This document shows, piece after piece, positions 1 to 64,000 of a stretch of DNA of 64,000 nt; positions within the stretch are counted from its first letter, which is position 1, and the number at the start of each line of letters is the position of its first letter. This DNA is from Microvirga puerhi (lineage in GTDB: Bacteria > Pseudomonadota > Alphaproteobacteria > Rhizobiales > Beijerinckiaceae). The stretch spans positions 186,001-250,000 of the forward strand of contig NZ_JAIRBM010000007.1 of the NCBI RefSeq assembly GCF_020089865.1, written 5' to 3'. The notes beneath the pieces were generated by a model. It searched no databases. It saw nothing but the letters and a program-made list of their open reading frames with translations, and was not told where the DNA came from. The position numbers and the translations under genes were made by a program.

Positions 1-22
1 GGCTACGCTCCGATAACCAAGT

Positions 23-1267
23 TCAGCAAAAGCGCGTGAGGCGAATGATGCGGCAAGGCTCGCCAGCACGGGCAGGCGGAGCGTGCGGAGATCGCACAAG
101 GAGCGCGTCGGAGCGTTCGAGAATGCCGAGCATGGATGAGTCCTGCCGGGAATGCGGTGTCGCCGCAGGTACCGTCAGCCGCCCAGCGCCGATTTCGATC
201 TCGCAGCCGGAGAGGCTTGCCCTCATATAGTCCTGTCTGTCGCCGTTGGCTGGGAGGTCAGCACCGAGTATGGCGCCTTCGGTCGGATCATCGCTGGCGC
301 TTTGATCCCCGCAAAGGGCGCGAATCGCCGGCACCAGGAACAGGACGCTGCACACGAGGGTCGAGACGGGATTTCCTGGCAGCCCGAGGAGCAGCATCGG
401 ACCGAGGCGACCATGCATCAGCGGCTTTCCAGGCTTCAGCGCGACACGCCAGAAGCCGAGATCCATGCCGTGTCGGGAAAGGGCCTTCTGCACCAGATCG
501 TGATCACCGACCGAGGCGCCGCCAAGGGTAACGAGGATGTCGGCCTTGGCTGCACGCGCCGCTTCGATTCGCTCATCGAGCGACGCGAGCGTGTCGCGGG
601 CGATCCCGAGATCGATCGGCTCGCCGCCGGCTTTCTCCACGATGGCGGCAGTCGAGGGCAGGCTGGATGCGACGATCTGATCGGGGCCGACCGGTTCGCC
701 TGCGCGCACGAGCTCATCGCCTGTGGCGAGGATCGCCACACGAGGTCTGCGCCTGACGGCGAGGGTGGCCTGCCCCATGGCAGCCGCGAGAGCGATGTGA
801 CGCGCATCCACGCGTCTTCCAGCCGATAGCAGGACGTCACCGGATTTGAAGTCCAGGCCCGCCGGACGGATGTGGCGCTGCGCTTGCGGCGCTTCCTTGA
901 TCGTCACCTGGCCGTCCTGCGCTTCCGTATCCTCCTGCAGGACGACGGCGTCGGCACCCTGAGGCAGGGGCGCGCCGGTGAAGATCCGCACCGCTTCGCC
1001 GGAGCCGGGCGATCCATCGAACCGCCGGCCGGCCGCGCTGGTGCCGATGACCCGCAGCAGGGCAGGGACGGCAGTGACATCGCCGCTGCGCAACGCATAG
1101 CCGTCCATGGCGGAGGCGGGGAAAGGCGGCTGATCGCGCTGCGCGGTCACGTTCTCTGCCAATGTGCGTCCGGCACACGAGGCGAGCGGCAGCCTTTCAA
1201 TGTCGACAGGTGTTTCGTTGCTTGCCAGGACCCGACGCAGGGCCTCGTCAACGGAGATCAGGCTCAT
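23..1267 (-). CDS. moeA: molybdopterin molybdenumtransferase MoeA
   Basis: MoeA inserts molybdate into adenylylated molybdopterin, the last step of molybdenum cofactor synthesis in the cytoplasm. The 414-residue protein has the usual MoeA length and ends in the family's C-terminal domain; visible motifs are LATGDELV in the middle and GLPGNPVST near residue 300. The frame stays open upstream to 1336, but that would overlap moaC by 59 bases, so I place the start at the ATG at 1267, just 10 bases after the moaC stop. It is the last visible gene of the ppiD-trp-moaC-moeA series. Confidence 0.95.
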   Translation of the reverse strand: MSLISVDEALRRVLASNETPVDIERLPLASCAGRTLAENVTAQRDQPPFPASAMDGYALRSGDVTAVPALLRVIGTSAAGRRFDGSPGSGEAVRIFTGAPLPQGADAVVLQEDTEAQDGQVTIKEAPQAQRHIRPAGLDFKSGDVLLSAGRRVDARHIALAAAMGQATLAVRRRPRVAILATGDELVRAGEPVGPDQIVASSLPSTAAIVEKAGGEPIDLGIARDTLASLDERIEAARAAKADILVTLGGASVGDHDLVQKALSRHGMDLGFWRVALKPGKPLMHGRLGPMLLLGLPGNPVSTLVCSVLFLVPAIRALCGDQSASDDPTEGAILGADLPANGDRQDYMRASLSGCEIEIGAGRLTVPAATPHSRQDSSMLGILERSDALLVRSPHAPPARAGEPCRIIRLTRFC

Positions 1268-1277
1268 GGCGATGCCC

Positions 1278-1754
1278 TCACGGTGCTTCGAACAGTCCGG
1301 ATCGTCCGCCGCTCTTCCGTCGCAGCCGAATATCATCGATGCGCATGGTGCGGTCGGCCGCCTTCACCATATCGTAGATCGTCAGACACGCCACGGACAC
1401 GGCCGTAAGGGCCTCCATTTCGACGCCGGTCTGACCTGATACCTTCACCTCCGCCGTCACGCGCACGCCGGGCAGCGTTTCGTCGAGGATGCAATCGACT
1501 TTCACCTTCGAGATCAGCAGCGGATGGCAGAGGGGGATCAGCTCGTGCGTCCGCTTCGACGCCATGATGCCGGCGAGACGGGCCGTTCCGAGCACGTCGC
1601 CCTTCTTCGCGTCTCCCTGGCGGATCAGGGCCAGGGTCTCGGGCTGCATCACGACGCATCCTTCGGCGATCGCGGTCCGGCTGGTGATGCCCTTCTCGGA
1701 AACATCGACCATGTTCGCTTCGCCGCTCGCGTCGAGATGCGTGAGTTTTGTCAT
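1278..1754 (-). CDS. moaC: cyclic pyranopterin monophosphate synthase MoaC
   Basis: MoaC converts the MoaA product, 3',8-cyclo-GTP, to cyclic pyranopterin monophosphate, the first stable intermediate of molybdenum cofactor synthesis. The 158-residue protein is full length and shows the signatures MVDVSEK near residue 15, LIPLCHP near residue 74 and [10 protein letters not shown] near residue 110. Its start overlaps the trpC stop by four bases (ATGA), so translation is probably coupled to the tryptophan genes. moeA follows after 10 bases. Confidence 0.97.
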
Positions 1755-2551
1755 GCCGCTTCGCCGAACAGGAGCCGCTTCGTCGCTGCCGTCACATCCG
1801 GTTGCCGCATCAGGCTCTCGCCGACCAGGAAGGTTTCGATCTTCACCTTCTTCAGACGCTCGATGTCCTCAAGAGTGAAGATGCCGCTTTCGCCGACGAT
1901 GATGCGATCCGACGGGATGAGCGGTGCCAATTCTTCGCTGACGGAAAGCGAGACGTCGAAAGTGCGAAGATTGCGGTTGTTGATGCCGATGAGCTTGGTT
2001 CCGAGCGGAATGGCGCGCTCGAGCTCCGCGCGGTCATGGACTTCGACGAGTGCATCCATGCCGAGATCATGCGCCGTGTCGATCAGTGCGCGCGCCTCAT
2101 CGTCGGAGACGCTCGCCATGATGACGAGGATGCAATCCGCGCCCCAGGCGCGCGCTTCATAGACCTGATAGGGCTCGAAGAGAAAATCCTTCCGCAGCGC
2201 TGGGAGTCCGGAAGCTTCGCGCGCCTGTGGGAGATATTCCGGTCGGCCCTGGAAGGACGGCGTGTCGGTGAGAACCGACAGGCAGGTCGCGCCGCCCTGA
2301 GCATAGGCTCTCGCGAGGGATGGCGGATCGAAATCGGCGCGGATCAGGCCCTTCGACGGGCTCGCCTTCTTCACCTCGGCGATCAGCGCCGGACGTCCCT
2401 CGGCGAGATGCCGTTCGATGGCGGCGGCGAAGCCGCGCGGGGTGGAGGCGTCTCGTGCGCGCCGTTCGATCTCGGCAGGGGAGACGGCCGCTTTCGCAGC
2501 GGCGATCTCCTCACGCTTGTAGGCTTCGATGCGGGCGAGAACGTCGCTCAT
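1751..2551 (-). CDS. trpC: indole-3-glycerol phosphate synthase TrpC
   Basis: TrpC closes the indole ring from CdRP in tryptophan synthesis. The 266-residue chain is a single TIM barrel with the family motifs [11 protein letters not shown] near residue 60, a FLFEPYQ segment, GINNRNL near residue 190 and IVGESGI near residue 218. It is monofunctional, with no TrpF fusion. It lies 15 bases after trpD and overlaps moaC by four bases. No trpF, trpB or trpA is in this window. Confidence 0.97.
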
Positions 2552-2566
2552 GGGCGGCCCTCCGGT

Positions 2567-3580
2567 TCAGGCGTTCGAAGTCTGGATCAGGCGTACCAGT
2601 GTGGCCTTCGCTGCGCCGCTGTCCAGAGCGCGGGTGGCACGGTCGAGACCGTCGCGCAGGTCGGAGGCTGCATCAGCGATAACGAGGGAGGCCGCTGCGT
2701 TCAGGAGAGCGACATCCCGGTACGGGATACGAGCGCCCTCCAGAACGGCGCGCAATTGCGCGGCGTTGTGCTCGGGATCGCCGCCCTTCAGGTCCTCCAG
2801 CCGCGCGATGGGCAGGCCCACCTCTTCCGGCGTGACGGAGAAGCGACGCACTGTTCCGTTCTCCAGCGCCACCACATGCGTCGGACCGGTCGTGGTCATC
2901 TCGTCGAGGCCGTCCGAGCCGTTCACGGCCCACAGCCTTTTGGTGCCAAGCTCCTTCATGACCTGCGCCAGCGGTTCGAGCCAAGCCTCGGAGAAGACGC
3001 CGAGGAGCTGTCGCGACACGGAGGCCGGATTGGCGAGAGGACCCAGCAGATTGAAGATCGTCCGGGTGCCGAGCTCGACCCGCACGGGCGCCACATGACG
3101 CATGGCGGCATGATGGGTCTGCGCGAACATGAAGCAAAGGCCTGCATCCTTCAGGCAGCGCTCCAGACCCTCGGGCTCGAGGCCGAGTTTCACGCCCAGC
3201 GCCGAGAGCACGTCCGCCGTTCCGGATTTCGACGAGGCCGCGCGATTACCGTGCTTGGCAACCTTCACGCCGGCGCCTGCGACGATGATCGCCGCGAGGG
3301 TCGAGATGTTGTAGCTGCCGGAATGGTCGCCGCCCGTACCGACGATGTCGACGGCACCCTCCGGGGCGTTCACACGCAGCATGCGGCCGCGCATCGCGGA
3401 GACGGCACCGACGATCTCCTCGAGCGCTTCGCCACGGACTCGCAGGGCCATCAGAAAGGCGCCGCTCTGGGCGGGCGTCACTTCGCCGGACAGGATGTCG
3501 TCGAATGCCGAACGGGCCTCCTCGCGCGTCAGTGACGCGCCGGTGGCGACCTTGGCGAGATAGGATTTGAAGGATTCCAT
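2567..3580 (-). CDS. trpD: anthranilate phosphoribosyltransferase TrpD
   Basis: TrpD transfers a phosphoribosyl group from PRPP to anthranilate. The 337-residue protein has the GTGGD PRPP-binding loop near residue 80, followed by NISTLAAI and KHGNRAASS, all characteristic of the family. The frame is open to 3682, but that would overlap trpG; the ATG at 3580 lies four bases after the trpG stop and begins a normal TrpD N-terminus (MESFKSYL). Part of the minus-strand trp operon. Confidence 0.97.
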
Positions 3581-3584
3581 CAGT

Positions 3585-4214
3585 TCAATGTCCGGCTGCA
3601 GGAGCGTATGTCGGCTCCTGGCGATGTGCGGCGTTCCATGCCGCGGCGAGGTCGAAGAAGTTGCGCATGATCGTGGCGCCATGCTCCGAGAGAATGCTCT
3701 CGGGATGAAACTGTACGCCGTGGACCGGGAGCGAGCGGTGCGACAGACCCATGACCAGTCCGTCGGCAGTCTCCGCCGTCACCGCGAGATCGGCAGGGCA
3801 GGTCTCCCGGTCGACGATGAGAGAGTGATAGCGCGTCGCCTTGAACGACCCGTTGATGCCGCGGAAGATCGTCTGCCCGCTGTGCTCCACATCCGAGACC
3901 TTGCCGTGCATCGGCAGCGGCGCGCGGCTGACCGTGCCGCCATAGACCTGGCCGATGGCCTGCAGGCCGAGACAGACTCCGAAGGTCGGGATCTTGGCTC
4001 CCGCCCGCTCCACCAGATCGAGACAGATTCCCGCCTCGTTCGGCGTGCAGGGCCCCGGAGAGAGCACGATGGCATCGGGCGGCGAGGCCAGGACCTCGTC
4101 CGTGGTGACGGCATCGTTGCGCACCACATCCACCCGGGACACGAGCGGTGCGATGAGATGCACCAGGTTCCAGGTGAAGCTGTCGTAGTTGTCGATGACG
4201 AGAACGCGGGTCAT
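3585..4214 (-). CDS. trpG: anthranilate synthase component II (glutamine amidotransferase) TrpG
   Basis: TrpG is the class I glutamine amidotransferase subunit that feeds ammonia to TrpE. The N-terminal [10 protein letters not shown] motif, the nucleophile cysteine in FGVCLGLQ near residue 78 and the His-Glu pair in VQFHPES near residue 170 are all present. I start at the ATG at 4214 because the family normally begins a few residues before LVIDNYDSF; seven more codons upstream are possible. trpE and trpG are separate genes here, not the TrpE(G) fusion known from some rhizobia. Confidence 0.95.
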
Positions 4215-4272
4215 GGCGTCACGACGTTTGCGCATGGGCGGAGCCCGGTCAAGGGAAGCCTTGCCGCTTTGC

Positions 4273-5793
4273 TCATTGGCCGATCCTCGCGCGGCTTGCG
4301 AACCGGACCGCTTCCTCAGCAGCGCGGAAGAGCGCCTTCGCCTTGTTGATGCATTCCTGCTGCTCGGAATCGGGGTCGGAATCGTAGACGATTCCCGCGC
4401 CCGCCTGCACGGCCATCCGGCCGTCCTTCACGAGCGCCGTGCGCAGCACGATGCAGGTATCCATCTGGCCGTCGGCGCCGAAATAGCCGATGCAGCCTGC
4501 GTAGGGACCGCGCTTGTGCTTTTCGAGTTCGTCGATGATCTCCATGGCGCGCACCTTGGGTGCACCGGAGACCGTTCCGGCCGGAAATCCGGCCACCAGC
4601 GCATCGAGGGCGTCGAACTTCGAGTCGAGGCGGCCCTCGACGTTCGACACGATGTGCATCACCTGGCTGTAGAACTCGAGGAAGAAGGAATCGGTCACCT
4701 CGACCGATCCCATCGCCGAGACCCGCCCCACGTCGTTGCGGCCGAGATCGAGCAGCATCAGGTGCTCGGCCCGTTCCTTCTGATCGGCCAGGAGGCTTTC
4801 CGCATGCGCCCGGTCTTCCGCCGCGGTGGCGCCTCGCGGACGCGTTCCGGCGATCGGCCGGATCGTGACCTTGCCGTCCCGGACCCGAACCAGGATCTCG
4901 GGCGAGGAGCAGACGATCTGAAAATCCTCGAAGTCGAGATAGCAGAGAAACGGTGCCGGATTCACCCGACGCAAGGAGCGATAAAGGGCGAAGGCGGGGA
5001 GGGGGAAATCCGTCTCGAAACGCTGGGAGAGCACGACCTGGAAGATGTCGCCTGCCCGGATGTATTCCTTCGCCGTGGCCACCATGGCCTTGAACTCGTC
5101 CGGCGTCGTGTTCGACACCGGAGGCTCGAAATGGATGCTCGTGGGATCTGTCCGGTCCTCGATCGGCAGTGGCCGGTCGAGGGCAAGCCCCACCTCGTCG
5201 AGGCGGGTCAGCGCCGTCTCATAGGCGGCTTTAGCCGAGACGCCTGCCTGGGGACGCACGGGCGTGATCAGCGAAATCTCGTCCTTCACGGCATCGAACA
5301 CGACCATGACGGTCGGACGGATCAGGATCGCGTCGGGGACCTTCAGGACGTCCGGATTCACCCCCGGCAGACGTTCCATGAGCCGAACCATGTCGTAGCC
5401 GAGATAGCCGAAGAGACCGGCGGCCATGGGCGGCAGGTCATCGCCCAAAGGCAGAGCGCTTTCGGCGATGAGCGCGCGGAGGCTCTCCAGTGCATGGCGG
5501 CCGTCCGGCTCGAAGGCTCCGGTATGGCCGAGGGCCTTGCGGTCGATGGACGCCACACCGTCCTGGCAGCGCCAGACGAGATCGGGATCGAGACCGATCA
5601 TCGAGAAGCGGCCACGGACAGCACCGCCCTCGACCGATTCCAGGAGAAAGGCGGATCCCTTGCGCCCCTGCCGCAGCTTCAGGAAAGCCGCGACCGGGGT
5701 CAGAAGATCACCGACGAGGCTCGTGCGCAGAACGCCCGCCCGCCCGGCCTCATAGGCCTCGGAGAAGGTGTCGTAGTCCGGTGTGATGACCAT
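4273..5793 (-). CDS. trpE: anthranilate synthase component I TrpE
   Basis: TrpE makes anthranilate from chorismate with ammonia supplied by TrpG. The 506-residue protein has the N-terminal feedback-binding region, with LLES near residue 47, and a chorismate-binding C-terminal domain with PIAGTRPRG, DLGRNDVGRV and the SGAPKVRAMEII block. The start at 5793 lies four bases after the ppiD stop, leaving no room for an attenuator leader. The gap to trpG is 58 bases. Transcription probably enters from ppiD. Confidence 0.97.
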   Translation of the reverse strand: MVITPDYDTFSEAYEAGRAGVLRTSLVGDLLTPVAAFLKLRQGRKGSAFLLESVEGGAVRGRFSMIGLDPDLVWRCQDGVASIDRKALGHTGAFEPDGRHALESLRALIAESALPLGDDLPPMAAGLFGYLGYDMVRLMERLPGVNPDVLKVPDAILIRPTVMVVFDAVKDEISLITPVRPQAGVSAKAAYETALTRLDEVGLALDRPLPIEDRTDPTSIHFEPPVSNTTPDEFKAMVATAKEYIRAGDIFQVVLSQRFETDFPLPAFALYRSLRRVNPAPFLCYLDFEDFQIVCSSPEILVRVRDGKVTIRPIAGTRPRGATAAEDRAHAESLLADQKERAEHLMLLDLGRNDVGRVSAMGSVEVTDSFFLEFYSQVMHIVSNVEGRLDSKFDALDALVAGFPAGTVSGAPKVRAMEIIDELEKHKRGPYAGCIGYFGADGQMDTCIVLRTALVKDGRMAVQAGAGIVYDSDPDSEQQECINKAKALFRAAEEAVRFASRARIGQ

Positions 5794-5797
5794 CGGC

Positions 5798-7696
5798 TTA
5801 GAGTTCGCCGCCCGTTGCCTGGCGCAGCGCCTGCTGGTTGATGGTGACGCCGAGATCCTTGCGGATCTGGGCAATGTACTGGTTCACGAGATCGTCACCC
5901 ATGCCGTTGCGCAGTTGCGTCTCGACACGCTGGGCCTCTTGCGCCGTGGCGACGAGGGGAGGCACGGTTGCCGACGTGACCTTGAACACGGCGCGAGTGT
6001 CGGTGCCCGTCGCCGTATTGCCGGCCTTTCCGACCGGCACCGAGAAGATGCGGGTCACCGCATCCGCGGAGAGGTCGTCCTTGGCCGTGTTGCGCGCGAG
6101 GTCCGCAGCATTCTTCGCTTCAGCGCCGGCGCTTTGCGCGACGGCCTCCAGGGCTTCGCCCTTCTCGATGCGATCGGTCAGCTCGCGCGCCTTGTCCGCG
6201 AGCCGCCGGGAAATCTCGTCCTCGCGCCACTGGGTGGTAACCTGATCCTTGACCTCGTCGAGGGTCTTTTCACGGCTGGGTTCGATTCCCGTCACGTCAA
6301 ACCAGACATAACCTCCATCTGTGGTCCGAAGCGGCTCGTTGTCGACGCCGATATCCGAGGCAAAAACGGCCTTCACGACGGCATCCCGGTTGGGGATGTC
6401 GACCGGATTGCCGGCCTTGTCGCGGCCCTGGCTGTCGATGGCCGGGACCTGGACCAGCTTAAGGCCCTTCTCCTTGGCGATGTCGGCGAGGGGCTTCGCG
6501 CTGGCGCGCTGATCCTCGATGGCATCGTGGATGTCCTCGATCTGCTCGCGGCCCTTGGTCTGAGCGATCTCGGCCCGGATCTCGCCGGCGACCTCTTCGA
6601 AGGACCGCACCGCCTCGGGCTCGATCTTCGTCACATGGACGAGAACGGGACCGAACCGCCCGGCGACCGGACCGCTCGTGGCGCCCTGCTCAAGAGAGAA
6701 AGCAGCATCGGCCACGGCCGGATCGAGCATTTCACTCTTGGTGAAGGTGCCGAGTTCCAGGTCCTGAGGGGAAACATTACGCTCCTGGGCGATGCTGTCG
6801 AAGGTTGCGCCGTCCTTGATCTTGTTGAAGGCGGCTTCGGCCTCTTGCTGGTTCGGGAAGGCGATCTGCTGGATCGTGCGCTTCTCGGGCGTCCCGAACT
6901 TCGCCTTTTCCTGCTCGTAGCGTTGACGAGCCTCGTCGTCGCTTACCGTGTCGGGCTTCGCGGCGGAGGCCGCGTCGAGGGCCATGAAGGATATGGCCCG
7001 GTATTCGGGCGCCTGGAACGACGCCTTGCGCTCATTGAAGAAGCTCTGGAGCTGCTCCGTCGTCGGCACCGGAACGTCGCCGGCCATGGCAGGCGTCAGG
7101 ACGAAATACGAGGCTGCCCGGCGCTCGGTGGCATAGCGGTGCATGGCGTCGCGGGCCGCTGCCGGCACGGTCAGATCGCCCGCAATGGCTTCCGCCAGAT
7201 GGATTCGGGCAACGGCGCCGCGCTGCTCACGCACGAAACCGGCCTCGCTCAAGGATGCATTGCGAAGGGCCTGGTCGAAGAGGGCGCGGTTGAACTGGCC
7301 GTCAGCGCCTCTGAAGGTCGGATCGTCCATGATGGAGCGGGCCACGAGCTGATCCGAAACGGAAAGGCCGAGCTTGTGGGCTTCCTCCGAAAGCACAGCC
7401 TCGTTGACGAGGTTGGACAGCACTTGCTGGTCGATTCCGAAGAGGCGGGCCTGCTCTGGGCTGATCACGGTCCGGAACTGACGTCCCAGCCGCTGCAGCT
7501 CGTTGTTGTAGGCGTTCCTGACCGCTTCGACCGGAATATCGGTCTTGCCCACCCGGGCCACGGTGGAGGGCGGGGTGGCCCGGAAGATGTCGCCGATGCC
7601 CCAGATTGCGAAACTGACGATGAGAAGACCGAAAAAGATGGCGATGATCGTCCTGCCGATCAGACCCTGTCCGGCCTTGCGCATTCCTCGAAGCAT
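5798..7696 (-). CDS. ppiD: membrane-anchored periplasmic peptidyl-prolyl isomerase, SurA_N/PpiD type
   Basis: This PpiD-like chaperone probably helps outer-membrane and secreted proteins fold at the periplasmic face of the inner membrane. The 632-residue protein has one N-terminal transmembrane segment at about residues 12-32, a SurA_N-like chaperone region at about 37-190, a parvulin-like rotamase segment at about 265-365 and a C-terminal helical region. It is the first gene of the minus-strand block and ends four bases before trpE. The 135 bases up to tpiA must hold divergent promoters. The PpiD name rests on architecture. Confidence 0.9.
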   Translation of the reverse strand: MLRGMRKAGQGLIGRTIIAIFFGLLIVSFAIWGIGDIFRATPPSTVARVGKTDIPVEAVRNAYNNELQRLGRQFRTVISPEQARLFGIDQQVLSNLVNEAVLSEEAHKLGLSVSDQLVARSIMDDPTFRGADGQFNRALFDQALRNASLSEAGFVREQRGAVARIHLAEAIAGDLTVPAAARDAMHRYATERRAASYFVLTPAMAGDVPVPTTEQLQSFFNERKASFQAPEYRAISFMALDAASAAKPDTVSDDEARQRYEQEKAKFGTPEKRTIQQIAFPNQQEAEAAFNKIKDGATFDSIAQERNVSPQDLELGTFTKSEMLDPAVADAAFSLEQGATSGPVAGRFGPVLVHVTKIEPEAVRSFEEVAGEIRAEIAQTKGREQIEDIHDAIEDQRASAKPLADIAKEKGLKLVQVPAIDSQGRDKAGNPVDIPNRDAVVKAVFASDIGVDNEPLRTTDGGYVWFDVTGIEPSREKTLDEVKDQVTTQWREDEISRRLADKARELTDRIEKGEALEAVAQSAGAEAKNAADLARNTAKDDLSADAVTRIFSVPVGKAGNTATGTDTRAVFKVTSATVPPLVATAQEAQRVETQLRNGMGDDLVNQYIAQIRKDLGVTINQQALRQATGGEL

Positions 7697-7831
7697 AGCG
7701 AACCTGTTGTTTCGAAACTCGTTAGTGACGGCGATAGCCGATCATTAGCCCGGGGAAAAGGGCGAGTCTGGTTGAAAGAGTCTTCAAGTCTCTGATACTG
7801 CCACCGGATCATGCGTCACAGGAGTGCCTGA

Positions 7832-8599
7832 ATGAGCGTCGATCGGCCGCGCCCGCTGGTAGCGGGCAACTGGAAGATGAATGGTCTGAAATCCTCCGCC
7901 AAGGTCTTGGGCGAGATCCAGGCAGGTTATACCCCTGGCTTGAAGGCCAAGGTGGATCTGGCCGTCTGTCCCCCTGCGACACTGCTCGGCATGTTCGCCT
8001 TGATGGCGGTCGGCTCCCGGATCGCCGTGGGCGGACAGGACTGCCACGCCAAGGAGCTGGGCGCCTATACGGGCGACCTCTCTGCCGAGATGCTTGCGGA
8101 TGCGGGCGCGACTTACGTCCTGGTCGGCCATTCCGAGCGGCGCCAGTATCATGGCGAGAAGGACAAGGACGTCTGTGACAAGGCTCTCGCAGCCCATCGC
8201 GCCGGGCTGACCGCGATCGTCTGCATCGGCGAGACCCGGGAGGAGCGCGAGGCGGGCCGGACGCTCGCCGTGGTCAAGAAGCAGCTCCGCGGCTCCGTGC
8301 CGGCCGACTCGACCGCACAAAACCTCGTCATCGCCTACGAGCCCGTCTGGGCCATCGGGACCGGCCTCACGCCGACCACAGCCGACGTGGCCGAGGTTCA
8401 CGGGGTGATCCGTGAGGAGCTGCGCCGTCTCGTCGGCAAGGCCGAGTATGCCAAGGTCCGGATCCTCTATGGCGGTTCCGTGAAGCCCTCCAATGCGGCC
8501 GAGCTGATGGCTGTGGAGAACGTCGACGGAGCCCTGGTGGGCGGAGCAAGCCTCGTCGCTTCGGACTTCCTGGCCATCGCCGGCGGCTATCTCGGCTGA
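7832..8599 (+). CDS. tpiA: triose-phosphate isomerase
   Basis: TpiA interconverts dihydroxyacetone phosphate and glyceraldehyde 3-phosphate. The 255-residue TIM barrel carries the substrate lysine in NWKMN (Lys15), the electrophilic histidine in VGHSERR, the catalytic glutamate in [11 protein letters not shown] and the phosphate loop YGGSVKP. An AGGAG ribosome binding site lies just before the ATG. It starts the plus-strand block that continues with secG and pyrG. Confidence 0.98.
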
Positions 8600-8726
8600 C
8601 GTTTCGGTAAAAGGGGTGCTTGCAGGTCTTTGATCCCGTGCACACCTATGCTACAGCCCGGCCAACACAGAGATGAAAGCGAGCGGCTGACGCCCTTCGG
8701 CGCGGCCGCTTGAGGTTTTTGGAACG

Positions 8727-9146
8727 ATGCAAACAGTTCTCATCATTGTCCACCTGATCATTGTCCTGGCGCTGATCGGCGTGGTTCTCCTGCAACGCTC
8801 CGAGGGCGGCGGCATGGGACTGGGCGGTGGCGGCGGTGGCGGCGTATCGGGCTTCATGACCGGGCGCGGTCAGGCCAACGCCCTGACCCGCACCACGGCG
8901 ATTCTGGGAGGGCTTTTCTTCCTCACCAGTCTGGCGCTGACGATCATGGCCGGCTACCACGGCGCGCCCCGTTCGATCATCGACGGCGCGTCGCCTGTTG
9001 CTCCGGCCGGCCAGCAGGCTCCGGCCGGCGGGCAGGGCGGCAATGTCCTCGAGCAGCTCCAGAGAATGCAGGGCGACCAGCCGGCGAACCCGGCACCCGC
9101 TCCGGCGCCCGCGCCGACAGCGCCTCAGGTGCCTCAGTCGCAGTAA
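8727..9146 (+). CDS. secG: preprotein translocase subunit SecG
   Basis: SecG is the small subunit of the SecYEG channel and aids protein export. The 139-residue protein has two transmembrane helices, at about residues 3-24 and 50-72, joined by a glycine-rich cytoplasmic loop with LLQRSEGGGMGLGGG. It has the long Ala/Pro/Gln-rich tail typical of alphaproteobacterial SecG. The tpiA-secG-pyrG order is common in this class, and a strong terminator follows the stop. Confidence 0.95.
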   Translation: MQTVLIIVHLIIVLALIGVVLLQRSEGGGMGLGGGGGGGVSGFMTGRGQANALTRTTAILGGLFFLTSLALTIMAGYHGAPRSIIDGASPVAPAGQQAPAGGQGGNVLEQLQRMQGDQPANPAPAPAPAPTAPQVPQSQ

Positions 9147-9156
9147 GCTGACGATC

Positions 9157-9185
9157 AGGGCCGGAGCTTCCGGCCCTCTCTTTTT
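9157..9185 (+). terminator. intrinsic terminator after secG
   Basis: A perfect 8-bp stem (GGGCCGGA with TCCGGCCC, loop GCT) is followed by TCTCTTTTT. It lies 11 bases after the secG stop and should end the tpiA-secG transcript before pyrG, which would then use its own promoter in the remaining ~70 bases. Confidence 0.85.
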
Positions 9186-9247
9186 GTGGATGGCAAACGA
9201 GCAAACCGATTCGTGGTTGCGAATCGGCGCTCTTTATTGATGGATAG

Positions 9248-10882
<1,635 letters not shown>

Positions 10883-10933
10883 GCAAAGCAGGATCGCGGC
10901 ACCGTTCAGCGCCGCGTCATACGGAAGCGACAC

Positions 10934-11797
10934 ATGAGCCGCCGCATCGACCATCTCGTGGTTGCCGTCCGCGATCTCGACCAGGCCGCGGCGTTCTACA
11001 AGCGCCTCGGCTTCCAGGTCGGCGCGCGCAATCGCCATCCCTGGGGGACTGAGAACCGGATCGTCCAGTTCCGGTCCTCCTTCATCGAGCTGATCACGGT
11101 CGGCGAGGGGGCGGACATCGCTCCCCAGACAGATCGGGTCTTCAGCTTCGGCGCGTTCGTCCGCGATTATCTGGAGGAGCGGGAGGGCCTGGCGATGCTG
11201 GTGCTCGACAGCCGCGATGCGAAGGCAGACGCCGAAACTTTCGCTGAGGCGGATATCGGCACCTTCGATCCATTCCATTTTGAGCGCAAAGGCACGCGTC
11301 CGGACGGCTCGGAGGTCCATGTCGCGTTCAGCCTCGCCTTCGCGGCGCTGCCCGGATCGACCAAGGCCGGCTTCTTCGTGTGCCAGCAACACTACCCGGA
11401 GAATTTCTGGAACCCGGCTTTCCAAAGTCACGACAACAAGGCCGAGGACATTGCGGTCGTGGCGCTGTCCGCTCCCGATCCGGACCGCTGCCAGAGCTTC
11501 TTGACGGTCTTCACCGGCGTGACGCCGAGCAGTCCGTCGCTGCACGATCTGTCGTACCGCCTGGCCGGGGGGCATCTCGACGTGATGACGCCGGACGATG
11601 CCGGCGAAGTCTATGGCTCCGTCGAAGCCGAGATGGACCAGCCATCCTTCGTCGCGTTCACGGTTCGGATCGATGATATCTCCCGGCAAGCCAAGTGGCT
11701 GGACGCGGCGGAAATCCCGTTCGTCCATATCGGATCGCGGCTGATCGTGCCGGCGAGCGCCGCCATGGGCGTCGCGATCGCGTTTGAAGCAACGTAG
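10934..11797 (+). CDS. VOC superfamily glyoxalase-like protein
   Basis: The N-terminus (RRIDHLVVAVRDLDQAAAF) is a typical vicinal-oxygen-chelate fold with a putative metal histidine at about residue 6, and the 287-residue length fits the two-module Glyoxalase_3-like group. A second module is visible from about residue 150. The substrate cannot be told from sequence. The gene sits 51 bases after pyrG on the same strand and is followed 62 bases later by a DUF350 gene. Membership of VOC is clear; the reaction is unknown. Confidence 0.75.
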   Translation: MSRRIDHLVVAVRDLDQAAAFYKRLGFQVGARNRHPWGTENRIVQFRSSFIELITVGEGADIAPQTDRVFSFGAFVRDYLEEREGLAMLVLDSRDAKADAETFAEADIGTFDPFHFERKGTRPDGSEVHVAFSLAFAALPGSTKAGFFVCQQHYPENFWNPAFQSHDNKAEDIAVVALSAPDPDRCQSFLTVFTGVTPSSPSLHDLSYRLAGGHLDVMTPDDAGEVYGSVEAEMDQPSFVAFTVRIDDISRQAKWLDAAEIPFVHIGSRLIVPASAAMGVAIAFEAT

Positions 11798-11859
11798 TAT
11801 AAGCCGCGATTCGGCCCGTCGGCGGGCCCCATACAAACATGATCCAAGGGGGACAGATC

Positions 11860-12261
11860 ATGGCTTCTTCTCTGGCGGGCTTGCCCGATTTCCTGATTTT
11901 CTTCGTGATCGCCACGGTGCTGGTGGCGCTCTATCTCACGATCTACACGCTCGCGACCATGCACAACGAATTTGCCCTTATCCGGCAGAACGTGATTTCC
12001 GCAGCAACTTCTTTGGGCTTCAGCCTCGTCGGCTTCGCCCTGCCGCTCGCCAGCGCGATCGTGCATGCCCAGACCATCGTCGACTGCCTGGTCTGGGGCC
12101 TTGTCGCCCTGGCCGTGCAGATCGTCGTTTATTGGCTGGTACGCATCGTCATGCCGAACCTTTCCCAGCGGATTGCCTCCGGTGAAATGGCAGCAGCGCT
12201 GTTTCTCGGCGCGGCCTCCCTGTCGGCCGGCATCATCAACGCAGCGGCGATGACGTTCTGA
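11860..12261 (+). CDS. DUF350 family inner-membrane protein
   Basis: The 133-residue protein consists of four hydrophobic helices at about residues 6-27, 45-66, 72-92 and 104-128, the DUF350 layout; its function is unknown. The segment with ISAATSLGFSLVGFALPLAS is typical. Two in-frame ATGs exist; I choose 11860 because AAGGGGGA lies at the right distance upstream, whereas the ATG at 11839 has none. It lies between the VOC gene and kdsA. Confidence 0.75.
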   Translation: MASSLAGLPDFLIFFVIATVLVALYLTIYTLATMHNEFALIRQNVISAATSLGFSLVGFALPLASAIVHAQTIVDCLVWGLVALAVQIVVYWLVRIVMPNLSQRIASGEMAAALFLGAASLSAGIINAAAMTF

Positions 12262-12348
12262 AGCCGAAAGCGTTCTGGGCTTGCTTGCCGCCCGGGCCGT
12301 CGATGTGCGGCCTTTGCCACCTGTCCCAAAACAGGATAGGGACGGGGC

Positions 12349-13203
12349 ATGAACGCACCGACACCTCTCGCCCCAATGGCGCACACCGTCGTCGCAGCGG
12401 GTTCCGTCCGCTTCGGTAACCATCTGCCGCTCAGCATCATGGCCGGGCCCTGCGCCATGGAAAGCCGCGAGCATGCGCTCGAGATGGCCTCCGCCCTGAA
12501 GGAGATCACGACGAAGCTCGGCATCGGGCTCGTCTACAAATCGTCCTTTGACAAGGCGAACAGGACCTCGATCGCGAGCGCCCGCGGCATTGGTCTCGAC
12601 AAGGCGCTGTCGGTCTTCGCGGAGGTGAAGGAAAAGTTCGGGCTGCCCGTTGTCACGGACGTGCATGAAATCGAGCAATGTGCTCTCGTGGCCGAGGTGG
12701 TGGACGTGCTCCAGATCCCGGCCTTCCTCTGCCGCCAGACCGATCTGGTGGTCGCGGCGGCGAAGACCGGTCGGGTGGTCAATGTCAAGAAGGGCCAGTT
12801 CCTGGCGCCCTGGGACATGGCGAACGTGGCCGCGAAGGTGACGGCGGCCGGCAACCCGAACGTGATGCTCACGGAGCGGGGCGCGTCGTTCGGCTACAAC
12901 ACCCTCGTGTCCGACATGAGGTCCCTGCCGATCATGGCTCAGACGGGCGCACCGGTGATCTTCGACGCCACCCATTCGGTACAGCAGCCGGGTGGCCAGG
13001 GGGCTACATCCGGCGGGCAGCGGGAATTCGTGCCGGTCCTCGCCCGCGCAGCCGTGGCGGTGGGCGTTGCAGGCCTCTTCATCGAGACGCATCAAGACCC
13101 CGACAAGGCACCCTCCGACGGTCCGAACATGGTGCCGTTGAAGGAGCTGGAGGCCCTCCTGTCCCAGCTGAAGGCCTTCGACGCCCTGGCGAAGGGACTG
13201 TAG
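12349..13203 (+). CDS. kdsA: 3-deoxy-8-phosphooctulonate synthase (KDO-8-P synthase)
   Basis: KdsA condenses phosphoenolpyruvate with arabinose 5-phosphate to give KDO-8-phosphate for lipopolysaccharide. The 284-residue barrel shows [11 protein letters not shown], the FLCRQTDL block, NVKKGQF and [14 protein letters not shown]. Cys35 in AGPCAMES occupies the metal-ligand position of the metal-dependent class (asparagine in the E. coli type). It is followed by an unrelated MFS gene and by eno, a common neighbour of kdsA in alphaproteobacteria. Confidence 0.95.
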
Positions 13204-13319
13204 GCCTGATCACATTCATGCTTTTTGCCGAGGGGAGATGCGCGTCGAAGACCCTCTTCCTCTCGGGATCTCCATGCTAAGGAGCCGGGTCAATCCTCTC
13301 GCCTGAAGCTCCCAAGATC

Positions 13320-14492
13320 ATGTCGTCCCGCAATCTAATTCGGATTCTCGCCGTCAGCGGCTTCGCCGGGACGTTCTCGTCTCGCGCCGTCGAGCCGATG
13401 GTTGGGATCATATCGCGGGACCTGACATCGGATCCTCAGACCATCGCGCTGCTGTCGGCCGCCTTCGCCCTTCCTTACGCCTTCATCCAGCCGATCCTCG
13501 GGCCGATCGGCGATGCGCTCGGAAAAGAGCGGGTCATGAAGGTGGCGCTGGCGTTGCTTTTCGCCGCCCTGGCCGGCTCGGTCGTCGCGCCGAATCTCAC
13601 GATTTTGTTTCTGCTGCGCATCGTCGCCGGCACCGCCGCCGGCGGCGCCGTTCCGGTGTCCATCGCCCTGATCGGCGACCGGGTCGAGATGGCACAGCGC
13701 CAGGTCGCCCTCAGCCGGTATTTGGTCGCTGTGATTCTGGGGCAGTTGGCAGGCTCATCATTTGCTGGACTGATTGCGGAATTCGTCGGCTGGCGTGGCG
13801 TTTTCGTTCTCTCGACCGCGATGATGGCCGCAGCTCTTGCCGCTACGGTCCTCGGCTTCCGGAATGCCCCGCCCGGCGGTCGGTTCGATATGGGGGCGGC
13901 GCTGCAGCGCTACCGTGACATCCTCGCTAATCCGCGGGCGCTGGCGCTTTTCAGCTTCGTGTTCGTGGAGGCCATCGCCCTGTTCGGGATATTCCCTTAC
14001 GTCGCGCCGCTTCTGGAGCAGAGCGGTGGCGGTGGCGCCGCACAGGCCGGTTTCGCCATTGGCGGCTTTGCCGTCGGCGGGTTGATCTATTCCGTTCTGG
14101 TCACGTGGCTCCTCAGAACGCTCGGGATTCAGAAAATCCTCGTCGTCGGCGGAATTTCCGCCTCCATCGCTCTCGTGGCGATCGGCCTCACGACGGACTG
14201 GACCTCCTACGGCCTTGCCCTGATGCTGATGGGGCTCGGCTTCTATATGCTCCACAACACCTTCCAGGCGCAGGTGACCGAGGTCGCTCCGTCCGCCCGC
14301 GCCTCGGCCGTGGCCCTCCACGCCTTCTCGTTCTTCGTCGGTCAGGCGCTCGGCGTGGTGTTCATGGGGTTCGGGCTGCGCCATATCGGGCTGACGGCGT
14401 CGACCGGCATCGCCGCCGCTATCATCCTCGGTGTTGGCGTCACGGCCTCGATCGTGCTGATGCTGCCCCGGTTTCAGACGCGCGGACGGTAA
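13320..14492 (+). CDS. MFS transporter, 12-helix exporter type
   Basis: The 390-residue protein is almost wholly hydrophobic with about twelve helices, and has the MFS motif-A-like loop [13 protein letters not shown] between helices 2 and 3 and an R-rich loop near residue 125. It resembles the arabinose/drug-efflux branch of MFS, but the substrate is not visible. Its 3' end overlaps the 3' end of queF, on the other strand, by 19 bases. Confidence 0.8.
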
Positions 14493-14926
14493 GGCGCGAC
14501 GCCCTGGTCGGGCAACCAGAGGTTCTTCGGAAGCTCGCCGGTCTGCCAAAACACGTCGATGGGGATGCCGCCGCGCGGATACCAGTAGCCGCCGATGCGC
14601 AGATAGCGAGGCTCCAGAAGGTCCGCTAGCCGTTTGCCGATGGCGACCGTGCAATCCTCATGGAAGGCGCCGTGGTTGCGGAAGCTGTGCATGTAGAGCT
14701 TCAGCGATTTCGATTCGACGAGCCAGGGACCGGGCACGTAGTCGATGACCAGAATCGCGAAATCCGGCTGCCCGGTGACCGGGCAGAGGGAGGTGAATTC
14801 CGGGATCGTGAAGCGCGCCAGGTAATCGGTGTCCTGGTGGGGGTTGGGGACTCGGTCGAGCTTCGCCTCCTCGGGAGAGCCGGGCAGGGCGGTCGCATGA
14901 CCGAGCTGGAGATGGGTATCCGTCAT
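14474..14926 (-). CDS. queF: NADPH-dependent 7-cyano-7-deazaguanine reductase QueF
   Basis: QueF reduces preQ0 to preQ1 in queuosine synthesis. The 150-residue protein is the short, unimodal form. The catalytic cysteine lies in [10 protein letters not shown] near residue 49 and the QueF signature ESKSLKLY near residue 71; the HEDCT motif is also present. I start at the ATG at 14926 (MTDTHLQL); 18 upstream codons are possible but look non-coding. It converges on the MFS gene. I see no preQ1 riboswitch upstream. Confidence 0.95.
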
Positions 14927-15008
14927 CACCGCAATTGACCTTGGATGGTTGTGTTGAAATCCGCCGTTGTCCTTGCCCACCTGCGCGTTTCGGTCAATAA
15001 GCCCTTAA

Positions 15009-16334
<1,326 letters not shown>

Positions 16335-16343
16335 GGCCTGCCG

Positions 16344-16865
16344 ATGAAGCCGCTCGTCAATATCGACGACGTCGAAACTTTCGCAGCCGGTAACGGCGAG
16401 CGCTTCGAGGCCACTCACGGACTTCTGTCCGCCCCGCTCGGCGGACAGAAGATCGGCGCTAGCGTCACGCGCGTGGCGCCGGGCAAGGCAGCCTTTCCGT
16501 TCCATCATCATTATGGAAGCGAAGAACACTTCTTCATCGTCAGCGGGACCGGCACCTTGCGCTACGGCAACGAGGTCTTTCCGGTAAGGGCCGGGGACTA
16601 CATCGTTCATCCGCCCGGTGGGCCGGACACGGCGCATCAACTCATCAACACCGGATCGGAGGCCCTGGTCTACCTCGCCATCGGAGCCATGGGCACACCC
16701 GACGTCATGGGCTACCCGGATTCCGGCAAGACCTCGGTCATGACCGCTCCCTTCGGCCAGAATGGTCTGCGCTTCATCGTCAATGACCAGACTCGTGATC
16801 AGGCGGGTTATTGGGATGGTGAAGATGGCGCGAAGGTCGACGCGATCTTGAAATCGCACGGCTGA
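16344..16865 (+). CDS. cupin-domain protein
   Basis: The 173-residue protein has one cupin barrel at about residues 40-120. Metal-ligand candidates lie in PFHHHYGSEEHFF (cupin motif 1) and in GPDTAHQLIN (motif 2). The C-terminal part is a family-specific tail. Such stand-alone cupins can be sugar isomerases, dioxygenases or sensors, and nothing here decides. It lies nine bases after eno and is probably co-transcribed. Confidence 0.75.
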   Translation: MKPLVNIDDVETFAAGNGERFEATHGLLSAPLGGQKIGASVTRVAPGKAAFPFHHHYGSEEHFFIVSGTGTLRYGNEVFPVRAGDYIVHPPGGPDTAHQLINTGSEALVYLAIGAMGTPDVMGYPDSGKTSVMTAPFGQNGLRFIVNDQTRDQAGYWDGEDGAKVDAILKSHG

Positions 16866-16968
16866 AGAACCGGTTCGCTTCGTCTCGAACCTTTCCTTTC
16901 TCAACAAAAAGCGCGCTTCGCAGCGATTCCTCAACGCCTCCTTAACCATGGTGACGTAAGGATTCGTC

Positions 16969-17298
16969 ATGGTCATCCGCAGGCGCGCAAGACGAATTCT
17001 CATTCCGCTGGTGCTCTACAGCATCTCGGCGGCCGTCGCGGCGTACTTTGTGCACCACGCCCATAGCGGCGCCCGCGGCTTTGAGGCGCGCGATCAGTAC
17101 GAGGCGCAGGCCGCCGATCTCAATAAGGAGCTCGAGGCCGTCAAGACCGAGCGCGGTGATTGGGAGCGGCGCATCGCCCTTTTGCGGAGCGATCAGATTG
17201 ACCGCGATCTGCTGGAGGAGAGGGCACGCATCATGCTCGGACGTGTGCACCGCAACGATCTCGTGATCATTCTCGGAAATGAGGAGTCCAAGCCGTAA
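16969..17298 (+). CDS. ftsB: septum formation initiator, DivIC/FtsB-like
   Basis: This 109-residue bitopic protein has a basic N-terminus, one transmembrane helix at about residues 9-27, a coiled coil at about 42-75 and the family motif LLEERARIMLGRVHRND. FtsB-like proteins link FtsL and FtsQ in the divisome at the periplasmic face. The position between eno and pdhA is conserved in Hyphomicrobiales. Confidence 0.88.
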   Translation: MVIRRRARRILIPLVLYSISAAVAAYFVHHAHSGARGFEARDQYEAQAADLNKELEAVKTERGDWERRIALLRSDQIDRDLLEERARIMLGRVHRNDLVIILGNEESKP

Positions 17299-17305
17299 TT
17301 TCCGC

Positions 17306-17324
17306 TTAACTTAATTTGAGTTAA
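17306..17324. promoter_or_regulatory. TTAACT-N7-AGTTAA inverted repeat upstream of pdhA
   Basis: Two perfect 6-base arms face each other across seven bases in the AT-rich start of the divIC-pdhA gap, 130 bases before the pdhA start. It could be an operator or part of the promoter of the pdh genes; the half-sites also resemble TTAA boxes of CtrA. No regulator is identified. Confidence 0.35.
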
Positions 17325-17453
17325 TTGGAAATATGCAAGCTGTGCCAATAGGTTGCGGCATTCACTGTAGTATTGATACTCCTGTCCCGGCCTCTCGCTT
17401 TCCCCTTCCGACTGCGCTAGAACTTTAGTCGAGGAAACCCTTCGGAGGACCCG

Positions 17454-18518
17454 ATGGCTGTTGCAGCCCGCAAGGCGGGTCGCGCTGGTTCCGGCGCGGC
17501 CAAGTCCACTCCCAAGAGCGCAACGAAGCAGGCTCTTAACTCTCCACAATTCGACAAGGACCAGGATCTCAACGCCTATCGTGAGATGCTCCTGATCCGC
17601 CGCTTCGAGGAAAAGTCCGGCCAGATGTACGGCATGGGCCTCATCGGCGGTTTTTGCCACCTCTATATCGGTCAGGAAGCAGTCGTCGTCGGCATGCAGA
17701 TGGCGACGAAAGAAGGCGACCAGGTGATCACCGGGTATCGGGATCACGGTCACATGCTCGCCTGCGGCATGGATGCGAAAGGCGTCATGGCCGAACTGAC
17801 GGGCCGCCGCGGCGGCCTGTCCAAGGGTAAGGGCGGCTCCATGCACATGTTCTCCAAGGAGAAACATTTCTATGGCGGCCACGGCATCGTCGGTGCGCAG
17901 GTGTCTCTCGGCACCGGTATCGCATTCGCCAACCGTTATCGTGAAAACGACAATGTCTGCCTGACCTATTTCGGTGATGGCGCTGCCAACCAGGGCCAGG
18001 TCTACGAGAGCTTCAACATGGCGGAGCTATGGAAGCTTCCCGTCGTGTACGTGATCGAGAACAATCGCTATGCCATGGGCACAGCGGTGACCCGCGCGTC
18101 GGCACAGACCGACTTCTCCAAGCGCGGCGTGTCGTTCAACATCCCGGGCGAACAGGTCGACGGCATGGATGTCCGCGCCGTCTACGCGGCCGGCCAGCGG
18201 GCCGTCGAGCACGCACGTTCGGGCAAGGGGCCGTACATCCTCGAGATGCAGACCTACCGCTACCGCGGCCACTCCATGTCCGATCCGGCGAAGTACCGCA
18301 CGAAGGACGAGGTGACTCGCATGCGCGAGGAGCACGATCCCATCGAGCAGGTGCGCCGCCGTCTTCTCGAGAGCTGGAAGCTGTCCGAGGACGAACTGAA
18401 GTCCATCGACAGCCGAGTCCGCGAGATCGTGAACGAGGCGGCCGAGTTCGCCACGCACGATCCCGAGCCGGATCCGTCCGAGCTCTATACCGACATCCTT
18501 CTCGAGCCGGCGCAGTAA
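17454..18518 (+). CDS. pdhA: pyruvate dehydrogenase E1 component, alpha subunit
   Basis: PdhA binds thiamine diphosphate and, with PdhB, decarboxylates pyruvate. The 354-residue protein has the E1-alpha features: YRDHGHM, the phosphorylation-loop-like GGSMHMF, the ThDP motif GDGAANQGQVYE...NNRYAMGT and RYRGHSMSDP. GGAGG lies upstream of the ATG. The first 25 residues are Ala/Lys-rich, as is usual in this order. It starts the pdhA-pdhB-pdhC-lpd series. Confidence 0.98.
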   Translation: MAVAARKAGRAGSGAAKSTPKSATKQALNSPQFDKDQDLNAYREMLLIRRFEEKSGQMYGMGLIGGFCHLYIGQEAVVVGMQMATKEGDQVITGYRDHGHMLACGMDAKGVMAELTGRRGGLSKGKGGSMHMFSKEKHFYGGHGIVGAQVSLGTGIAFANRYRENDNVCLTYFGDGAANQGQVYESFNMAELWKLPVVYVIENNRYAMGTAVTRASAQTDFSKRGVSFNIPGEQVDGMDVRAVYAAGQRAVEHARSGKGPYILEMQTYRYRGHSMSDPAKYRTKDEVTRMREEHDPIEQVRRRLLESWKLSEDELKSIDSRVREIVNEAAEFATHDPEPDPSELYTDILLEPAQ

Positions 18519-18564
18519 GGCGCCCTCGAGCTTCGCCGCAGCGATAATCACCTAAGAGTCTTCC

Positions 18565-20010
18565 ATGGCGATTGATATTCTCATGCCGGCCCTTTCTCCC
18601 ACGATGGAGCAGGGCAAATTGGCCAAGTGGCTGAAGAAAGAAGGCGACCCGGTAAAGCCGGGCGACGTTCTCGCAGAGATCGAAACCGACAAGGCGACCA
18701 TGGAGGTCGAAGCGATCGACGAGGGCGTGCTCGCCAAGATCCTGGTGTCTGACGGCACCGACAATGTGGCGGTGAACACGCCGATCGCGGTCCTGGCGTC
18801 AGAAGGGGAGGACGTTGCGTCAGCAGCTTCCCACGCCAAGATGCCTGATCTCGTGTCCGCGCCCGCACAGCCGGCACCGACACCGGATGCCCATGCGGAA
18901 GGCTTGGCGGACCGACCCGCTCCGGTCGCACGCGAAGAGCAGGCTCCCATCTCGACACCTGCCGCGCCGGCAGTCATCTCGACCCGTGGCGGCTACGACG
19001 CGACGGCGGAGGTGCCGGAAGGTACCGAGATGGTGACGATGACCGTCCGCGAGGCCTTGCGCGACGCCATGGCCGAGGAAATGCGTCGTGACGAGAAGGT
19101 GTTCGTCATGGGCGAGGAGGTGGCCGAATATCAGGGCGCCTACAAGGTCACGCAGGGGCTGCTCCAGGAGTTCGGGGCGCGTCGCGTGATCGACACGCCG
19201 ATCACCGAGCACGGTTTCGCCGGCGTCGGCGTCGGAGCGGCGTTCACGGGGCTGCGCCCCATCGTCGAGTTCATGACCTTCAACTTCGCCATGCAGGCGA
19301 TCGACCAGATCGTCAATTCGGCGGCGAAGACCCTCTACATGTCCGGCGGGCAGCTCGGCGCTCCCATCGTATTCCGCGGCCCGAACGGGGCGGCGGCGCG
19401 CGTGGGGGCTCAGCACAGCCAGGATTATGCTGCATGGTACTCGGCGATCCCGGGCCTCAAGGTCGTGGCGCCCTACACGGCGGCCGATGCGAAAGGCCTC
19501 CTGAAGAGCGCCATCCGTGACCCGAACCCGGTGATCTTCCTGGAGAACGAGATCCTCTACGGACAATCGTTCCCGGTTCCGAAGCTCGACGACTTCACGA
19601 TCCCGATCGGCAAGGCCCGTATCCACCGCGAAGGCAAGGACGTGACCATCGTCTCCTTCGGTATCGGAATGACCTACGCCCTCAAGGCGGCGCAGGAACT
19701 GGAAGCCGAAGGCATCCAGGCCGAGGTGGTGGACCTGCGTACCATCCGTCCGATGGATACGGACACGATCGTCGCCTCGGTGATGAAGACCGGCCGCTGC
19801 ATAACGGTGGAAGAGGGCTATCCGCAATCCGGTGTCGGCGCGGAGATCGCCGCACGGATCATGGAGAAGGCCTTCGACTATCTCGATGCGCCTGTCATTC
19901 GCATCACCGGGAAGGACGTGCCGATGCCGTATGCGGCAAACCTCGAAAAGCTGGCGCTCCCGTCGGTGGCCGAGGTCGTGCAGGCGGCAAAGGCAGTCTG
20001 CTATCGGTAA
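18565..20010 (+). CDS. pdhB: pyruvate dehydrogenase E1 component, beta subunit with lipoyl domain
   Basis: The 481-residue protein is a fusion: a lipoyl domain at residues 1-80 with the lipoylation lysine at residue 43 ([11 protein letters not shown]), an Ala/Pro linker at about 85-145 and the transketolase-like E1-beta domain from about 155 to the end ([30 protein letters not shown]). A lipoylated E1-beta is a known alphaproteobacterial trait. It lies 46 bases after pdhA. Confidence 0.97.
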
Positions 20011-20016
20011 GGCGCG

Positions 20017-20484
20017 ATGCTGACGGACCAGGAAACCAGCTTACGGTCCTTCCAGAAGTATTCGGACGTCGAATACACTGAAGAGGAATGGGCTGTCGCT
20101 TGGATCGGAGTGTGGTCTTTCCTTTGCAACTCCAAGCGAGGAGCAAAGGAAGCGCTACAGTTCGATCCAACGAGATCGGTCCTGTACGCTGACTATCCCG
20201 ACCTTCTAAGGCACGCTTGTGATACTCAGGTGCCGATCATTTATGATCCAAGTATCCGAGAGTTTGGCGTGTCAGTGCTGGATGGAGGTCTCTCCCAAAT
20301 GAGCCTCAGATTTGATCCTTGGTCTGGAAAGCCTCTACCTAATTCCTTGAGAGACGAATGGCTTAAGGCAGTTGAGGCGCTTGGAATCGACCCGTGGAAC
20401 GAGAGGGACAAGATGCCCTCTCGGCTCACCGATGAAACGTGGTGGAAGGACCGCTACGTTTCGGAGGAAGTGCATGACCGATAA
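20017..20484 (+). CDS. hypothetical protein, DUF6980-like C-terminal region
   Basis: This 155-residue cytoplasmic protein has no signal or membrane segment. Its second half (EFGVSVLDGG near residue 82, LPNSLRDEW near 107, WW at 142-143) resembles the DUF6980 family, whose usual CPWCG zinc motif is here DPWSG (residues 100-104), so both cysteines are lost. It starts six bases after pdhB and overlaps the next gene by 11 bases. Its base composition is visibly less GC-rich than its neighbours, which suggests acquisition. Function is unknown and the family link comes from recalled consensus only. Confidence 0.6.
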   Translation: MLTDQETSLRSFQKYSDVEYTEEEWAVAWIGVWSFLCNSKRGAKEALQFDPTRSVLYADYPDLLRHACDTQVPIIYDPSIREFGVSVLDGGLSQMSLRFDPWSGKPLPNSLRDEWLKAVEALGIDPWNERDKMPSRLTDETWWKDRYVSEEVHDR

Positions 20485-20770
20485 AAAATTCGAAGCCCTC
20501 AATGTTCCACCCGATGCCCTTGAGAAAGGCGGCATCGAGATCCTGAGGGCTTCGGTGTCAGAGGGGGCGGTGAGCATTGCGCTGCGCCGCGCTTTCGACG
20601 ACCCGTTCACTTGGGGCGTGCTGCTGGTGGACCTCGCCCGCCATGCTGCACGCATCTACGCCATGGAGACGGAGCTCTCGGAGGAGGAGGCCTTCCAAGA
20701 GATCGTTACCGGAATTCAGGCCGAGCTGGACGATCCGTCCGATCCTGGCTCGACCCAAGCCCTCAACTGA
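20474..20770 (+). CDS. DUF5076 family protein
   Basis: This 98-residue acidic protein resembles DUF5076, a short family found between pdhB and pdhC in many Hyphomicrobiales; its function is unknown. The central segment ALRRAFDDPFTWGVLLVDLARH is typical. I use the ATG at 20474, which has GGAGGAAG upstream and overlaps the preceding gene by 11 bases; the frame is open further upstream. Its normal partner would be pdhB, from which it is now separated by the preceding gene. Confidence 0.7.
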   Translation: MTDKKFEALNVPPDALEKGGIEILRASVSEGAVSIALRRAFDDPFTWGVLLVDLARHAARIYAMETELSEEEAFQEIVTGIQAELDDPSDPGSTQALN

Positions 20771-20849
20771 CCTGTGCCGGGGGAACGTTCTCTCCCGACA
20801 TTATAACGCTGTTTTAACAACCCCATCTCGATCAGGATCCTCAAACGCC

Positions 20850-22217
20850 ATGCCCATCAATGTCCTGATGCCCGCGCTTTCCCCCACGATGGAAAAGGGC
20901 AACCTTGCCAAGTGGTTGAAGAAGGAAGGCGACACGGTGAAGTCCGGCGACGTGATCGCCGAAATCGAAACCGACAAAGCCACCATGGAGGTGGAGGCCG
21001 TGGACGAGGGTGTCCTCGCCAAGATTCTGGTGGCCGAAGGGACCGCCGACGTCCCCGTCAACCAGCCGATCGCGCTGATTGCCGGCGAAGGTGAGGACCC
21101 GAAGAGTGTCACCGCGCCCGCTGCCGGTGCACCAGCTCCTGCCGCCAAGGCCGAGGCTGCATCAGCTCCAGCGCCCAAGGCGGAAGCGCCAGCCACTCCA
21201 GTTCCGCAGGTCGCGCCCGCGCCGGCTCCGGCAGCAAAGCCGAACGGCCCTGTGGCCGGGCAGGGCGATCGTATCTTTGCCTCGCCGCTCGCCAAGCGTA
21301 TCGCCAAGGAAGGCGGCATCGACATCGCTTCCATCCAGGGCTCCGGCCCGCATGGTCGCATCGTCGAGAAGGACGTGCGCACGGCTCTGTCCGGCGGTAC
21401 GGCCAGGCCCGCCGCGGCACCCGCTGCCGTCCAGGCGCCGGCGGCGAAGCCCTCCGCCCCACAGCTCGCCCCGAGCATGGGAGCCGATCAGATCAAGGCC
21501 ATGTTCGAGGCCGGCACCTACGAGGAAATCCCCCTCGACGGCATGCGCAAGACGATCGCCAAGCGCCTCGTCGAGTCGAAACAGACCGTGCCGCATTTCT
21601 ACCTGTCGCTCGATTGTGAGCTCGATGCGCTCATGGCGCTTCGCGAGCAGATCAATACGGCCGCGACGAAGGACAAGGACGGCAAGCCGGCCTACAAGCT
21701 CTCCGTCAACGACTTCGTCATCAAGGCTCTCGCCATCGCGCTCCAGCGCGTGCCGAATGCCAACGCCGTGTGGGCGGAAGATCGCATCCTGAAGATGAAG
21801 CACTCGGATGTGGGTGTCGCCGTCGCCATCGAGGGCGGGCTCTTCACGCCGGTGATCCGCAAGGCCGAACAGAAGACGCTGACCGCCATCTCCGCGGAGA
21901 TGAAGGATCTGGCGGCGCGTGCCCGCAACCGCCGCCTGAAGCCGGAAGAGTATTCCGGCGGCTCCACGGCGGTGTCCAATCTCGGTATGTTCGGCATCAA
22001 GAACTTCCAGGCCGTCATCAACCCGCCCCAGGGCACCATCCTCGCGGTCGGCGCGGGCGAACAGCGGGTCGTGGTGAAGAACGGCGCCCCGGCCGTCGTG
22101 CAGGCCATGACCGTGACGCTCTCCTGCGACCACCGCGTGGTCGACGGAGCGTTGGGCGCGGAGCTACTTGCAGCGTTCAAGGTGCTGATCGAGAGCCCGA
22201 TGGGAATGCTGGTTTAA
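20850..22217 (+). CDS. pdhC: dihydrolipoamide acetyltransferase, E2 of pyruvate dehydrogenase
   Basis: PdhC is the core of the pyruvate dehydrogenase complex and passes acetyl groups to CoA. The 455-residue protein has a lipoyl domain (Lys43), an Ala/Pro-rich linker at about 80-135, a peripheral-subunit-binding domain at about 140-180 (ASPLAKRIAKEGGID) and the catalytic domain with the His-Asp motif SCDHRVVDGA near residue 430. The frame is open upstream, but the ATG at 20850 starts the lipoyl domain exactly. Confidence 0.97.
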   Translation: MPINVLMPALSPTMEKGNLAKWLKKEGDTVKSGDVIAEIETDKATMEVEAVDEGVLAKILVAEGTADVPVNQPIALIAGEGEDPKSVTAPAAGAPAPAAKAEAASAPAPKAEAPATPVPQVAPAPAPAAKPNGPVAGQGDRIFASPLAKRIAKEGGIDIASIQGSGPHGRIVEKDVRTALSGGTARPAAAPAAVQAPAAKPSAPQLAPSMGADQIKAMFEAGTYEEIPLDGMRKTIAKRLVESKQTVPHFYLSLDCELDALMALREQINTAATKDKDGKPAYKLSVNDFVIKALAIALQRVPNANAVWAEDRILKMKHSDVGVAVAIEGGLFTPVIRKAEQKTLTAISAEMKDLAARARNRRLKPEEYSGGSTAVSNLGMFGIKNFQAVINPPQGTILAVGAGEQRVVVKNGAPAVVQAMTVTLSCDHRVVDGALGAELLAAFKVLIESPMGMLV

Positions 22218-22233
22218 GGAAGCGCCGCACACT

Positions 22234-22270
22234 CCTCCCTCCCCCTTGCGGGGAGGGCAGGGGTGGGGGT
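22234..22270. repeat. left arm of inverted repeat around the DUF559 gene
   Basis: This 37-base C- then G-rich element contains its own hairpin (CTCCCCC, TTGC, GGGGAG) and matches the reverse complement of 22681-22718 at nearly all positions. It starts 17 bases after the pdhC stop. Together the arms bound the DUF559 gene. Confidence 0.85.
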
Positions 22271-22278
22271 CGTGACGT

Positions 22279-22731
22279 ATGCTCACCCTCACAGAACACT
22301 CCATGTCCTGGAATCAATCTCCCGCACGGTCCAGTACTTCGAAAGCCATACGGCATGCGCGGGAGATGCGCCGGGAACTGACGGAGCCTGAGAAGCGCCT
22401 GTGGTGGCATCTGCGAAAGCGTCTTCCTCTCGAAGGAACGCATTTCCGGAGGCAGGTGCCGATTGGTTCCTTCATCGCGGATTTTTGCAGTCTTGGTGCC
22501 AAGCTCGTTGTTGAAGTCGATGGCGGTCAGCATTCGACTGACCAAGCCATTGCCTATGATCAGCGACGGACGGATTTTCTCGCAGCGCAGGGCTTTCAAG
22601 TGCTGCGCTTCGCCAACGCTGATGTGATGCACGACATCGATGTCGTGCTCGACACCATCCATGCGGCCCTTGTCCGCTCTACCCCCACCCCTAACCCCTC
22701 CCCGCAAGGGGGAGGGGAACCGGAGGCGTAA
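22279..22731 (+). CDS. DUF559 endonuclease-like protein (Vsr-like fold)
   Basis: The 150-residue protein has the DUF559 core: RELTEPEKRLWWHLR near residue 31, FRRQVPIGSFIADF near residue 57, LVVEVDGGQH near residue 77 and YDQRRTDFL near residue 92. The D and E-x-D residues fit a PD-(D/E)XK/Vsr-type nuclease active site; biological function is unknown. Its C-terminal TPTPNPSPQGGGE is encoded by the right repeat arm. It stands between pdhC and lpd within inverted repeats, so it looks like an inserted cassette. Later starts (22303, 22366) are possible. Confidence 0.8.
   Translation: MLTLTEHSMSWNQSPARSSTSKAIRHAREMRRELTEPEKRLWWHLRKRLPLEGTHFRRQVPIGSFIADFCSLGAKLVVEVDGGQHSTDQAIAYDQRRTDFLAAQGFQVLRFANADVMHDIDVVLDTIHAALVRSTPTPNPSPQGGGEPEA
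22681..22718. repeat. right arm of inverted repeat around the DUF559 gene
   Basis: This arm is the near-exact reverse complement of 22234-22270 and includes the same internal hairpin. It codes for the end of the DUF559 protein, and the lpd ribosome binding site (GGAGG, 22722-22726) follows directly. Confidence 0.85.
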
Positions 22732-24168
22732 ATGGCAAACCAATACGACATCATCGTCATCGGCGGCGGGCCGGGCGGCTATGTGGCCGCGATCCGCGCG
22801 GCGCAGCTCGGGTTCAAGACCGCGGTCGTCGAACGCGAGCACCTCGGCGGCATCTGCCTCAACTGGGGCTGCATTCCGACCAAGGCGCTGCTGCGCTCGG
22901 CCGAGATCTACCACTACTTCCAGCATGCGAAGGATTACGGCCTCTCGGCTGAGAAGGTCGGGTTCGATGCCGGAGCCGTGGTGCAGCGCTCTCGCGGCGT
23001 GTCGGGTCGGCTCAACGGCGGCGTCGGCATGCTGCTCAAGAAGAACAAGGTCGATGTGATCTGGGGCGAGGCGTCTCTCTCGAAGCCCGGCGAAGTCGTC
23101 GTGACGGCGACCAAGAAACCCGCCATGCAGCCGCAAGCGCCGGCTCCGAAAGGAATCCTGGAGCCCGGCACCTATCAGGCGAAGCACATCATCATCGCAA
23201 CCGGCGCTCGCCCGCGCGTGCTGCCCGGGATCGAGCCCGACGGCAAGCTGATCTGGACCTATTTCGAGGCCATGGTCCCGAAGGAAATGCCGAAATCACT
23301 CCTCGTCATGGGGTCGGGCGCTATCGGCATCGAGTTCGCCTCCTTCTATCGCACCATGGGCGTGGACGTGACCGTGGTCGAGGTGCTGCCGCAGATCCTG
23401 CCCGTTGAGGATGCAGAGATTGCTGCCCATGCGCGCAAGCGCTTCGAGAAGCAGGGCATCAAGATCATTACCGGTGCCAAGGTCACGAAGGTCGAGAAGG
23501 CATCGAACAGCCTCAAGGCGGTCATCGATGACGGCAAGACTGTCCAGACGATTTTCGCCGACCGGATGATCTCCGCCGTGGGCGTGGTCGGCAACATCGA
23601 GAATCTCGGGCTCGAAAAGCTCGGCGTGAAGGTCGAGCGTGGGACGATCGTGACCGACGGTCTCGGCCGCACCAATGTGCCCGGCATCTACGCGATCGGT
23701 GATGTCGCAGGTCCGCCGATGCTGGCTCACAAGGCAGAGCACGAGGGCGTGATCTGCGTCGAGACCATCAAGGGCCTGCACACGCATGCCATGGACAAGA
23801 ACAAGATCCCTGGCTGCACCTATTGCAACCCGCAGGTCGCCTCCGTCGGCCTCACGGAAGCCAAGGCGAAGGAGCAGGGTTATGAGACCCGCGTCGGCCG
23901 CTTCCCCTTCGTCGGCAACGGCAAGGCGATCGCGCTCGGCGAGCCGGAAGGTCTCGTGAAGACGATCTTCGACAAGAAGACCGGCCAGCTGCTTGGCGCT
24001 CACATGGTTGGTGCGGAAGTCACCGAGCTGATCCAGGGCTTCGTGATCGCCATGAATCTCGAGACGACCGAGGAAGAGCTGATTCATGCGGTGTTCCCGC
24101 ATCCGACGCTCTCCGAGACCATGCACGAGAGCGTGCTCGACGCCTATGGGCGTGTGATCCACATCTGA
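22732..24168 (+). CDS. lpdA: dihydrolipoyl dehydrogenase
   Basis: LpdA (E3) reoxidises the lipoyl groups of E2 with NAD+. The 478-residue flavoprotein has the FAD motif IGGGPGGYVAA at the N-terminus, the redox-active disulfide in GGICLNWGCIPTKAL, an NAD-binding GSGAIGIEFASF near residue 187 and the C-terminal His-Glu in HPTLSE. Its ATG directly follows the DUF559 stop codon, so the cassette may affect its translation. Confidence 0.97.
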   Translation: MANQYDIIVIGGGPGGYVAAIRAAQLGFKTAVVEREHLGGICLNWGCIPTKALLRSAEIYHYFQHAKDYGLSAEKVGFDAGAVVQRSRGVSGRLNGGVGMLLKKNKVDVIWGEASLSKPGEVVVTATKKPAMQPQAPAPKGILEPGTYQAKHIIIATGARPRVLPGIEPDGKLIWTYFEAMVPKEMPKSLLVMGSGAIGIEFASFYRTMGVDVTVVEVLPQILPVEDAEIAAHARKRFEKQGIKIITGAKVTKVEKASNSLKAVIDDGKTVQTIFADRMISAVGVVGNIENLGLEKLGVKVERGTIVTDGLGRTNVPGIYAIGDVAGPPMLAHKAEHEGVICVETIKGLHTHAMDKNKIPGCTYCNPQVASVGLTEAKAKEQGYETRVGRFPFVGNGKAIALGEPEGLVKTIFDKKTGQLLGAHMVGAEVTELIQGFVIAMNLETTEEELIHAVFPHPTLSETMHESVLDAYGRVIHI

Positions 24169-24180
24169 CGATTCACCTTA

Positions 24181-24276
24181 CCCGTCATGGCCGGGCTCTT
24201 CCCGGCCACCCACGTTTTCCTTCCCGCGAAATATCGCAAAAGGCGTAGATCCCCGGGATAAGCCCGGGGATGACGG
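24181..24276. repeat. composite palindromic intergenic repeat between lpd and rimO
   Basis: Two perfect hairpins lie here: TGGCCGGG/CCCGGCCA with a 5-base loop (24188-24208) and ATCCCCGGG/CCCGGGGAT with loop ATAAG (24249-24271). The outer ends CCGTCAT and ATGACGG also pair. Repeats of this form are frequent in Rhizobiales intergenic regions. It ends exactly at the rimO stop codon and lies between convergent genes, so it may also terminate transcription from both sides. Confidence 0.8.
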
Positions 24277-25593
24277 CTAGACCGCCACGCCGTGCAGGTC
24301 GTACTCGTCCGAGCGCTCGATCTTCACGCTGATGATGTCGCCGGCCCGCAAGGGGCGGCGTGAAGCGACATAGACCGTGCCGTCGATCTCCGGCGCATCG
24401 TATTTCGTGCGCCCCTTCGCAACGGTAGCACCGGACTCGTCGATGATGACGGGGAGGCGTTTTCCCACTTTGGCTTTGAGAAGGCGGGCGCTGACGTCGC
24501 GCTGCGTCTTCATGAAACGATGCCAGCGTGCGTCCTTGACCTCGGATGGGACCGGTGCGCCGAGCTCGTTGGCGGGCGCGCCCTGGACCGGCTCGTAGCG
24601 GAAGCAACCCACCCGGTCGAGCTTGGCTTCCTTCAGCCAGTCGAGCAGGAAGTCCACATCCTCCTCCGTCTCGCCCGGGAAACCGACGATGAAGGTGGAG
24701 CGGATGGCGAGGTCGGGACAGATCTCGCGCCATTTGCGGATGCGATCGAGCGTCTTTTCCTGATGGGCCGGACGACGCATCGCCTTCAAAACCGTGGGGG
24801 AGGCGTGCTGGAACGGGATGTCGAGATAGGGAAGGATCTTGCCCTCCGCCATCAGCGGGATCACCTCGTCCACGTGCGGATAGGGATAGACGTAGTGCAT
24901 GCGAACCCAGAGTCCGAGCTCGCCGAGTTCCCGGGCGAGATCGAGAAAACGCGTGCGAACCTCGCGGTCCTTCCACAGGCTTGGCTGGTACTTGATATCG
25001 AGGCCGTAGGCGCTCGTATCCTGTGAGATCACGAGCAGTTCCTTGACGCCCGCGTTCGCCAGCTTCTCCGCCTCGCGCATGACGTCGCCGAGGGGCCTGC
25101 TCACTAGGTCACCGCGCAGCTTCGGGATGATGCAGAAGGAGCAGCGATTGTTGCAGCCCTCGGAAATCTTCAGATAGGCATAGTGCCGTGGCGTGAGCTT
25201 GACGCCCTGCGGCGGCACGAGATCCACGAAGGGGTCATGAGCGGGCGGGGCTGCCTGGTGAACGGCGCCTACCACGGATTCGTATTGCTGCGGTCCGGTA
25301 ATGGCGAGCACGTTGGGGAAGCGGTCCCGGATCTGCTCCGGCTCGGCGCCCATGCAGCCCGTGACGATGACCTTGCCGTTCTCGGCCATGGCAGCGCCGA
25401 TGGCATCGAGGGATTCCGCCTTGGCGCTGTCGAGGAAGCCACAGGTATTGACGATCACGACATCGGCACCGTCGTTCTTCTTGGTCAGCTCGTAGCCCTG
25501 TGCGCGGAGCTGGGTGATGATGCGCTCGGAATCGACGAGCGCCTTAGGGCACCCGAGGGAGACGAACGAGACTTTCGGCGCGGGAGCATTCAT
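24277..25593 (-). CDS. rimO: ribosomal protein S12 methylthiotransferase RimO
   Basis: RimO is a radical-SAM enzyme that adds a methylthio group to an aspartate of ribosomal protein S12. The 438-residue protein has the N-terminal UPF0004 domain with conserved cysteines in SLGCPKA, VNTCGF and VTGCMG, the radical-SAM cluster motif CNNRCSFC near residue 146 and a C-terminal TRAM domain from about 375. RimO rather than MiaB is supported by [12 protein letters not shown] at the start. Confidence 0.95.
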
Positions 25594-25820
25594 CCGCAGG
25601 ATCCACTCTATGAAGCTGTATGGGCGTCGGCGGGCGCCCGAGGGGGCGGCATCGGCGCAAAATCATGGCGGGGCAGGCCAGAGCTACCCCTTTCGCCCGG
25701 GCGAATACCACAATAGGGCCCAACAACGCCAGCGTGGCCGAAAGTCCCTTTATCCCTATGTCTTTAGGATAACGCTCCCTCTGGGTGCTTGAGTCGGGAC
25801 GTTCAAAATGGTCCAACGCC

Positions 25821-25836
25821 TTAACCTGGCGTTAAC
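25821..25836 (+). promoter_or_regulatory. full CtrA-type binding box TTAA-N7-TTAAC
   Basis: The sequence TTAA, seven bases, then TTAAC matches the CtrA consensus of alphaproteobacteria exactly. It lies 20 bases before the ATG at 25856 chosen for the PilZ gene and would fall inside the coding region if translation began at 25808. Confidence 0.55.
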
Positions 25837-25855
25837 CATTTTCCCGGGCATTCAT

Positions 25856-26362
25856 ATGGCATCTGTCGGATCGTGGCCTCCCGCTCCCAAGAAGCTCGAA
25901 TTGCGCACGGCCAAGCGTCGCCGTGTTGCACTGCTGGCGAAGATTGTAACGGGTACTGAGACGATGGTGCATTGCGAGGTGCAGGATCTCTCGACAGAGG
26001 GAGCCAAGATCGCGGTCCGTGAACATGTAGCACTCCCCGAGACCTTCCAGATCTATGTCGCAGCGCATACCCTCCAGGTCTTCTCGGCCAGGCTCTGTTG
26101 GAGGAAAGGCGACTTCGCCGGTCTTGCCTTCGGCAGCAACGAGGAGCGACCCTCCCAAGGATCGAGCGAAGCTCGCCCAGAGCCTGCACTGCCCAAACCG
26201 AGCGTTCTGATGCTCACCCACCGGAAGGTGCCGGCCGAGGATGTGCGCTACGGCACTTCGACGGTCGCTCGGGAAGTTGCGAAGTCACTCCTCGTCGATC
26301 GGGCCGCATCGGTCGCGATCGGGCGCTATGGGCATGAACGGCGGCGCAGGGCTGTCCGCTAG
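25856..26362 (+). CDS. PilZ-domain protein, possible c-di-GMP effector
   Basis: The 168-residue protein has a PilZ domain at about residues 15-95 with both c-di-GMP contacts: the RxxxR motif (Arg17, Arg21) and DLSTEGA (44-50), matching D/NxSxxG. The C-terminal half has no recognised domain and ends Arg-rich. The frame opens at 25808, but a CtrA box falls between the two ATGs, so I prefer 25856; neither start has a clear ribosome binding site. It diverges from rimO. Confidence 0.75.
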   Translation: MASVGSWPPAPKKLELRTAKRRRVALLAKIVTGTETMVHCEVQDLSTEGAKIAVREHVALPETFQIYVAAHTLQVFSARLCWRKGDFAGLAFGSNEERPSQGSSEARPEPALPKPSVLMLTHRKVPAEDVRYGTSTVAREVAKSLLVDRAASVAIGRYGHERRRRAVR

Positions 26363-26431
26363 CACGTAGTGGTTCTTCAGCCCGTATCTCCTCACGCGTT
26401 CGAATAAATCGTCGATATCCCGTGTTCCTTG

Positions 26432-26455
26432 CCCGTGGATCACTCCACGGGAGGA
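26432..26455 (+). promoter_or_regulatory. hairpin overlapping the Shine-Dalgarno of the glycine-rich TPR gene
   Basis: CCCGTGGA (26432-26439) pairs perfectly with TCCACGGG (26444-26451) across a 4-base loop. The last bases of the stem belong to the ribosome binding site GGGAGGA (26449-26455), five bases before the ATG. If formed in RNA it would partly hide the site. No U-tract follows, so it is not a terminator. Confidence 0.45.
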
Positions 26456-26459
26456 CATC

Positions 26460-27137
26460 ATGACGCGCCGCAGCGATACCAAACACCGTCTCGCTCTGCT
26501 GACAGGGGCTCTCATCCTGTCGCTCAGCACCGCCCTTGCTCCCGTGCCGGCATTCGCTGCCGGCGGTGGTGGCGGTGGGGGAGGCAATGCCGGGGGTGGA
26601 AGCGGTGGAGGGGCAGGAGGTGGTGCAGCCGGTGGAGGCGGCAACGCGGGCGCGGGCGGCAATGCCGGCAACGGCGAGGGAGGGCGCAGCGGAGATGCGA
26701 GTACCCTCATGGCAACCTGCCCACGCGGCCAGATGTACAGCCAGAGATCACGCCGCTGCGTTCAGGTCCGCAGCGAGATTTTTACCGATGATGCCGTCCT
26801 GGACTATGCTTTCGCGCTCGCCAAGGCGGAGCGGTTCGACGAGGCGCTCGACACGCTCAGCCTCGTGCAGAATCCTGAGACGCCCAAGGCGCTCAATTAT
26901 CGCGGCTACATCACGCGCAAGCTAGGACGTACGGACGAGGGCATCGGCTACTATCTCAGATCGGTCGCTCTCGATCCGCAATACGCTCAGGTTCGTGAAT
27001 ATCTGGGTGAAGCCTATGTGACGCAAGGCAAGCTCGATCTTGCCAATGAGCAGCTGCAGGTCATCCAGACTCTCTGCGGCAAGGAATGCGAGGAATACGA
27101 AGATCTGGCGGCCGCCATCGGATCCGCAGCGAAGTGA
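26460..27137 (+). CDS. secreted glycine-rich TPR protein
   Basis: The 225-residue protein has a signal peptide ending near residue 33 (PAFA-A), a low-complexity Gly/Ala/Asn stretch at about 34-78, a short Cys-containing stretch with ATCPRGQ and RRCVQ, and tetratricopeptide-like repeats at about 100-205 (RFDEALDTL, GRTDEGIGYYLRSVALDP, KLDLANEQL). It is probably periplasmic and binds a partner protein; function is unknown. It lies 62 bases before doxX on the same strand, in front of a sigma/anti-sigma pair. Confidence 0.7.
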   Translation: MTRRSDTKHRLALLTGALILSLSTALAPVPAFAAGGGGGGGGNAGGGSGGGAGGGAAGGGGNAGAGGNAGNGEGGRSGDASTLMATCPRGQMYSQRSRRCVQVRSEIFTDDAVLDYAFALAKAERFDEALDTLSLVQNPETPKALNYRGYITRKLGRTDEGIGYYLRSVALDPQYAQVREYLGEAYVTQGKLDLANEQLQVIQTLCGKECEEYEDLAAAIGSAAK

Positions 27138-27199
27138 AATGCCTTCTTCATGATCATCGACGCGGCGGCCAACCGTCGCGTCTTCTATCGGAGGGTCAC

Positions 27200-27640
27200 A
27201 TGTTCACAAGATTTCAAGCGCCCGTCGCCTTGTTGGCACGGCTGATGCTCGCCTACATCTTCGTTGCGGAGGGCTGGAGCAAGATCGTCCATTACGGGCC
27301 GACGCTTCAATATATGGAACGCTATGGCGTGCCCGGCACTCTCCTGCCGTTGGTCATCCTGACCGAGCTCGGGGGCGGCTTGCTGGTTGCGTTCGGCTAC
27401 CGGTCGCGTTGGGCGGCGTTCGCGCTCGCGGGCTTCTGCGTGCTCACGGCTCTTCTCTTCCACGCCCCGCGGATGGCAGACGTAAATGAATATATCCATC
27501 TCACGAAGGACATCGCCATCGCTGGAGGCTTCCTGCTCCTGGTCGCGTTCGGACCCGGCGAGTGGTCCCTCGACCATCTTCAGAAGCACCGTCCGTCGCT
27601 GCTGTCGGCCGCGCCGAGCGCGACCGGGCAACAGGGCTGA
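27200..27640 (+). CDS. DoxX family membrane protein
   Basis: The 146-residue protein has four hydrophobic helices (about residues 10-28, 47-67, 72-92, 108-128) and the DoxX features RLMLAYIFVAEGWSKI and LTELGGGLLVAFGYRSRW. DoxX proteins are often tied to redox or thiol-stress systems, but the role here is unknown. GGAGGG lies before the ATG. It is followed 72 bases later by the ECF sigma gene and may belong to its operon. Confidence 0.8.
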   Translation: MFTRFQAPVALLARLMLAYIFVAEGWSKIVHYGPTLQYMERYGVPGTLLPLVILTELGGGLLVAFGYRSRWAAFALAGFCVLTALLFHAPRMADVNEYIHLTKDIAIAGGFLLLVAFGPGEWSLDHLQKHRPSLLSAAPSATGQQG

Positions 27641-27712
27641 AGGGGCCGCGCGGTCATGTTCAATTGTTCCACGAGGCTGTCTCTGCTACCCAGAGAGAAG
27701 TCTCGTGATGGC

Positions 27713-28264
27713 ATGTCCGAACCGCGCATGATCGGGAATGGTCCGGAAGAGGTGAAGGCGGGTCTCGCCGGGCATTTGTCTCGGCTTTGGCGCTATGGGC
27801 TCGTGCTGACGGGTCGACGAGACACCGCCGAGGATCTGGTGCAGGCGACATGCGTACGGGCTCTCGAACGTGCCCATCAGTTCGAGCCGGGGACAAGACT
27901 CGACCGTTGGCTCTTCACGATCCTCCGCTCCATCTGGCTCAACGAAGTCCGCTCCCGCCGCATCAGGACCGGCGAAGGGATCGTTGATGCCGAGACTTTC
28001 CTGACCTTCAATGGCGCCGAGCAGATCGAAGAAGGCGTCCTGCTGCAACAGGTTCTGCGAGAGATGCAGTCGTTGCCCGAAACACAGAGGGAGGCGATCT
28101 TTCTCGTTTATGTAGAGGGTCTTGCCTATCGAGAGGCGGCGGCCGTTCTCGACATTCCGATCGGGACAATCATGAGCCGCCTCGCTGCGGCACGCACCAC
28201 GCTTGGTCGACTGAACGCGGACGCCGCGCCACTATCCCATTGGCCGGAGGCGAAGCATCCATGA
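27713..28264 (+). CDS. ECF-type RNA polymerase sigma factor
   Basis: The 183-residue protein has a sigma-2 region at about residues 22-85 (TAEDLVQATCVRALE, WLFTILRSIWLNEVR) and a sigma-4 region at about 115-165 (LPETQREAIFLVYVEGLAYREAA, GTIMSRLAAAR). It should direct polymerase to a small regulon. Start at 27713 is preferred because GAGAGAAG lies upstream; 27656 is possible. It overlaps the next gene by four bases (ATGA), the classic sigma/anti-sigma layout. Confidence 0.92.
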   Translation: MSEPRMIGNGPEEVKAGLAGHLSRLWRYGLVLTGRRDTAEDLVQATCVRALERAHQFEPGTRLDRWLFTILRSIWLNEVRSRRIRTGEGIVDAETFLTFNGAEQIEEGVLLQQVLREMQSLPETQREAIFLVYVEGLAYREAAAVLDIPIGTIMSRLAAARTTLGRLNADAAPLSHWPEAKHP

Positions 28265-29094
28265 CCGATGCCCCCCATCATGATCGCCCCTCGGATGAGG
28301 ACCTCGTCGCCTATCTCGACGGCGAACTCTCGTCGGATGCAAGGTTCCGAATTGCCAGGGCAGTGGCCGAAGATCATGAGCTGCAGCGGCGACTTATTCT
28401 TCTCTCCGGTGGTCAGCGACCCTTCCGGGACGCATTCGCGCCGCTTCTTGCCCAGGCTCCCGAAGACAAGCTGAAGGCCATGCTCGACGGATTGCCCGGT
28501 CCTGTCACGCCTGAGGAGGCCGCGCAGCCGACACGCCATAGCAGCAATCGCTGGAAGGCCCTGGCCGCTGGCCTCGCCCTCTTTCTTGCCGGCGCCGGCG
28601 CCGGATGGATGGGCTCGTCGATTGTTCGGCCCGCCTTGGAGCAACCAAAGGTCGCGACGGAATCAGATGATGACGATTGGCGCCAGTCTGTCGCCGCGTA
28701 TATCTCCCTTTATACGTCCGAAACATTGGCCAGCATTCCGGACGATGCACGAGCACAGGAACTGGAGATCGCATCGGTCAGAGCCAAAACCGGCCTCGCC
28801 CTTTCACCCCAGAAGCTCGCACTCCCCGACCTCACTCTGAAACGAGCCCAAGTGCTTGAATACGATCAGAAGCCTCTCGGGCAGATCGCCTACCTCGATC
28901 CTGAGAGCGGACCGCTCGCACTATGCATCATCACGGGTGGCGGACCGGATGCCGACAAAAGCACGGAGCAGAGGCTGGGCCTTAACGTCGTCTATTGGAC
29001 GAAGGCCGGGCGGAGCTTCATGTTGATCGGACGTGCCGCCATGCCTCGTCTCCAAAATTGGGCGGACGAGGTCTCGGGACGTCTGTCGGGGTGA
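28261..29094 (+). CDS. transmembrane anti-sigma factor
   Basis: The 277-residue protein begins with an anti-sigma-like acidic helix (SDEDLVAYLDGEL, residues 11-23), has one transmembrane helix at about 99-122 and a ~150-residue periplasmic domain. It should hold the upstream ECF sigma inactive at the membrane. The N-terminal domain has no cysteines, so the zinc-binding HxxxCxxC motif is missing and redox release is unlikely; the signal is probably sensed outside. It converges on the methyltransferase at 29102 with seven bases between stops. Confidence 0.85.
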   Translation: MTDAPHHDRPSDEDLVAYLDGELSSDARFRIARAVAEDHELQRRLILLSGGQRPFRDAFAPLLAQAPEDKLKAMLDGLPGPVTPEEAAQPTRHSSNRWKALAAGLALFLAGAGAGWMGSSIVRPALEQPKVATESDDDDWRQSVAAYISLYTSETLASIPDDARAQELEIASVRAKTGLALSPQKLALPDLTLKRAQVLEYDQKPLGQIAYLDPESGPLALCIITGGGPDADKSTEQRLGLNVVYWTKAGRSFMLIGRAAMPRLQNWADEVSGRLSG

Positions 29095-29101
29095 GGTTTT
29101 C

Positions 29102-29959
29102 TCATCGACTAGCATGCGGTTTGGCCGCGACCAGAAGACCATATCGCATCGACCCGGTCGTATAGGCCAGCCAGATCCGCGGCAGGCTCAAGGCGAATAT
29201 GCGGTGCCGGGCGCGGGCATCGCGCAGATAGCTTCGATATCGTCGATCAAGAAGGATCATCCGGACAACACGGGCGGCACAGATCGCCCAGGTGCGGCGG
29301 ACCTGCATGCTCAGATCGAAGAAGTCGCGAACTTCGAAACCTGCTTGAGTCGCCCATGAGCGATACTCGGCCTCGGTTCCCATGCTTGGGAGACGTCCTT
29401 CGCGGCAGATGGGCTCGAGAAGAAAACGCTCCTCCCAAGGCTTGGCATCGTCCTTCGCAAGCCAAGCGCAGACGGCGAGCCGCCCGCCGTCGCGCAAAGT
29501 TCGATAGGCCTCGTCGAAGAAGTGTTGTTTGTCCGTCATATGCTCCGAGCTCTCGACGGCAATGAGTGCATCGAATGTCGCCCCGTCGAAGCCGTTTTCC
29601 AGCCAATCCTGCTGCAGAAAGCGCAATCGCCCGTCCATGTCGCTTCGCAGGCGTGCCCGTGCCATCTGTGCGGATGACACGGTTACGCCCGTCGTGTGAA
29701 CGTCAAAGCTTTTAGTCAGCCATTCGGCCGTGGCGCCATAGCCGCATCCGATGTCGCAGATCTTGTCCCCAGGGTGCAATGCCAGTTCTTCCGCAATACG
29801 TGCGATCAGAGCGATGACGGCCTCCGCCGGGTCTTCGAGACCGGTGGTCCAAAGCCCGTGGTGGACATGATCACCCCAGATCTCCCGATAGAAGGGATCG
29901 AGCTCGTCGTAGTGGTCTGCAACCGACGCCAGGGTTTGGGGCGTCCTGGGCGTGATCAT
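29102..29959 (-). CDS. SAM-dependent methyltransferase of the type III PKS operon
   Basis: The 285-residue class I methyltransferase has SAM motif I ICDIGCGYGAT at residues 67-77 and resembles the tocopherol/cyclopropane-type C- and O-methyltransferases in its HHGLW start and AVESSEHM motif. It is the last gene of the four-gene operon and overlaps the flavoprotein gene by four bases. It probably methylates the polyketide product, but O- or C-methylation cannot be told from sequence. Confidence 0.85.
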   Translation of the reverse strand: MITPRTPQTLASVADHYDELDPFYREIWGDHVHHGLWTTGLEDPAEAVIALIARIAEELALHPGDKICDIGCGYGATAEWLTKSFDVHTTGVTVSSAQMARARLRSDMDGRLRFLQQDWLENGFDGATFDALIAVESSEHMTDKQHFFDEAYRTLRDGGRLAVCAWLAKDDAKPWEERFLLEPICREGRLPSMGTEAEYRSWATQAGFEVRDFFDLSMQVRRTWAICAARVVRMILLDRRYRSYLRDARARHRIFALSLPRIWLAYTTGSMRYGLLVAAKPHASR

Positions 29960-31128
29960 GACTGTCTCAAAACACGTTGAATGACCGCATCACTGAGCCG
30001 GGTGCGCCCGGCCACATGCTGCATGGCGGCTGGCCATGCCTGGAAGAGGCGAACGAAGCAGGATTGTGCCATTGGTCGGCCACTCGCCCCGTGGATCAGG
30101 CTGGCGATCCGAAACTGCCGGTGAATATCGACACGAAGCTGTCGATGAAAGACATCGCTCCTGCGGCCATATTGGAGGTAGGACGTTGCCGCAGCGAGGC
30201 CGGTATGCAGCGCGATCGCCATTCCATCGCCCGTGAACGAAGGGATGACCGCGAACTGATCACCAAGCCTGAACAACCCTTCGGGCTCCGAGCAAGGGGC
30301 ATAAACAAAACCATATGGGAGATGAGAGATCGCGAGTGGCTTAGAGAACGCCATCACGGCTCCCTCCAGTCGCATGGCAAGATGAGGGCAGTGCTCGAAA
30401 AGGTATTCTCGTAGTCCGCTCCAGCTCCTGCCGGCGGCATCGAACGATTGCCGGCTGATGAGAAGGCACAGGTTTGCAAGCCCGCCCTCGATCATCTGCA
30501 ATCCGGCATAGCCCCCGGGAAAGAGCAAAATCTCCACGGTGCCTTGGAGGGCGTCCTGCTGACGCTCAAGAAGGGTGGCGTGCATCTTGAAACCGATCAG
30601 ATCATCGCGAAACCCTTCGATCGGGCGCTTCGCACCACGAAGATCGTGCTTTCCGGTTGCAAGAAAGACCGTCCGGGCCCTCAGTTGCGAGCTGTCGCCT
30701 GAAAGACAGCAGCTTCGGTCCCGGAAATCGATGCTGCGTATCGTCATGCCGCGGCTGAGTGTTGCGCCGGCAGCGGCAGCTTGGGCCAGCAGCGCTTCGT
30801 CCAGGATCTTGCGCGAAAGGCCTCTTGCGCGAAACGGCAGATCCGCCTCTGCGATCGAATGGCCGCGAACGACCCGGACAGATGAGATTTCGCTGGCACC
30901 AAGGAGGTCCAGGTCGATTCCGAGGCGCGTGAGATATCTCTGTGCCTCGATGCTGAGAAATTCGCCGCAGACCTTATGGTGCGCCTCGCTCGTTCGCTCG
31001 ACGAGGAGAACCTGACGACATCCTGCTTCGGCAAAGCGGCAGGCGGCGGCGGCACCCGCCGGCCCTCCGCCGACGATCACCACATCGTTTACGGATTCGG
31101 CGGAGGTCACTTTAATCTGCTCACGCAT
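29956..31128 (-). CDS. FAD-dependent oxidoreductase, geranylgeranyl reductase/aromatic hydroxylase type
   Basis: The 390-residue flavoprotein has the dinucleotide motif GGGPAG at residues 20-25, the CGEF motif near residue 54 that is typical of the geranylgeranyl-reductase-like group, and a GDG motif in PSFTGDGMAIALHTG near residue 305. In related type III PKS operons such a protein hydroxylates the phenolic ring to a quinol. It overlaps the preceding methyltransferase gene by 22 bases and the next by four, which implies coupled expression. Substrate is inferred only. Confidence 0.83.
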   Translation of the reverse strand: MREQIKVTSAESVNDVVIVGGGPAGAAAACRFAEAGCRQVLLVERTSEAHHKVCGEFLSIEAQRYLTRLGIDLDLLGASEISSVRVVRGHSIAEADLPFRARGLSRKILDEALLAQAAAAGATLSRGMTIRSIDFRDRSCCLSGDSSQLRARTVFLATGKHDLRGAKRPIEGFRDDLIGFKMHATLLERQQDALQGTVEILLFPGGYAGLQMIEGGLANLCLLISRQSFDAAGRSWSGLREYLFEHCPHLAMRLEGAVMAFSKPLAISHLPYGFVYAPCSEPEGLFRLGDQFAVIPSFTGDGMAIALHTGLAAATSYLQYGRRSDVFHRQLRVDIHRQFRIASLIHGASGRPMAQSCFVRLFQAWPAAMQHVAGRTRLSDAVIQRVLRQS

Positions 31129-31823
31129 AGTCGAAAGGGAACGTGCCAGGAGATTTCGACGACCGAGGGATCGATCCCGGCCTCATCGATGATCTCTTCC
31201 CAATCGTTCCGCCGAAAGCTGCGGGCAATCGACACGGGTCCGTCGTGCTGCACGAAGCGATGCCAGTGGGCGAGGCGCGAGAGCAGGCGAAATGCATGGA
31301 TCGGGATGGCGTGGCGATGAAGATCGGCGATGAACCAGCCTCGGGTCGCCGTATCTTCCATCCAGCGGACGAAGGCGACAAGTTCCTGCTCAGTCATATG
31401 GTGTGCTGTCTGAGAGCAGAGCACGATATCAATCGGGTCCTCTGGGACGAAATTGAAGACGTTCCCCGTCAGATAGGTGATCGGCATGCCGGGAGGCGTC
31501 GCAGCCCGAGCGATGGTTTCGCTGAAGGGGTTGAGATCGATGCCTACGAGATTTACGGCGCGGCCGTGGCGCATGCTCCAGCGATGAATATGCCGCAGCA
31601 GATCGCCGTAGCCGTAGCCGACATCGAGGATCGTCAGCGGCTGTCCAGGCGGTTGCCGGCGGAACACGTGATCAAGCCATGCGAGGACGGGACGATGGGT
31701 GAGGGTGACGATGTTCACCTGCGACAGGTCTTTCAAGCAACCGTGGTAATCCTCGATGGATACGGCTTCGGTATCCATGAGCTCCGTCTCTCGGCTGCGT
31801 CGGGATAGATCAAGGCTCGTCAT
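31107..31823 (-). CDS. SAM-dependent methyltransferase, second of the type III PKS operon
   Basis: The 238-residue class I methyltransferase has SAM motif I ILDVGYGYGDL at residues 65-75, an acidic residue at the end of strand 2 (VGIDLNP) and the SQTAHHMTEQEL segment. Proteins of this type often stand next to type III polyketide synthases. It begins three bases after the PKS stop and runs 22 bases into the flavoprotein gene. An internal ATG at 31778 is an alternative start. Confidence 0.85.
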   Translation of the reverse strand: MTSLDLSRRSRETELMDTEAVSIEDYHGCLKDLSQVNIVTLTHRPVLAWLDHVFRRQPPGQPLTILDVGYGYGDLLRHIHRWSMRHGRAVNLVGIDLNPFSETIARAATPPGMPITYLTGNVFNFVPEDPIDIVLCSQTAHHMTEQELVAFVRWMEDTATRGWFIADLHRHAIPIHAFRLLSRLAHWHRFVQHDGPVSIARSFRRNDWEEIIDEAGIDPSVVEISWHVPFRLCVSRLK

Positions 31824-31826
31824 AGC

Positions 31827-32909
31827 TCAGCGCATCAGCTCGAAGCGGAAGGTTTCCGCGACCAAGCCGGGCCCGAAGGCCATTCCGAAGCCCCGTGCGG
31901 TCCCAGTCCACGATTGCATCATGCGACCGAGGACGAACATGAGAGTCGCCGACGACATGTTTCCGAAATCCCGCAAGACGCTCCTCGACCAGCGCAAGGC
32001 ATCCGGTGCGAGATCCAAGCCCTGCTCAACCGCATCGAGAACTGTTCGTCCTCCGGCGTGTACCGCCCAGAGATCGAAATCATCCTTGCCTTCCCCACGG
32101 AAGATCCCCTGGTCATCATTGCGCTCGGCCTCGCGACGAAGCGCATGTGAGATCTGTGCCGGAACTTCACCGGACAATGTCATCTCGAACCCGGCATTGC
32201 CGATGCGCCAAGTGATCAAATCCCGCGTGTCCGGAATGGTCGCGACGCGGAAGTCCTTGAGGGCTATTCCCTCAGGTCGGGACGTCACGAGACTTGCCGC
32301 GCAGCCATCACCGAAGAGGAGGGCGCTCAGCAGAACCTCGATGTTCGACGTTTCTTGGAGATGCAACGTGCAGAGCTCGATATTGACCACCAGCACCTTT
32401 GCCAATGGTTCCGAGCGCACGATGTGATGTGCGAGCTTCAGCGCGTTGACGGCGGCGGCGCATCCCATGAAACCGACCATCGTGCGCTCGACTGACGGAT
32501 CGAGAACGAGTGCGTCCATCAGCTGCTGATCGAGGCCAGGCGCCGTGAAACCTGTGCAGGAGGCGACGATCAGGTGCGTGATCGATCCTAGTTCATCGTC
32601 AAGTTGAAGTCCCGCGACGGCCTCTTCCGCGAGCTTGACCGCGTGAGTTTCAAAATGAGCCATGCGTGGGCCGGTCCCTGCAAAAAGACCCGGCCGGTAG
32701 AATCCTTGGCGGTCGGCCCCGACTTCAGGCTGTTCGGCGGGCTGAAGGGTGGAGTAGCGATGCTCGATGTCGGACCGCTGAACCATTCGCTTGAACAGGA
32801 TCTTGGTTTTCCGGTCAGGCAGAAACTGGTCGACGAAATCGATGAAGGTTCCGTGCACATCGTGCGTCGGAACGGCCGTCCCGATACGGTTGATATAGGC
32901 GCCTGTCAT
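31827..32909 (-). CDS. type III polyketide synthase (chalcone synthase-like)
   Basis: The 360-residue homodimer-type enzyme has the complete catalytic triad: Cys118 in VASCTGFTAPGLD, His284 in WAVHAGGRTVLD and Asn317 in DFGNMSSATL. It should extend a starter acyl-CoA with malonyl-CoA and cyclise it to a resorcinol, pyrone or related ring. It leads the operon with two methyltransferases and a flavoprotein, which points to a methylated phenolic or quinone lipid. Starter and ring type are unknown. Confidence 0.93.
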   Translation of the reverse strand: MTGAYINRIGTAVPTHDVHGTFIDFVDQFLPDRKTKILFKRMVQRSDIEHRYSTLQPAEQPEVGADRQGFYRPGLFAGTGPRMAHFETHAVKLAEEAVAGLQLDDELGSITHLIVASCTGFTAPGLDQQLMDALVLDPSVERTMVGFMGCAAAVNALKLAHHIVRSEPLAKVLVVNIELCTLHLQETSNIEVLLSALLFGDGCAASLVTSRPEGIALKDFRVATIPDTRDLITWRIGNAGFEMTLSGEVPAQISHALRREAERNDDQGIFRGEGKDDFDLWAVHAGGRTVLDAVEQGLDLAPDALRWSRSVLRDFGNMSSATLMFVLGRMMQSWTGTARGFGMAFGPGLVAETFRFELMR

Positions 32910-33115
32910 GCTTCACCCGTGCGATGAGCCCCCACTCGTCAAGCAAAACACATTGGCATGGCTGAAAATTCACGATCTCCCCGCGACGTGCAGTCACAAG
33001 CCCGTGAGACCCCCGACCGGAAGTGATGATCCCGGGTCCGCAATGCCCCGGAAACCGAATGAACCACTCCCCGCGCGGTGAGTTGATGGCCCATGCCCTC
33101 TGGAGGAAAGCGAAC

Positions 33116-34120
33116 ATGAAGCCGAGCGACGATGGACTGGTGTCACGGCGCGTCCTGGTTGGCAGTGCCGCGGCTGGGGTAGCCGCGGCTGCGGTTCCTG
33201 CCGCCGCTCAGGGAGGAGGGGCCAGCACAGGGGGTAGCGTCGCCAAGAATGATCCCAGGACGAGATATCCCAAACCGCCTTTTCCCTCGCAGTCGCAACC
33301 TTGGCCCGGACTTGCCGGAAAGATGGATCCGCGCCCGGATCACGGCGAGACGAGCTATAGGGGTTCCGGACGTCTTCAGGGCCGTAAGGCTCTGATCACG
33401 GGCGGAGACTCCGGCATGGGCCGCGCGGCTGCAATCGCCTTCGCGCGGGAGGGAGCCGACGTTGCCATCAGCTATCACGCAGATGAAGAGCCCGATGCCC
33501 GAGAAGTCATCGCGCTGATCCAGAAGGAGGGGCGAACGGCAGTGGCGCTGCCTGGCGATGTCCGCGATGAAGCCTGGTGTCAGCGTTTGGTCGCAGAGGC
33601 GGTGCGCCAGCTCGGCGGTCTCGATATTCTCGTCAACAATGCCGGTCGGCAGCAGCAGCGTGCTTCGCTGCTCGATATCTCCTCCGATGATTTCGATGCG
33701 ACCATCAAGACGAATATCTATGCCATGTTCTGGCTGACGAAGGCGGCGTTGCCGCATATGAGTGCAGGCTCTGCGATCATCCAGACCACATCCGAGCAGG
33801 CCTACGACCCTTCCGCAAACCTCGTGGACTACGCCATGACGAAGGCGGCCATGATGAACTTTACCAAGTCGCTGGCGAAGCAGCTCGGTCCCCAAGGGAT
33901 CCGCGTGAACGGCGTTGCTCCAGGGCCGATCTGGACGCCTCTCCAGGTGAGCGGCGGTGCGACGCAGGAAAAGCTTCAACAGTTCGGCGGCGACACGCCC
34001 CTCGGTCGTCCCGGGCAGCCGGCCGAGCTGGCGTCGATCTATGTGCAGCTCGCCGCAGCCGACGCAAGTTATGCAACCGGCCAGGTTTATGGTGCGGCAG
34101 GCGGAGGTGGGCAGCCTTAG
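33116..34120 (+). CDS. short-chain dehydrogenase/reductase with Tat-type signal
   Basis: The 334-residue protein has a twin-arginine-like leader (Arg11-Arg12, hydrophobic 13-31, AQ at 31-32), a linker rich in Pro, then a classical SDR domain with TGGDSGMG at 95-102, NNAG near residue 180, and the active-site Ser (TTSEQAY) and YAMTK. The SDR part resembles the YghA group. GGAGGA precedes the ATG at 33116. It is divergent from the type III PKS operon, with 206 bases between starts. Export by Tat is a prediction. Confidence 0.82.
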   Translation: MKPSDDGLVSRRVLVGSAAAGVAAAAVPAAAQGGGASTGGSVAKNDPRTRYPKPPFPSQSQPWPGLAGKMDPRPDHGETSYRGSGRLQGRKALITGGDSGMGRAAAIAFAREGADVAISYHADEEPDAREVIALIQKEGRTAVALPGDVRDEAWCQRLVAEAVRQLGGLDILVNNAGRQQQRASLLDISSDDFDATIKTNIYAMFWLTKAALPHMSAGSAIIQTTSEQAYDPSANLVDYAMTKAAMMNFTKSLAKQLGPQGIRVNGVAPGPIWTPLQVSGGATQEKLQQFGGDTPLGRPGQPAELASIYVQLAAADASYATGQVYGAAGGGGQP

Positions 34121-34269
34121 AAGGATTTGGGCTTTTCGTCGAAATGCACGGCGTGGCCATACGGCCGTTCAGAGACCGGCTCGCAGGTTGGGCGCATTGC
34201 TCCGCAAGCGCGAAGTCGGCTTTGCGCGAGCGCTTGCCGTCATGCCTGGCAGTGAAGTTTCTGGGTTGA

Positions 34270-34359
34270 TGGCGGAGGGGGTGGGATTCGAACCCACGGT
34301 GGGCTTGCACCCACGGCGGTTTTCAAGACCGCTGCCTTAAACCACTCGGCCACCCCTCC
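34270..34359 (-). tRNA. tRNA-Ser (anticodon TGA)
   Basis: The reverse complement folds as a 90-base class II tRNA: acceptor GGAGGGG/CCCCTCC, D-arm with GGTTTAAGGC, anticodon loop CTTGAAA giving TGA, a long variable arm (GTGGGTGCAAGCCCAC) and the T-loop GTTCGAATC. The CCA end is encoded (34270-34272). The long variable arm and the anticodon fit serine and read UCN codons. Confidence 0.95.
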
Positions 34360-34803
34360 GGACGCACGGAACTCTCCTAAACGAAGAGCCGTCCCGCTGC
34401 TGGCTGTCTAAGGCCGTCGCCCGGGAGACGTCAACTCATCGGCTCGTTTTTGTCGACCATTCGAGTCGCCTAAAGAGGCGTCAATGTAGCTCGATCACCT
34501 GTCGCGTCGCTCCAGCAAGGTGCCTTTTGCATGATCGCCGAGACGGCGCTCAAGCTTGCTCTTGACCGATGCGACAGTGTTTGTGAATTGTGGCTAAACA
34601 TTGCGTTTCTCATGAAATGACGATCGTAAGCAATTGATAAACAGGCAATATTTTCCGTCGTTAACAATGTTCTCACTGTGGCGCCTTGGCTATTGACAGC
34701 CAGGCCGTTTAACTCTTTTTTAGCAGGTCAAAATGCACTTACTCGATGTTCGGGACCTACCGGACCGCCGCAAACCAATGCGGGCAAGGGGATGCGAGGC
34801 GAT
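34360..34803. other. gene-free stretch before rlpA
   Basis: These 444 bases hold the tRNA-Ser promoter side (minus strand) and the rlpA upstream region. The second half is markedly AT-rich. A possible sigma-70 promoter for rlpA is TTGACA at 34693-34698 followed after 17 bases by a weak TTTTTT. I see no further gene, repeat or strong hairpin. Confidence 0.5.
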
Positions 34804-35817
34804 ATGGCTTGTGATCGCGCTGAGTCGAAGACGGGGGCGAAGGGGCAGGATGCATCCTTCAACCATCAGACCATCCTCCGCGCTGCGGGGGTAGTCGCCA
34901 TCGCGCTGACTGCTGCGAACTGCTCCAACAACAGAAGCGCCATCGATCCCAAATACGGCGTTGCGCCGAGCCCGCGTGTCGTTGCAGACGGAGAGCCCGT
35001 GCCAAAGGGTGGCGGACGGGAACTCGTCGGCAAGCCTTACGTAATTGCTGGCCGAACCTATGTGCCGCGGGAGAATCCCGTCGGCTATTCGGGCGTCGGC
35101 CTCGCGTCCTGGTACGGCTCGAACTTCCACGGCCGTCGGACCGCGAATGGCGAGGTCTTCGACAGGGTGTCGGTGGCTGCTGCCCATACGACGATGCCGC
35201 TGCCAAGCTATGCGCGCGTCACCAATCTCCAGAACGGTCATTCCATGATCGTTCGCGTGAATGATCGCGGCCCGTTCCATGGCAACCGGATCATCGACGT
35301 TTCCGAACGCGCCGCTCTCGCTCTGGGATTCAAGCAGGCCGGGACGGCCCGGGTGAAGGTCGATTACGTCGGTCCGGCCTCTACCAATGGCAGCGATGAT
35401 CGGATCCTGTTGGCCAGCTTGAAAACGGACGGAACTGCCGCTTCGCTGAACAAGCTTGGCCCGGCTCCGACGATGATTGCTTCTGCCACGCCACGGCCGG
35501 CCAGCCCGGTCGAGGCTGTGGCACTCCGGACGGCCCCGCCGTCCGATGGCGTTGCCAGCGCCTTCGCTTCGGCGACCGAGGAGCCTCGGGTGGTGGCCTC
35601 GGCCGGTCGTATTCCTCTTCCGCCGGAACGCCCGTTCGATCTCGGGACGATCCCCGGAGCCGTTACGCCGGTTACGGTCAGTTCACTCTCGCCGAGCGTC
35701 CTGCCGCCCTCTCGCCCTGTGGTCGCTGGGCTTTACTATGCTCCGGAGACGGCGAAGGCCGGGTTCCAGAAGAGCGAGGCGTTCAAGCCGCTCGACCAGA
35801 GCCGCTTCCTGCGCTGA
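34804..35817 (+). CDS. rlpA: septal ring lytic transglycosylase RlpA family protein
   Basis: The protein of about 337 residues has a hydrophobic export segment at about 26-42, and the double-psi beta-barrel RlpA domain at about 95-185 with ASWYGSNFHGRRTANGE, VRVNDRGPF and IDVSERAA. RlpA acts on denuded glycan at the division site. The C-terminal half is Pro/Ala-rich with no SPOR domain. A cysteine (ANC) follows the export segment, but Asn at -1 makes it a poor lipobox. Start is uncertain: 34804 has GAGG upstream; 34792 and 34678 are alternatives. Confidence 0.85.
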   Translation: MACDRAESKTGAKGQDASFNHQTILRAAGVVAIALTAANCSNNRSAIDPKYGVAPSPRVVADGEPVPKGGGRELVGKPYVIAGRTYVPRENPVGYSGVGLASWYGSNFHGRRTANGEVFDRVSVAAAHTTMPLPSYARVTNLQNGHSMIVRVNDRGPFHGNRIIDVSERAALALGFKQAGTARVKVDYVGPASTNGSDDRILLASLKTDGTAASLNKLGPAPTMIASATPRPASPVEAVALRTAPPSDGVASAFASATEEPRVVASAGRIPLPPERPFDLGTIPGAVTPVTVSSLSPSVLPPSRPVVAGLYYAPETAKAGFQKSEAFKPLDQSRFLR

Positions 35818-35891
35818 TAGAGCCTCCAAGCGTCGGCGTTGACACGCCGAAACCGTGCTACAGATTCCAGTTCTCCTAGGGGAAGGGCTGG

Positions 35892-37112
35892 ATGATGATT
35901 CGTGGTTGCCACTGCCTTTACGAAGCTCGCGCCTACGTTGCGCTTGTTTTCAGCCTCTTTGCGGCGCTTTTTCTGGCGCCTCAGGAGGCGAGGGCGGATT
36001 CCTTTCAGACGACCGCCCCGACTGCGATTCTCGTCGACGCCGATAGCAAGGCCGTTCTCTTCGAGAAGAACGCCGACGAATTGGTCGCCCCGGCGAGCAT
36101 GGCAAAGATCATGACTGCCGAAATCGTCTTCAATGAATTGAAGAGCGGTCGGCTGACCATGGATACGGAGTTCGGGATTTCCGAACATGCGTGGCGTGCA
36201 GGTGGCGCCGGTTCCGGCGGCTCGTCGATGTTCGCAAAGGTGAACACGAATGTCCGCCTGGAGGATCTGCTACGCGGGCTAATTGTTCAATCGGGGAATG
36301 ATGCCGCTATTGCGATCGCCGAGGGCATTTCGGGAACCGAGGACAATTTTGCGCGTCGCATGACCGACCGGGCACGCGAGCTCGGCTTGACCAAATCCAC
36401 GTTTCGCAATCCGACCGGCTATGGCGATCCCGCTCAGAAAGTGACCGTACGTGAGCTGTCGAAGCTCGCGCTTTACATCATCGAGACTTATCCCGATCTC
36501 TACAAGATGTTCGGAGAACGTGAATTCACCTGGAACAAGATCCGCCAGCTGAACCGAAACCCATTGTTCGCCTTCAATATCGGGGCTGACGGCCTGAAGA
36601 CCGGATACATTGAGGAGTCGGGCTATGGACTCGTTGGTTCCGCCGTTCAGAACGGGCAGCGCCTTGTCGTGGTGGTCAACGGCCTCAAGACCGCCAAGGA
36701 CCGCGCGGCGGAGTCCCGCAAGCTCTTGGACTGGGGGTTCCGCGCCTTCGAAGCCCGCCAGCTCTTCCAGGAGGGTCAAGTGGTCGGCGAGGCCCAGGTC
36801 TTCGGTGGGGACCAGCGATCGCTCCCGCTTGTCTCCAAGCGCCCTGTTCGTGTACTCGTGCCTCGCGGCGAGACGGAGCGGGTAACTGCCCGTGTGGTCT
36901 ATGTCGGCCCGCTCAAGGCGCCGATCCAGAAGGGAACCGAGGTGGCCAAGCTTCAGGTGAACAGGGGCGATATGAAGGCCGTCGAGGTTCCTCTCTACGC
37001 CGATGAGGACGTGCAGGTCGGAACGTTGAGCCAGCGTGCCCTGGACGGTTTGATGGAATTCAGCACCGGCTGGGCGCGCCGGGCCTTTTCGAGCCTGCTC
37101 GAACGTATTTGA
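35892..37112 (+). CDS. D-alanyl-D-alanine carboxypeptidase (penicillin-binding protein 5/6 type)
   Basis: This periplasmic enzyme trims the terminal D-Ala from peptidoglycan pentapeptides. The 406-residue protein has a signal peptide ending near residue 35 (ARA-D), the SxxK nucleophile motif SMAK (69-72), SGN (134-136) and KTG (236-238), followed by the PBP5 C-terminal beta domain and a terminal amphipathic helix for membrane binding. It shares one base with the tmk start (TGATG). Confidence 0.94.
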   Translation: MMIRGCHCLYEARAYVALVFSLFAALFLAPQEARADSFQTTAPTAILVDADSKAVLFEKNADELVAPASMAKIMTAEIVFNELKSGRLTMDTEFGISEHAWRAGGAGSGGSSMFAKVNTNVRLEDLLRGLIVQSGNDAAIAIAEGISGTEDNFARRMTDRARELGLTKSTFRNPTGYGDPAQKVTVRELSKLALYIIETYPDLYKMFGEREFTWNKIRQLNRNPLFAFNIGADGLKTGYIEESGYGLVGSAVQNGQRLVVVVNGLKTAKDRAAESRKLLDWGFRAFEARQLFQEGQVVGEAQVFGGDQRSLPLVSKRPVRVLVPRGETERVTARVVYVGPLKAPIQKGTEVAKLQVNRGDMKAVEVPLYADEDVQVGTLSQRALDGLMEFSTGWARRAFSSLLERI

Positions 37113-37786
37113 TGACCGGACGCTTCATTACATTCGAGGGGGGAGAGGGGGCTGGCAAGTCGACCCAGATCGAGCGGCTCAAGCGCCGCTTGTCCGAGGC
37201 TTCGCAGAAGGTCATCGCCACTCGAGAGCCCGGAGGCTCACCACGCGCGGAGGAAATCCGATCCTTCATCTTGAGCGGGAGAGCAAAGCCCCTGGGATCT
37301 TTCGCGGAGGCGCTGCTCTTTTCGGCTGCCCGCATCAATCACATCGACAAGACAATCGTCCCCGCCTTGTCGAGCGGCACACATGTACTGTGCGATCGAT
37401 TCGCCGATTCCACGAAGGCCTATCAGGGGGCTGTAGGGCAGGTGGACAGCGGGCTTATCGACAGCCTGGCACGCATTGCACTCAAAGGGCTGCGGCCTGA
37501 TGTGACCTTCATTCTCGATTTGCCGGCAGAGATCGGCCTCTCTCGAGCTGGACAGCGGCAAGCGGGTAAGGGCGAGCGAGCGGACCGGTTCGAGCAGGAG
37601 GATTTCGCTTTTCACCATGCCCTACGAGATGCCTTTCTGGCCATTGCCAGGGGAGCGCCGGAGCGTTGCGTAGTCATCGATGCCAGCGAAGATCCTGATC
37701 GGGTCGAGGGCGCGATCTGGAGCGCCCTCAGCACGAGACTGCCGGATCTGACGCAATCCGAGACGAGAGCCGCCGATGTCGCGTGA
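37112..37786 (+). CDS. tmk: thymidylate kinase
   Basis: Tmk phosphorylates dTMP to dTDP. The 224-residue protein has the P-loop FEGGEGAGKST (residues 8-18), the DR motif CDRFADSTKAYQG and a lid with RAGQRQAGKGERADRFE. The ATG at 37112 overlaps the last base of the previous stop codon; a TTG one codon earlier is possible. It overlaps holB by 11 bases. Confidence 0.97.
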   Translation: MTGRFITFEGGEGAGKSTQIERLKRRLSEASQKVIATREPGGSPRAEEIRSFILSGRAKPLGSFAEALLFSAARINHIDKTIVPALSSGTHVLCDRFADSTKAYQGAVGQVDSGLIDSLARIALKGLRPDVTFILDLPAEIGLSRAGQRQAGKGERADRFEQEDFAFHHALRDAFLAIARGAPERCVVIDASEDPDRVEGAIWSALSTRLPDLTQSETRAADVA

Positions 37787-38837
37787 CATGATCGGTTCGG
37801 ACGAACCCGACCGGGTTGACGGTGCGCCGCACCCCCGTGAGCAGTTCGCTTTTTTCGGTCATGAGGAAGGAGCGGCGGCCTTTATCGAAGGGCTGCGGAG
37901 CGGCCGGCTTCATCATGCTTGGCTGATCGGAGGGCCACAAGGGATTGGCAAGGCGACCCTGGCCTATCGCGTGGCCCGCGCCGTCCTTGGTATCAGCCCG
38001 GCCGGCAGTCCGCCTGCGAACCTCGATGTGCCGCCGGAAGCCAGCGTGTCACGCCAGATTGCAGCCTTGTCCCACCCCAATCTCGCGGTTCTCCGGCGCG
38101 CCCCGGGAACGGACAAGAAAGCCGCATCGGCCACGATCCCCGTCGATGCCGTCCGACGAGCGCTCGCGACATTTGCATCCACGGCAGCGGATGGCGGCTA
38201 TCGCGTCTGCATCGTCGACAGCGCCGAGGATCTGACCATCGCCAGCGCCAATGCGCTCCTGAAGGTCATCGAAGAGCCGCCGCCGCGCTCGCTCTTCCTG
38301 ATCGTCAGCCACGCCCCCCAGCGGCTCCTGCCCACGATCCGGTCCCGATGCCGGCGGCTGCAACTGCGTCCACTTGACAGCACCAGTGTCCGCGCCGTGC
38401 TCGAATCCCTTGGCCCACCCTGGGGAGAGATGCCGCCGGATGTCGTCGATCAGGCCCTCCAGCTCGGCGAAGGATCTGTCCGGCGGACCTTGGAATTGCT
38501 GGATACGGACAAGGTGGCGCTCATCGGCCAAGTGACCCGGCTGCTGGATCTTCTTCCGCGGGCGGAGACCCGACAAATTCTGCCGCTTGCCGAGGCTCTC
38601 GCCCGAAAGGATGCAGAGGACGATTACGAGCTCATGCTCGAAACGGTGCAGCGGTGGGTCTCGGAGCGCCTCCACGCCCAGGCTGGCCTGGGTGCGCAGC
38701 GCCTTGCGCCTTTGGTGGAGGTATGTGAGAAGATCGGCCGCTCGGCGCGAGAGATCGACGTCTTCAACCTCGACCGCCGGCCCTTCATCCTGACGCTGTT
38801 CGACGACCTTGCCGACGCGGTTCGGCGGGCGGCCTAG
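37776..38837 (+). CDS. holB: DNA polymerase III subunit delta'
   Basis: HolB is part of the clamp-loader complex. The 353-residue AAA+ protein has [19 protein letters not shown] near residue 47, an SRC-type motif in TIRSRCRRL near residue 190 and sensor-region sequences typical of delta'. It lies between tmk and metG, the conserved alphaproteobacterial order, and overlaps tmk by 11 bases. Confidence 0.93.
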
Positions 38838-38875
38838 AGAGTCGTCGGGACGCATCGTTCGAGCAAGGATCTACC

Positions 38876-40426
38876 ATGGCCGAGAAAGAAAAATACTACA
38901 TCACGACGGCCATCTCGTATCCGAATGGGGCTCCCCATATCGGTCATGCCTACGAGATCGTCGCCTCCGACGCGATCGCGCGCTTTAAGCGTATCGACGG
39001 CTTCGACGTGTTTTTCATGACGGGCACGGACGAGCATGGCCTCAAGATCCAGCAGACGGCCGATCGGAGCGGTACGACGCCGAAAGCGTTCGTCGACGAG
39101 ATGGCCGGCAAGTTCAAGGCCATGGCCGACCGTCTGGACTGCTCCTACGACCGGTTCATCCGTACGACCGACGCAGACCATCTGCCATCGACGCACGAAC
39201 TCTGGCGGCGCATGCAGGAGAGGGGCGACATCTATCTGTCCAAATATGCCGGCTGGTATTCGGTCCGAGACGAGGCGTATTACGACGAGAGCGAGCTGAC
39301 CAAGCAGCCCGACGGCAGTTGGCGCGCGCCGACCGGAACTCCCGTGGAATGGATTGAGGAAGAGAGTTACTTCTTCCGTCTCTCAGCCTACCAGGACCGG
39401 CTTCTCTCGCATTACGAAGCCAATCCGGATTTCATCAGCCCCGACACCCGACGGAATGAGATCGTCAGCTTCGTCCGCTCGGGTCTGCAGGATCTGTCCA
39501 TCAGCCGGACGACGTTCAATTGGGGCCTACCGGTCCCGGGTGATCCGAAGCACGTCATGTATGTGTGGATCGACGCCCTCAACAATTACCTCACGGGTTG
39601 CGGCTTCCCGGACGAGAACAATCCCCGCTGGCATTATTGGCCCGCCGATGTCCACATCATCGGCAAGGACATCGTGCGCTTTCACACGGTCTATTGGCCG
39701 GCCTTCCTGATGTCGGCGGGAATCCCCTTGCCGAAGCGCGTTTTTGGCCACGGGTTTCTGTTCAACCGCGGCGAGAAGATGTCGAAGTCGGTCGGCAACG
39801 TCATCGACCCGTTCGATCTCGCGGACACTTATGGTGTCGATCAGCTGCGCTATTTCTTCCTAAGGGAAGTTCCGTTCGGCCAGGACGGCAATTACTCGCA
39901 TGAGGCCATCGTCAATCGCATCAATGCGGACCTTGCGAACGACCTCGGCAATCTGGCTCAGCGGTCTCTGTCGATGATCGCCAAGAACTGCGCGAGCTCT
40001 GTCCCGGTGCCGGGTGAGTTCACCCAGGCGGATCAGGACATGCTCTGGCAGGCGGATGCGCTGCCGGGAAAGGTGAGGGCGGCTTTCAAGGACTTCGCCC
40101 TTCATACTGCCCTGGGCGAAATCTGGGCCGTGGTTGCTGAGGCGAACCGGTACTTTGCGTCGCAGGAGCCTTGGGTCCTGCGTAAACAGGATCCGGCCCG
40201 CATGGCTACCGTCCTTTACGTCACGGCTGAGGTCCTGAGGGCAGTCGGTATCCTGGCCCAGCCTTTCGTGCCGTCTGCGGCGGACAAGCTGCTGAATTTG
40301 CTGGCGATTTCCGACAGCGAGAGAGTGTTGGCGCGCGTTGGTTCGTCTTATCGTCTGGAGCCCGGTCGATCGCTGCCGCAACCTGAGCCGATCTTCCCGC
40401 GTTATGTGGAGGCGGAGGCCGTCTGA
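38876..40426 (+). CDS. metG: methionyl-tRNA synthetase
   Basis: MetG charges tRNA-Met. The 516-residue protein is the short form: class I Rossmann domain with HIGH at residues 21-24 and KMSKS at 301-305, an anticodon-binding domain, and no C-terminal EMAP-like domain. The single-zinc-knuckle region is reduced, as in other alphaproteobacterial enzymes. It is followed by a glycosidase gene rather than tatD directly. Confidence 0.97.
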
Positions 40427-40470
40427 CGCTTCCGCTTCAGATGGCCTAAGGGCCCTCAGCGGAAGCCAAG

Positions 40471-41799
40471 ATGTTCACGACCTTCATGTTCGCTACCGGG
40501 ATCGAGAACAGTATCCCGACGATCAACAATGGCCGCACCCGCATCGACGAGATGGAGAAGTGCGGTCATTATAAGCACTGGAGGACGGATTTCGATCTCC
40601 TGCGCGAGCTGGATATCAACGTTCTCCGGTATGGCCCGCCTCTCCACAAGACCTTCATCGGGCCCGGGCGTTACGACTGGTCCTTCGCGGACGTGACCTT
40701 CGGCGAAATTCTACGCCGCGACATTATCCCGATCGTGGACCTGTGTCATTTCGGCGTGCCGGATTGGATCGGGAATTTCCAGAATCCTGATTTTCCAGAG
40801 CTTTTTGCTTCCTACGCTCGGGATTTCGCCAGGCGCTTCCCGTGGGTCCAGCTATATACGCCGATCAATGAGATGTTCATTTGCGCCCAGTTCTCGGCGC
40901 TTTATGGATGGTGGAACGAGCAGCTCACGACCGACGCGAGTTTCGTCACTGCCCTCAAACACATCGTCAAGGCCAATATCCTGGCGATGGAACAGATCCT
41001 GAAAATCAGACCGGAAGCCATCTTCGTTCAAAGCGAGTCGACAGAGTACTTCCACGCGGAGAACCCGGCGGCCATCAGGCCCGCGGAAATGATGAATTCC
41101 AAGCGGTTTCTATCTCTGGACCTCAATTATGGACGGCGGGTCGACTCGGAGATGTACGAGTTCTTGCTGGATAATGGGATGACCCGAGACGAGTATCACT
41201 TCTTCCTTGATCGCTCGGCTCTGCGGCACCACTGCATTATGGGCAATGACTATTACATCACCAACGAACACCGTGTTCAGGCGAACGGAATCACGAGATC
41301 GGCTGGCGACGTCTTCGGATATGACGAGATCACGCGGCAATACTATGACCGCTACAGGCTTCCCGTGATGCATACGGAAACCAATCTCATGCAGGGTCCT
41401 GCGGGCGATGAGGCCGTCAATTGGCTCTGGAAGCAATGGGCCAATGTTCTGCGCATCCGCAACACTGGCGTCCCGGTCGTTGGGTTCACCTGGTATTCGC
41501 TGACTGACCAGGTCGACTGGGATACGGCCCTGCGTTATGAGAACAATTATGTCTGCCCGCTCGGGCTCTATGACCTCGATCGCAATATCCGGCCGGTCGG
41601 ACGTGCCTATCGCCAACTCATTCGAGACTGGCGTGACGTGCTGCCGGCGCAAAGTGTCTGTCTCGTGGTTCCGGTATCGCTACCAAGCGAATGCGACGAA
41701 GGGCCCGTGCGCCGTCGCCGGGAGGTAGCGAGAGAACTGCGCGAGAGCGAGGAGGAGGCGGAATTGCACCAATCCACATTGCACGAGGCCGCGCGCTGA
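40471..41799 (+). CDS. glycoside hydrolase family 1-like protein (clan GH-A)
   Basis: The 442-residue TIM-barrel protein has the acid/base motif YTPINE (Glu134) and a nucleophile candidate in HTETN (Glu303), both placed as in clan GH-A beta-glycosidases; it is most like GH1. No signal peptide is visible, so it is cytoplasmic. The last 40 residues are Arg/Glu-rich and outside the barrel. It lies between metG and tatD, which are usually adjacent, so it looks inserted. Substrate is unknown. Confidence 0.75.
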   Translation: MFTTFMFATGIENSIPTINNGRTRIDEMEKCGHYKHWRTDFDLLRELDINVLRYGPPLHKTFIGPGRYDWSFADVTFGEILRRDIIPIVDLCHFGVPDWIGNFQNPDFPELFASYARDFARRFPWVQLYTPINEMFICAQFSALYGWWNEQLTTDASFVTALKHIVKANILAMEQILKIRPEAIFVQSESTEYFHAENPAAIRPAEMMNSKRFLSLDLNYGRRVDSEMYEFLLDNGMTRDEYHFFLDRSALRHHCIMGNDYYITNEHRVQANGITRSAGDVFGYDEITRQYYDRYRLPVMHTETNLMQGPAGDEAVNWLWKQWANVLRIRNTGVPVVGFTWYSLTDQVDWDTALRYENNYVCPLGLYDLDRNIRPVGRAYRQLIRDWRDVLPAQSVCLVVPVSLPSECDEGPVRRRREVARELRESEEEAELHQSTLHEAAR

Positions 41800-41879
41800 A
41801 CAGCCATGGAGGCTTCTGGACGAACGCGCTTCTATCGGCTTTATGAGAGCGCTGGCCGAGGAGAGGAGGCCTCCACCAT

Positions 41880-42689
41880 ATGTTGATTGACAGTCATTGC
41901 CATTTAGACTTCCCGGATCTGCAGAGCCGCCTTGGTGAGGTGCTGGCCGCGGCGCAGGCCGCTGGTGTCGGCCGTATGGTGACGATCTCAACCCATGTTG
42001 AGTGCTTCGATACCTATCGCGTCATCGCGGAGAACCACGACTCGGTCTTCTTTACGACCGGCACGCACCCTCACAACGCTGCCGTCGAGCCGGATGTGCC
42101 GATGGAACGGCTCGTCCAGCTTTCTGAGCACCGGCGGTGCATTGCCATTGGCGAGGCAGGCCTCGACTACTTTTACGACAAGAGCCCGCGCGATGTGCAG
42201 CAGCGTGTTTTCCGCACGCATATCGCCGCTGCGCGAGAAAGCGGTCTTCCTCTTGTCATCCATGCTCGCGATGCGGACGAGGACATGATCTCCATCCTGA
42301 CGGAGGAGATGAGGCAGGGCGCATTCGGCGCCGTCCTCCACTGCTTCTCGTCGGGGGAGAAACTTGCGTCTGCGGGTGTGGAGCTCGGCTTTTTCGTCTC
42401 ATTCTCCGGAATCCTGACCTTCCGGAACTCGGAGGAGATCCGCAGGATCGCGAGCACGATCCCACGAGACCGGCTATTGGTGGAGACGGATGCCCCTTAT
42501 CTGGCTCCGGTTCCGCATCGGGGAAAGACCAACGAGCCATCCTATGTCAGCCACACGGCACGAGTGCTCGCGGATGTCGTCGGCGTCACGGAGAGCGAGA
42601 TAGCCGAGATAACGACGGCCAATTTCTATCGCCTGTTCACGAAGGCGGCCTCTGCCGATGGCATCTCTAAGGGAACGCCTGACGTATGA
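41880..42689 (+). CDS. tatD: TatD family metal-dependent deoxyribonuclease
   Basis: The 269-residue TIM-barrel hydrolase has the metal-binding DSHCHLD at the N-terminus (His6, His8), GEAGLDYFY near residue 91, IHARD, LHCFSSG and the final ETDAPYLAP motif. TatD proteins act as 3'-5' DNA/RNA exonucleases. It overlaps the following metallo-hydrolase gene by four bases. Confidence 0.95.
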   Translation: MLIDSHCHLDFPDLQSRLGEVLAAAQAAGVGRMVTISTHVECFDTYRVIAENHDSVFFTTGTHPHNAAVEPDVPMERLVQLSEHRRCIAIGEAGLDYFYDKSPRDVQQRVFRTHIAAARESGLPLVIHARDADEDMISILTEEMRQGAFGAVLHCFSSGEKLASAGVELGFFVSFSGILTFRNSEEIRRIASTIPRDRLLVETDAPYLAPVPHRGKTNEPSYVSHTARVLADVVGVTESEIAEITTANFYRLFTKAASADGISKGTPDV

Positions 42690-43483
42690 CGCTGGCTCTC
42701 ACGATTCTCGGATGCGGATCCTCCGGCGGCGTTCCGCGCGTCGCAGTCGGCTGGGGGGCGTGCAATCCTGATAACCCAAAAAATCGGCGGCGTCGCTGTT
42801 CGGTGCTGGTCGAACGCACGGGAGAGGATGGGGTGACAAGCGTGCTCGTCGATACGTCACCCGATCTTCGAGACCAGTTGCTGAGCGTCGCCGTCACGCG
42901 TCTGGATGCGGTGTTGATCACGCATGAGCATGCCGATCATACTCACGGTATCGACGATCTACGGCCCCTGGTCATTGCCATGCACCGCCGCATGCCGATC
43001 TATGCCGATCGGGTGACGAGCGAGCTTTTGATGAGCCGCTTCGGTTATTGCTTCAAGACCCCACCCGGTAGCGGCTATCCTCCGATCCTGACGGCAAACC
43101 GGCTTCAACCGGGCGTTCCGGTTTCGATCAATGGTCCGGGGGGGGGTCTCGAAGCGGTACCATTTCGCATGGTTCACGGGGATATCGACGCCCTCGGGTT
43201 CCGCTTCGGCAATATCGCCTATGCTCCTGACGTCAGCGAGATGCCGGAGGCGAGCCTTGAACATCTGCAGAATCTCGATGTGCTGATTCTGGACGCACTT
43301 CGCTATACCTCCCATCCCACGCATTTCTCTGTATCCGAAGCACTCGGCTTCATCGAGAAGGTGCGACCAAAGAGGGCGATCCTCACGAATCTCCATACGG
43401 ATCTGGACTATGACGAGCTTGCGAGCAGGCTGCCGCCACATGTGGAGCCGGCTTATGATGGCATGCGGATCGAGGCTGTGTGA
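42686..43483 (+). CDS. MBL-fold metallo-hydrolase, PhnP-like
   Basis: The 265-residue beta-lactamase-fold hydrolase has the zinc motif THEHADH (79-85), an N-terminal LGCGSSGGVPR as in PhnP/RNase Z relatives, and TNLHTDLDY near residue 233. A phosphodiesterase role is likely but the substrate is unknown. The metG-tatD-MBL set is conserved in this order. A run of nine G at 43138-43146 lies in the coding frame. Confidence 0.88.
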   Translation: MTLALTILGCGSSGGVPRVAVGWGACNPDNPKNRRRRCSVLVERTGEDGVTSVLVDTSPDLRDQLLSVAVTRLDAVLITHEHADHTHGIDDLRPLVIAMHRRMPIYADRVTSELLMSRFGYCFKTPPGSGYPPILTANRLQPGVPVSINGPGGGLEAVPFRMVHGDIDALGFRFGNIAYAPDVSEMPEASLEHLQNLDVLILDALRYTSHPTHFSVSEALGFIEKVRPKRAILTNLHTDLDYDELASRLPPHVEPAYDGMRIEAV

Positions 43484-43614
43484 GGAGATTTTGGCCTTTG
43501 GAGGGGCTGTAAATGGCACCGATGATGCGCAAGAAACTGACCGCTAACTTAGCCGCATCCTTTTTGCCGATCATCTGTTTCGATCCGGCAGAAATGCCGT
43601 AATGTCTTCCCGCC

Positions 43615-45261
43615 ATGAGTGAAGACATCGAGACATTGCAGAGTCGGCCTACGGCCCTGGCCCCGTTTCGACACCGCATCTTCCGTGCCGTCTGGTTCGC
43701 GAGCCTCGCTTCCAATTTCGGGGGCCTCATCCAGTCCGTGGGCGCCGCCTGGCTGATGACCTCAATCGGAGGATCAGCCGATCTCGTGGCGATGGTGCAG
43801 GCCTCCACGACCCTGCCGGTCATGCTGTTCTCTCTCACAGCCGGGGCCATCGCGGACAATTCCGATCGACGGAAGCTGATGCTCGCCTCCCAGATCTTTC
43901 TCCTGGGAGTCTCGATCGCATTGGCGTTCTTCAGCTATTGGGGGCTCGTCACCCCGTGGCTCCTCCTCGGTTTTACGTTCCTCGTCGGATGTGGCACGGC
44001 GTTCAACGGGCCGGCCTGGCAATCGCTCGTCGGCGAAATGGTGCCACGGTCCGACCTGCCAGCTGCCATTGCGCTCAACAGCATGGGATTCAACATCGCT
44101 CGCAGTGTAGGCCCCGCTATCGGCGGTGTCATTGTCGCTGCGGCAGGTGCTTTTGCGGCCTTTGCCGTCAATGCTGTCAGCTATATCGGCCTCATCGCGG
44201 TCCTTGCCACATGGCATCCCGCCACTCCTCGCCGCGTTCTGCCACCGGAAACCCTTGGCGCCGCAATGGCCGCCGGCATTCGCTACGTGGCCATGTCTCC
44301 CAACATCGGATCCGTTCTGATGCGCGGCGCAGTCTTCGGCCTGGCCGCGATCTCGGTCCAGGCCCTGATGCCGCTTATCGCGCGGGACCTCATTCAGGGC
44401 GGACCACTGACATATGGACTTCTTCTTGGGGCCTTCGGCGCCGGGGCGGTAGCAGGTGCAGCTCTCACTGCACGCGTCCGACAACTTCTTTCCATGGAAG
44501 CGCTGGTGCGCGTCGCGTTTCTCATCTTCGCCGGCGGAACGGCGATCGCGGGGCTAAGCTCCAACCTCATTCTGACGATGGCTGCAATCGCCGCCACAGG
44601 CGCCAGCTGGGTCCTGGCCTTGGCGAGCTTTAACGCTACGGTTCAGCTCTCGTCTCCGCGGTGGGTCGTCGGTCGTGCTCTGGCGCTCTATCAGATGTCA
44701 ACCTTCGGCGGAATGGCGCTGGGCAGTTGGGTTTGGGGTGCATTGGCTGACAATTTCAGCACGGCGAACTCGCTGTTGTTCGCCGCTGCTGCATTGGTCG
44801 CAGGCGCGGCTCTGGGTTTGAAGTTCGCCTTGCCCGAGATGAAGTCCCTCAATCTCGATCCGTTGGATCGTTGGACCGAGCCGGACATCGCACTTCCAAT
44901 CTTGCCGCGCAGCGGGCCAATCGTGATCACGATCGAATGGGTAATCAGGGAGCAGGACGTCAAAGCGTTTCTTGGGCTCATGGCCGAACGGAAACGAATT
45001 CGGCGCCGGGATGGTGCTCGTCACTGGACGTTGATGCGCGACCTCGAAAACCCCACCATCTGGGTTGAGCGCTATCACAGCCCCACCTGGCTGGACTATG
45101 TGCGTCAGAACCAGCGCATGACACAGGCGGATGCCATCGTCGGCGAGGGGCTGAGAGAACTCCATCAGGGCCCCGAGCGGCCCCGTGTTCGACGCATGAT
45201 CGAACGGCAGACCGGAGGAGTTCCTCCCGAGACGCACCATCGGCAGCCGACGCCATACTGA
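43615..45261 (+). CDS. MFS_3-type exporter with C-terminal soluble domain
   Basis: The 548-residue protein has about 12 helices in residues 20-410, with motif-A loop AIADNSDRRKLM near residue 80, and a soluble C-terminal domain from about 430 that resembles the antibiotic-biosynthesis-monooxygenase-like tail of MFS_3 (DUF894) proteins. EntS-like siderophore exporters belong here, but the substrate is unknown. It ends 42 bases from the convergent LysR gene. Confidence 0.82.
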   Translation: MSEDIETLQSRPTALAPFRHRIFRAVWFASLASNFGGLIQSVGAAWLMTSIGGSADLVAMVQASTTLPVMLFSLTAGAIADNSDRRKLMLASQIFLLGVSIALAFFSYWGLVTPWLLLGFTFLVGCGTAFNGPAWQSLVGEMVPRSDLPAAIALNSMGFNIARSVGPAIGGVIVAAAGAFAAFAVNAVSYIGLIAVLATWHPATPRRVLPPETLGAAMAAGIRYVAMSPNIGSVLMRGAVFGLAAISVQALMPLIARDLIQGGPLTYGLLLGAFGAGAVAGAALTARVRQLLSMEALVRVAFLIFAGGTAIAGLSSNLILTMAAIAATGASWVLALASFNATVQLSSPRWVVGRALALYQMSTFGGMALGSWVWGALADNFSTANSLLFAAAALVAGAALGLKFALPEMKSLNLDPLDRWTEPDIALPILPRSGPIVITIEWVIREQDVKAFLGLMAERKRIRRRDGARHWTLMRDLENPTIWVERYHSPTWLDYVRQNQRMTQADAIVGEGLRELHQGPERPRVRRMIERQTGGVPPETHHRQPTPY

Positions 45262-45303
45262 AATCTCAGGACAGCGAGGAGCTGGGTGCTTTGGAACTGC
45301 TTT

Positions 45304-46194
45304 TCAGGCGTCCAGGGCGTTCCAGAAGCGCTTTACGATCGGGCGCTCGTTGGCAAGGTAACGATAAAGGCGAATATCGACACTGAGGTCCCAGGAGGGA
45401 TCTGCGGCCCGCACAGCGCGGCCGGCAGCAAGGTCCTCGACCAGGATGCTCTCCGGTATCCAAGCCAGGCCCCAGCCTGCAAGGACCATCGCCTTCAGGC
45501 CTTCGGACATCGTGTTTTCGTAGATTGTGATCCGCTCGAGAGGCCGTTCGTCGAAGAGACTTTTCAGAGCATGACCGAAAAATGCGCCGGATCCGTAAGC
45601 GAGATAACGAACCGGATGGTCGGGCCTGTCGATGCGATGAAGAGGATGTCCGGCCGGGTCGGGGGCGGAAACCGGGATAATTCTTTCGCGCCCCAGGGTC
45701 TTATAGGCAAAGCGAGCCTCATCGATCATGAGAGGCACGGCCGGATGGGCATAGATCAGGAGAAAGTCGCTCTCTCCCTCGATCAGGGAATTGACGAAGC
45801 CCTCAACGCTGTTGTCTGCGCTCAGGCGCGTAGAGAGAGAACCGAATTTCGGCTCGATGGTCTGGAGCCACTTGGGAAAGAACGTAAGCGAGAGGGTGTG
45901 GAGTGCTGCGAAGCTGAGGGTATTGGCCTGGATGCCCTGCCGGTCCCGCACATCGTTACGTGTACGGTAGAGGCTGGTGACGACCTCCTGCGCGACAGGG
46001 AGAAATTCCTGTCCTGCCGGAGTCAGGTGTGCCGGGAAGGTGGCTCTATCGACGAGAGGCACCCCGACCCATGTTTCAAGTTGCTTGATGCGGCGGCTGA
46101 AGGCTGACTGGGTGACATGTCGCTCCTCCGCGGAACGCGAGAAGCTCAAAGTGTTGGCAAGACTGATAAAATCCTCGAGCCATTTGACTTCCAT
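45304..46194 (-). CDS. LysR family transcriptional regulator
   Basis: The 296-residue regulator has an N-terminal winged helix-turn-helix (LANTLSFSRSAEERHVTQSAFSRRI in pieces at about 12-36) and a substrate-binding domain from about 90. It is the last gene in the same direction as the dipeptide transporter operon and peptidase, so it probably controls peptide or amino-acid use. Confidence 0.9.
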   Translation of the reverse strand: MEVKWLEDFISLANTLSFSRSAEERHVTQSAFSRRIKQLETWVGVPLVDRATFPAHLTPAGQEFLPVAQEVVTSLYRTRNDVRDRQGIQANTLSFAALHTLSLTFFPKWLQTIEPKFGSLSTRLSADNSVEGFVNSLIEGESDFLLIYAHPAVPLMIDEARFAYKTLGRERIIPVSAPDPAGHPLHRIDRPDHPVRYLAYGSGAFFGHALKSLFDERPLERITIYENTMSEGLKAMVLAGWGLAWIPESILVEDLAAGRAVRAADPSWDLSVDIRLYRYLANERPIVKRFWNALDA

Positions 46195-46397
46195 GCCGGA
46201 CCCCGCGTGCAGAGAGCCCTTGCACGCCTGCGGCGGGAATTGACGCTTCCGCGGAGGGGCAAGGGGCGCTGCACACTATCCAAGTCGGCAAATCTTGCAA
46301 ACAACGCCTCTCGCGCCCGGCTTTGAACGGCCGGGCGTGAGCGATCTTCACGGGCGTATTATGATGTCGTCGATGGCAGAGCGGGGCCGCATCGATC

Positions 46398-47921
46398 CTA
46401 CGAGACCCTCTGATAATGCAGGACCCGGCTCCTGTTCAGGAAGAGGCTTACCTGTGTCCCATCGAAGACGAGACTTGGCCGCTTCGGCCAGGGTCCGTCC
46501 TTGCCGTTCATGAGCAGGCGATCGCCCCCGAGCGAAATGAGCGATGCGCTGGTTCGTGCCGGCCCGATGCCCATTTGCAAAGTGTCGCCCTCGATCGTGA
46601 AGGATGCATGATAGCGTGGATTGACCCAGTCTCCCTGGAACTTCGATAGATCGTCGCTCGGCACGACCGGTAAGAAGCGTCGAGCCGCATGACCAATCTC
46701 TCCCTCGATGGCTTCACCGGTCCAGCGGAGGCGCATCGGCATATGCGCCGACAGCGAGACTGACCAACCATCCTCCCCCTCGTAGAGTGTATCCCCCGCG
46801 CCCAAGAAGGTTGCGACGCCATCCTTCATCTCGAGCCAGAACGGCCCCGTCTCCGTTGCATAGAGGCCATCCGGAATGCGTGTGCTGCGGCGCGGCAGGC
46901 TCTCCCCGAGGAGAGCCGCCATCACTTGCAGGGCAAGAAGGGAAGGGGCGGTATCTTCCCGATTGGAGACGATGACAACGCCGACGCGGTTCGTGGGATC
47001 GAGCAGGAAGTAATCCTTGTACCCCGCGTGCGATCCGCCGTGTCCGACGAGGCGCCTCTCTCCCAGCTGCGACCAGGCGAGCCCGAGCCCATACTGAGTT
47101 TCGCGGCCATCGGCCAAACGACGAGGCGCAGAGAGACGTTCGAGGATCCCAAGTCCTGGTCCGCGATTGCCTAAAAGCGTCTGCAACCAGATGGCAAGAT
47201 GACGGGCGCTGCCCGTTATGCTGCCGGATGCGGAGAGATGCAGGCCAGCTGTCCCCAGCTGCCACCCGTGTTCCGACTTCCAGTAGCCTGGCACCAAGTT
47301 CTTGACCGGATCGAACCACAGTTCCGGTGCTCGCATATCGATGCCGAGTGGCCTTGAGATATGCTCCTGCAACAACTCGTCGAAGAGAAGGCCCTTTGAC
47401 TTCAGAATGGCCTCGACGAGCCGGTAACCGGTATTCGAGTAAGAAATCTCGTGCCCGGCAGGGTAGTTCAGTTCCGCAAGATCGCCCAAGAAGTCGAGAA
47501 TGGGTTGGGCCTCCGTCGCAGTGTGAACCGAGAGGCCCAGAAGCGACAGGGTTTCGCGCACGTCGGGCAATCCGCCTGTCATGTCGAGGGCACGTCCGAT
47601 AGTCACGTCGGCCATCGGAGGCTTTAGGAACGCAAGATGATCTCCCAGACGATCATCAAACCCGATCTTGTCCTCATGGCGCAGCACCATGGAGGCGAGA
47701 ATGTGCTTGGTGATGGAGGCGTAGCGTACGCCGCTTTCGACGGAGAATGGTGTTTCGGTCGTCAGGCTCTCAAGACCGCCGGCAGCCTCGACAGGAAAAT
47801 CGTGCTCGTCAAAGACCACTACCGCGCCGCCCGGTCCCCCTTCATCCTTCCATAAGGATGTGATCCGTGCCGCCGCCTCTGTAGCGGCCGACCATCGCAA
47901 CTCTGAAAGGTGAGAGGACAT
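46398..47921 (-). CDS. serine beta-lactamase-fold peptidase, D-aminopeptidase-like
   Basis: The 507-residue protein has a serine beta-lactamase-type domain with the SxxK motif SITK (69-72), YSN (161-163) and HGG (294-296), then a C-terminal region of two small beta-rich domains as in D-aminopeptidase (family S12). No signal peptide is visible, so it may act on imported peptides. Start 47921 has AGGAGA upstream; 47942 is possible. It follows dppF-like gene by 56 bases, which ties it to the importer. Confidence 0.82.
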   Translation of the reverse strand: MSSHLSELRWSAATEAAARITSLWKDEGGPGGAVVVFDEHDFPVEAAGGLESLTTETPFSVESGVRYASITKHILASMVLRHEDKIGFDDRLGDHLAFLKPPMADVTIGRALDMTGGLPDVRETLSLLGLSVHTATEAQPILDFLGDLAELNYPAGHEISYSNTGYRLVEAILKSKGLLFDELLQEHISRPLGIDMRAPELWFDPVKNLVPGYWKSEHGWQLGTAGLHLSASGSITGSARHLAIWLQTLLGNRGPGLGILERLSAPRRLADGRETQYGLGLAWSQLGERRLVGHGGSHAGYKDYFLLDPTNRVGVVIVSNREDTAPSLLALQVMAALLGESLPRRSTRIPDGLYATETGPFWLEMKDGVATFLGAGDTLYEGEDGWSVSLSAHMPMRLRWTGEAIEGEIGHAARRFLPVVPSDDLSKFQGDWVNPRYHASFTIEGDTLQMGIGPARTSASLISLGGDRLLMNGKDGPWPKRPSLVFDGTQVSLFLNRSRVLHYQRVS

Positions 47922-47977
47922 GGCAGTCTCCTGAGCGCTCATGCTGTAACACCGAAATCGATCGAGATCAGTTAGTC

Positions 47978-48730
47978 TTATGGCACTTCTTCAAGCCCGA
48001 CGCTGAGGGATCGCAGTTCGGCTGTGTGGGGATGTCTCGTGTGGCCGCCGCGTAGATCGTCGGCGCTCAATTGCTCGACCATCTGACCGCCGATCATAAC
48101 ACCGACGCGAGGGCAGAGATGGGCAACAACGGCCAAGTTGTGGCTGACGAGAATGTAGGTTAGCTTTCGCTGCTCGCGCAGGTCAGCCAGCAAATTCAGA
48201 ATTTCAGCCTGCACGGAAACGTCGAGTGCGCTTGTCGGCTCGTCGAGGAGCAGAACTTCGGGCTCCGCGATCAGTGCGCGGGCGATGGCAACACGTTGAC
48301 GTTGCCCGCCGGACAATTGGTGAGGGTAGCGGAAGCGGACTGCTGCGGGCAGGGCGACCTCCGCCAGAGCACGTTCGATCCGCCGCTCGATCTCGCCGAT
48401 ACCATGCACCAGCAGCGGCTCGCTCAAGATCCGGTCGATGGTCTGTCGGGGATGCAGGGATCCGTAAGGATCCTGAAAGACCATCTGCACTTTGCGGAAG
48501 AAGGCACGGTCGCGGCGAGGGCCGACGGCTTCGCCATTGATGGCGATATGCCCGGTCCAGGCATTGTTGAGGCCGGAGAGTGCCCGCAGAACGGTCGATT
48601 TACCCGAGCCGCTCTCGCCAACGATTCCGAAGCTGTCGCCAGCGGGAACCTGGAATGATACGCCTTTGACGACCTCGTTGTCCCCGAAGCGGACGCGTAG
48701 TTGATCAACGTCGATCATGATTTGAGCCAT
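47978..48730 (-). CDS. peptide ABC transporter ATP-binding protein, DppF-like
   Basis: The 250-residue ATPase has Walker A GESGSGKST near residue 37, the signature LSGGQRQRVAIARAL and Walker B VLLLDEPTSALD. It pairs with the DppD-like subunit, whose gene it overlaps by 16 bases, to drive import. It lacks the C-terminal extension of some DppF proteins and is therefore short. Confidence 0.93.
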   Translation of the reverse strand: MAQIMIDVDQLRVRFGDNEVVKGVSFQVPAGDSFGIVGESGSGKSTVLRALSGLNNAWTGHIAINGEAVGPRRDRAFFRKVQMVFQDPYGSLHPRQTIDRILSEPLLVHGIGEIERRIERALAEVALPAAVRFRYPHQLSGGQRQRVAIARALIAEPEVLLLDEPTSALDVSVQAEILNLLADLREQRKLTYILVSHNLAVVAHLCPRVGVMIGGQMVEQLSADDLRGGHTRHPHTAELRSLSVGLEEVP

Positions 48731-49545
48731 GCCTCGTCGCGGTTCAGGACCGGCAGACGCGGTTTCGGATGGATGAGGGAGGGGAGGCAGTTCAGCAATC
48801 CCCGGGTATAGGGATGCTGCGCCTTGGAAAGGTCACCGGCGGCCAGCTCCTCGACAACCCGACCTGCATACATGACGGCAACGCGGTCGCAGAAATGCGA
48901 AACCAACGGGAGATCATGGCTGATGAGAAGCAGGCCCATCCCGCGCTGAGAAACGAGATCTTCCATGAGACGGAGAATCTCTGCCTGAACGGTGGCGTCG
49001 AGCGCGCTCGTCGGCTCATCGGCAATCAGTAGCTGCGGATCAGGCGCGAGCATCATCGCTATCATGATGCGCTGCCCCATGCCGCCCGATACCTCATGCG
49101 GATAGAGATCATAGACCCGGCGCGGTTCTCGGATCCGCACCTGCGCCAGAAGGTCGATGGCCGCTTCCTTGGCTTCCTTTCGCCCACCGCCTTTGTGGGT
49201 TCGCCACGCCTCGGTCACTTGGCGTCCGATGGTCATGACGGGATTGAGCGAGTATTTCGGATCCTGCAGGATGAAGCCGGCCCGTTTGCCGCGGATGCGC
49301 AGCATGGCCCTTTCGTCCGCTTTCAGAATATCGACGCCGTCGAACGTCAATCGATCGGCGGTGACGCGTGCATTCGTCGGCAGAAGGCGCATTAGCGCGC
49401 GGGCGGTAAGCGACTTGCCGGAACCGCTCTCACCAACGATTCCGAGCTTCTCGGTCCCGATGTTCAGGCTCACGCCGCGCACGGCTTCGAACACGCTCGT
49501 GCGGGTTTCGAAGGCAATGCGGAGGTTTTGAATATCGACGAGCAT
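48715..49545 (-). CDS. peptide ABC transporter ATP-binding protein, DppD-like
   Basis: The 276-residue ATPase has Walker A GESGSGKSL near residue 38, the signature VSGGMGQRIMIAM and Walker B LLIADEPTSALD, plus the C-terminal HPYTRGLL segment of the oligopeptide-transporter subfamily. Its start overlaps the stop of the permease gene by one base. Confidence 0.94.
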   Translation of the reverse strand: MLVDIQNLRIAFETRTSVFEAVRGVSLNIGTEKLGIVGESGSGKSLTARALMRLLPTNARVTADRLTFDGVDILKADERAMLRIRGKRAGFILQDPKYSLNPVMTIGRQVTEAWRTHKGGGRKEAKEAAIDLLAQVRIREPRRVYDLYPHEVSGGMGQRIMIAMMLAPDPQLLIADEPTSALDATVQAEILRLMEDLVSQRGMGLLLISHDLPLVSHFCDRVAVMYAGRVVEELAAGDLSKAQHPYTRGLLNCLPSLIHPKPRLPVLNRDEAWLKS

Positions 49546-50447
49546 CAGCGTTGCTTCGGATCGAGAACGTCACGCAAGCCGTCGCCCAGGAAGTTGAAGG
49601 CGAGGGAGGCGAGGAAGATGGCAATGCCTGGAATAGTGGGAACCCACCATTGTTCGAAAATAAAGCGCTTCGTCGTCGCGATCATTGCGCCCCATTCTGG
49701 GGAGGGTGGCTGTGCGCCCATTCCAAGGAAGCCGAGGCTCGCAGCCGTGATGATGATGGAGCTCATATCGAGCGTGATGCGAACGACGAGGCTCGGCACG
49801 CACAGAGGAGCGACATGCCGGAGGATGATGCGTCCGGACGGCGCTCCGGTGAGCCGGCAGGCAGCAATGAAGTCGCTGTTGCGAACCGTCATGGTTTCTG
49901 CACGCGCCAGACGGGCGTAGGGCGGCCAAGCTGTCAATGCAATCGCCAGAACGGCACTTTCGACACCCGGTTTCAGAGCCGCCACGAAGGCGAGGGCGAG
50001 GATCAATCGTGGAAAGGCGAGGAAGACGTCTGTCACCCGCATGAGCACGCGGTCCACGACGCCGCCGAAATAGCCGGCAATGCAACCAATCGCGAGCCCG
50101 AGGGGCGCAACCAGCACGACCACGGCGATGACCATGCCGAGGGTGACACGGCCGCCATAAAGGATGCGCGAATAGAGATCGCGCCCGAGCTCGTCGGTGC
50201 CGAACCAATGGGCGGCAGAAGGTCGTGCAAGCCGGTTCGCCAGATCCTGAGCACCAGGATTATGGGTTGCAAGCCACGGAGCCGCCAGGGATAGGACGAC
50301 GAAGGTGACAATGATCACAAGGCCGATCATCGCCAGAGGATTGGATCGCAGAGCGAGCCAGGCGCGATAGCGCCTGCCCCAGGCTGCCTGGCTGCGTGAC
50401 TCCGGTGTCTCCGTCAGCAGCCATTGAAGAGAAAAAGCTGTGCTCAT
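49545..50447 (-). CDS. peptide ABC transporter permease, DppC-like
   Basis: The 300-residue inner-membrane protein has about six helices and the family sequences HWFGTDELGRDLYSRILYGGR and an EAA-type coupling loop. The frame runs back to 50702, but the ATG at 50447 overlaps the DppB stop by four bases (ATGA) and gives the normal length, so I start there. Confidence 0.94.
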   Translation of the reverse strand: MSTAFSLQWLLTETPESRSQAAWGRRYRAWLALRSNPLAMIGLVIIVTFVVLSLAAPWLATHNPGAQDLANRLARPSAAHWFGTDELGRDLYSRILYGGRVTLGMVIAVVVLVAPLGLAIGCIAGYFGGVVDRVLMRVTDVFLAFPRLILALAFVAALKPGVESAVLAIALTAWPPYARLARAETMTVRNSDFIAACRLTGAPSGRIILRHVAPLCVPSLVVRITLDMSSIIITAASLGFLGMGAQPPSPEWGAMIATTKRFIFEQWWVPTIPGIAIFLASLAFNFLGDGLRDVLDPKQR

Positions 50448-51457
50448 CGTACGCGTGGATCCAATTGCCGGTAGAGGGCATCGGCCAAGAGGTTGAGGGC
50501 GACATAGACCAGACCGACCAGAAGGGTTGCTCCCACGACCGGGTTCATATCGGCATTCATGAGAGAGACGGTCAGATACTGGCCAAGGCCGGGCCAGCTG
50601 AAGACCGTCTCGGTCACGACGGCGCCTTCGAGCAGGCCCGCGTAGGTAAGGGCGAGCACGGTCACCAGCTGAACGCTCACATTCGGAAAGGCATGAAGCC
50701 AAATGACTTTCCTGGGCGGCAGACCCTTCGCCCGTGCCGTGATGACATACTCTCCGCGCAGCGCATCAAGCATGAATGCTCGGGTCATGCGGGTGATGTA
50801 GGCCATGCTGAAATAGGCCAGGATGCAGACTGGTTGGACCATATGTGCCAACGCGTCCCAGAATGCGTCCCAATCCCTGGCAATGAGGGAATCGACCGTC
50901 AGGAGACCTGTCACGTGCGGGACCATGTCCTGGAAGATAATATCTTGACGTCCCGGCCCTGGAGCAATTCCGAGGAAAGCATAGAAGACGAGCAAGCAGA
51001 TTAGCGCCAGGACGAAGACAGGCACCGAGTGCCCGGCGAGGCAGATGACTCGGATCGTCTGATCGACCCAGCTTCCTTGCCGGACAGCCGCCCAGACTCC
51101 GAGCGGTATCCCGATCAGGGCCGCAACGATGACGGCGGCCGTGGCAAGTTCCAAAGTCGCAGGGAAGTAACGGGCAATGTCGCTCGTAACCGGATTTTTC
51201 GTCAGAACCGAGAGCCCTAGGTCACCGTGCAGCAACTGCCACACATAGTGGAAGAACTGCTGCACGAGGGGCTGATCCAGACCCATTTCCTGGCGAACGC
51301 GTTCGACAACCTCCTGAGGCGCATTGTCGCCGACCGCCGCGAGAACGGGATCGATCGGCATGACGCGGCCAATCAGGAAGGTAACGATGACGAGTCCGAA
51401 TAGGGTGAGGAAAACGCTGGCGAGAAGCCCCGCCAGCGCATTGAGTCGTTTGGTCAC
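50444..51457 (-). CDS. peptide ABC transporter permease, DppB-like
   Basis: The 337-residue inner-membrane protein has about six helices, the MGLDQPLVQQF segment near residue 75 and the EAA loop ITARAKGL. I start at the GTG at 51457, which overlaps the stop of the binding-protein gene (GTGA) and gives the usual DppB length; the longer frame to 51532 would read into that gene. Confidence 0.93.
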   Translation of the reverse strand: MTKRLNALAGLLASVFLTLFGLVIVTFLIGRVMPIDPVLAAVGDNAPQEVVERVRQEMGLDQPLVQQFFHYVWQLLHGDLGLSVLTKNPVTSDIARYFPATLELATAAVIVAALIGIPLGVWAAVRQGSWVDQTIRVICLAGHSVPVFVLALICLLVFYAFLGIAPGPGRQDIIFQDMVPHVTGLLTVDSLIARDWDAFWDALAHMVQPVCILAYFSMAYITRMTRAFMLDALRGEYVITARAKGLPPRKVIWLHAFPNVSVQLVTVLALTYAGLLEGAVVTETVFSWPGLGQYLTVSLMNADMNPVVGATLLVGLVYVALNLLADALYRQLDPRVR

Positions 51458-53064
51458 GCCTTGCTGACCCCTGCATAGGAATGTGTATCGGAGAGCGTTC
51501 CGAGGCGTACGCCCGACACATTCTTGCGGCATGCTGCCGTCGTCATCGCCTGCATCATGAGCGCAAACGGGCTGTTGGCCATGTGGTCCCGCTGAAGCTG
51601 CTCGTAGAGGGCGATGCGCTTAGCCGGGTCCTGCTCCTTCAACGCGGTGACCGACTGCTCCGTGAACTTGTCATCCTTCCATGACGAGCGCCAGGCGAGG
51701 GTCCGGTTCAACGCATTGTCCGAATTGTCGGTGTTGACGCAGAAGGCTTCCGAGTTCGTGTTGGGATCGAAATAGTCCGATCCCCATGCTGTCAGAATCA
51801 GCTCGTGCTGCCGGGCCCGCATCTTCGTCAGAACCTGGCGATTCTCCGAGGACATCAGCTTCACCTTGATGCCGATTTCGGCGAGGTTCGCCTGAATGGT
51901 CTGCGCGATATCCGGATAGGGCTGTGCGGAATAGTGATCCATCGAGATCTCGAAGCCGTCGGCAAGACCGGCTTCCGCCAGCAGCGCCTTTGCCTTCGCG
52001 ACGTTCTTCTGGAACGGCTTGTCCTCGATGGCACCCGGGAAGCCCTGGGGGAGGAAGCTCTGGTTCACGACATGCGTGAGGGGAACGATGTTCTTCTGAA
52101 TTCCCTCATAATCTAGCGCCCACTTGATCGCCTGCCAGACCTGAGGCTTCGCCAGGTTCGGATTCTTCTGGTTCATCGAGATGACCATGAGCGATGCAAC
52201 GCCCTTGGTGACCAGGTTGTAGTTCGAATCGCCTTTGAGCGTGCGTAGCTGCTCGGTCGTCAGATTGCGAGCGACATCCGCGTCACCCTTCTGCAGCATC
52301 AGAAGCTGGGCAGAGGGATCGACGATGTGGCGAAGAATGATGCGCTTGATGTTGCCCTTGTAGGCACCGTTCGGGTTGGCGTCGAGCATGATGCTCTCGC
52401 TCGGCTTCCAGGACCGAAGAACCCATGCGCCCGAGCCGGCAGTGTTCTGGCGCAGCCAGCCGTTGCCGAAATCGTCGCCTTGCGCCTTCTCGACCGCGAC
52501 CTTCTTCTCGACGATGCTGCCGACGTTCGCGGAGAGGCAATAAAGCAGGAAGGACGACGAAGTCGGCTCCGCCAGGGTCAGCACCAGGGTGTGGGCGTCT
52601 GTTGCCTTGATGCGCTCGGCAGCATTGTCTTTCGTGAAGCCAAACTGATTGATAATGAACGCGGGACCCTTGTTCATGATGACGGCGCGCTGCAGCGAGA
52701 ACGCCGCGTCTTCAGCCGTCACAGGCTGGCCACTGGCGAATTTCGCGTCTTTGCGGAGCTTGAAGGTCACGGACTTTCCGTCCGCTCCTGCCTCCCAGGA
52801 TTCGGCCAGGTCGCCGACGATTTCCGACGGTTTGTCGATATTGGGCTTCACCAGCTTCTGGTAGCAATTGCTGCTGATTTCGCTGCCGACGGCCTCAAAG
52901 CTCTCGTGCGGATCAAGGCTCGTCATGTTGTCGAGCTGCTGCGCAATGACGAGGATGTCCTTGGGCGTGTCGGCGAAAGCCGCAGACAGGCCGACATAGC
53001 TGAAATAGGACGCGGCCGCCGTGCCCGCGAGAAAATTGCGCCGATTAATCATTCTCGTCTTCAC
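51454..53064 (-). CDS. peptide ABC transporter substrate-binding protein
   Basis: The 536-residue protein is a family 5 solute-binding protein (DppA/OppA type). The N-terminus has a twin-arginine motif (NRRNFLAG) and a signal cleaved near residue 31 (AFA-D), so export is probably by Tat. LRKDAKFASGQPVTAEDAAFSL near residue 105 is typical. It is the first gene of the importer operon and probably the most strongly expressed. Confidence 0.94.
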   Translation of the reverse strand: MKTRMINRRNFLAGTAAASYFSYVGLSAAFADTPKDILVIAQQLDNMTSLDPHESFEAVGSEISSNCYQKLVKPNIDKPSEIVGDLAESWEAGADGKSVTFKLRKDAKFASGQPVTAEDAAFSLQRAVIMNKGPAFIINQFGFTKDNAAERIKATDAHTLVLTLAEPTSSSFLLYCLSANVGSIVEKKVAVEKAQGDDFGNGWLRQNTAGSGAWVLRSWKPSESIMLDANPNGAYKGNIKRIILRHIVDPSAQLLMLQKGDADVARNLTTEQLRTLKGDSNYNLVTKGVASLMVISMNQKNPNLAKPQVWQAIKWALDYEGIQKNIVPLTHVVNQSFLPQGFPGAIEDKPFQKNVAKAKALLAEAGLADGFEISMDHYSAQPYPDIAQTIQANLAEIGIKVKLMSSENRQVLTKMRARQHELILTAWGSDYFDPNTNSEAFCVNTDNSDNALNRTLAWRSSWKDDKFTEQSVTALKEQDPAKRIALYEQLQRDHMANSPFALMMQAMTTAACRKNVSGVRLGTLSDTHSYAGVSKA

Positions 53065-53406
53065 CTCGCATCAGGAAGGTTTTGAGCTCTTTGACTCTTC
53101 TGCCGGCACCGGAACTGATCCGTCACCTGCTGTTTGTCAGATCCTGCAGTATTTTATAACGTTGTTTCGTATCGACATTGTCGCCGAAACGTGACGGTTG
53201 CGATACTGGGATCTGATGCGCGGCAACCTACACGCCCTAGGTTTGCGCTGACAAATTCTGAAAATGGCATTCCTTATGCGTTACCTGCATCGGCCGTTAT
53301 GCAAGAGTGGCATCAGATCTGTCTGAATTCGAATTGGCCGAAGCAGCTCAATCCGCCGTACAGCTGATGCCCTAGGCATCTCCGCAACCCTTCCTCTGTG
53401 ACGATC
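53065..53406. other. divergent intergenic region between peptide importer and dipeptidase
   Basis: These 342 bases must hold promoters for the importer operon (leftward) and the dipeptidase (rightward). They contain the nested palindrome at 53164-53190. A 77-codon frame at 53134-53367 has no family resemblance and is probably not a gene. Confidence 0.6.
53164..53190. promoter_or_regulatory. nested palindrome upstream of peptide importer operon
   Basis: GTTTCG pairs with CGAAAC, and inside them CGACA pairs with TGTCG around a single T. The element lies 100 bases before the binding-protein start, in the divergent promoter region, and could be an operator for the LysR protein at 45304 or another regulator. 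Confidence 0.4.
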
Positions 53407-54453
53407 ATGACATCTCAGGCCCTTGTCCCCGTCTTCGACGGACACAACGACGTGCTCCTTCGCCTCTGGCGGTCAGGCAATAGCAATGCCGAACTGGAAT
53501 TCCTTCGCGGCAGCGACACCGGACACCTGGACCTGCCCCGAGCACGGGCAGGGGGGTTCGCTGGCGGCTTGTTCGCGGTTTATATTCCATCGTCGGCGGA
53601 TGGTATCGGAAGCGACGGCAAGCCGCAGGCTGTGCCTCCATCTTTGGAGGAGGCTCGGGGAGCTGCTCTTGAGCTGATTTCTCTGCTGATCCGTCTGGAA
53701 CGTGCTGCCAAAGGTCAAATTCGTCTGTGTCGCACGGCCCAGGAGATCCGTTCCGCCATGAAGGAGGGGGCGCTCGCGGCCGTGTTCCATATCGAGGGGG
53801 CCGAGATGATCGATCTGGACCTCAGGATGCTCGATGTGCTCCATCAGGCGGGCCTCCGCTCGCTGGGGCCTGTCTGGAGCCGCGCGAACGCGTTCGGATA
53901 TGGCGTACCATTCCGCTATCCCTCGTCCCCGGACATCGGTCCTGGATTGACGGACCATGGACGGGAGCTCATTCGCGCCTGCAATCGGCTGCGTATCATG
54001 GTTGACCTGTCTCACCTTAACGAGCAGGGCTTCTGGGACGTCGCGGGTTTGAGCGACGCGCCGCTCGTCGCGAGCCACTCGAACGCGCATGGTCTGACGC
54101 CTCATTCTCGCAATCTTACAGACCGCCAACTCGACGCGATCCGGGAAAGTGACGGTTTTGTCGGAGTCAATTTCGGCACGATCTTCCTTCGCCCGGATGG
54201 TCGCAAAGATCCTGAGACAAGCCTGAACGAGATCGTCAACCACGTCGACTATCTCGTTGAAAGAATTGGCATAGACCGGGTCGGCTTCGGATCGGATTTC
54301 GATGGGACGACAATTCCCAATGAAATGCGCGATGTAAGCGGGCTGCCAGCACTCGTGAGGGCTCTAGAGATCAGAGGCTATGATCGGGCTGCCGTGCACA
54401 AGATCTGCTACCAGAATTGGATAAGCGTCCTTGAGAAGACATGGGGTTGCTGA
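53407..54453 (+). CDS. membrane dipeptidase (renal dipeptidase family, M19)
   Basis: The 348-residue zinc peptidase has the N-terminal metal motif DGHNDV (His13, Asp15), HIEGAEM near residue 125 with the bridging glutamate, and SHSNAH and GFGSDFDG later. It cleaves dipeptides, often with D-residues at the C-terminus. No signal peptide is visible. It is divergent from the peptide importer, which suggests that it processes the imported dipeptides. A GTG at 53398 is an alternative start. Confidence 0.9.
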   Translation: MTSQALVPVFDGHNDVLLRLWRSGNSNAELEFLRGSDTGHLDLPRARAGGFAGGLFAVYIPSSADGIGSDGKPQAVPPSLEEARGAALELISLLIRLERAAKGQIRLCRTAQEIRSAMKEGALAAVFHIEGAEMIDLDLRMLDVLHQAGLRSLGPVWSRANAFGYGVPFRYPSSPDIGPGLTDHGRELIRACNRLRIMVDLSHLNEQGFWDVAGLSDAPLVASHSNAHGLTPHSRNLTDRQLDAIRESDGFVGVNFGTIFLRPDGRKDPETSLNEIVNHVDYLVERIGIDRVGFGSDFDGTTIPNEMRDVSGLPALVRALEIRGYDRAAVHKICYQNWISVLEKTWGC

Positions 54454-54580
54454 CTCAGGCATCTGAGGCAGCGCCACTGAAGCGCTGGCCTGTCAGTTTC
54501 TATTGTTGAGGTTGGCCCGCCCCGATGGGGTCTCCACGCGTCAAGGCGTGATAGGATACCTGCGAAAACGGGAGAACCAT

Positions 54581-55159
54581 ATGCCTCTCCTCATGCCGGT
54601 GATCCTGGGATCGGTTCGCTCCGAGCGGCAGGGTCTGAAAGCGGCCCGATTTATCATTCGTCATCTGGAAGGGCGCGGTTTGGAAGCTCCGCTTGTCGAT
54701 CCGCTCGAATTGAAGCTGCCCTTGCTCGATCGGATGTATAAGGAATTTCCAAAAGGGGAGGCGCCCGCCGTTCTCGAGCGCCTTGCCGCTATTTTCCGAA
54801 AAGCCGATGCCTTCGTTGTCGTTTCGGCAGAGTACAATCACAGCATTCCGCCTGGTCTCTCCAACACCCTTGACCACTTCCTAGAGGAATACTTCTGGCG
54901 GCCATCAGCAATTGTCTGTTATTCCGGTGGACGCTTCGGCGGAGTCAGGGCTGCAATGCAGTTACGGGCGATGCTCTGCGAGCTTGGAATGCCAAGCATT
55001 CCATCCCTATTATCTATTCCGGAGATCGGAAGAGCCCTTAGCGAAGACGGCCATTCGGATCTGCCATGGCTCGAGAAATCTGCTGGGCGCTTCATCGATG
55101 AACTCGTCTGGTATGCTTACGCACTACAGCGCCAGCGAACTGAGGGCACGCCCTACTGA
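54581..55159 (+). CDS. NADPH-dependent FMN reductase-like flavodoxin-fold protein
   Basis: The 192-residue protein has the flavodoxin-like FMN reductase fold: ILGSVRSERQG near the N-terminus (phosphate loop), SAEYNHSIPPGLSNTLDHF near residue 85 and YSGGRFGGVRA near residue 113. It probably reduces FMN or quinones. GGAGA lies before the ATG at 54581; the longer frame from 54503 looks non-coding. Confidence 0.87.
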   Translation: MPLLMPVILGSVRSERQGLKAARFIIRHLEGRGLEAPLVDPLELKLPLLDRMYKEFPKGEAPAVLERLAAIFRKADAFVVVSAEYNHSIPPGLSNTLDHFLEEYFWRPSAIVCYSGGRFGGVRAAMQLRAMLCELGMPSIPSLLSIPEIGRALSEDGHSDLPWLEKSAGRFIDELVWYAYALQRQRTEGTPY

Positions 55160-55356
55160 CAACTTTGTTTGCCTGGTTGCGGTGTGAGGATTCGGGAATG
55201 TGGCGGCCCGCGAAATGTTTGAATAAATCAGCGTAGAAAAACGACGCGCAATGGTGGCTGCGCGTATGATTAGCGCAAGAAGAAGGATACTTTCTTAAGA
55301 GTCCGCTGGTTGAGTGAAATCATAAGAACATCTGCTTTTTGGGGGGATTTCACTCG

Positions 55357-57336
55357 ATGAAACTGCGTACCAAGTTCCGGATCCGAACAATCGGTTCCAA
55401 ACTGCTGATCACAGTGACGGCAACTGCCCTTGCTGCTGCCGCGGCCGTTGGCCTGGCCGGATATCTGCAGCAGGATGCGCTGAGCGACATGACGGTCGAG
55501 AAGGAGCTTTCGTCTCGGTACGAGGCCATCACGGATGCCATGAACGAGCAGGGACGGCGTGCGCTCGGGGTCGCCTATTCCATCGCGAATGACCAGGGTA
55601 TGGCCGCGGCTTTCGAGAAAGATGATCGGGAAACTCTTCTCGCACGCTATGCAGCCCTATCCGGCGCGTTGAAGAAAGAGCTCAATTTGAGCCTTGTGAG
55701 CTTTCAGAAGCCGTCAGGAGTCAATCTGGCGCGTGCTCATGCTCCCGATGCCTTCGGCGACAACGTTTTCGGGCGCCGCCGCATGCTGGCCGAGGTTGTT
55801 GAAAAGAAGGCTCCCCTCGTCGGCATTGAGCCAGGTCGAGACAATATTAGTATCTTCGCTGCGGTTCCTGTTCTGAAGGATGGGACGGTCGTTGGCCTTG
55901 TAGACATCGGCGCTTCTCTTGGAGCAGACTTTCTGCGGGACCTGAAGCGCCGTTTCGGCGTCGATATCGGCATGAATCTTGTCTCGGGCGAACAGCTTCA
56001 ATCGCTTGGTGCGACCTTCGAACGAAAGACATTGTTGGATCGGGCGGCCCATGGTGCTGCAATGAAGCAGCCGATTCAGTGGCGGGCTGGCGAACTCAAC
56101 GGTCATTCTGCGGGAATTTTGGCCGGACCGCTAAAGAACTATTCCGGTCAGTCGATTGGTACTGTCGAAGTCATTTTGGACACAACACCGTTGGTCGCCG
56201 CGCGGGCGAGCGCCATGACGGTTCTTGCTCTGGTCCTTGCCGTGGTTGCGGTCACAGGTATCCTAGTCGCTTTGTTGCTGACACGGCATCTCGGCCATCC
56301 TATTCGTGCGCTGACAGGCACGATGGTTCGATTGGCGCAAGGAGATTGGCAGGCGGAGATACCAAGTCTCAAGCGCCAGGATGAAATTGGCCAGATGGCT
56401 GGCGCAGTACGTGTGTTCAAGGAGAACGGCATCGACCGGGAGCAGATGTCTGCGGCGCAGGCAGCCGAGAGCGATGCAAAGGCACGGCGCGCCGAACTGC
56501 TTGACCTGCTCATGAAGCAGTTCGAAGCAAACGTCTCCGTTCTTACGCAAACGTTGTCGTCGGCCGCGACTGAGATGGAGGCAACGGCGCAGTCAATGAC
56601 GGCGATTGCCGATCAAACGAGCAGCCAGTCCGTTAACGTCGCCTCCGCTGCTCAACAAACAACCGTGAATGTGCAGACAGTCGCCGCTGCCACTGAAGAG
56701 CTGTCTATCTCCATCCGCGAAATCGCGGGGCAAGTCAGTCAATCCTCTCGTATCGCAGAGAAGGCGGTCGAAGACGCGCGACGTACCAATGCGACGGTTC
56801 AGAATCTCGCTCAGACAGCGGAGCGGATCGGTGACGTCATTGCGTTGATCAACAACATCGCATCGCAGACAAACCTCCTTGCCCTGAATGCCACAATTGA
56901 GGCCGCCCGCGCGGGTGAAGCCGGAAAGGGCTTTGCCGTGGTCGCTACCGAGGTAAAGGAGCTCGCAGGACAGACTGCGAAGGCGACCGAGGAGATAGAG
57001 ACACAGATCGGCCATGTCCAATCGGCGACGCGAGAGGCTGTCGCAGCGATCCAGGAAATCGCGAGAACGATCAGTGAAATGTCGCAGATCTCAGTGGGCA
57101 TTGCCGCTGCAATGGAAGAGCAGGGTGCCGCGACATCGGAAATTTCTCGGAACGTCCAGGAAGCGGCAAGAGGCACCGATCATGTCACCGGCAATATCGG
57201 TGACGTGAAGCGCGGGGCTGCCGAGACCGGGGCCGCTGCTGCGCAGGTCTTGGGTGCAGCGCGAGATCTGGCGCTTCAATCTAACAATCTGGGACAGGAA
57301 GTTGATCGCTTCCTCTCAGGAGTGAAGGCGGCGTAG
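55357..57336 (+). CDS. methyl-accepting chemotaxis protein
   Basis: The 659-residue receptor has TM1 at about residues 12-34, a periplasmic ligand domain of about 240 residues of the cache-like type, TM2 at about 282-306, a HAMP domain at about 307-360 and the MCP signalling domain with the tip sequence [21 protein letters not shown] in two parts near residue 510. It has no C-terminal CheR-docking pentapeptide. The ligand is unknown. Transcription starts in the 197-base gap upstream. Confidence 0.94.
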
Positions 57337-57354
57337 GAACTCCGTAGGATCTAA

Positions 57355-57377
57355 GCAGGACGCCATCGGCGTCCTGC
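57355..57377. terminator. perfect palindrome after the chemoreceptor gene
   Basis: A 10-base perfect stem (GCAGGACGCC with GGCGTCCTGC, loop ATC) lies 19 bases after the MCP stop and 69 bases from the convergent tonB stop. There is no T-tract on either side, so it is a weaker or factor-assisted terminator. Confidence 0.5.
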
Positions 57378-57445
57378 AAACAAAACTGACGAGCGCAGGA
57401 GGAAGCAAGCATTGCACTCCCGCACTCTGTCAATTGTCGGCTCGC

Positions 57446-58336
57446 TCATCTCAGATTGAACCGCAGAGGCACAGAAAGTGAGAATTGCTGCTGCGGGAGA
57501 GAATCGGGCGCCGGAGGAAGGTTGCCCCCCGGACGAGCAACCGCAAGAGCTGCTTCGTCGAGGACGGGACTTCCGGTGCTTCGTAGGAGCGATGCGCCGA
57601 TGACTTGACCTGAGCGGTGCATGGTAAAGCGGAGCGTTGCAACACCGGAGATCCCCTGACTGCGCGCGATCTCCGGATAGCGCAGACGGTCGCGAAGGGT
57701 CGCCGCGAGGGTTGCTATGTACCGATTGAGAACGTCGGGATCTGCCGCCGCTGCTGCTCCTTGCAAGTTCTCACGCGACGTCGCGACCTGACCTTGACGT
57801 GGGTCCGACGGTCGCGCTTTTCTTCGTTCGCTCTGGGGTGAGGGCGGCTTGCGTTCGACCTTTTTTGGGGGCGGGAGTTTGAGAGGCTTCGATTGAGGCT
57901 TGCTCTCTTCAGGTGGTTGAGCCCTGACGGCGGTGGACGGAGAGATGGTCACGACGGCCTCTGAATCGGCGATGGGAAGCTCTTGAACAGAAAGAGCTTC
58001 TACGAGCTCGGCACTACCGGGTTCCTGCTCCACCGCAGTGCGTTCTGTCATATCGACCGCTTCAGCCTCAACTTTCGTGGCATCAGGCAGCTCCTGCTCC
58101 CTTGACTCTGAGAGTGTTGTAACATCAGCAGGCGCGACGGATTCGACATTCTGCATTGCCGGAGCAAGATCGATCGTGACAAGTTGTTCTCCGGGAGCAC
58201 GCAATGTACCGGAGGTGCGCCAAAGGACGAGCGCTCCAATGGCTCCGATATGCAAGGTCAATGCGACGAGAAAGGCTGCGCCGATGCCGCGCGTCTCCGT
58301 CACTATGCCAAAACTCTGATCGGATACCTCGGACAC
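57446..58336 (-). CDS. tonB: TonB family energy-transducing protein
   Basis: The 296-residue protein has an N-terminal membrane anchor at about residues 21-39, a Pro/Glu-rich and then Pro/Lys-rich spacer, and a TonB C-terminal domain from about 205 (LRYPEIARSQGISGVATLRF). TonB carries proton-motive energy to outer-membrane receptors. It is the third gene after exbB and exbD, eight bases after exbD. No TonB-dependent receptor is in the window. Confidence 0.9.
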   Translation of the reverse strand: MSEVSDQSFGIVTETRGIGAAFLVALTLHIGAIGALVLWRTSGTLRAPGEQLVTIDLAPAMQNVESVAPADVTTLSESREQELPDATKVEAEAVDMTERTAVEQEPGSAELVEALSVQELPIADSEAVVTISPSTAVRAQPPEESKPQSKPLKLPPPKKVERKPPSPQSERRKARPSDPRQGQVATSRENLQGAAAAADPDVLNRYIATLAATLRDRLRYPEIARSQGISGVATLRFTMHRSGQVIGASLLRSTGSPVLDEAALAVARPGGNLPPAPDSLPQQQFSLSVPLRFNLR

Positions 58337-58344
58337 TGCAGATC

Positions 58345-58791
58345 CTACGGCGTCGACCCAGCTGGAGCCTGAGCAATCAAGGAAACTTTCTGAAAACCGG
58401 CAGCATTGATCTGGCCCATGACTTCGGCAATGCGGCCATACAGAGCCGCCTTATCGCCTCTCACGAGAACGACTTGACTCAGATCCGCGCCCGCCAGTTG
58501 GCGTAAGCGCAGCATGAGCGAGTCCGACGTAAGTGGTTCCTTGTTGAGGAAGATGTCGCCCCGATCGTTGATGCTGACGACAATCGGTTGCCTTGGTTGC
58601 GATACTTTTGGAGGTACGGTCTTCGGTAGCTGCACGGGGATACCGACCGTCATGAGAGGTGCTGCGACCATGAAGATGATCAGCAGAACGAGCATGACAT
58701 CCACCAGCGGCGTAACATTGATCTCCGATAATGGCGCGACACTGAACTCGTCGTCTGAACCCGAAGTGCCATGAGGTCCCATCATGCCCAT
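58345..58791 (-). CDS. exbD: biopolymer transport protein ExbD
   Basis: The 148-residue protein has one transmembrane helix at about residues 27-47 with the essential aspartate in VTPLVDVMLVLLIIF, and a periplasmic domain with LVRGDKAALYGRIAEVM. It forms the proton channel with ExbB. Its ATG shares one base with the exbB stop codon (TAATG). Confidence 0.93.
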   Translation of the reverse strand: MGMMGPHGTSGSDDEFSVAPLSEINVTPLVDVMLVLLIIFMVAAPLMTVGIPVQLPKTVPPKVSQPRQPIVVSINDRGDIFLNKEPLTSDSLMLRLRQLAGADLSQVVLVRGDKAALYGRIAEVMGQINAAGFQKVSLIAQAPAGSTP

Positions 58792-59477
58792 TATTCAGCG
58801 GCCTCGGCTCTGACGATCTGCGTCCGATCACGCGCCAAACGATCTCCCAGGATCGTGATGACTGTCGTGAAGGATTGTTGAACGCGAGACAGATCGGAAG
58901 TCAGCTTGTTGTAGGCGATGACGGCTGGAATCGCGGCAACCAATCCAATGGCGGTTGCAAAGAGCGCTTCCGCGATGCCCGGTGCGACGACGGCGAGACT
59001 CGTGTCTTGGCTCGCTGCAATGGCCGAGAACGAATTCATGATGCCCCATACGGTTCCGAAGAGGCCGATGAAAGGTGCTGCGGATCCCGTGGTCGCCAGA
59101 AATGTAAGGCCCACCTGTAATTGCCGAAGATCGACAAACAATGCGGCACGCATGGCCCGCTCGATCCGCTCACGCCGCTCGGCTCTGCTTTCAGTCGGGT
59201 CTTTGTCACGCCAAGCCTCTTGGCCGGCAAATACGACGCGACCGGTCATTTCAGATCTTGATGGATGAAGTGGCTCACCGGCGTGCGTCACGCTCTCCAA
59301 GGCGTGCGCCTGTCGGCGCAGTCGGCCGAAGCGTGTCAGTTTGTCGATAATGATTGTCCAGCATCCCAGAGAGGCCAATGCAAGCAGGATCATGACCCCT
59401 TTGACGATCGGGTCGGCCTGGAGAAACAGCGCTACGAAGGACAGGTCGTGAGATGCCGCTATGCCCAATTCATTCAT
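58791..59477 (-). CDS. exbB: tonB-system energizer ExbB
   Basis: The 228-residue MotA/TolQ/ExbB-family protein has three transmembrane helices at about residues 18-42, 118-140 and 162-184 and the GLFGTVWGIMNSF and GIAEALFATAIGLVAAIPAV motifs. Gene order with exbD and tonB, rather than with tolR, tolA and tolB, supports ExbB over TolQ. Confidence 0.92.
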   Translation of the reverse strand: MNELGIAASHDLSFVALFLQADPIVKGVMILLALASLGCWTIIIDKLTRFGRLRRQAHALESVTHAGEPLHPSRSEMTGRVVFAGQEAWRDKDPTESRAERRERIERAMRAALFVDLRQLQVGLTFLATTGSAAPFIGLFGTVWGIMNSFSAIAASQDTSLAVVAPGIAEALFATAIGLVAAIPAVIAYNKLTSDLSRVQQSFTTVITILGDRLARDRTQIVRAEAAE

Positions 59478-59486
59478 GACGCATCC

Positions 59487-59945
59487 TCATTTAGCGAAGG
59501 GGACAGTGGCGACCTTGGAAGTCGTGTCGATGGCCGCCAGGCATTCCTCTCGGGATCCGGCTCGGCCATTGCAGGCGAGAACATCGTTCAGGAGCACTTG
59601 TCCAAGGTGATCACAGCTCAATGCCGGAAAATCAAAGAGCTTGATGAGAGTTTTACGTTCCGGGACGGGGCCGATTTCGAGGGCCATGCGCTTCGCCGCG
59701 ACCCCATTGGTATCTAGGGCGAAGAGATCGAGCTTGAGAGAATTCCAGCTCCCGCCATTTCGATTATCAACCTTGAAATAGGTTCGGCAGTTCTCACCGA
59801 CGTTCTCGACCTTGTTCAATTCAATCCGTATGGACAAAGCTTTTTCGAATTCCTGGCCAAGGGCCAAACCGCTTGACAAAAGCATCGATACCCAAATCGG
59901 GACTGCGATCATGGTCTTCAGGATGTCTTGCCGATCCCGGCACAT
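59487..59945 (-). CDS. periplasmic protein of unknown function upstream of exbB
   Basis: The 152-residue protein has a signal peptide ending near residue 31 (ALG-QEFE) and a mature part of about 120 residues that begins with a beta-rich stretch (LSIRIELNKVE) and has three cysteines (in NCRTYF, SCDHL and ACNG). I do not recognise the family. GGGAGGA eight bases before the ATG at 59945 sets the start. It precedes exbB by nine bases and is likely the first gene of the TonB operon, so it may be an accessory of that system. Confidence 0.7.
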   Translation of the reverse strand: MCRDRQDILKTMIAVPIWVSMLLSSGLALGQEFEKALSIRIELNKVENVGENCRTYFKVDNRNGGSWNSLKLDLFALDTNGVAAKRMALEIGPVPERKTLIKLFDFPALSCDHLGQVLLNDVLACNGRAGSREECLAAIDTTSKVATVPFAK

Positions 59946-60291
59946 CAATTCATCCTCCCTCTCGCCATGAGCCTCAATCCCATGTTGATGACACACGGCA
60001 TCAGCGTCTCACCGAGACGCGGTCGATCGCTTCGTCGATGGGTTGCACCCAGCGTCGAATGTTATCGGCGTTCAAGCGAAACAAGGATGAGATATCTGAA
60101 GTTTTAAAGTGAGATCAAGAGCTTGGACGAAAATAAGAATAAATCTAAAACAAGCCATACCGGCTTGATTTCTGAGATCTAAATCGTCTCTTTAAAATGG
60201 CTTCAAAGTATTTTTCTTAGTGCTTTCTAGCTTGATCTGTCGTGGCTCTACGCCAAAGCAACCCTTCAGGATCATTTGACTGGCCTGAATA
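59946..60291. other. gene-free AT-rich stretch between TonB operon and sugar transporter
   Basis: These 346 bases hold the promoter side of the TonB operon (leftward) and the end of the sugar transporter operon. Positions 60110-60235 are distinctly AT-rich. The terminator-like hairpin at 60151-60167 lies here. I do not find a convincing Fur, Irr or RirA box by eye, and no coding region. Confidence 0.55.
60141..60167 (-). terminator. possible terminator of the sugar ABC transporter operon
   Basis: On the minus strand CAAGCC pairs with GGCTTG across a 5-base loop (60151-60167) and is followed by TTTTAGATTT. It lies about 125 bases after the last permease stop. The stem is short, so strength is uncertain. 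Confidence 0.4.
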
Positions 60292-61116
60292 TCAGCCGCC
60301 TTTAACCGCGCCTGCGGTCAGACCGGCGATGATCTGGCGCTGCGCAACAATGGTCAACACGAGAACCGGCAAGGTAACAACCAAGGCCGCGGCCGCCAAA
60401 GGCCCCCAACTCAGCTGTTCGAAGGACAGCATGTTGTAAACGGCGACCGGCAATGTTCGAGTCTCTCTTCCTGCCAGCACAACACCGAAGACAAAATTAT
60501 TCCAGGAGAAGATGACTGCGAGAATGAAGGCGACTGTGATGCCAGGCTTAGCGATGGGCAACGCCACATGTCGGAACACGTCCCAGCGATTGGCGCCGTC
60601 GATGACCGCAGCTTCCTCGAGTTCGATAGGAGTCGCTTCGAAGTAGCCGATCATGATCCAGATGACGATCGGAACTGTGATGACCAGATGGGCGATGATC
60701 TGCGGCAGCAGCGTTCCCATGAGACCCAGCCACTGAAATAGCAGGAACAGCGGAATGAGGTACGACAGGCCGGGAGTCATACGGGCAATCAGGACGACGA
60801 TTGCAGCCTTGGTGGCCCGCATGCGTGCAATCCCATAGCCGGCTGGTACTCCGATCAGGAGGGCCAAGCCCGTTGCAGAGCCCGTCACGATGAGGCTGTT
60901 GAGGAAGAAGAGGCCGAAGCGGTTGGACTCGAATACGCTGGCATAGTTCTTCCATGCAAAGCGTTCCGGAATCAGAATGGGAGGATAGGCAGCGTTATCG
61001 ACCTCGAACTTGAGCGAGAGTGAGATCATCCAGAGGAAAAACAGCACTGCCGGCGACACCAGCACCAGCGCCACAAATAACATGCCAAGCGAGTCGAGCG
61101 CCCTTCGCATGCTCAT
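60292..61116 (-). CDS. sugar ABC transporter permease, MalG-like
   Basis: The 274-residue permease has about six helices and the EAA loop IELEEAAVIDGANRWDVFRHVALP near residue 180. It forms the channel with the MalF-like subunit, whose stop codon it overlaps by four bases (ATGA at 61116). The frame is open to 61140, but the overlap start is more likely. No ATPase gene is in the visible operon; it may be beyond the window or elsewhere. Confidence 0.92.
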   Translation of the reverse strand: MSMRRALDSLGMLFVALVLVSPAVLFFLWMISLSLKFEVDNAAYPPILIPERFAWKNYASVFESNRFGLFFLNSLIVTGSATGLALLIGVPAGYGIARMRATKAAIVVLIARMTPGLSYLIPLFLLFQWLGLMGTLLPQIIAHLVITVPIVIWIMIGYFEATPIELEEAAVIDGANRWDVFRHVALPIAKPGITVAFILAVIFSWNNFVFGVVLAGRETRTLPVAVYNMLSFEQLSWGPLAAAALVVTLPVLVLTIVAQRQIIAGLTAGAVKGG

Positions 61117-62051
61117 GCGCCACCCTGAATGTCGGTCCATTTGGTCTTTTGTCGGAGATGAAGCATGACAAGAGAAAGAGCGATGACAAGGCCGAAGAAG
61201 ACGACCGCAATGGCGGATCCATATCCGACGTCGTAGTACGCGAAGGCAACGCTGTAGAGATAGAGATTGATCGTCTCAGATGCCGTACCGGGACCGCCCT
61301 GGGTGATGGCATAGATGATATCGAAGCTCTTTAAGGCGTCGATAGTCCGGATAATCACCGCGACCATGAGGAACGGAGCCACCATTGGTAGAGTGATATA
61401 GCGGAATCGCTGAAACACGTTGGCTCCGTCGATCGCCGCACTTTCATAGGGCTCCGAAGGGATGGCTGCGAGGCCGCCAAGAACGATCAGCATCACCAAT
61501 GGGGTCCATTGCCAGGTCTCGACCAAGACAAGGGAGGGGATCACCGTCACCGGATTGAAGACCCAAGACTGGGGCGGAATTCCAACAAGAGACAGGAGAT
61601 AATTCAATACGCCGAGCTGCGGATGAAACATCATCGTCCAGACGAGGGCGATGGCAACGGGGGTTGCCATCATCGGCATGACGAAGAGGCCGCGCAGGAC
61701 ACCCCGAAAGGGCAGTCGAGAATTGAAGATCAGGGCAGCCAGCGTTCCGAAGATCAGCGGTAGGACAACAGCTAAGAGCGTGTAGACGAAGGTGTGGCCG
61801 ATGGAGGCGAGGAACCGCTCGTCAGAAAGCAGTCGCGCATAGTTGGAAAGGCCGGAGAAGCGCCGTGTCCCTCCGACCATCCATTCATGAAAACTCATCC
61901 AGACCGTGAATGCCCACGGGAAGATGATGACAGATCCCACCACCGCAACCGCGGGGACGACGAACGGCCAATAGGAGCTTCGAGGACGAGCGCCTGTCGC
62001 GGGCGCTGTCTCAGTCAGCTGGCTCGGCTGCTGCTCAACAATGGTGACCAT
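61113..62051 (-). CDS. sugar ABC transporter permease, MalF-like
   Basis: The 312-residue permease has about six helices, the N-terminal segment before the first helix, and an EAA loop with PYESAAIDGANVFQRFRYITLP near residue 220. It is the second gene of the importer and starts 40 bases after the binding protein. Confidence 0.92.
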   Translation of the reverse strand: MVTIVEQQPSQLTETAPATGARPRSSYWPFVVPAVAVVGSVIIFPWAFTVWMSFHEWMVGGTRRFSGLSNYARLLSDERFLASIGHTFVYTLLAVVLPLIFGTLAALIFNSRLPFRGVLRGLFVMPMMATPVAIALVWTMMFHPQLGVLNYLLSLVGIPPQSWVFNPVTVIPSLVLVETWQWTPLVMLIVLGGLAAIPSEPYESAAIDGANVFQRFRYITLPMVAPFLMVAVIIRTIDALKSFDIIYAITQGGPGTASETINLYLYSVAFAYYDVGYGSAIAVVFFGLVIALSLVMLHLRQKTKWTDIQGGA

Positions 62052-62091
62052 GAATACGCCTCACCACGTTGTCTTGCCCGGCCATATCGCC

Positions 62092-63423
62092 TCACGCCTT
62101 CTCGCTGCGCTCGAGAATAGGCTTGAACTGCTCGGTTGCCTTCTTCAGCTCCGCCGCCGGGTCTCCCCCGGAGAGAAGATTTGTCAGAGCAATGCCCATG
62201 ATATCCCGGAACTCCGTGACCGGTTGCACGACAGGAAGGCCAAGCTTGCTGATCTTGCCGGATTCCGCCACCGCGTCGATCCAGGTCGGTGGCATCTTCA
62301 CGCCCTTTCGGACCTCAGGATCGTTGAGTATCGAGAGACGGAATGGGACGCCACCGCCTGCCTGCAGGAGGCGTGCGCCCATGATCTTCGATATGGCCCA
62401 CTGGCAATAGAGGTAGGCCGCTTCCTTGTTCTTGCTCGCCGAGGTGACGCCGATGCCATCTCCGAACGTGGCCGACGCTTGTGCCTTGGGGCCGCGCGGC
62501 ATGACTCCGTAGCCGACCTTGCCCACGACCCGCGACTTCTCCGGATCTTCCAGCGGAGGAGCAAAACCAACACCATCGAGCCACATTCCGACCTTCCCTT
62601 GCAGGAAGGCGGACTGACATTCCGACCAATTGAAACCGGCAACTCCTTGAGGAGCGGACTTCGTCAGGAGCCTTTGGTAGAGACGTGCCGCCTCGATTGC
62701 TTCCGGTCCATCGGTCATCAGGTTTCCGTTGGCATCGACCGGATCGACGCCGTAGCCGAGAAGGAAACTCGTCCATACCGGAACATTCGCATTCTTCAAG
62801 CCACGCGCCACGAACCCGTACGTGCCTTCCTTGGTATCGGTAAGGGCTTCCGCAGCCTTCACCATGTCTTCGAAGGTCTGCGGATAGGAAAGTCCTTTCT
62901 TCGCAAAAAGGTCTTTGTTCCAGTATACCATCCAGTAATCAACTGAGAACGGCAGCGACAGCATTTGTCCCTGTGGGTTCTTGGCATAGAGGAGGCCGGC
63001 TTGTGAGAAGTCGGATTCCGTGAGGCTTGCATCCGTCAGCTCGGGATTCTTCATGAAGGCGCTGATATCGGCGAGCCAATTGGCTTTCTCGAATTGACGC
63101 TTCTGAACGTGATAGCTGATGTGAATGACATCGAAGCTCGGGCTGCCGGAGTTCAGTTCGATCACGGCTTTCTGCCGCTGCTGCTGCTCCGGAGTCTGTT
63201 CGGACGAAACCTGAATCCCTGTCAGGTCGGTGAACTCTTTCTCGAATTTCTGTAGGACGTCGCCGCGAGGGCTCTTGATGAGATTCACGCCGATCTTGGT
63301 GCCTGCGTATTTCTTCCAATTTACGTCCGCTAGAGCCGGTAGTGTGCCGCCGAGTCCATATGCAGCGGCCGCCGTGCTCGCGAGAAAAGTGCGACGGGTG
63401 AGTGAGCCTGTTGTTTCAGCCAT
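62092..63423 (-). CDS. sugar ABC transporter substrate-binding protein (family 1)
   Basis: The 443-residue periplasmic protein has a Tat-type signal (LTRRTFLAS, cleavage near residue 32, ALA-D) and a family 1 binding fold with FEKEFTDLTGIQV near residue 57. GGGAGGA precedes the ATG at 63423; an upstream start at 63450 is less likely. It leads the importer operon and diverges from the DapA-family gene. Confidence 0.93.
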   Translation of the reverse strand: MAETTGSLTRRTFLASTAAAAYGLGGTLPALADVNWKKYAGTKIGVNLIKSPRGDVLQKFEKEFTDLTGIQVSSEQTPEQQQRQKAVIELNSGSPSFDVIHISYHVQKRQFEKANWLADISAFMKNPELTDASLTESDFSQAGLLYAKNPQGQMLSLPFSVDYWMVYWNKDLFAKKGLSYPQTFEDMVKAAEALTDTKEGTYGFVARGLKNANVPVWTSFLLGYGVDPVDANGNLMTDGPEAIEAARLYQRLLTKSAPQGVAGFNWSECQSAFLQGKVGMWLDGVGFAPPLEDPEKSRVVGKVGYGVMPRGPKAQASATFGDGIGVTSASKNKEAAYLYCQWAISKIMGARLLQAGGGVPFRLSILNDPEVRKGVKMPPTWIDAVAESGKISKLGLPVVQPVTEFRDIMGIALTNLLSGGDPAAELKKATEQFKPILERSEKA

Positions 63424-63497
63424 TGTCCGTTCCTCCCTGTTTCCTGCCACGGCCTATTCCGGCTCTTTTCTATGCTTGCAACGGATTAAGCACCATG

Positions 63498-63507
63498 TAA
63501 CATGTTA
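63498..63507. promoter_or_regulatory. palindrome TAACATGTTA in the divergent promoter region
   Basis: A perfect 10-base palindrome lies in the 137-base gap between the sugar-importer and the DapA-family gene, with extended partial symmetry around it. GntR-family regulators bind sites of this general form. It could control both directions; the regulator is not in the window. Confidence 0.4.
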
Positions 63508-63560
63508 GTGTCAACAGACCAATTGATGGCACCGATCTGCGGTTGCCACTGGAGGCTTTC

Positions 63561-64000
63561 GTGTCGCTCAATTTCGGCATCAGCCCTGCGCTTGTTACAC
63601 CGTTCGTCGCGGGACGAGTGGATGTGCAACGCTTGTCGAGCCATGCGCTGGACTGTCTCGCACGTGGCTGCCGCACGGCCACTATCTTTGGCACGACGGG
63701 AGAGGGACCTTCGGTCGGCGTTATGGAGCGCGAGCGCGTGGCCAATGAACTCATCGGTCTCGGGATTCCGGCGGGGCGGCTTGTCGAAGGCGTGATTGCC
63801 TGTTCGATTGACGAAGCAGCCTACAGCACCGCCCGGGCCCTCAGGCGAGGGGCTCACGCCGTTCTGTTGGCGCCACCATTCTATTTCCGTCCTGCGACCG
63901 ATGAGACGGTCTTTGCTTGGTATTCCGCCGTGTTCGACTCGGTCGGTACGGATCTACGGGATGTGCTTCTTTATCATATTCCAGGAATGACGGGCGTGCC
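63561..64000 (+). CDS. dihydrodipicolinate synthase/N-acetylneuraminate lyase family protein, 3' end outside window
   Basis: The first 146 codons encode a DapA-family TIM barrel: GISPALVTPF at the N-terminus, GTTGEGPSV near residue 50 (the family's GTTGE motif) and LYHIPGMTG near residue 138, where the Tyr is catalytic. The Schiff-base lysine lies beyond the window. The start is a GTG with GGAGG five to six bases upstream. Its divergence from a sugar importer suggests a sugar-acid aldolase or dehydratase rather than lysine synthesis. Confidence 0.85.
   Translation, partial: MSLNFGISPALVTPFVAGRVDVQRLSSHALDCLARGCRTATIFGTTGEGPSVGVMERERVANELIGLGIPAGRLVEGVIACSIDEAAYSTARALRRGAHAVLLAPPFYFRPATDETVFAWYSAVFDSVGTDLRDVLLYHIPGMTGV

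Follow-up and report, generated by a model that had tools for sequence, protein, structure and literature searches.

A type III polyketide synthase operon of Microvirga in which a second methyltransferase joins a known three-gene core

In srsABC of Streptomyces griseus and pkqABC of mycobacteria, a gene for a type III polyketide synthase (PKS) is followed by genes for a methyltransferase and an oxidoreductase/hydroxylase, and the product of these systems is given as an alkyl benzoquinone in the accessible text of PMC9927152. By description, a PKS, a methyltransferase and an oxidoreductase are also combined in hidABC (hierridins) and in a Planctomycetota operon, where the commoner order is methyltransferase, oxidoreductase, PKS, and hidC>hidA>hidB also occurs. 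An alkylresorcinol core has been shown for the three-gene Planctomycetota operon, and the PKS, methyltransferase and FAD enzyme of Gimesia maris yield singly methylated alkylresorcinols, in which the methyl group is probably C-linked; the methylation was seen when the two Gimesia tailoring genes were co-expressed. No hydroxylated product was reported, and the authors left the role of the FAD enzyme open (PMC10896814). Clusters with two methyltransferases have been described among this hidABC/Planctomycetota type (PMC8086630, PMC10896814). In Acetobacteraceae, clusters of a PKS, a methyltransferase and an FAD-monooxygenase have no known product, and Microvirga is among the nearest PKS carriers; in the accessible text of that study, all clusters hold these three classes, and they are described without a second methyltransferase (PMC8776678).

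Here we analyzed a window of 64,000 nucleotides from Microvirga puerhi (contig NZ_JAIRBM010000007.1, positions 186,001 to 250,000), determining the enzyme families and catalytic residues of four of its genes and how these genes are packed and conserved. Four minus-strand genes, each with an ATG start and a TGA stop, encode a type III PKS (31827-32909, 360 aa), a class I SAM methyltransferase, MT1 (31107-31823, 238 aa), an FAD-dependent oxidoreductase with a monooxygenase / geranylgeranyl-reductase / halogenase fold, hereafter the flavoprotein (29956-31128, 390 aa), and a small-molecule SAM methyltransferase of the CMAS superfamily, MT2 (29102-29959, 285 aa). A gap of 3 bases (31824-31826) separates PKS and MT1, whereas MT1 and the flavoprotein overlap by 22 bases (31107-31128) and the flavoprotein and MT2 by 4 (29956-29959). 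Because of this packing, the four genes probably form one transcription unit. In 39/39 loci measured (25 genomes, 14 of the 39 loci being named copies of contigs already in the set), the four profile matches are spaced by 2-63 bases, so the layout is not due to chance.

The initial annotation had proposed these four genes with this spacing, and all four reading frames are open; its enzyme classes, operon-like packing and extra methyltransferase agree with the reading frames, Pfam matches and spacing, and the complete Cys-His-Asn triad that it ascribed to the PKS is present (C150, H284, N317) and invariant in 101/101 aligned rows, window included. Its parallel to srsABC is borne out in gene order and enzyme classes, as a likeness of layout alone; the window differs from srsABC and pkqABC in its second methyltransferase and Gram-negative host, and from the commoner hidABC/Planctomycetota order in placing the PKS first. 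The Acetobacteraceae clusters are a nearer precedent. In Lichenicoccus roseus (L052), which is named in PMC8776678, the PKS, MT1 and flavoprotein genes stand in the same order and their products are 56%, 43% and 44% identical to those of the window. The three-gene core is an already known cluster type, to which the window operon adds MT2.

The ordered core is present in 59/65 named loci outside Microvirga, distributed over Pseudomonadota, Acidobacteriota, Myxococcota and one Planctomycetota bin. As to whether the four-gene order suggested at the outset extends beyond the genus, of seven further family/order mates, six carry the full three-gene core and the seventh has just the PKS; the collinear four-gene set was found in Microvirga alone among the loci examined. 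In 35/40 control loci, centred on type III PKSs that are remote or of other kinds, the trio was absent; of the five loci that have it, two are members of the clade and three are its nearest kin, with about 40% identity. The core of Sphingobium, Novosphingobium and Terriglobus has genes for acyl carrier protein (ACP) and ketoacyl synthase at its flanks, as would suit a supply of acyl groups. In a phylogenetic tree, the clade of this PKS stands apart from the further type III PKSs found in the genus: those of the genus group, 29-35% identical to the window PKS, fall on a far branch; since rows identical to earlier loci were dropped, the deeper Microvirga-group PKSs of G006, G023, G028, G030, G036 and G039 are not in this tree. 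Among 48 Microvirga-group genomes, 30 have the window-type PKS, 14 another type III PKS, 2 both and 6 neither. The two types are seldom found together (Fisher p 1.7e-5, uncorrected for shared descent), a hint that both serve the same need.

An adjacent methyltransferase, as in the window, is also found where a type III PKS is paired with an isoprenylcysteine-type methyltransferase, an arrangement that we take to be of the BpsAB kind; such a methyltransferase is annotated beside a type III PKS on a Rhizobium plasmid and was read by eye at L150. No relatives of MT1 or the flavoprotein were found beside the other-type PKSs of L149, L150 and L196. One Streptomyces plasmid PKS adjoins enoyl-CoA hydratases, and a sister record labels that PKS DpgA.

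The window PKS exceeds the Pfam cut-off of 27 for both chalcone/stilbene synthase domains (PF00195, 74.5 bits, N domain; PF02797, 79.9 bits, C domain), and we set a DpgA reading aside, as the score is 116 bits against an NCBIfam cut-off of 425. Its best solved relative is Pks18 (1ted; E 1.1e-40 with a single sequence, 2.2e-69 with a profile), a long-chain acyl enzyme, which has the same triad in a near full-length alignment. A Trp that favours resorcinol formation is reported for ArsB, PkqA and one Streptomyces enzyme in the accessible text of PMC9927152 and PMC6274091. W234 of the window PKS is invariant in 101/101 aligned rows. It may be this resorcinol-favouring Trp (ArsB position 281), a match that we draw from chalcone synthase numbering; ArsC (3vs8), sought to anchor this position, was absent among the 60 matches listed. 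W234 is weak evidence for a resorcinol, because Trp stands at its position in 36/40 type III PKSs beyond the clade and its near kin (41/45 once clade and near-kin sequences are counted in) and in Pks11, though named an alpha-pyrone synthase, while CylI, a reported alkylresorcinol maker, is without it.

MT1 exceeds the Pfam cut-offs for Methyltransf_25, _11 and _23, and its nearest NCBIfam model is PRK06202 (114.7 bits, under the cut-off of 243). In its predicted structure (pLDDT 96.2), the top fold matches are tied among CouO (Z 19.7), NovO (19.6) and BpumL (19.2). The flavoprotein exceeds the Pfam cut-off for several FAD-binding families and scores 66.8 bits against the NCBIfam model for the flavin monooxygenase QhpG (cut-off 240). 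Relatives are annotated as FAD-dependent monooxygenase in six plasmid records, as NAD(P)-binding protein in S. yanoikuyae and as hypothetical in Sphingobium TomTYG65.

From these data we infer the substrate, ring type, order of steps, methyl positions and cell role of a pathway, and we give slightly better than even weight to an operon that makes a long-chain alkylresorcinol, which receives a methyl group from MT1, is hydroxylated to a quinol/quinone by the flavoprotein and is methylated again by MT2. The PKS would take a long-chain fatty acyl starter from either CoA or ACP, extend it by three malonyl units and close the ring to a 5-alkylresorcinol; MT1 would add a methyl group, either C- or O-linked, to the ring; the flavoprotein would hydroxylate it to a hydroquinone, oxidisable to a benzoquinone; and MT2 would place a second methyl group on the hydroxylated ring. 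The more specific proposal that the Microvirga product is a doubly methylated polyketide alkyl-hydroquinone/benzoquinone that carries electrons in the membrane as an additional redox carrier, and that MT2 is a hydroquinone ring C-methylase, is speculative and improbable as it stands; if it is true, polyketide quinones of this kind would be common among Gram-negative soil bacteria, since Acidobacteriota, Acetobacteraceae and sphingomonads have the same core. The core spans several phyla of soil bacteria and is without an assigned product in the literature examined. Culturable Microvirga with the compact four-gene version would make the product assignable and would provide a test of polyketide quinones outside Actinomycetota.

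The initial annotation's broad proposal, a phenolic or quinone lipid that carries methyl groups, is supported, although the ring may be a pyrone and not a phenol or quinone, and the membrane activity that the annotation called probable is putative. The PKS might instead close its chain as a lactone to make long-chain alkylpyrones, with MT1, the flavoprotein and MT2 decorating a pyrone rather than a phenol. We consider this the less likely reading. Pks18 is described as an alkyl pyrone maker (PMC5916927), but it has Leu at the position of W234, and a ring-hydroxylating flavoprotein would suit a resorcinol better than a pyrone. The accessible text of PMC8776678 leaves both pyrone and resorcinol open and, after Hug 2019, places a methyltransferase and a flavin monooxygenase in some myxobacterial clusters as well; in four control loci from the phylum of G381 (L226, L228, L230, L233), which lack MT1, a relative of the flavoprotein lies at a distance of 2.5-3 kb from another type III PKS. 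Against this, the PKS clade (at least 50% identity) occurs in only 3/112 genomes of that phylum, to which G381 (Enhygromyxa) belongs, and therefore the alkylpyrone PKS that is widespread in myxobacteria is probably a different enzyme. Enhygromyxa salina itself is scored alkylpyrone-positive in the accessible text of a preprint (PMC12224551), a score not assignable to one PKS because its genome has a second type III PKS, 37% identical.

It is also conceivable, but unlikely, that the flavoprotein reduces a double bond of the alkyl chain in the manner of geranylgeranyl reductase (GGR), or halogenates the ring, so that the pathway would end not in a quinone but in a methylated phenol, saturated or halogenated. 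The best NCBIfam match is indeed the geranylgeranyl reductase superfamily, but at 84.2 bits it is under the curated cut-off of 158.8, and halogenases head both the profile and fold lists among the matches listed, but monooxygenases and hydroxylases, including the aromatic hydroxylases 3-hydroxybenzoate 6-hydroxylase and PHBH, trail the top fold matches by only 3-5 Z units (predicted structure pLDDT 93.9; Z 31.0-36.1 among the 50 matches listed). Moreover, the motifs WxWxIP and YxWxFP, which we take to mark flavin-dependent halogenases and GGRs, respectively, were found in 0/40 flavoprotein homologues, and we rejected both assignments.

MT2 exceeds the Pfam cut-offs for CMAS and Methyltransf_11, and its nearest solved sequences are 3bus, MitM, 5gm1 and a D-glucose O-methyltransferase; at 71.7 bits it stays under the cut-off of 400 set for the cyclopropane fatty acid synthase model PRK11705 (NCBIfam). 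It is an add-on typical of Microvirga. It could be a passenger that acts on some other substrate and is translated with the core only because it is next to it: it is missing in 4/30 Microvirga-group genomes with the PKS and absent from 64/65 named loci outside Microvirga (the match at L085 covers 39% of the profile), and for its 51-54% relatives in four order-mates and Croceicoccus no PKS or MT1 relative was found in the stretches examined. We doubt this explanation, given the 4-base overlap in the window, the 8-23 bases between profile matches in 39 loci, the collinear order in 26/30 Microvirga-group genomes with the PKS, and a Sphingobium plasmid (L182) on which a 54% relative and relatives of the PKS, the flavoprotein and MT1 all lie within 4.2 kb.

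The operon faces a convergent ECF sigma / anti-sigma pair (27656-29094), and the stop codons of the two are 7 bases apart. Relatives of this pair (76% sigma, 54% anti-sigma) adjoin a degraded operon copy at L112, and at L151 sigma/anti-sigma relatives and a TPR gene stand beside a different type III PKS. The pair is not supported as a regulator of the operon, as promoter dyads shared between the PKS upstream region and those of sigma, DoxX and TPR were within the range of 20 shuffles. Scans for sigma-70 promoters and terminators returned 0 and 2 hits, respectively, against 1.1 and 3.2 expected from shuffles. A block upstream of the PKS in Microvirga reads TGCGAC[T/C]TCT, followed by GCCCTAT; its first part is exact in 22/31 aligned upstreams and near-exact in L127, and the window is without it.

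The four open reading frames proposed in the initial annotation were recovered exactly, including strand, gap and overlaps: on the minus strand lie a type III polyketide synthase (PKS, 32909-31827), a SAM methyltransferase (MT1, 31823-31107), an FAD-dependent flavoprotein of the monooxygenase/geranylgeranyl-reductase (GGR)/halogenase fold (31128-29956), and a second SAM methyltransferase (MT2, 29959-29102). Pfam and NCBIfam agreed on the PKS, on both methyltransferases and on an FAD enzyme, and the PKS carries a complete Cys-His-Asn triad (C150, H284, N317), as had been stated. The four-gene operon is real, and it is a Microvirga variant, with one added methyltransferase, of a widespread and previously noticed type III PKS cluster. 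Apart from the window PKS, no protein of the 5.17-Mb source genome matches the chalcone synthase C-terminal family; the nearest named relatives of this PKS, at 80% identity, are from Microvirga.

Outside Microvirga, PKS, MT1 and flavoprotein were ordered on one strand in 59 of 65 loci (among the best 80 of 85 named), with the flavoprotein cut or split in 2 of these. The remaining six held the PKS only (three, two of them at contig ends), lacked MT1 (one) or the flavoprotein (one), or carried the flavoprotein on the opposite strand (one). Extra genes separate MT1 from the flavoprotein in several Acidobacteriota; at locus L070 these include one for a membrane protein of the DUF2306 family; a YceI-like gene then follows. 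Loci around type III PKSs that were either remote or of another kind served as controls (40 in all). The trio occurred in five, two from members of the window PKS clade (L237 and L238) and three from its nearest kin (L221-L223), while five others (L226, L228, L230, L233 and L258) had a flavoprotein relative beside the PKS without MT1; neither was detected in the other 30, and some of the control stretches stop at a contig end. This trio has been described in Acetobacteraceae in a passage that calls its metabolite unknown (PMC8776678). A T3PKS is reported for Microvirga brassicacearum with no partner genes named in the relevant passage (PMC6780248), and passages from two papers retrieved for type III PKSs in Microvirga do not describe the four-gene operon.

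In a 94-row tree, which leaves out six deeper Microvirga-group PKSs and carries a long-branch warning for several rows, the PKS clade comprises 79 rows (support 100/99), and the Acidobacteriota PKSs form a single clade (100/99). The window PKS grouped with 14 named Microvirga PKSs (99/97), just outside which it was placed (96/94), and the genus's other type III PKSs, L149 and L247, fell on a distant branch.

The window PKS was found in 30 of 48 Microvirga-group genomes. In 30 loci from the 29 PKS-holding genomes other than the window's, all four genes were collinear in 25, one per genome, with every gene spanning at least 90% of its profile. The search for this gene order suggested in the initial annotation succeeded within the Microvirga group (26 of 30 genomes, including the window's) but not in seven further family or order mates, six of which have the trio and one the PKS only. 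The exceptions within the group retain a PKS with a stub of MT1 (L112), PKS-MT1 (L113), an operon without MT2 and with MT1 reduced to about one-third (L121, on the same Microvirga massiliensis contig as L046), or an operon without MT2 (L122). A fifth, L125, is a second, decayed copy with a cut flavoprotein, matching Microvirga terrae plasmid NZ_CP102846.1 (258070-260353); its genome also holds an intact copy on another contig. These exceptions indicate that the operon is sometimes lost piecemeal. As a separate observation, the window-type PKS and another type III PKS seldom occur together: 30 of the 48 genomes have the window type, 14 the other, 2 of these both, and 6 neither (Fisher p 1.7e-5, shared descent ignored).

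Close relatives of MT2 (61-71%) sit in Microvirga operons. Outside these, relatives at 51-54% were found in 4 of 297 genomes of the order (the window genome being among the 297), in Croceicoccus, adjoining a cyclopropane-synthase-like gene, and on 11 Sphingobium plasmid records. The stretches read around those of the four order genomes and Croceicoccus contained no PKS or MT1 relatives. The one Sphingobium plasmid opened (L182) has PKS, flavoprotein, MT1 and MT2 relatives inside 4.2 kb, with both methyltransferases on the opposite strand, and a plasmid of Mesorhizobium sp. INR15 (L186:6001-10273) encodes consecutively a PKS, a methyltransferase, an FAD-monooxygenase and a 424-aa cyclopropane-synthase-family protein. 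Based on these two arrangements, we infer that a methyltransferase of the MT2 superfamily may have joined the core more than once. The Mesorhizobium row is flanked by transposase genes.

The product, which had been claimed to be a methylated phenolic or quinone lipid, is best read as a phenolic lipid or quinone, with the ring type putative. Pks18 is the best relative of the PKS among solved structures. For MT1, a single-sequence search against solved structures gave a best match of E 0.015 and a profile search gave weak matches to many methyltransferases. The MT1 model (pLDDT 96.2) matched the C-methyltransferase CouO (Z 19.7, rmsd 2.9, 205 aligned) and NovO (Z 19.6, rmsd 2.9, 206 aligned), tied with the peptide methyltransferase BpumL (Z 19.2, rmsd 3.2, 210 aligned). 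The flavoprotein model (pLDDT 93.9) matched the ChlB4 halogenase (Z 36.1, rmsd 2.7, 356 aligned), the monooxygenase TrlE (Z 33.6; 3.1, 353), GGR-like 3oz2 (Z 33.2; 2.7, 346) and 3-hydroxybenzoate 6-hydroxylase (Z 32.0; 3.4, 359). MT2 resembles small-molecule methyltransferases, and its segment WGDHVHHG is, we presume, reminiscent of plant gamma-tocopherol methyltransferase. Genes for an ACP and a ketoacyl synthase adjoin the core in Sphingobium yanoikuyae, Novosphingobium pentaromativorans and Terriglobus (L185:6560-10879, L194:5557-9200 and L110:1350-5778), which suggests that the acyl starters are ACP-borne; in N. pentaromativorans, no methyltransferase intervenes between PKS and flavoprotein. 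Hierridin-like precedents appear in passages of two papers (PMC10896814, PMC8086630).

Upstream of the PKS, Microvirga-group loci L126-L148 share a block, TGCGAC[T/C]TCT followed by GCCCTAT; 22 of the 31 upstreams aligned carry it, and that of the window PKS does not. A pair of genes (27656-29094), one for a sigma factor of the ECF type and one for a putative anti-sigma factor, is convergent with the window operon, with 7 bases separating the stop codons; relatives of the pair adjoin the degraded operon at L112 and, at L151, a type III PKS of another kind.
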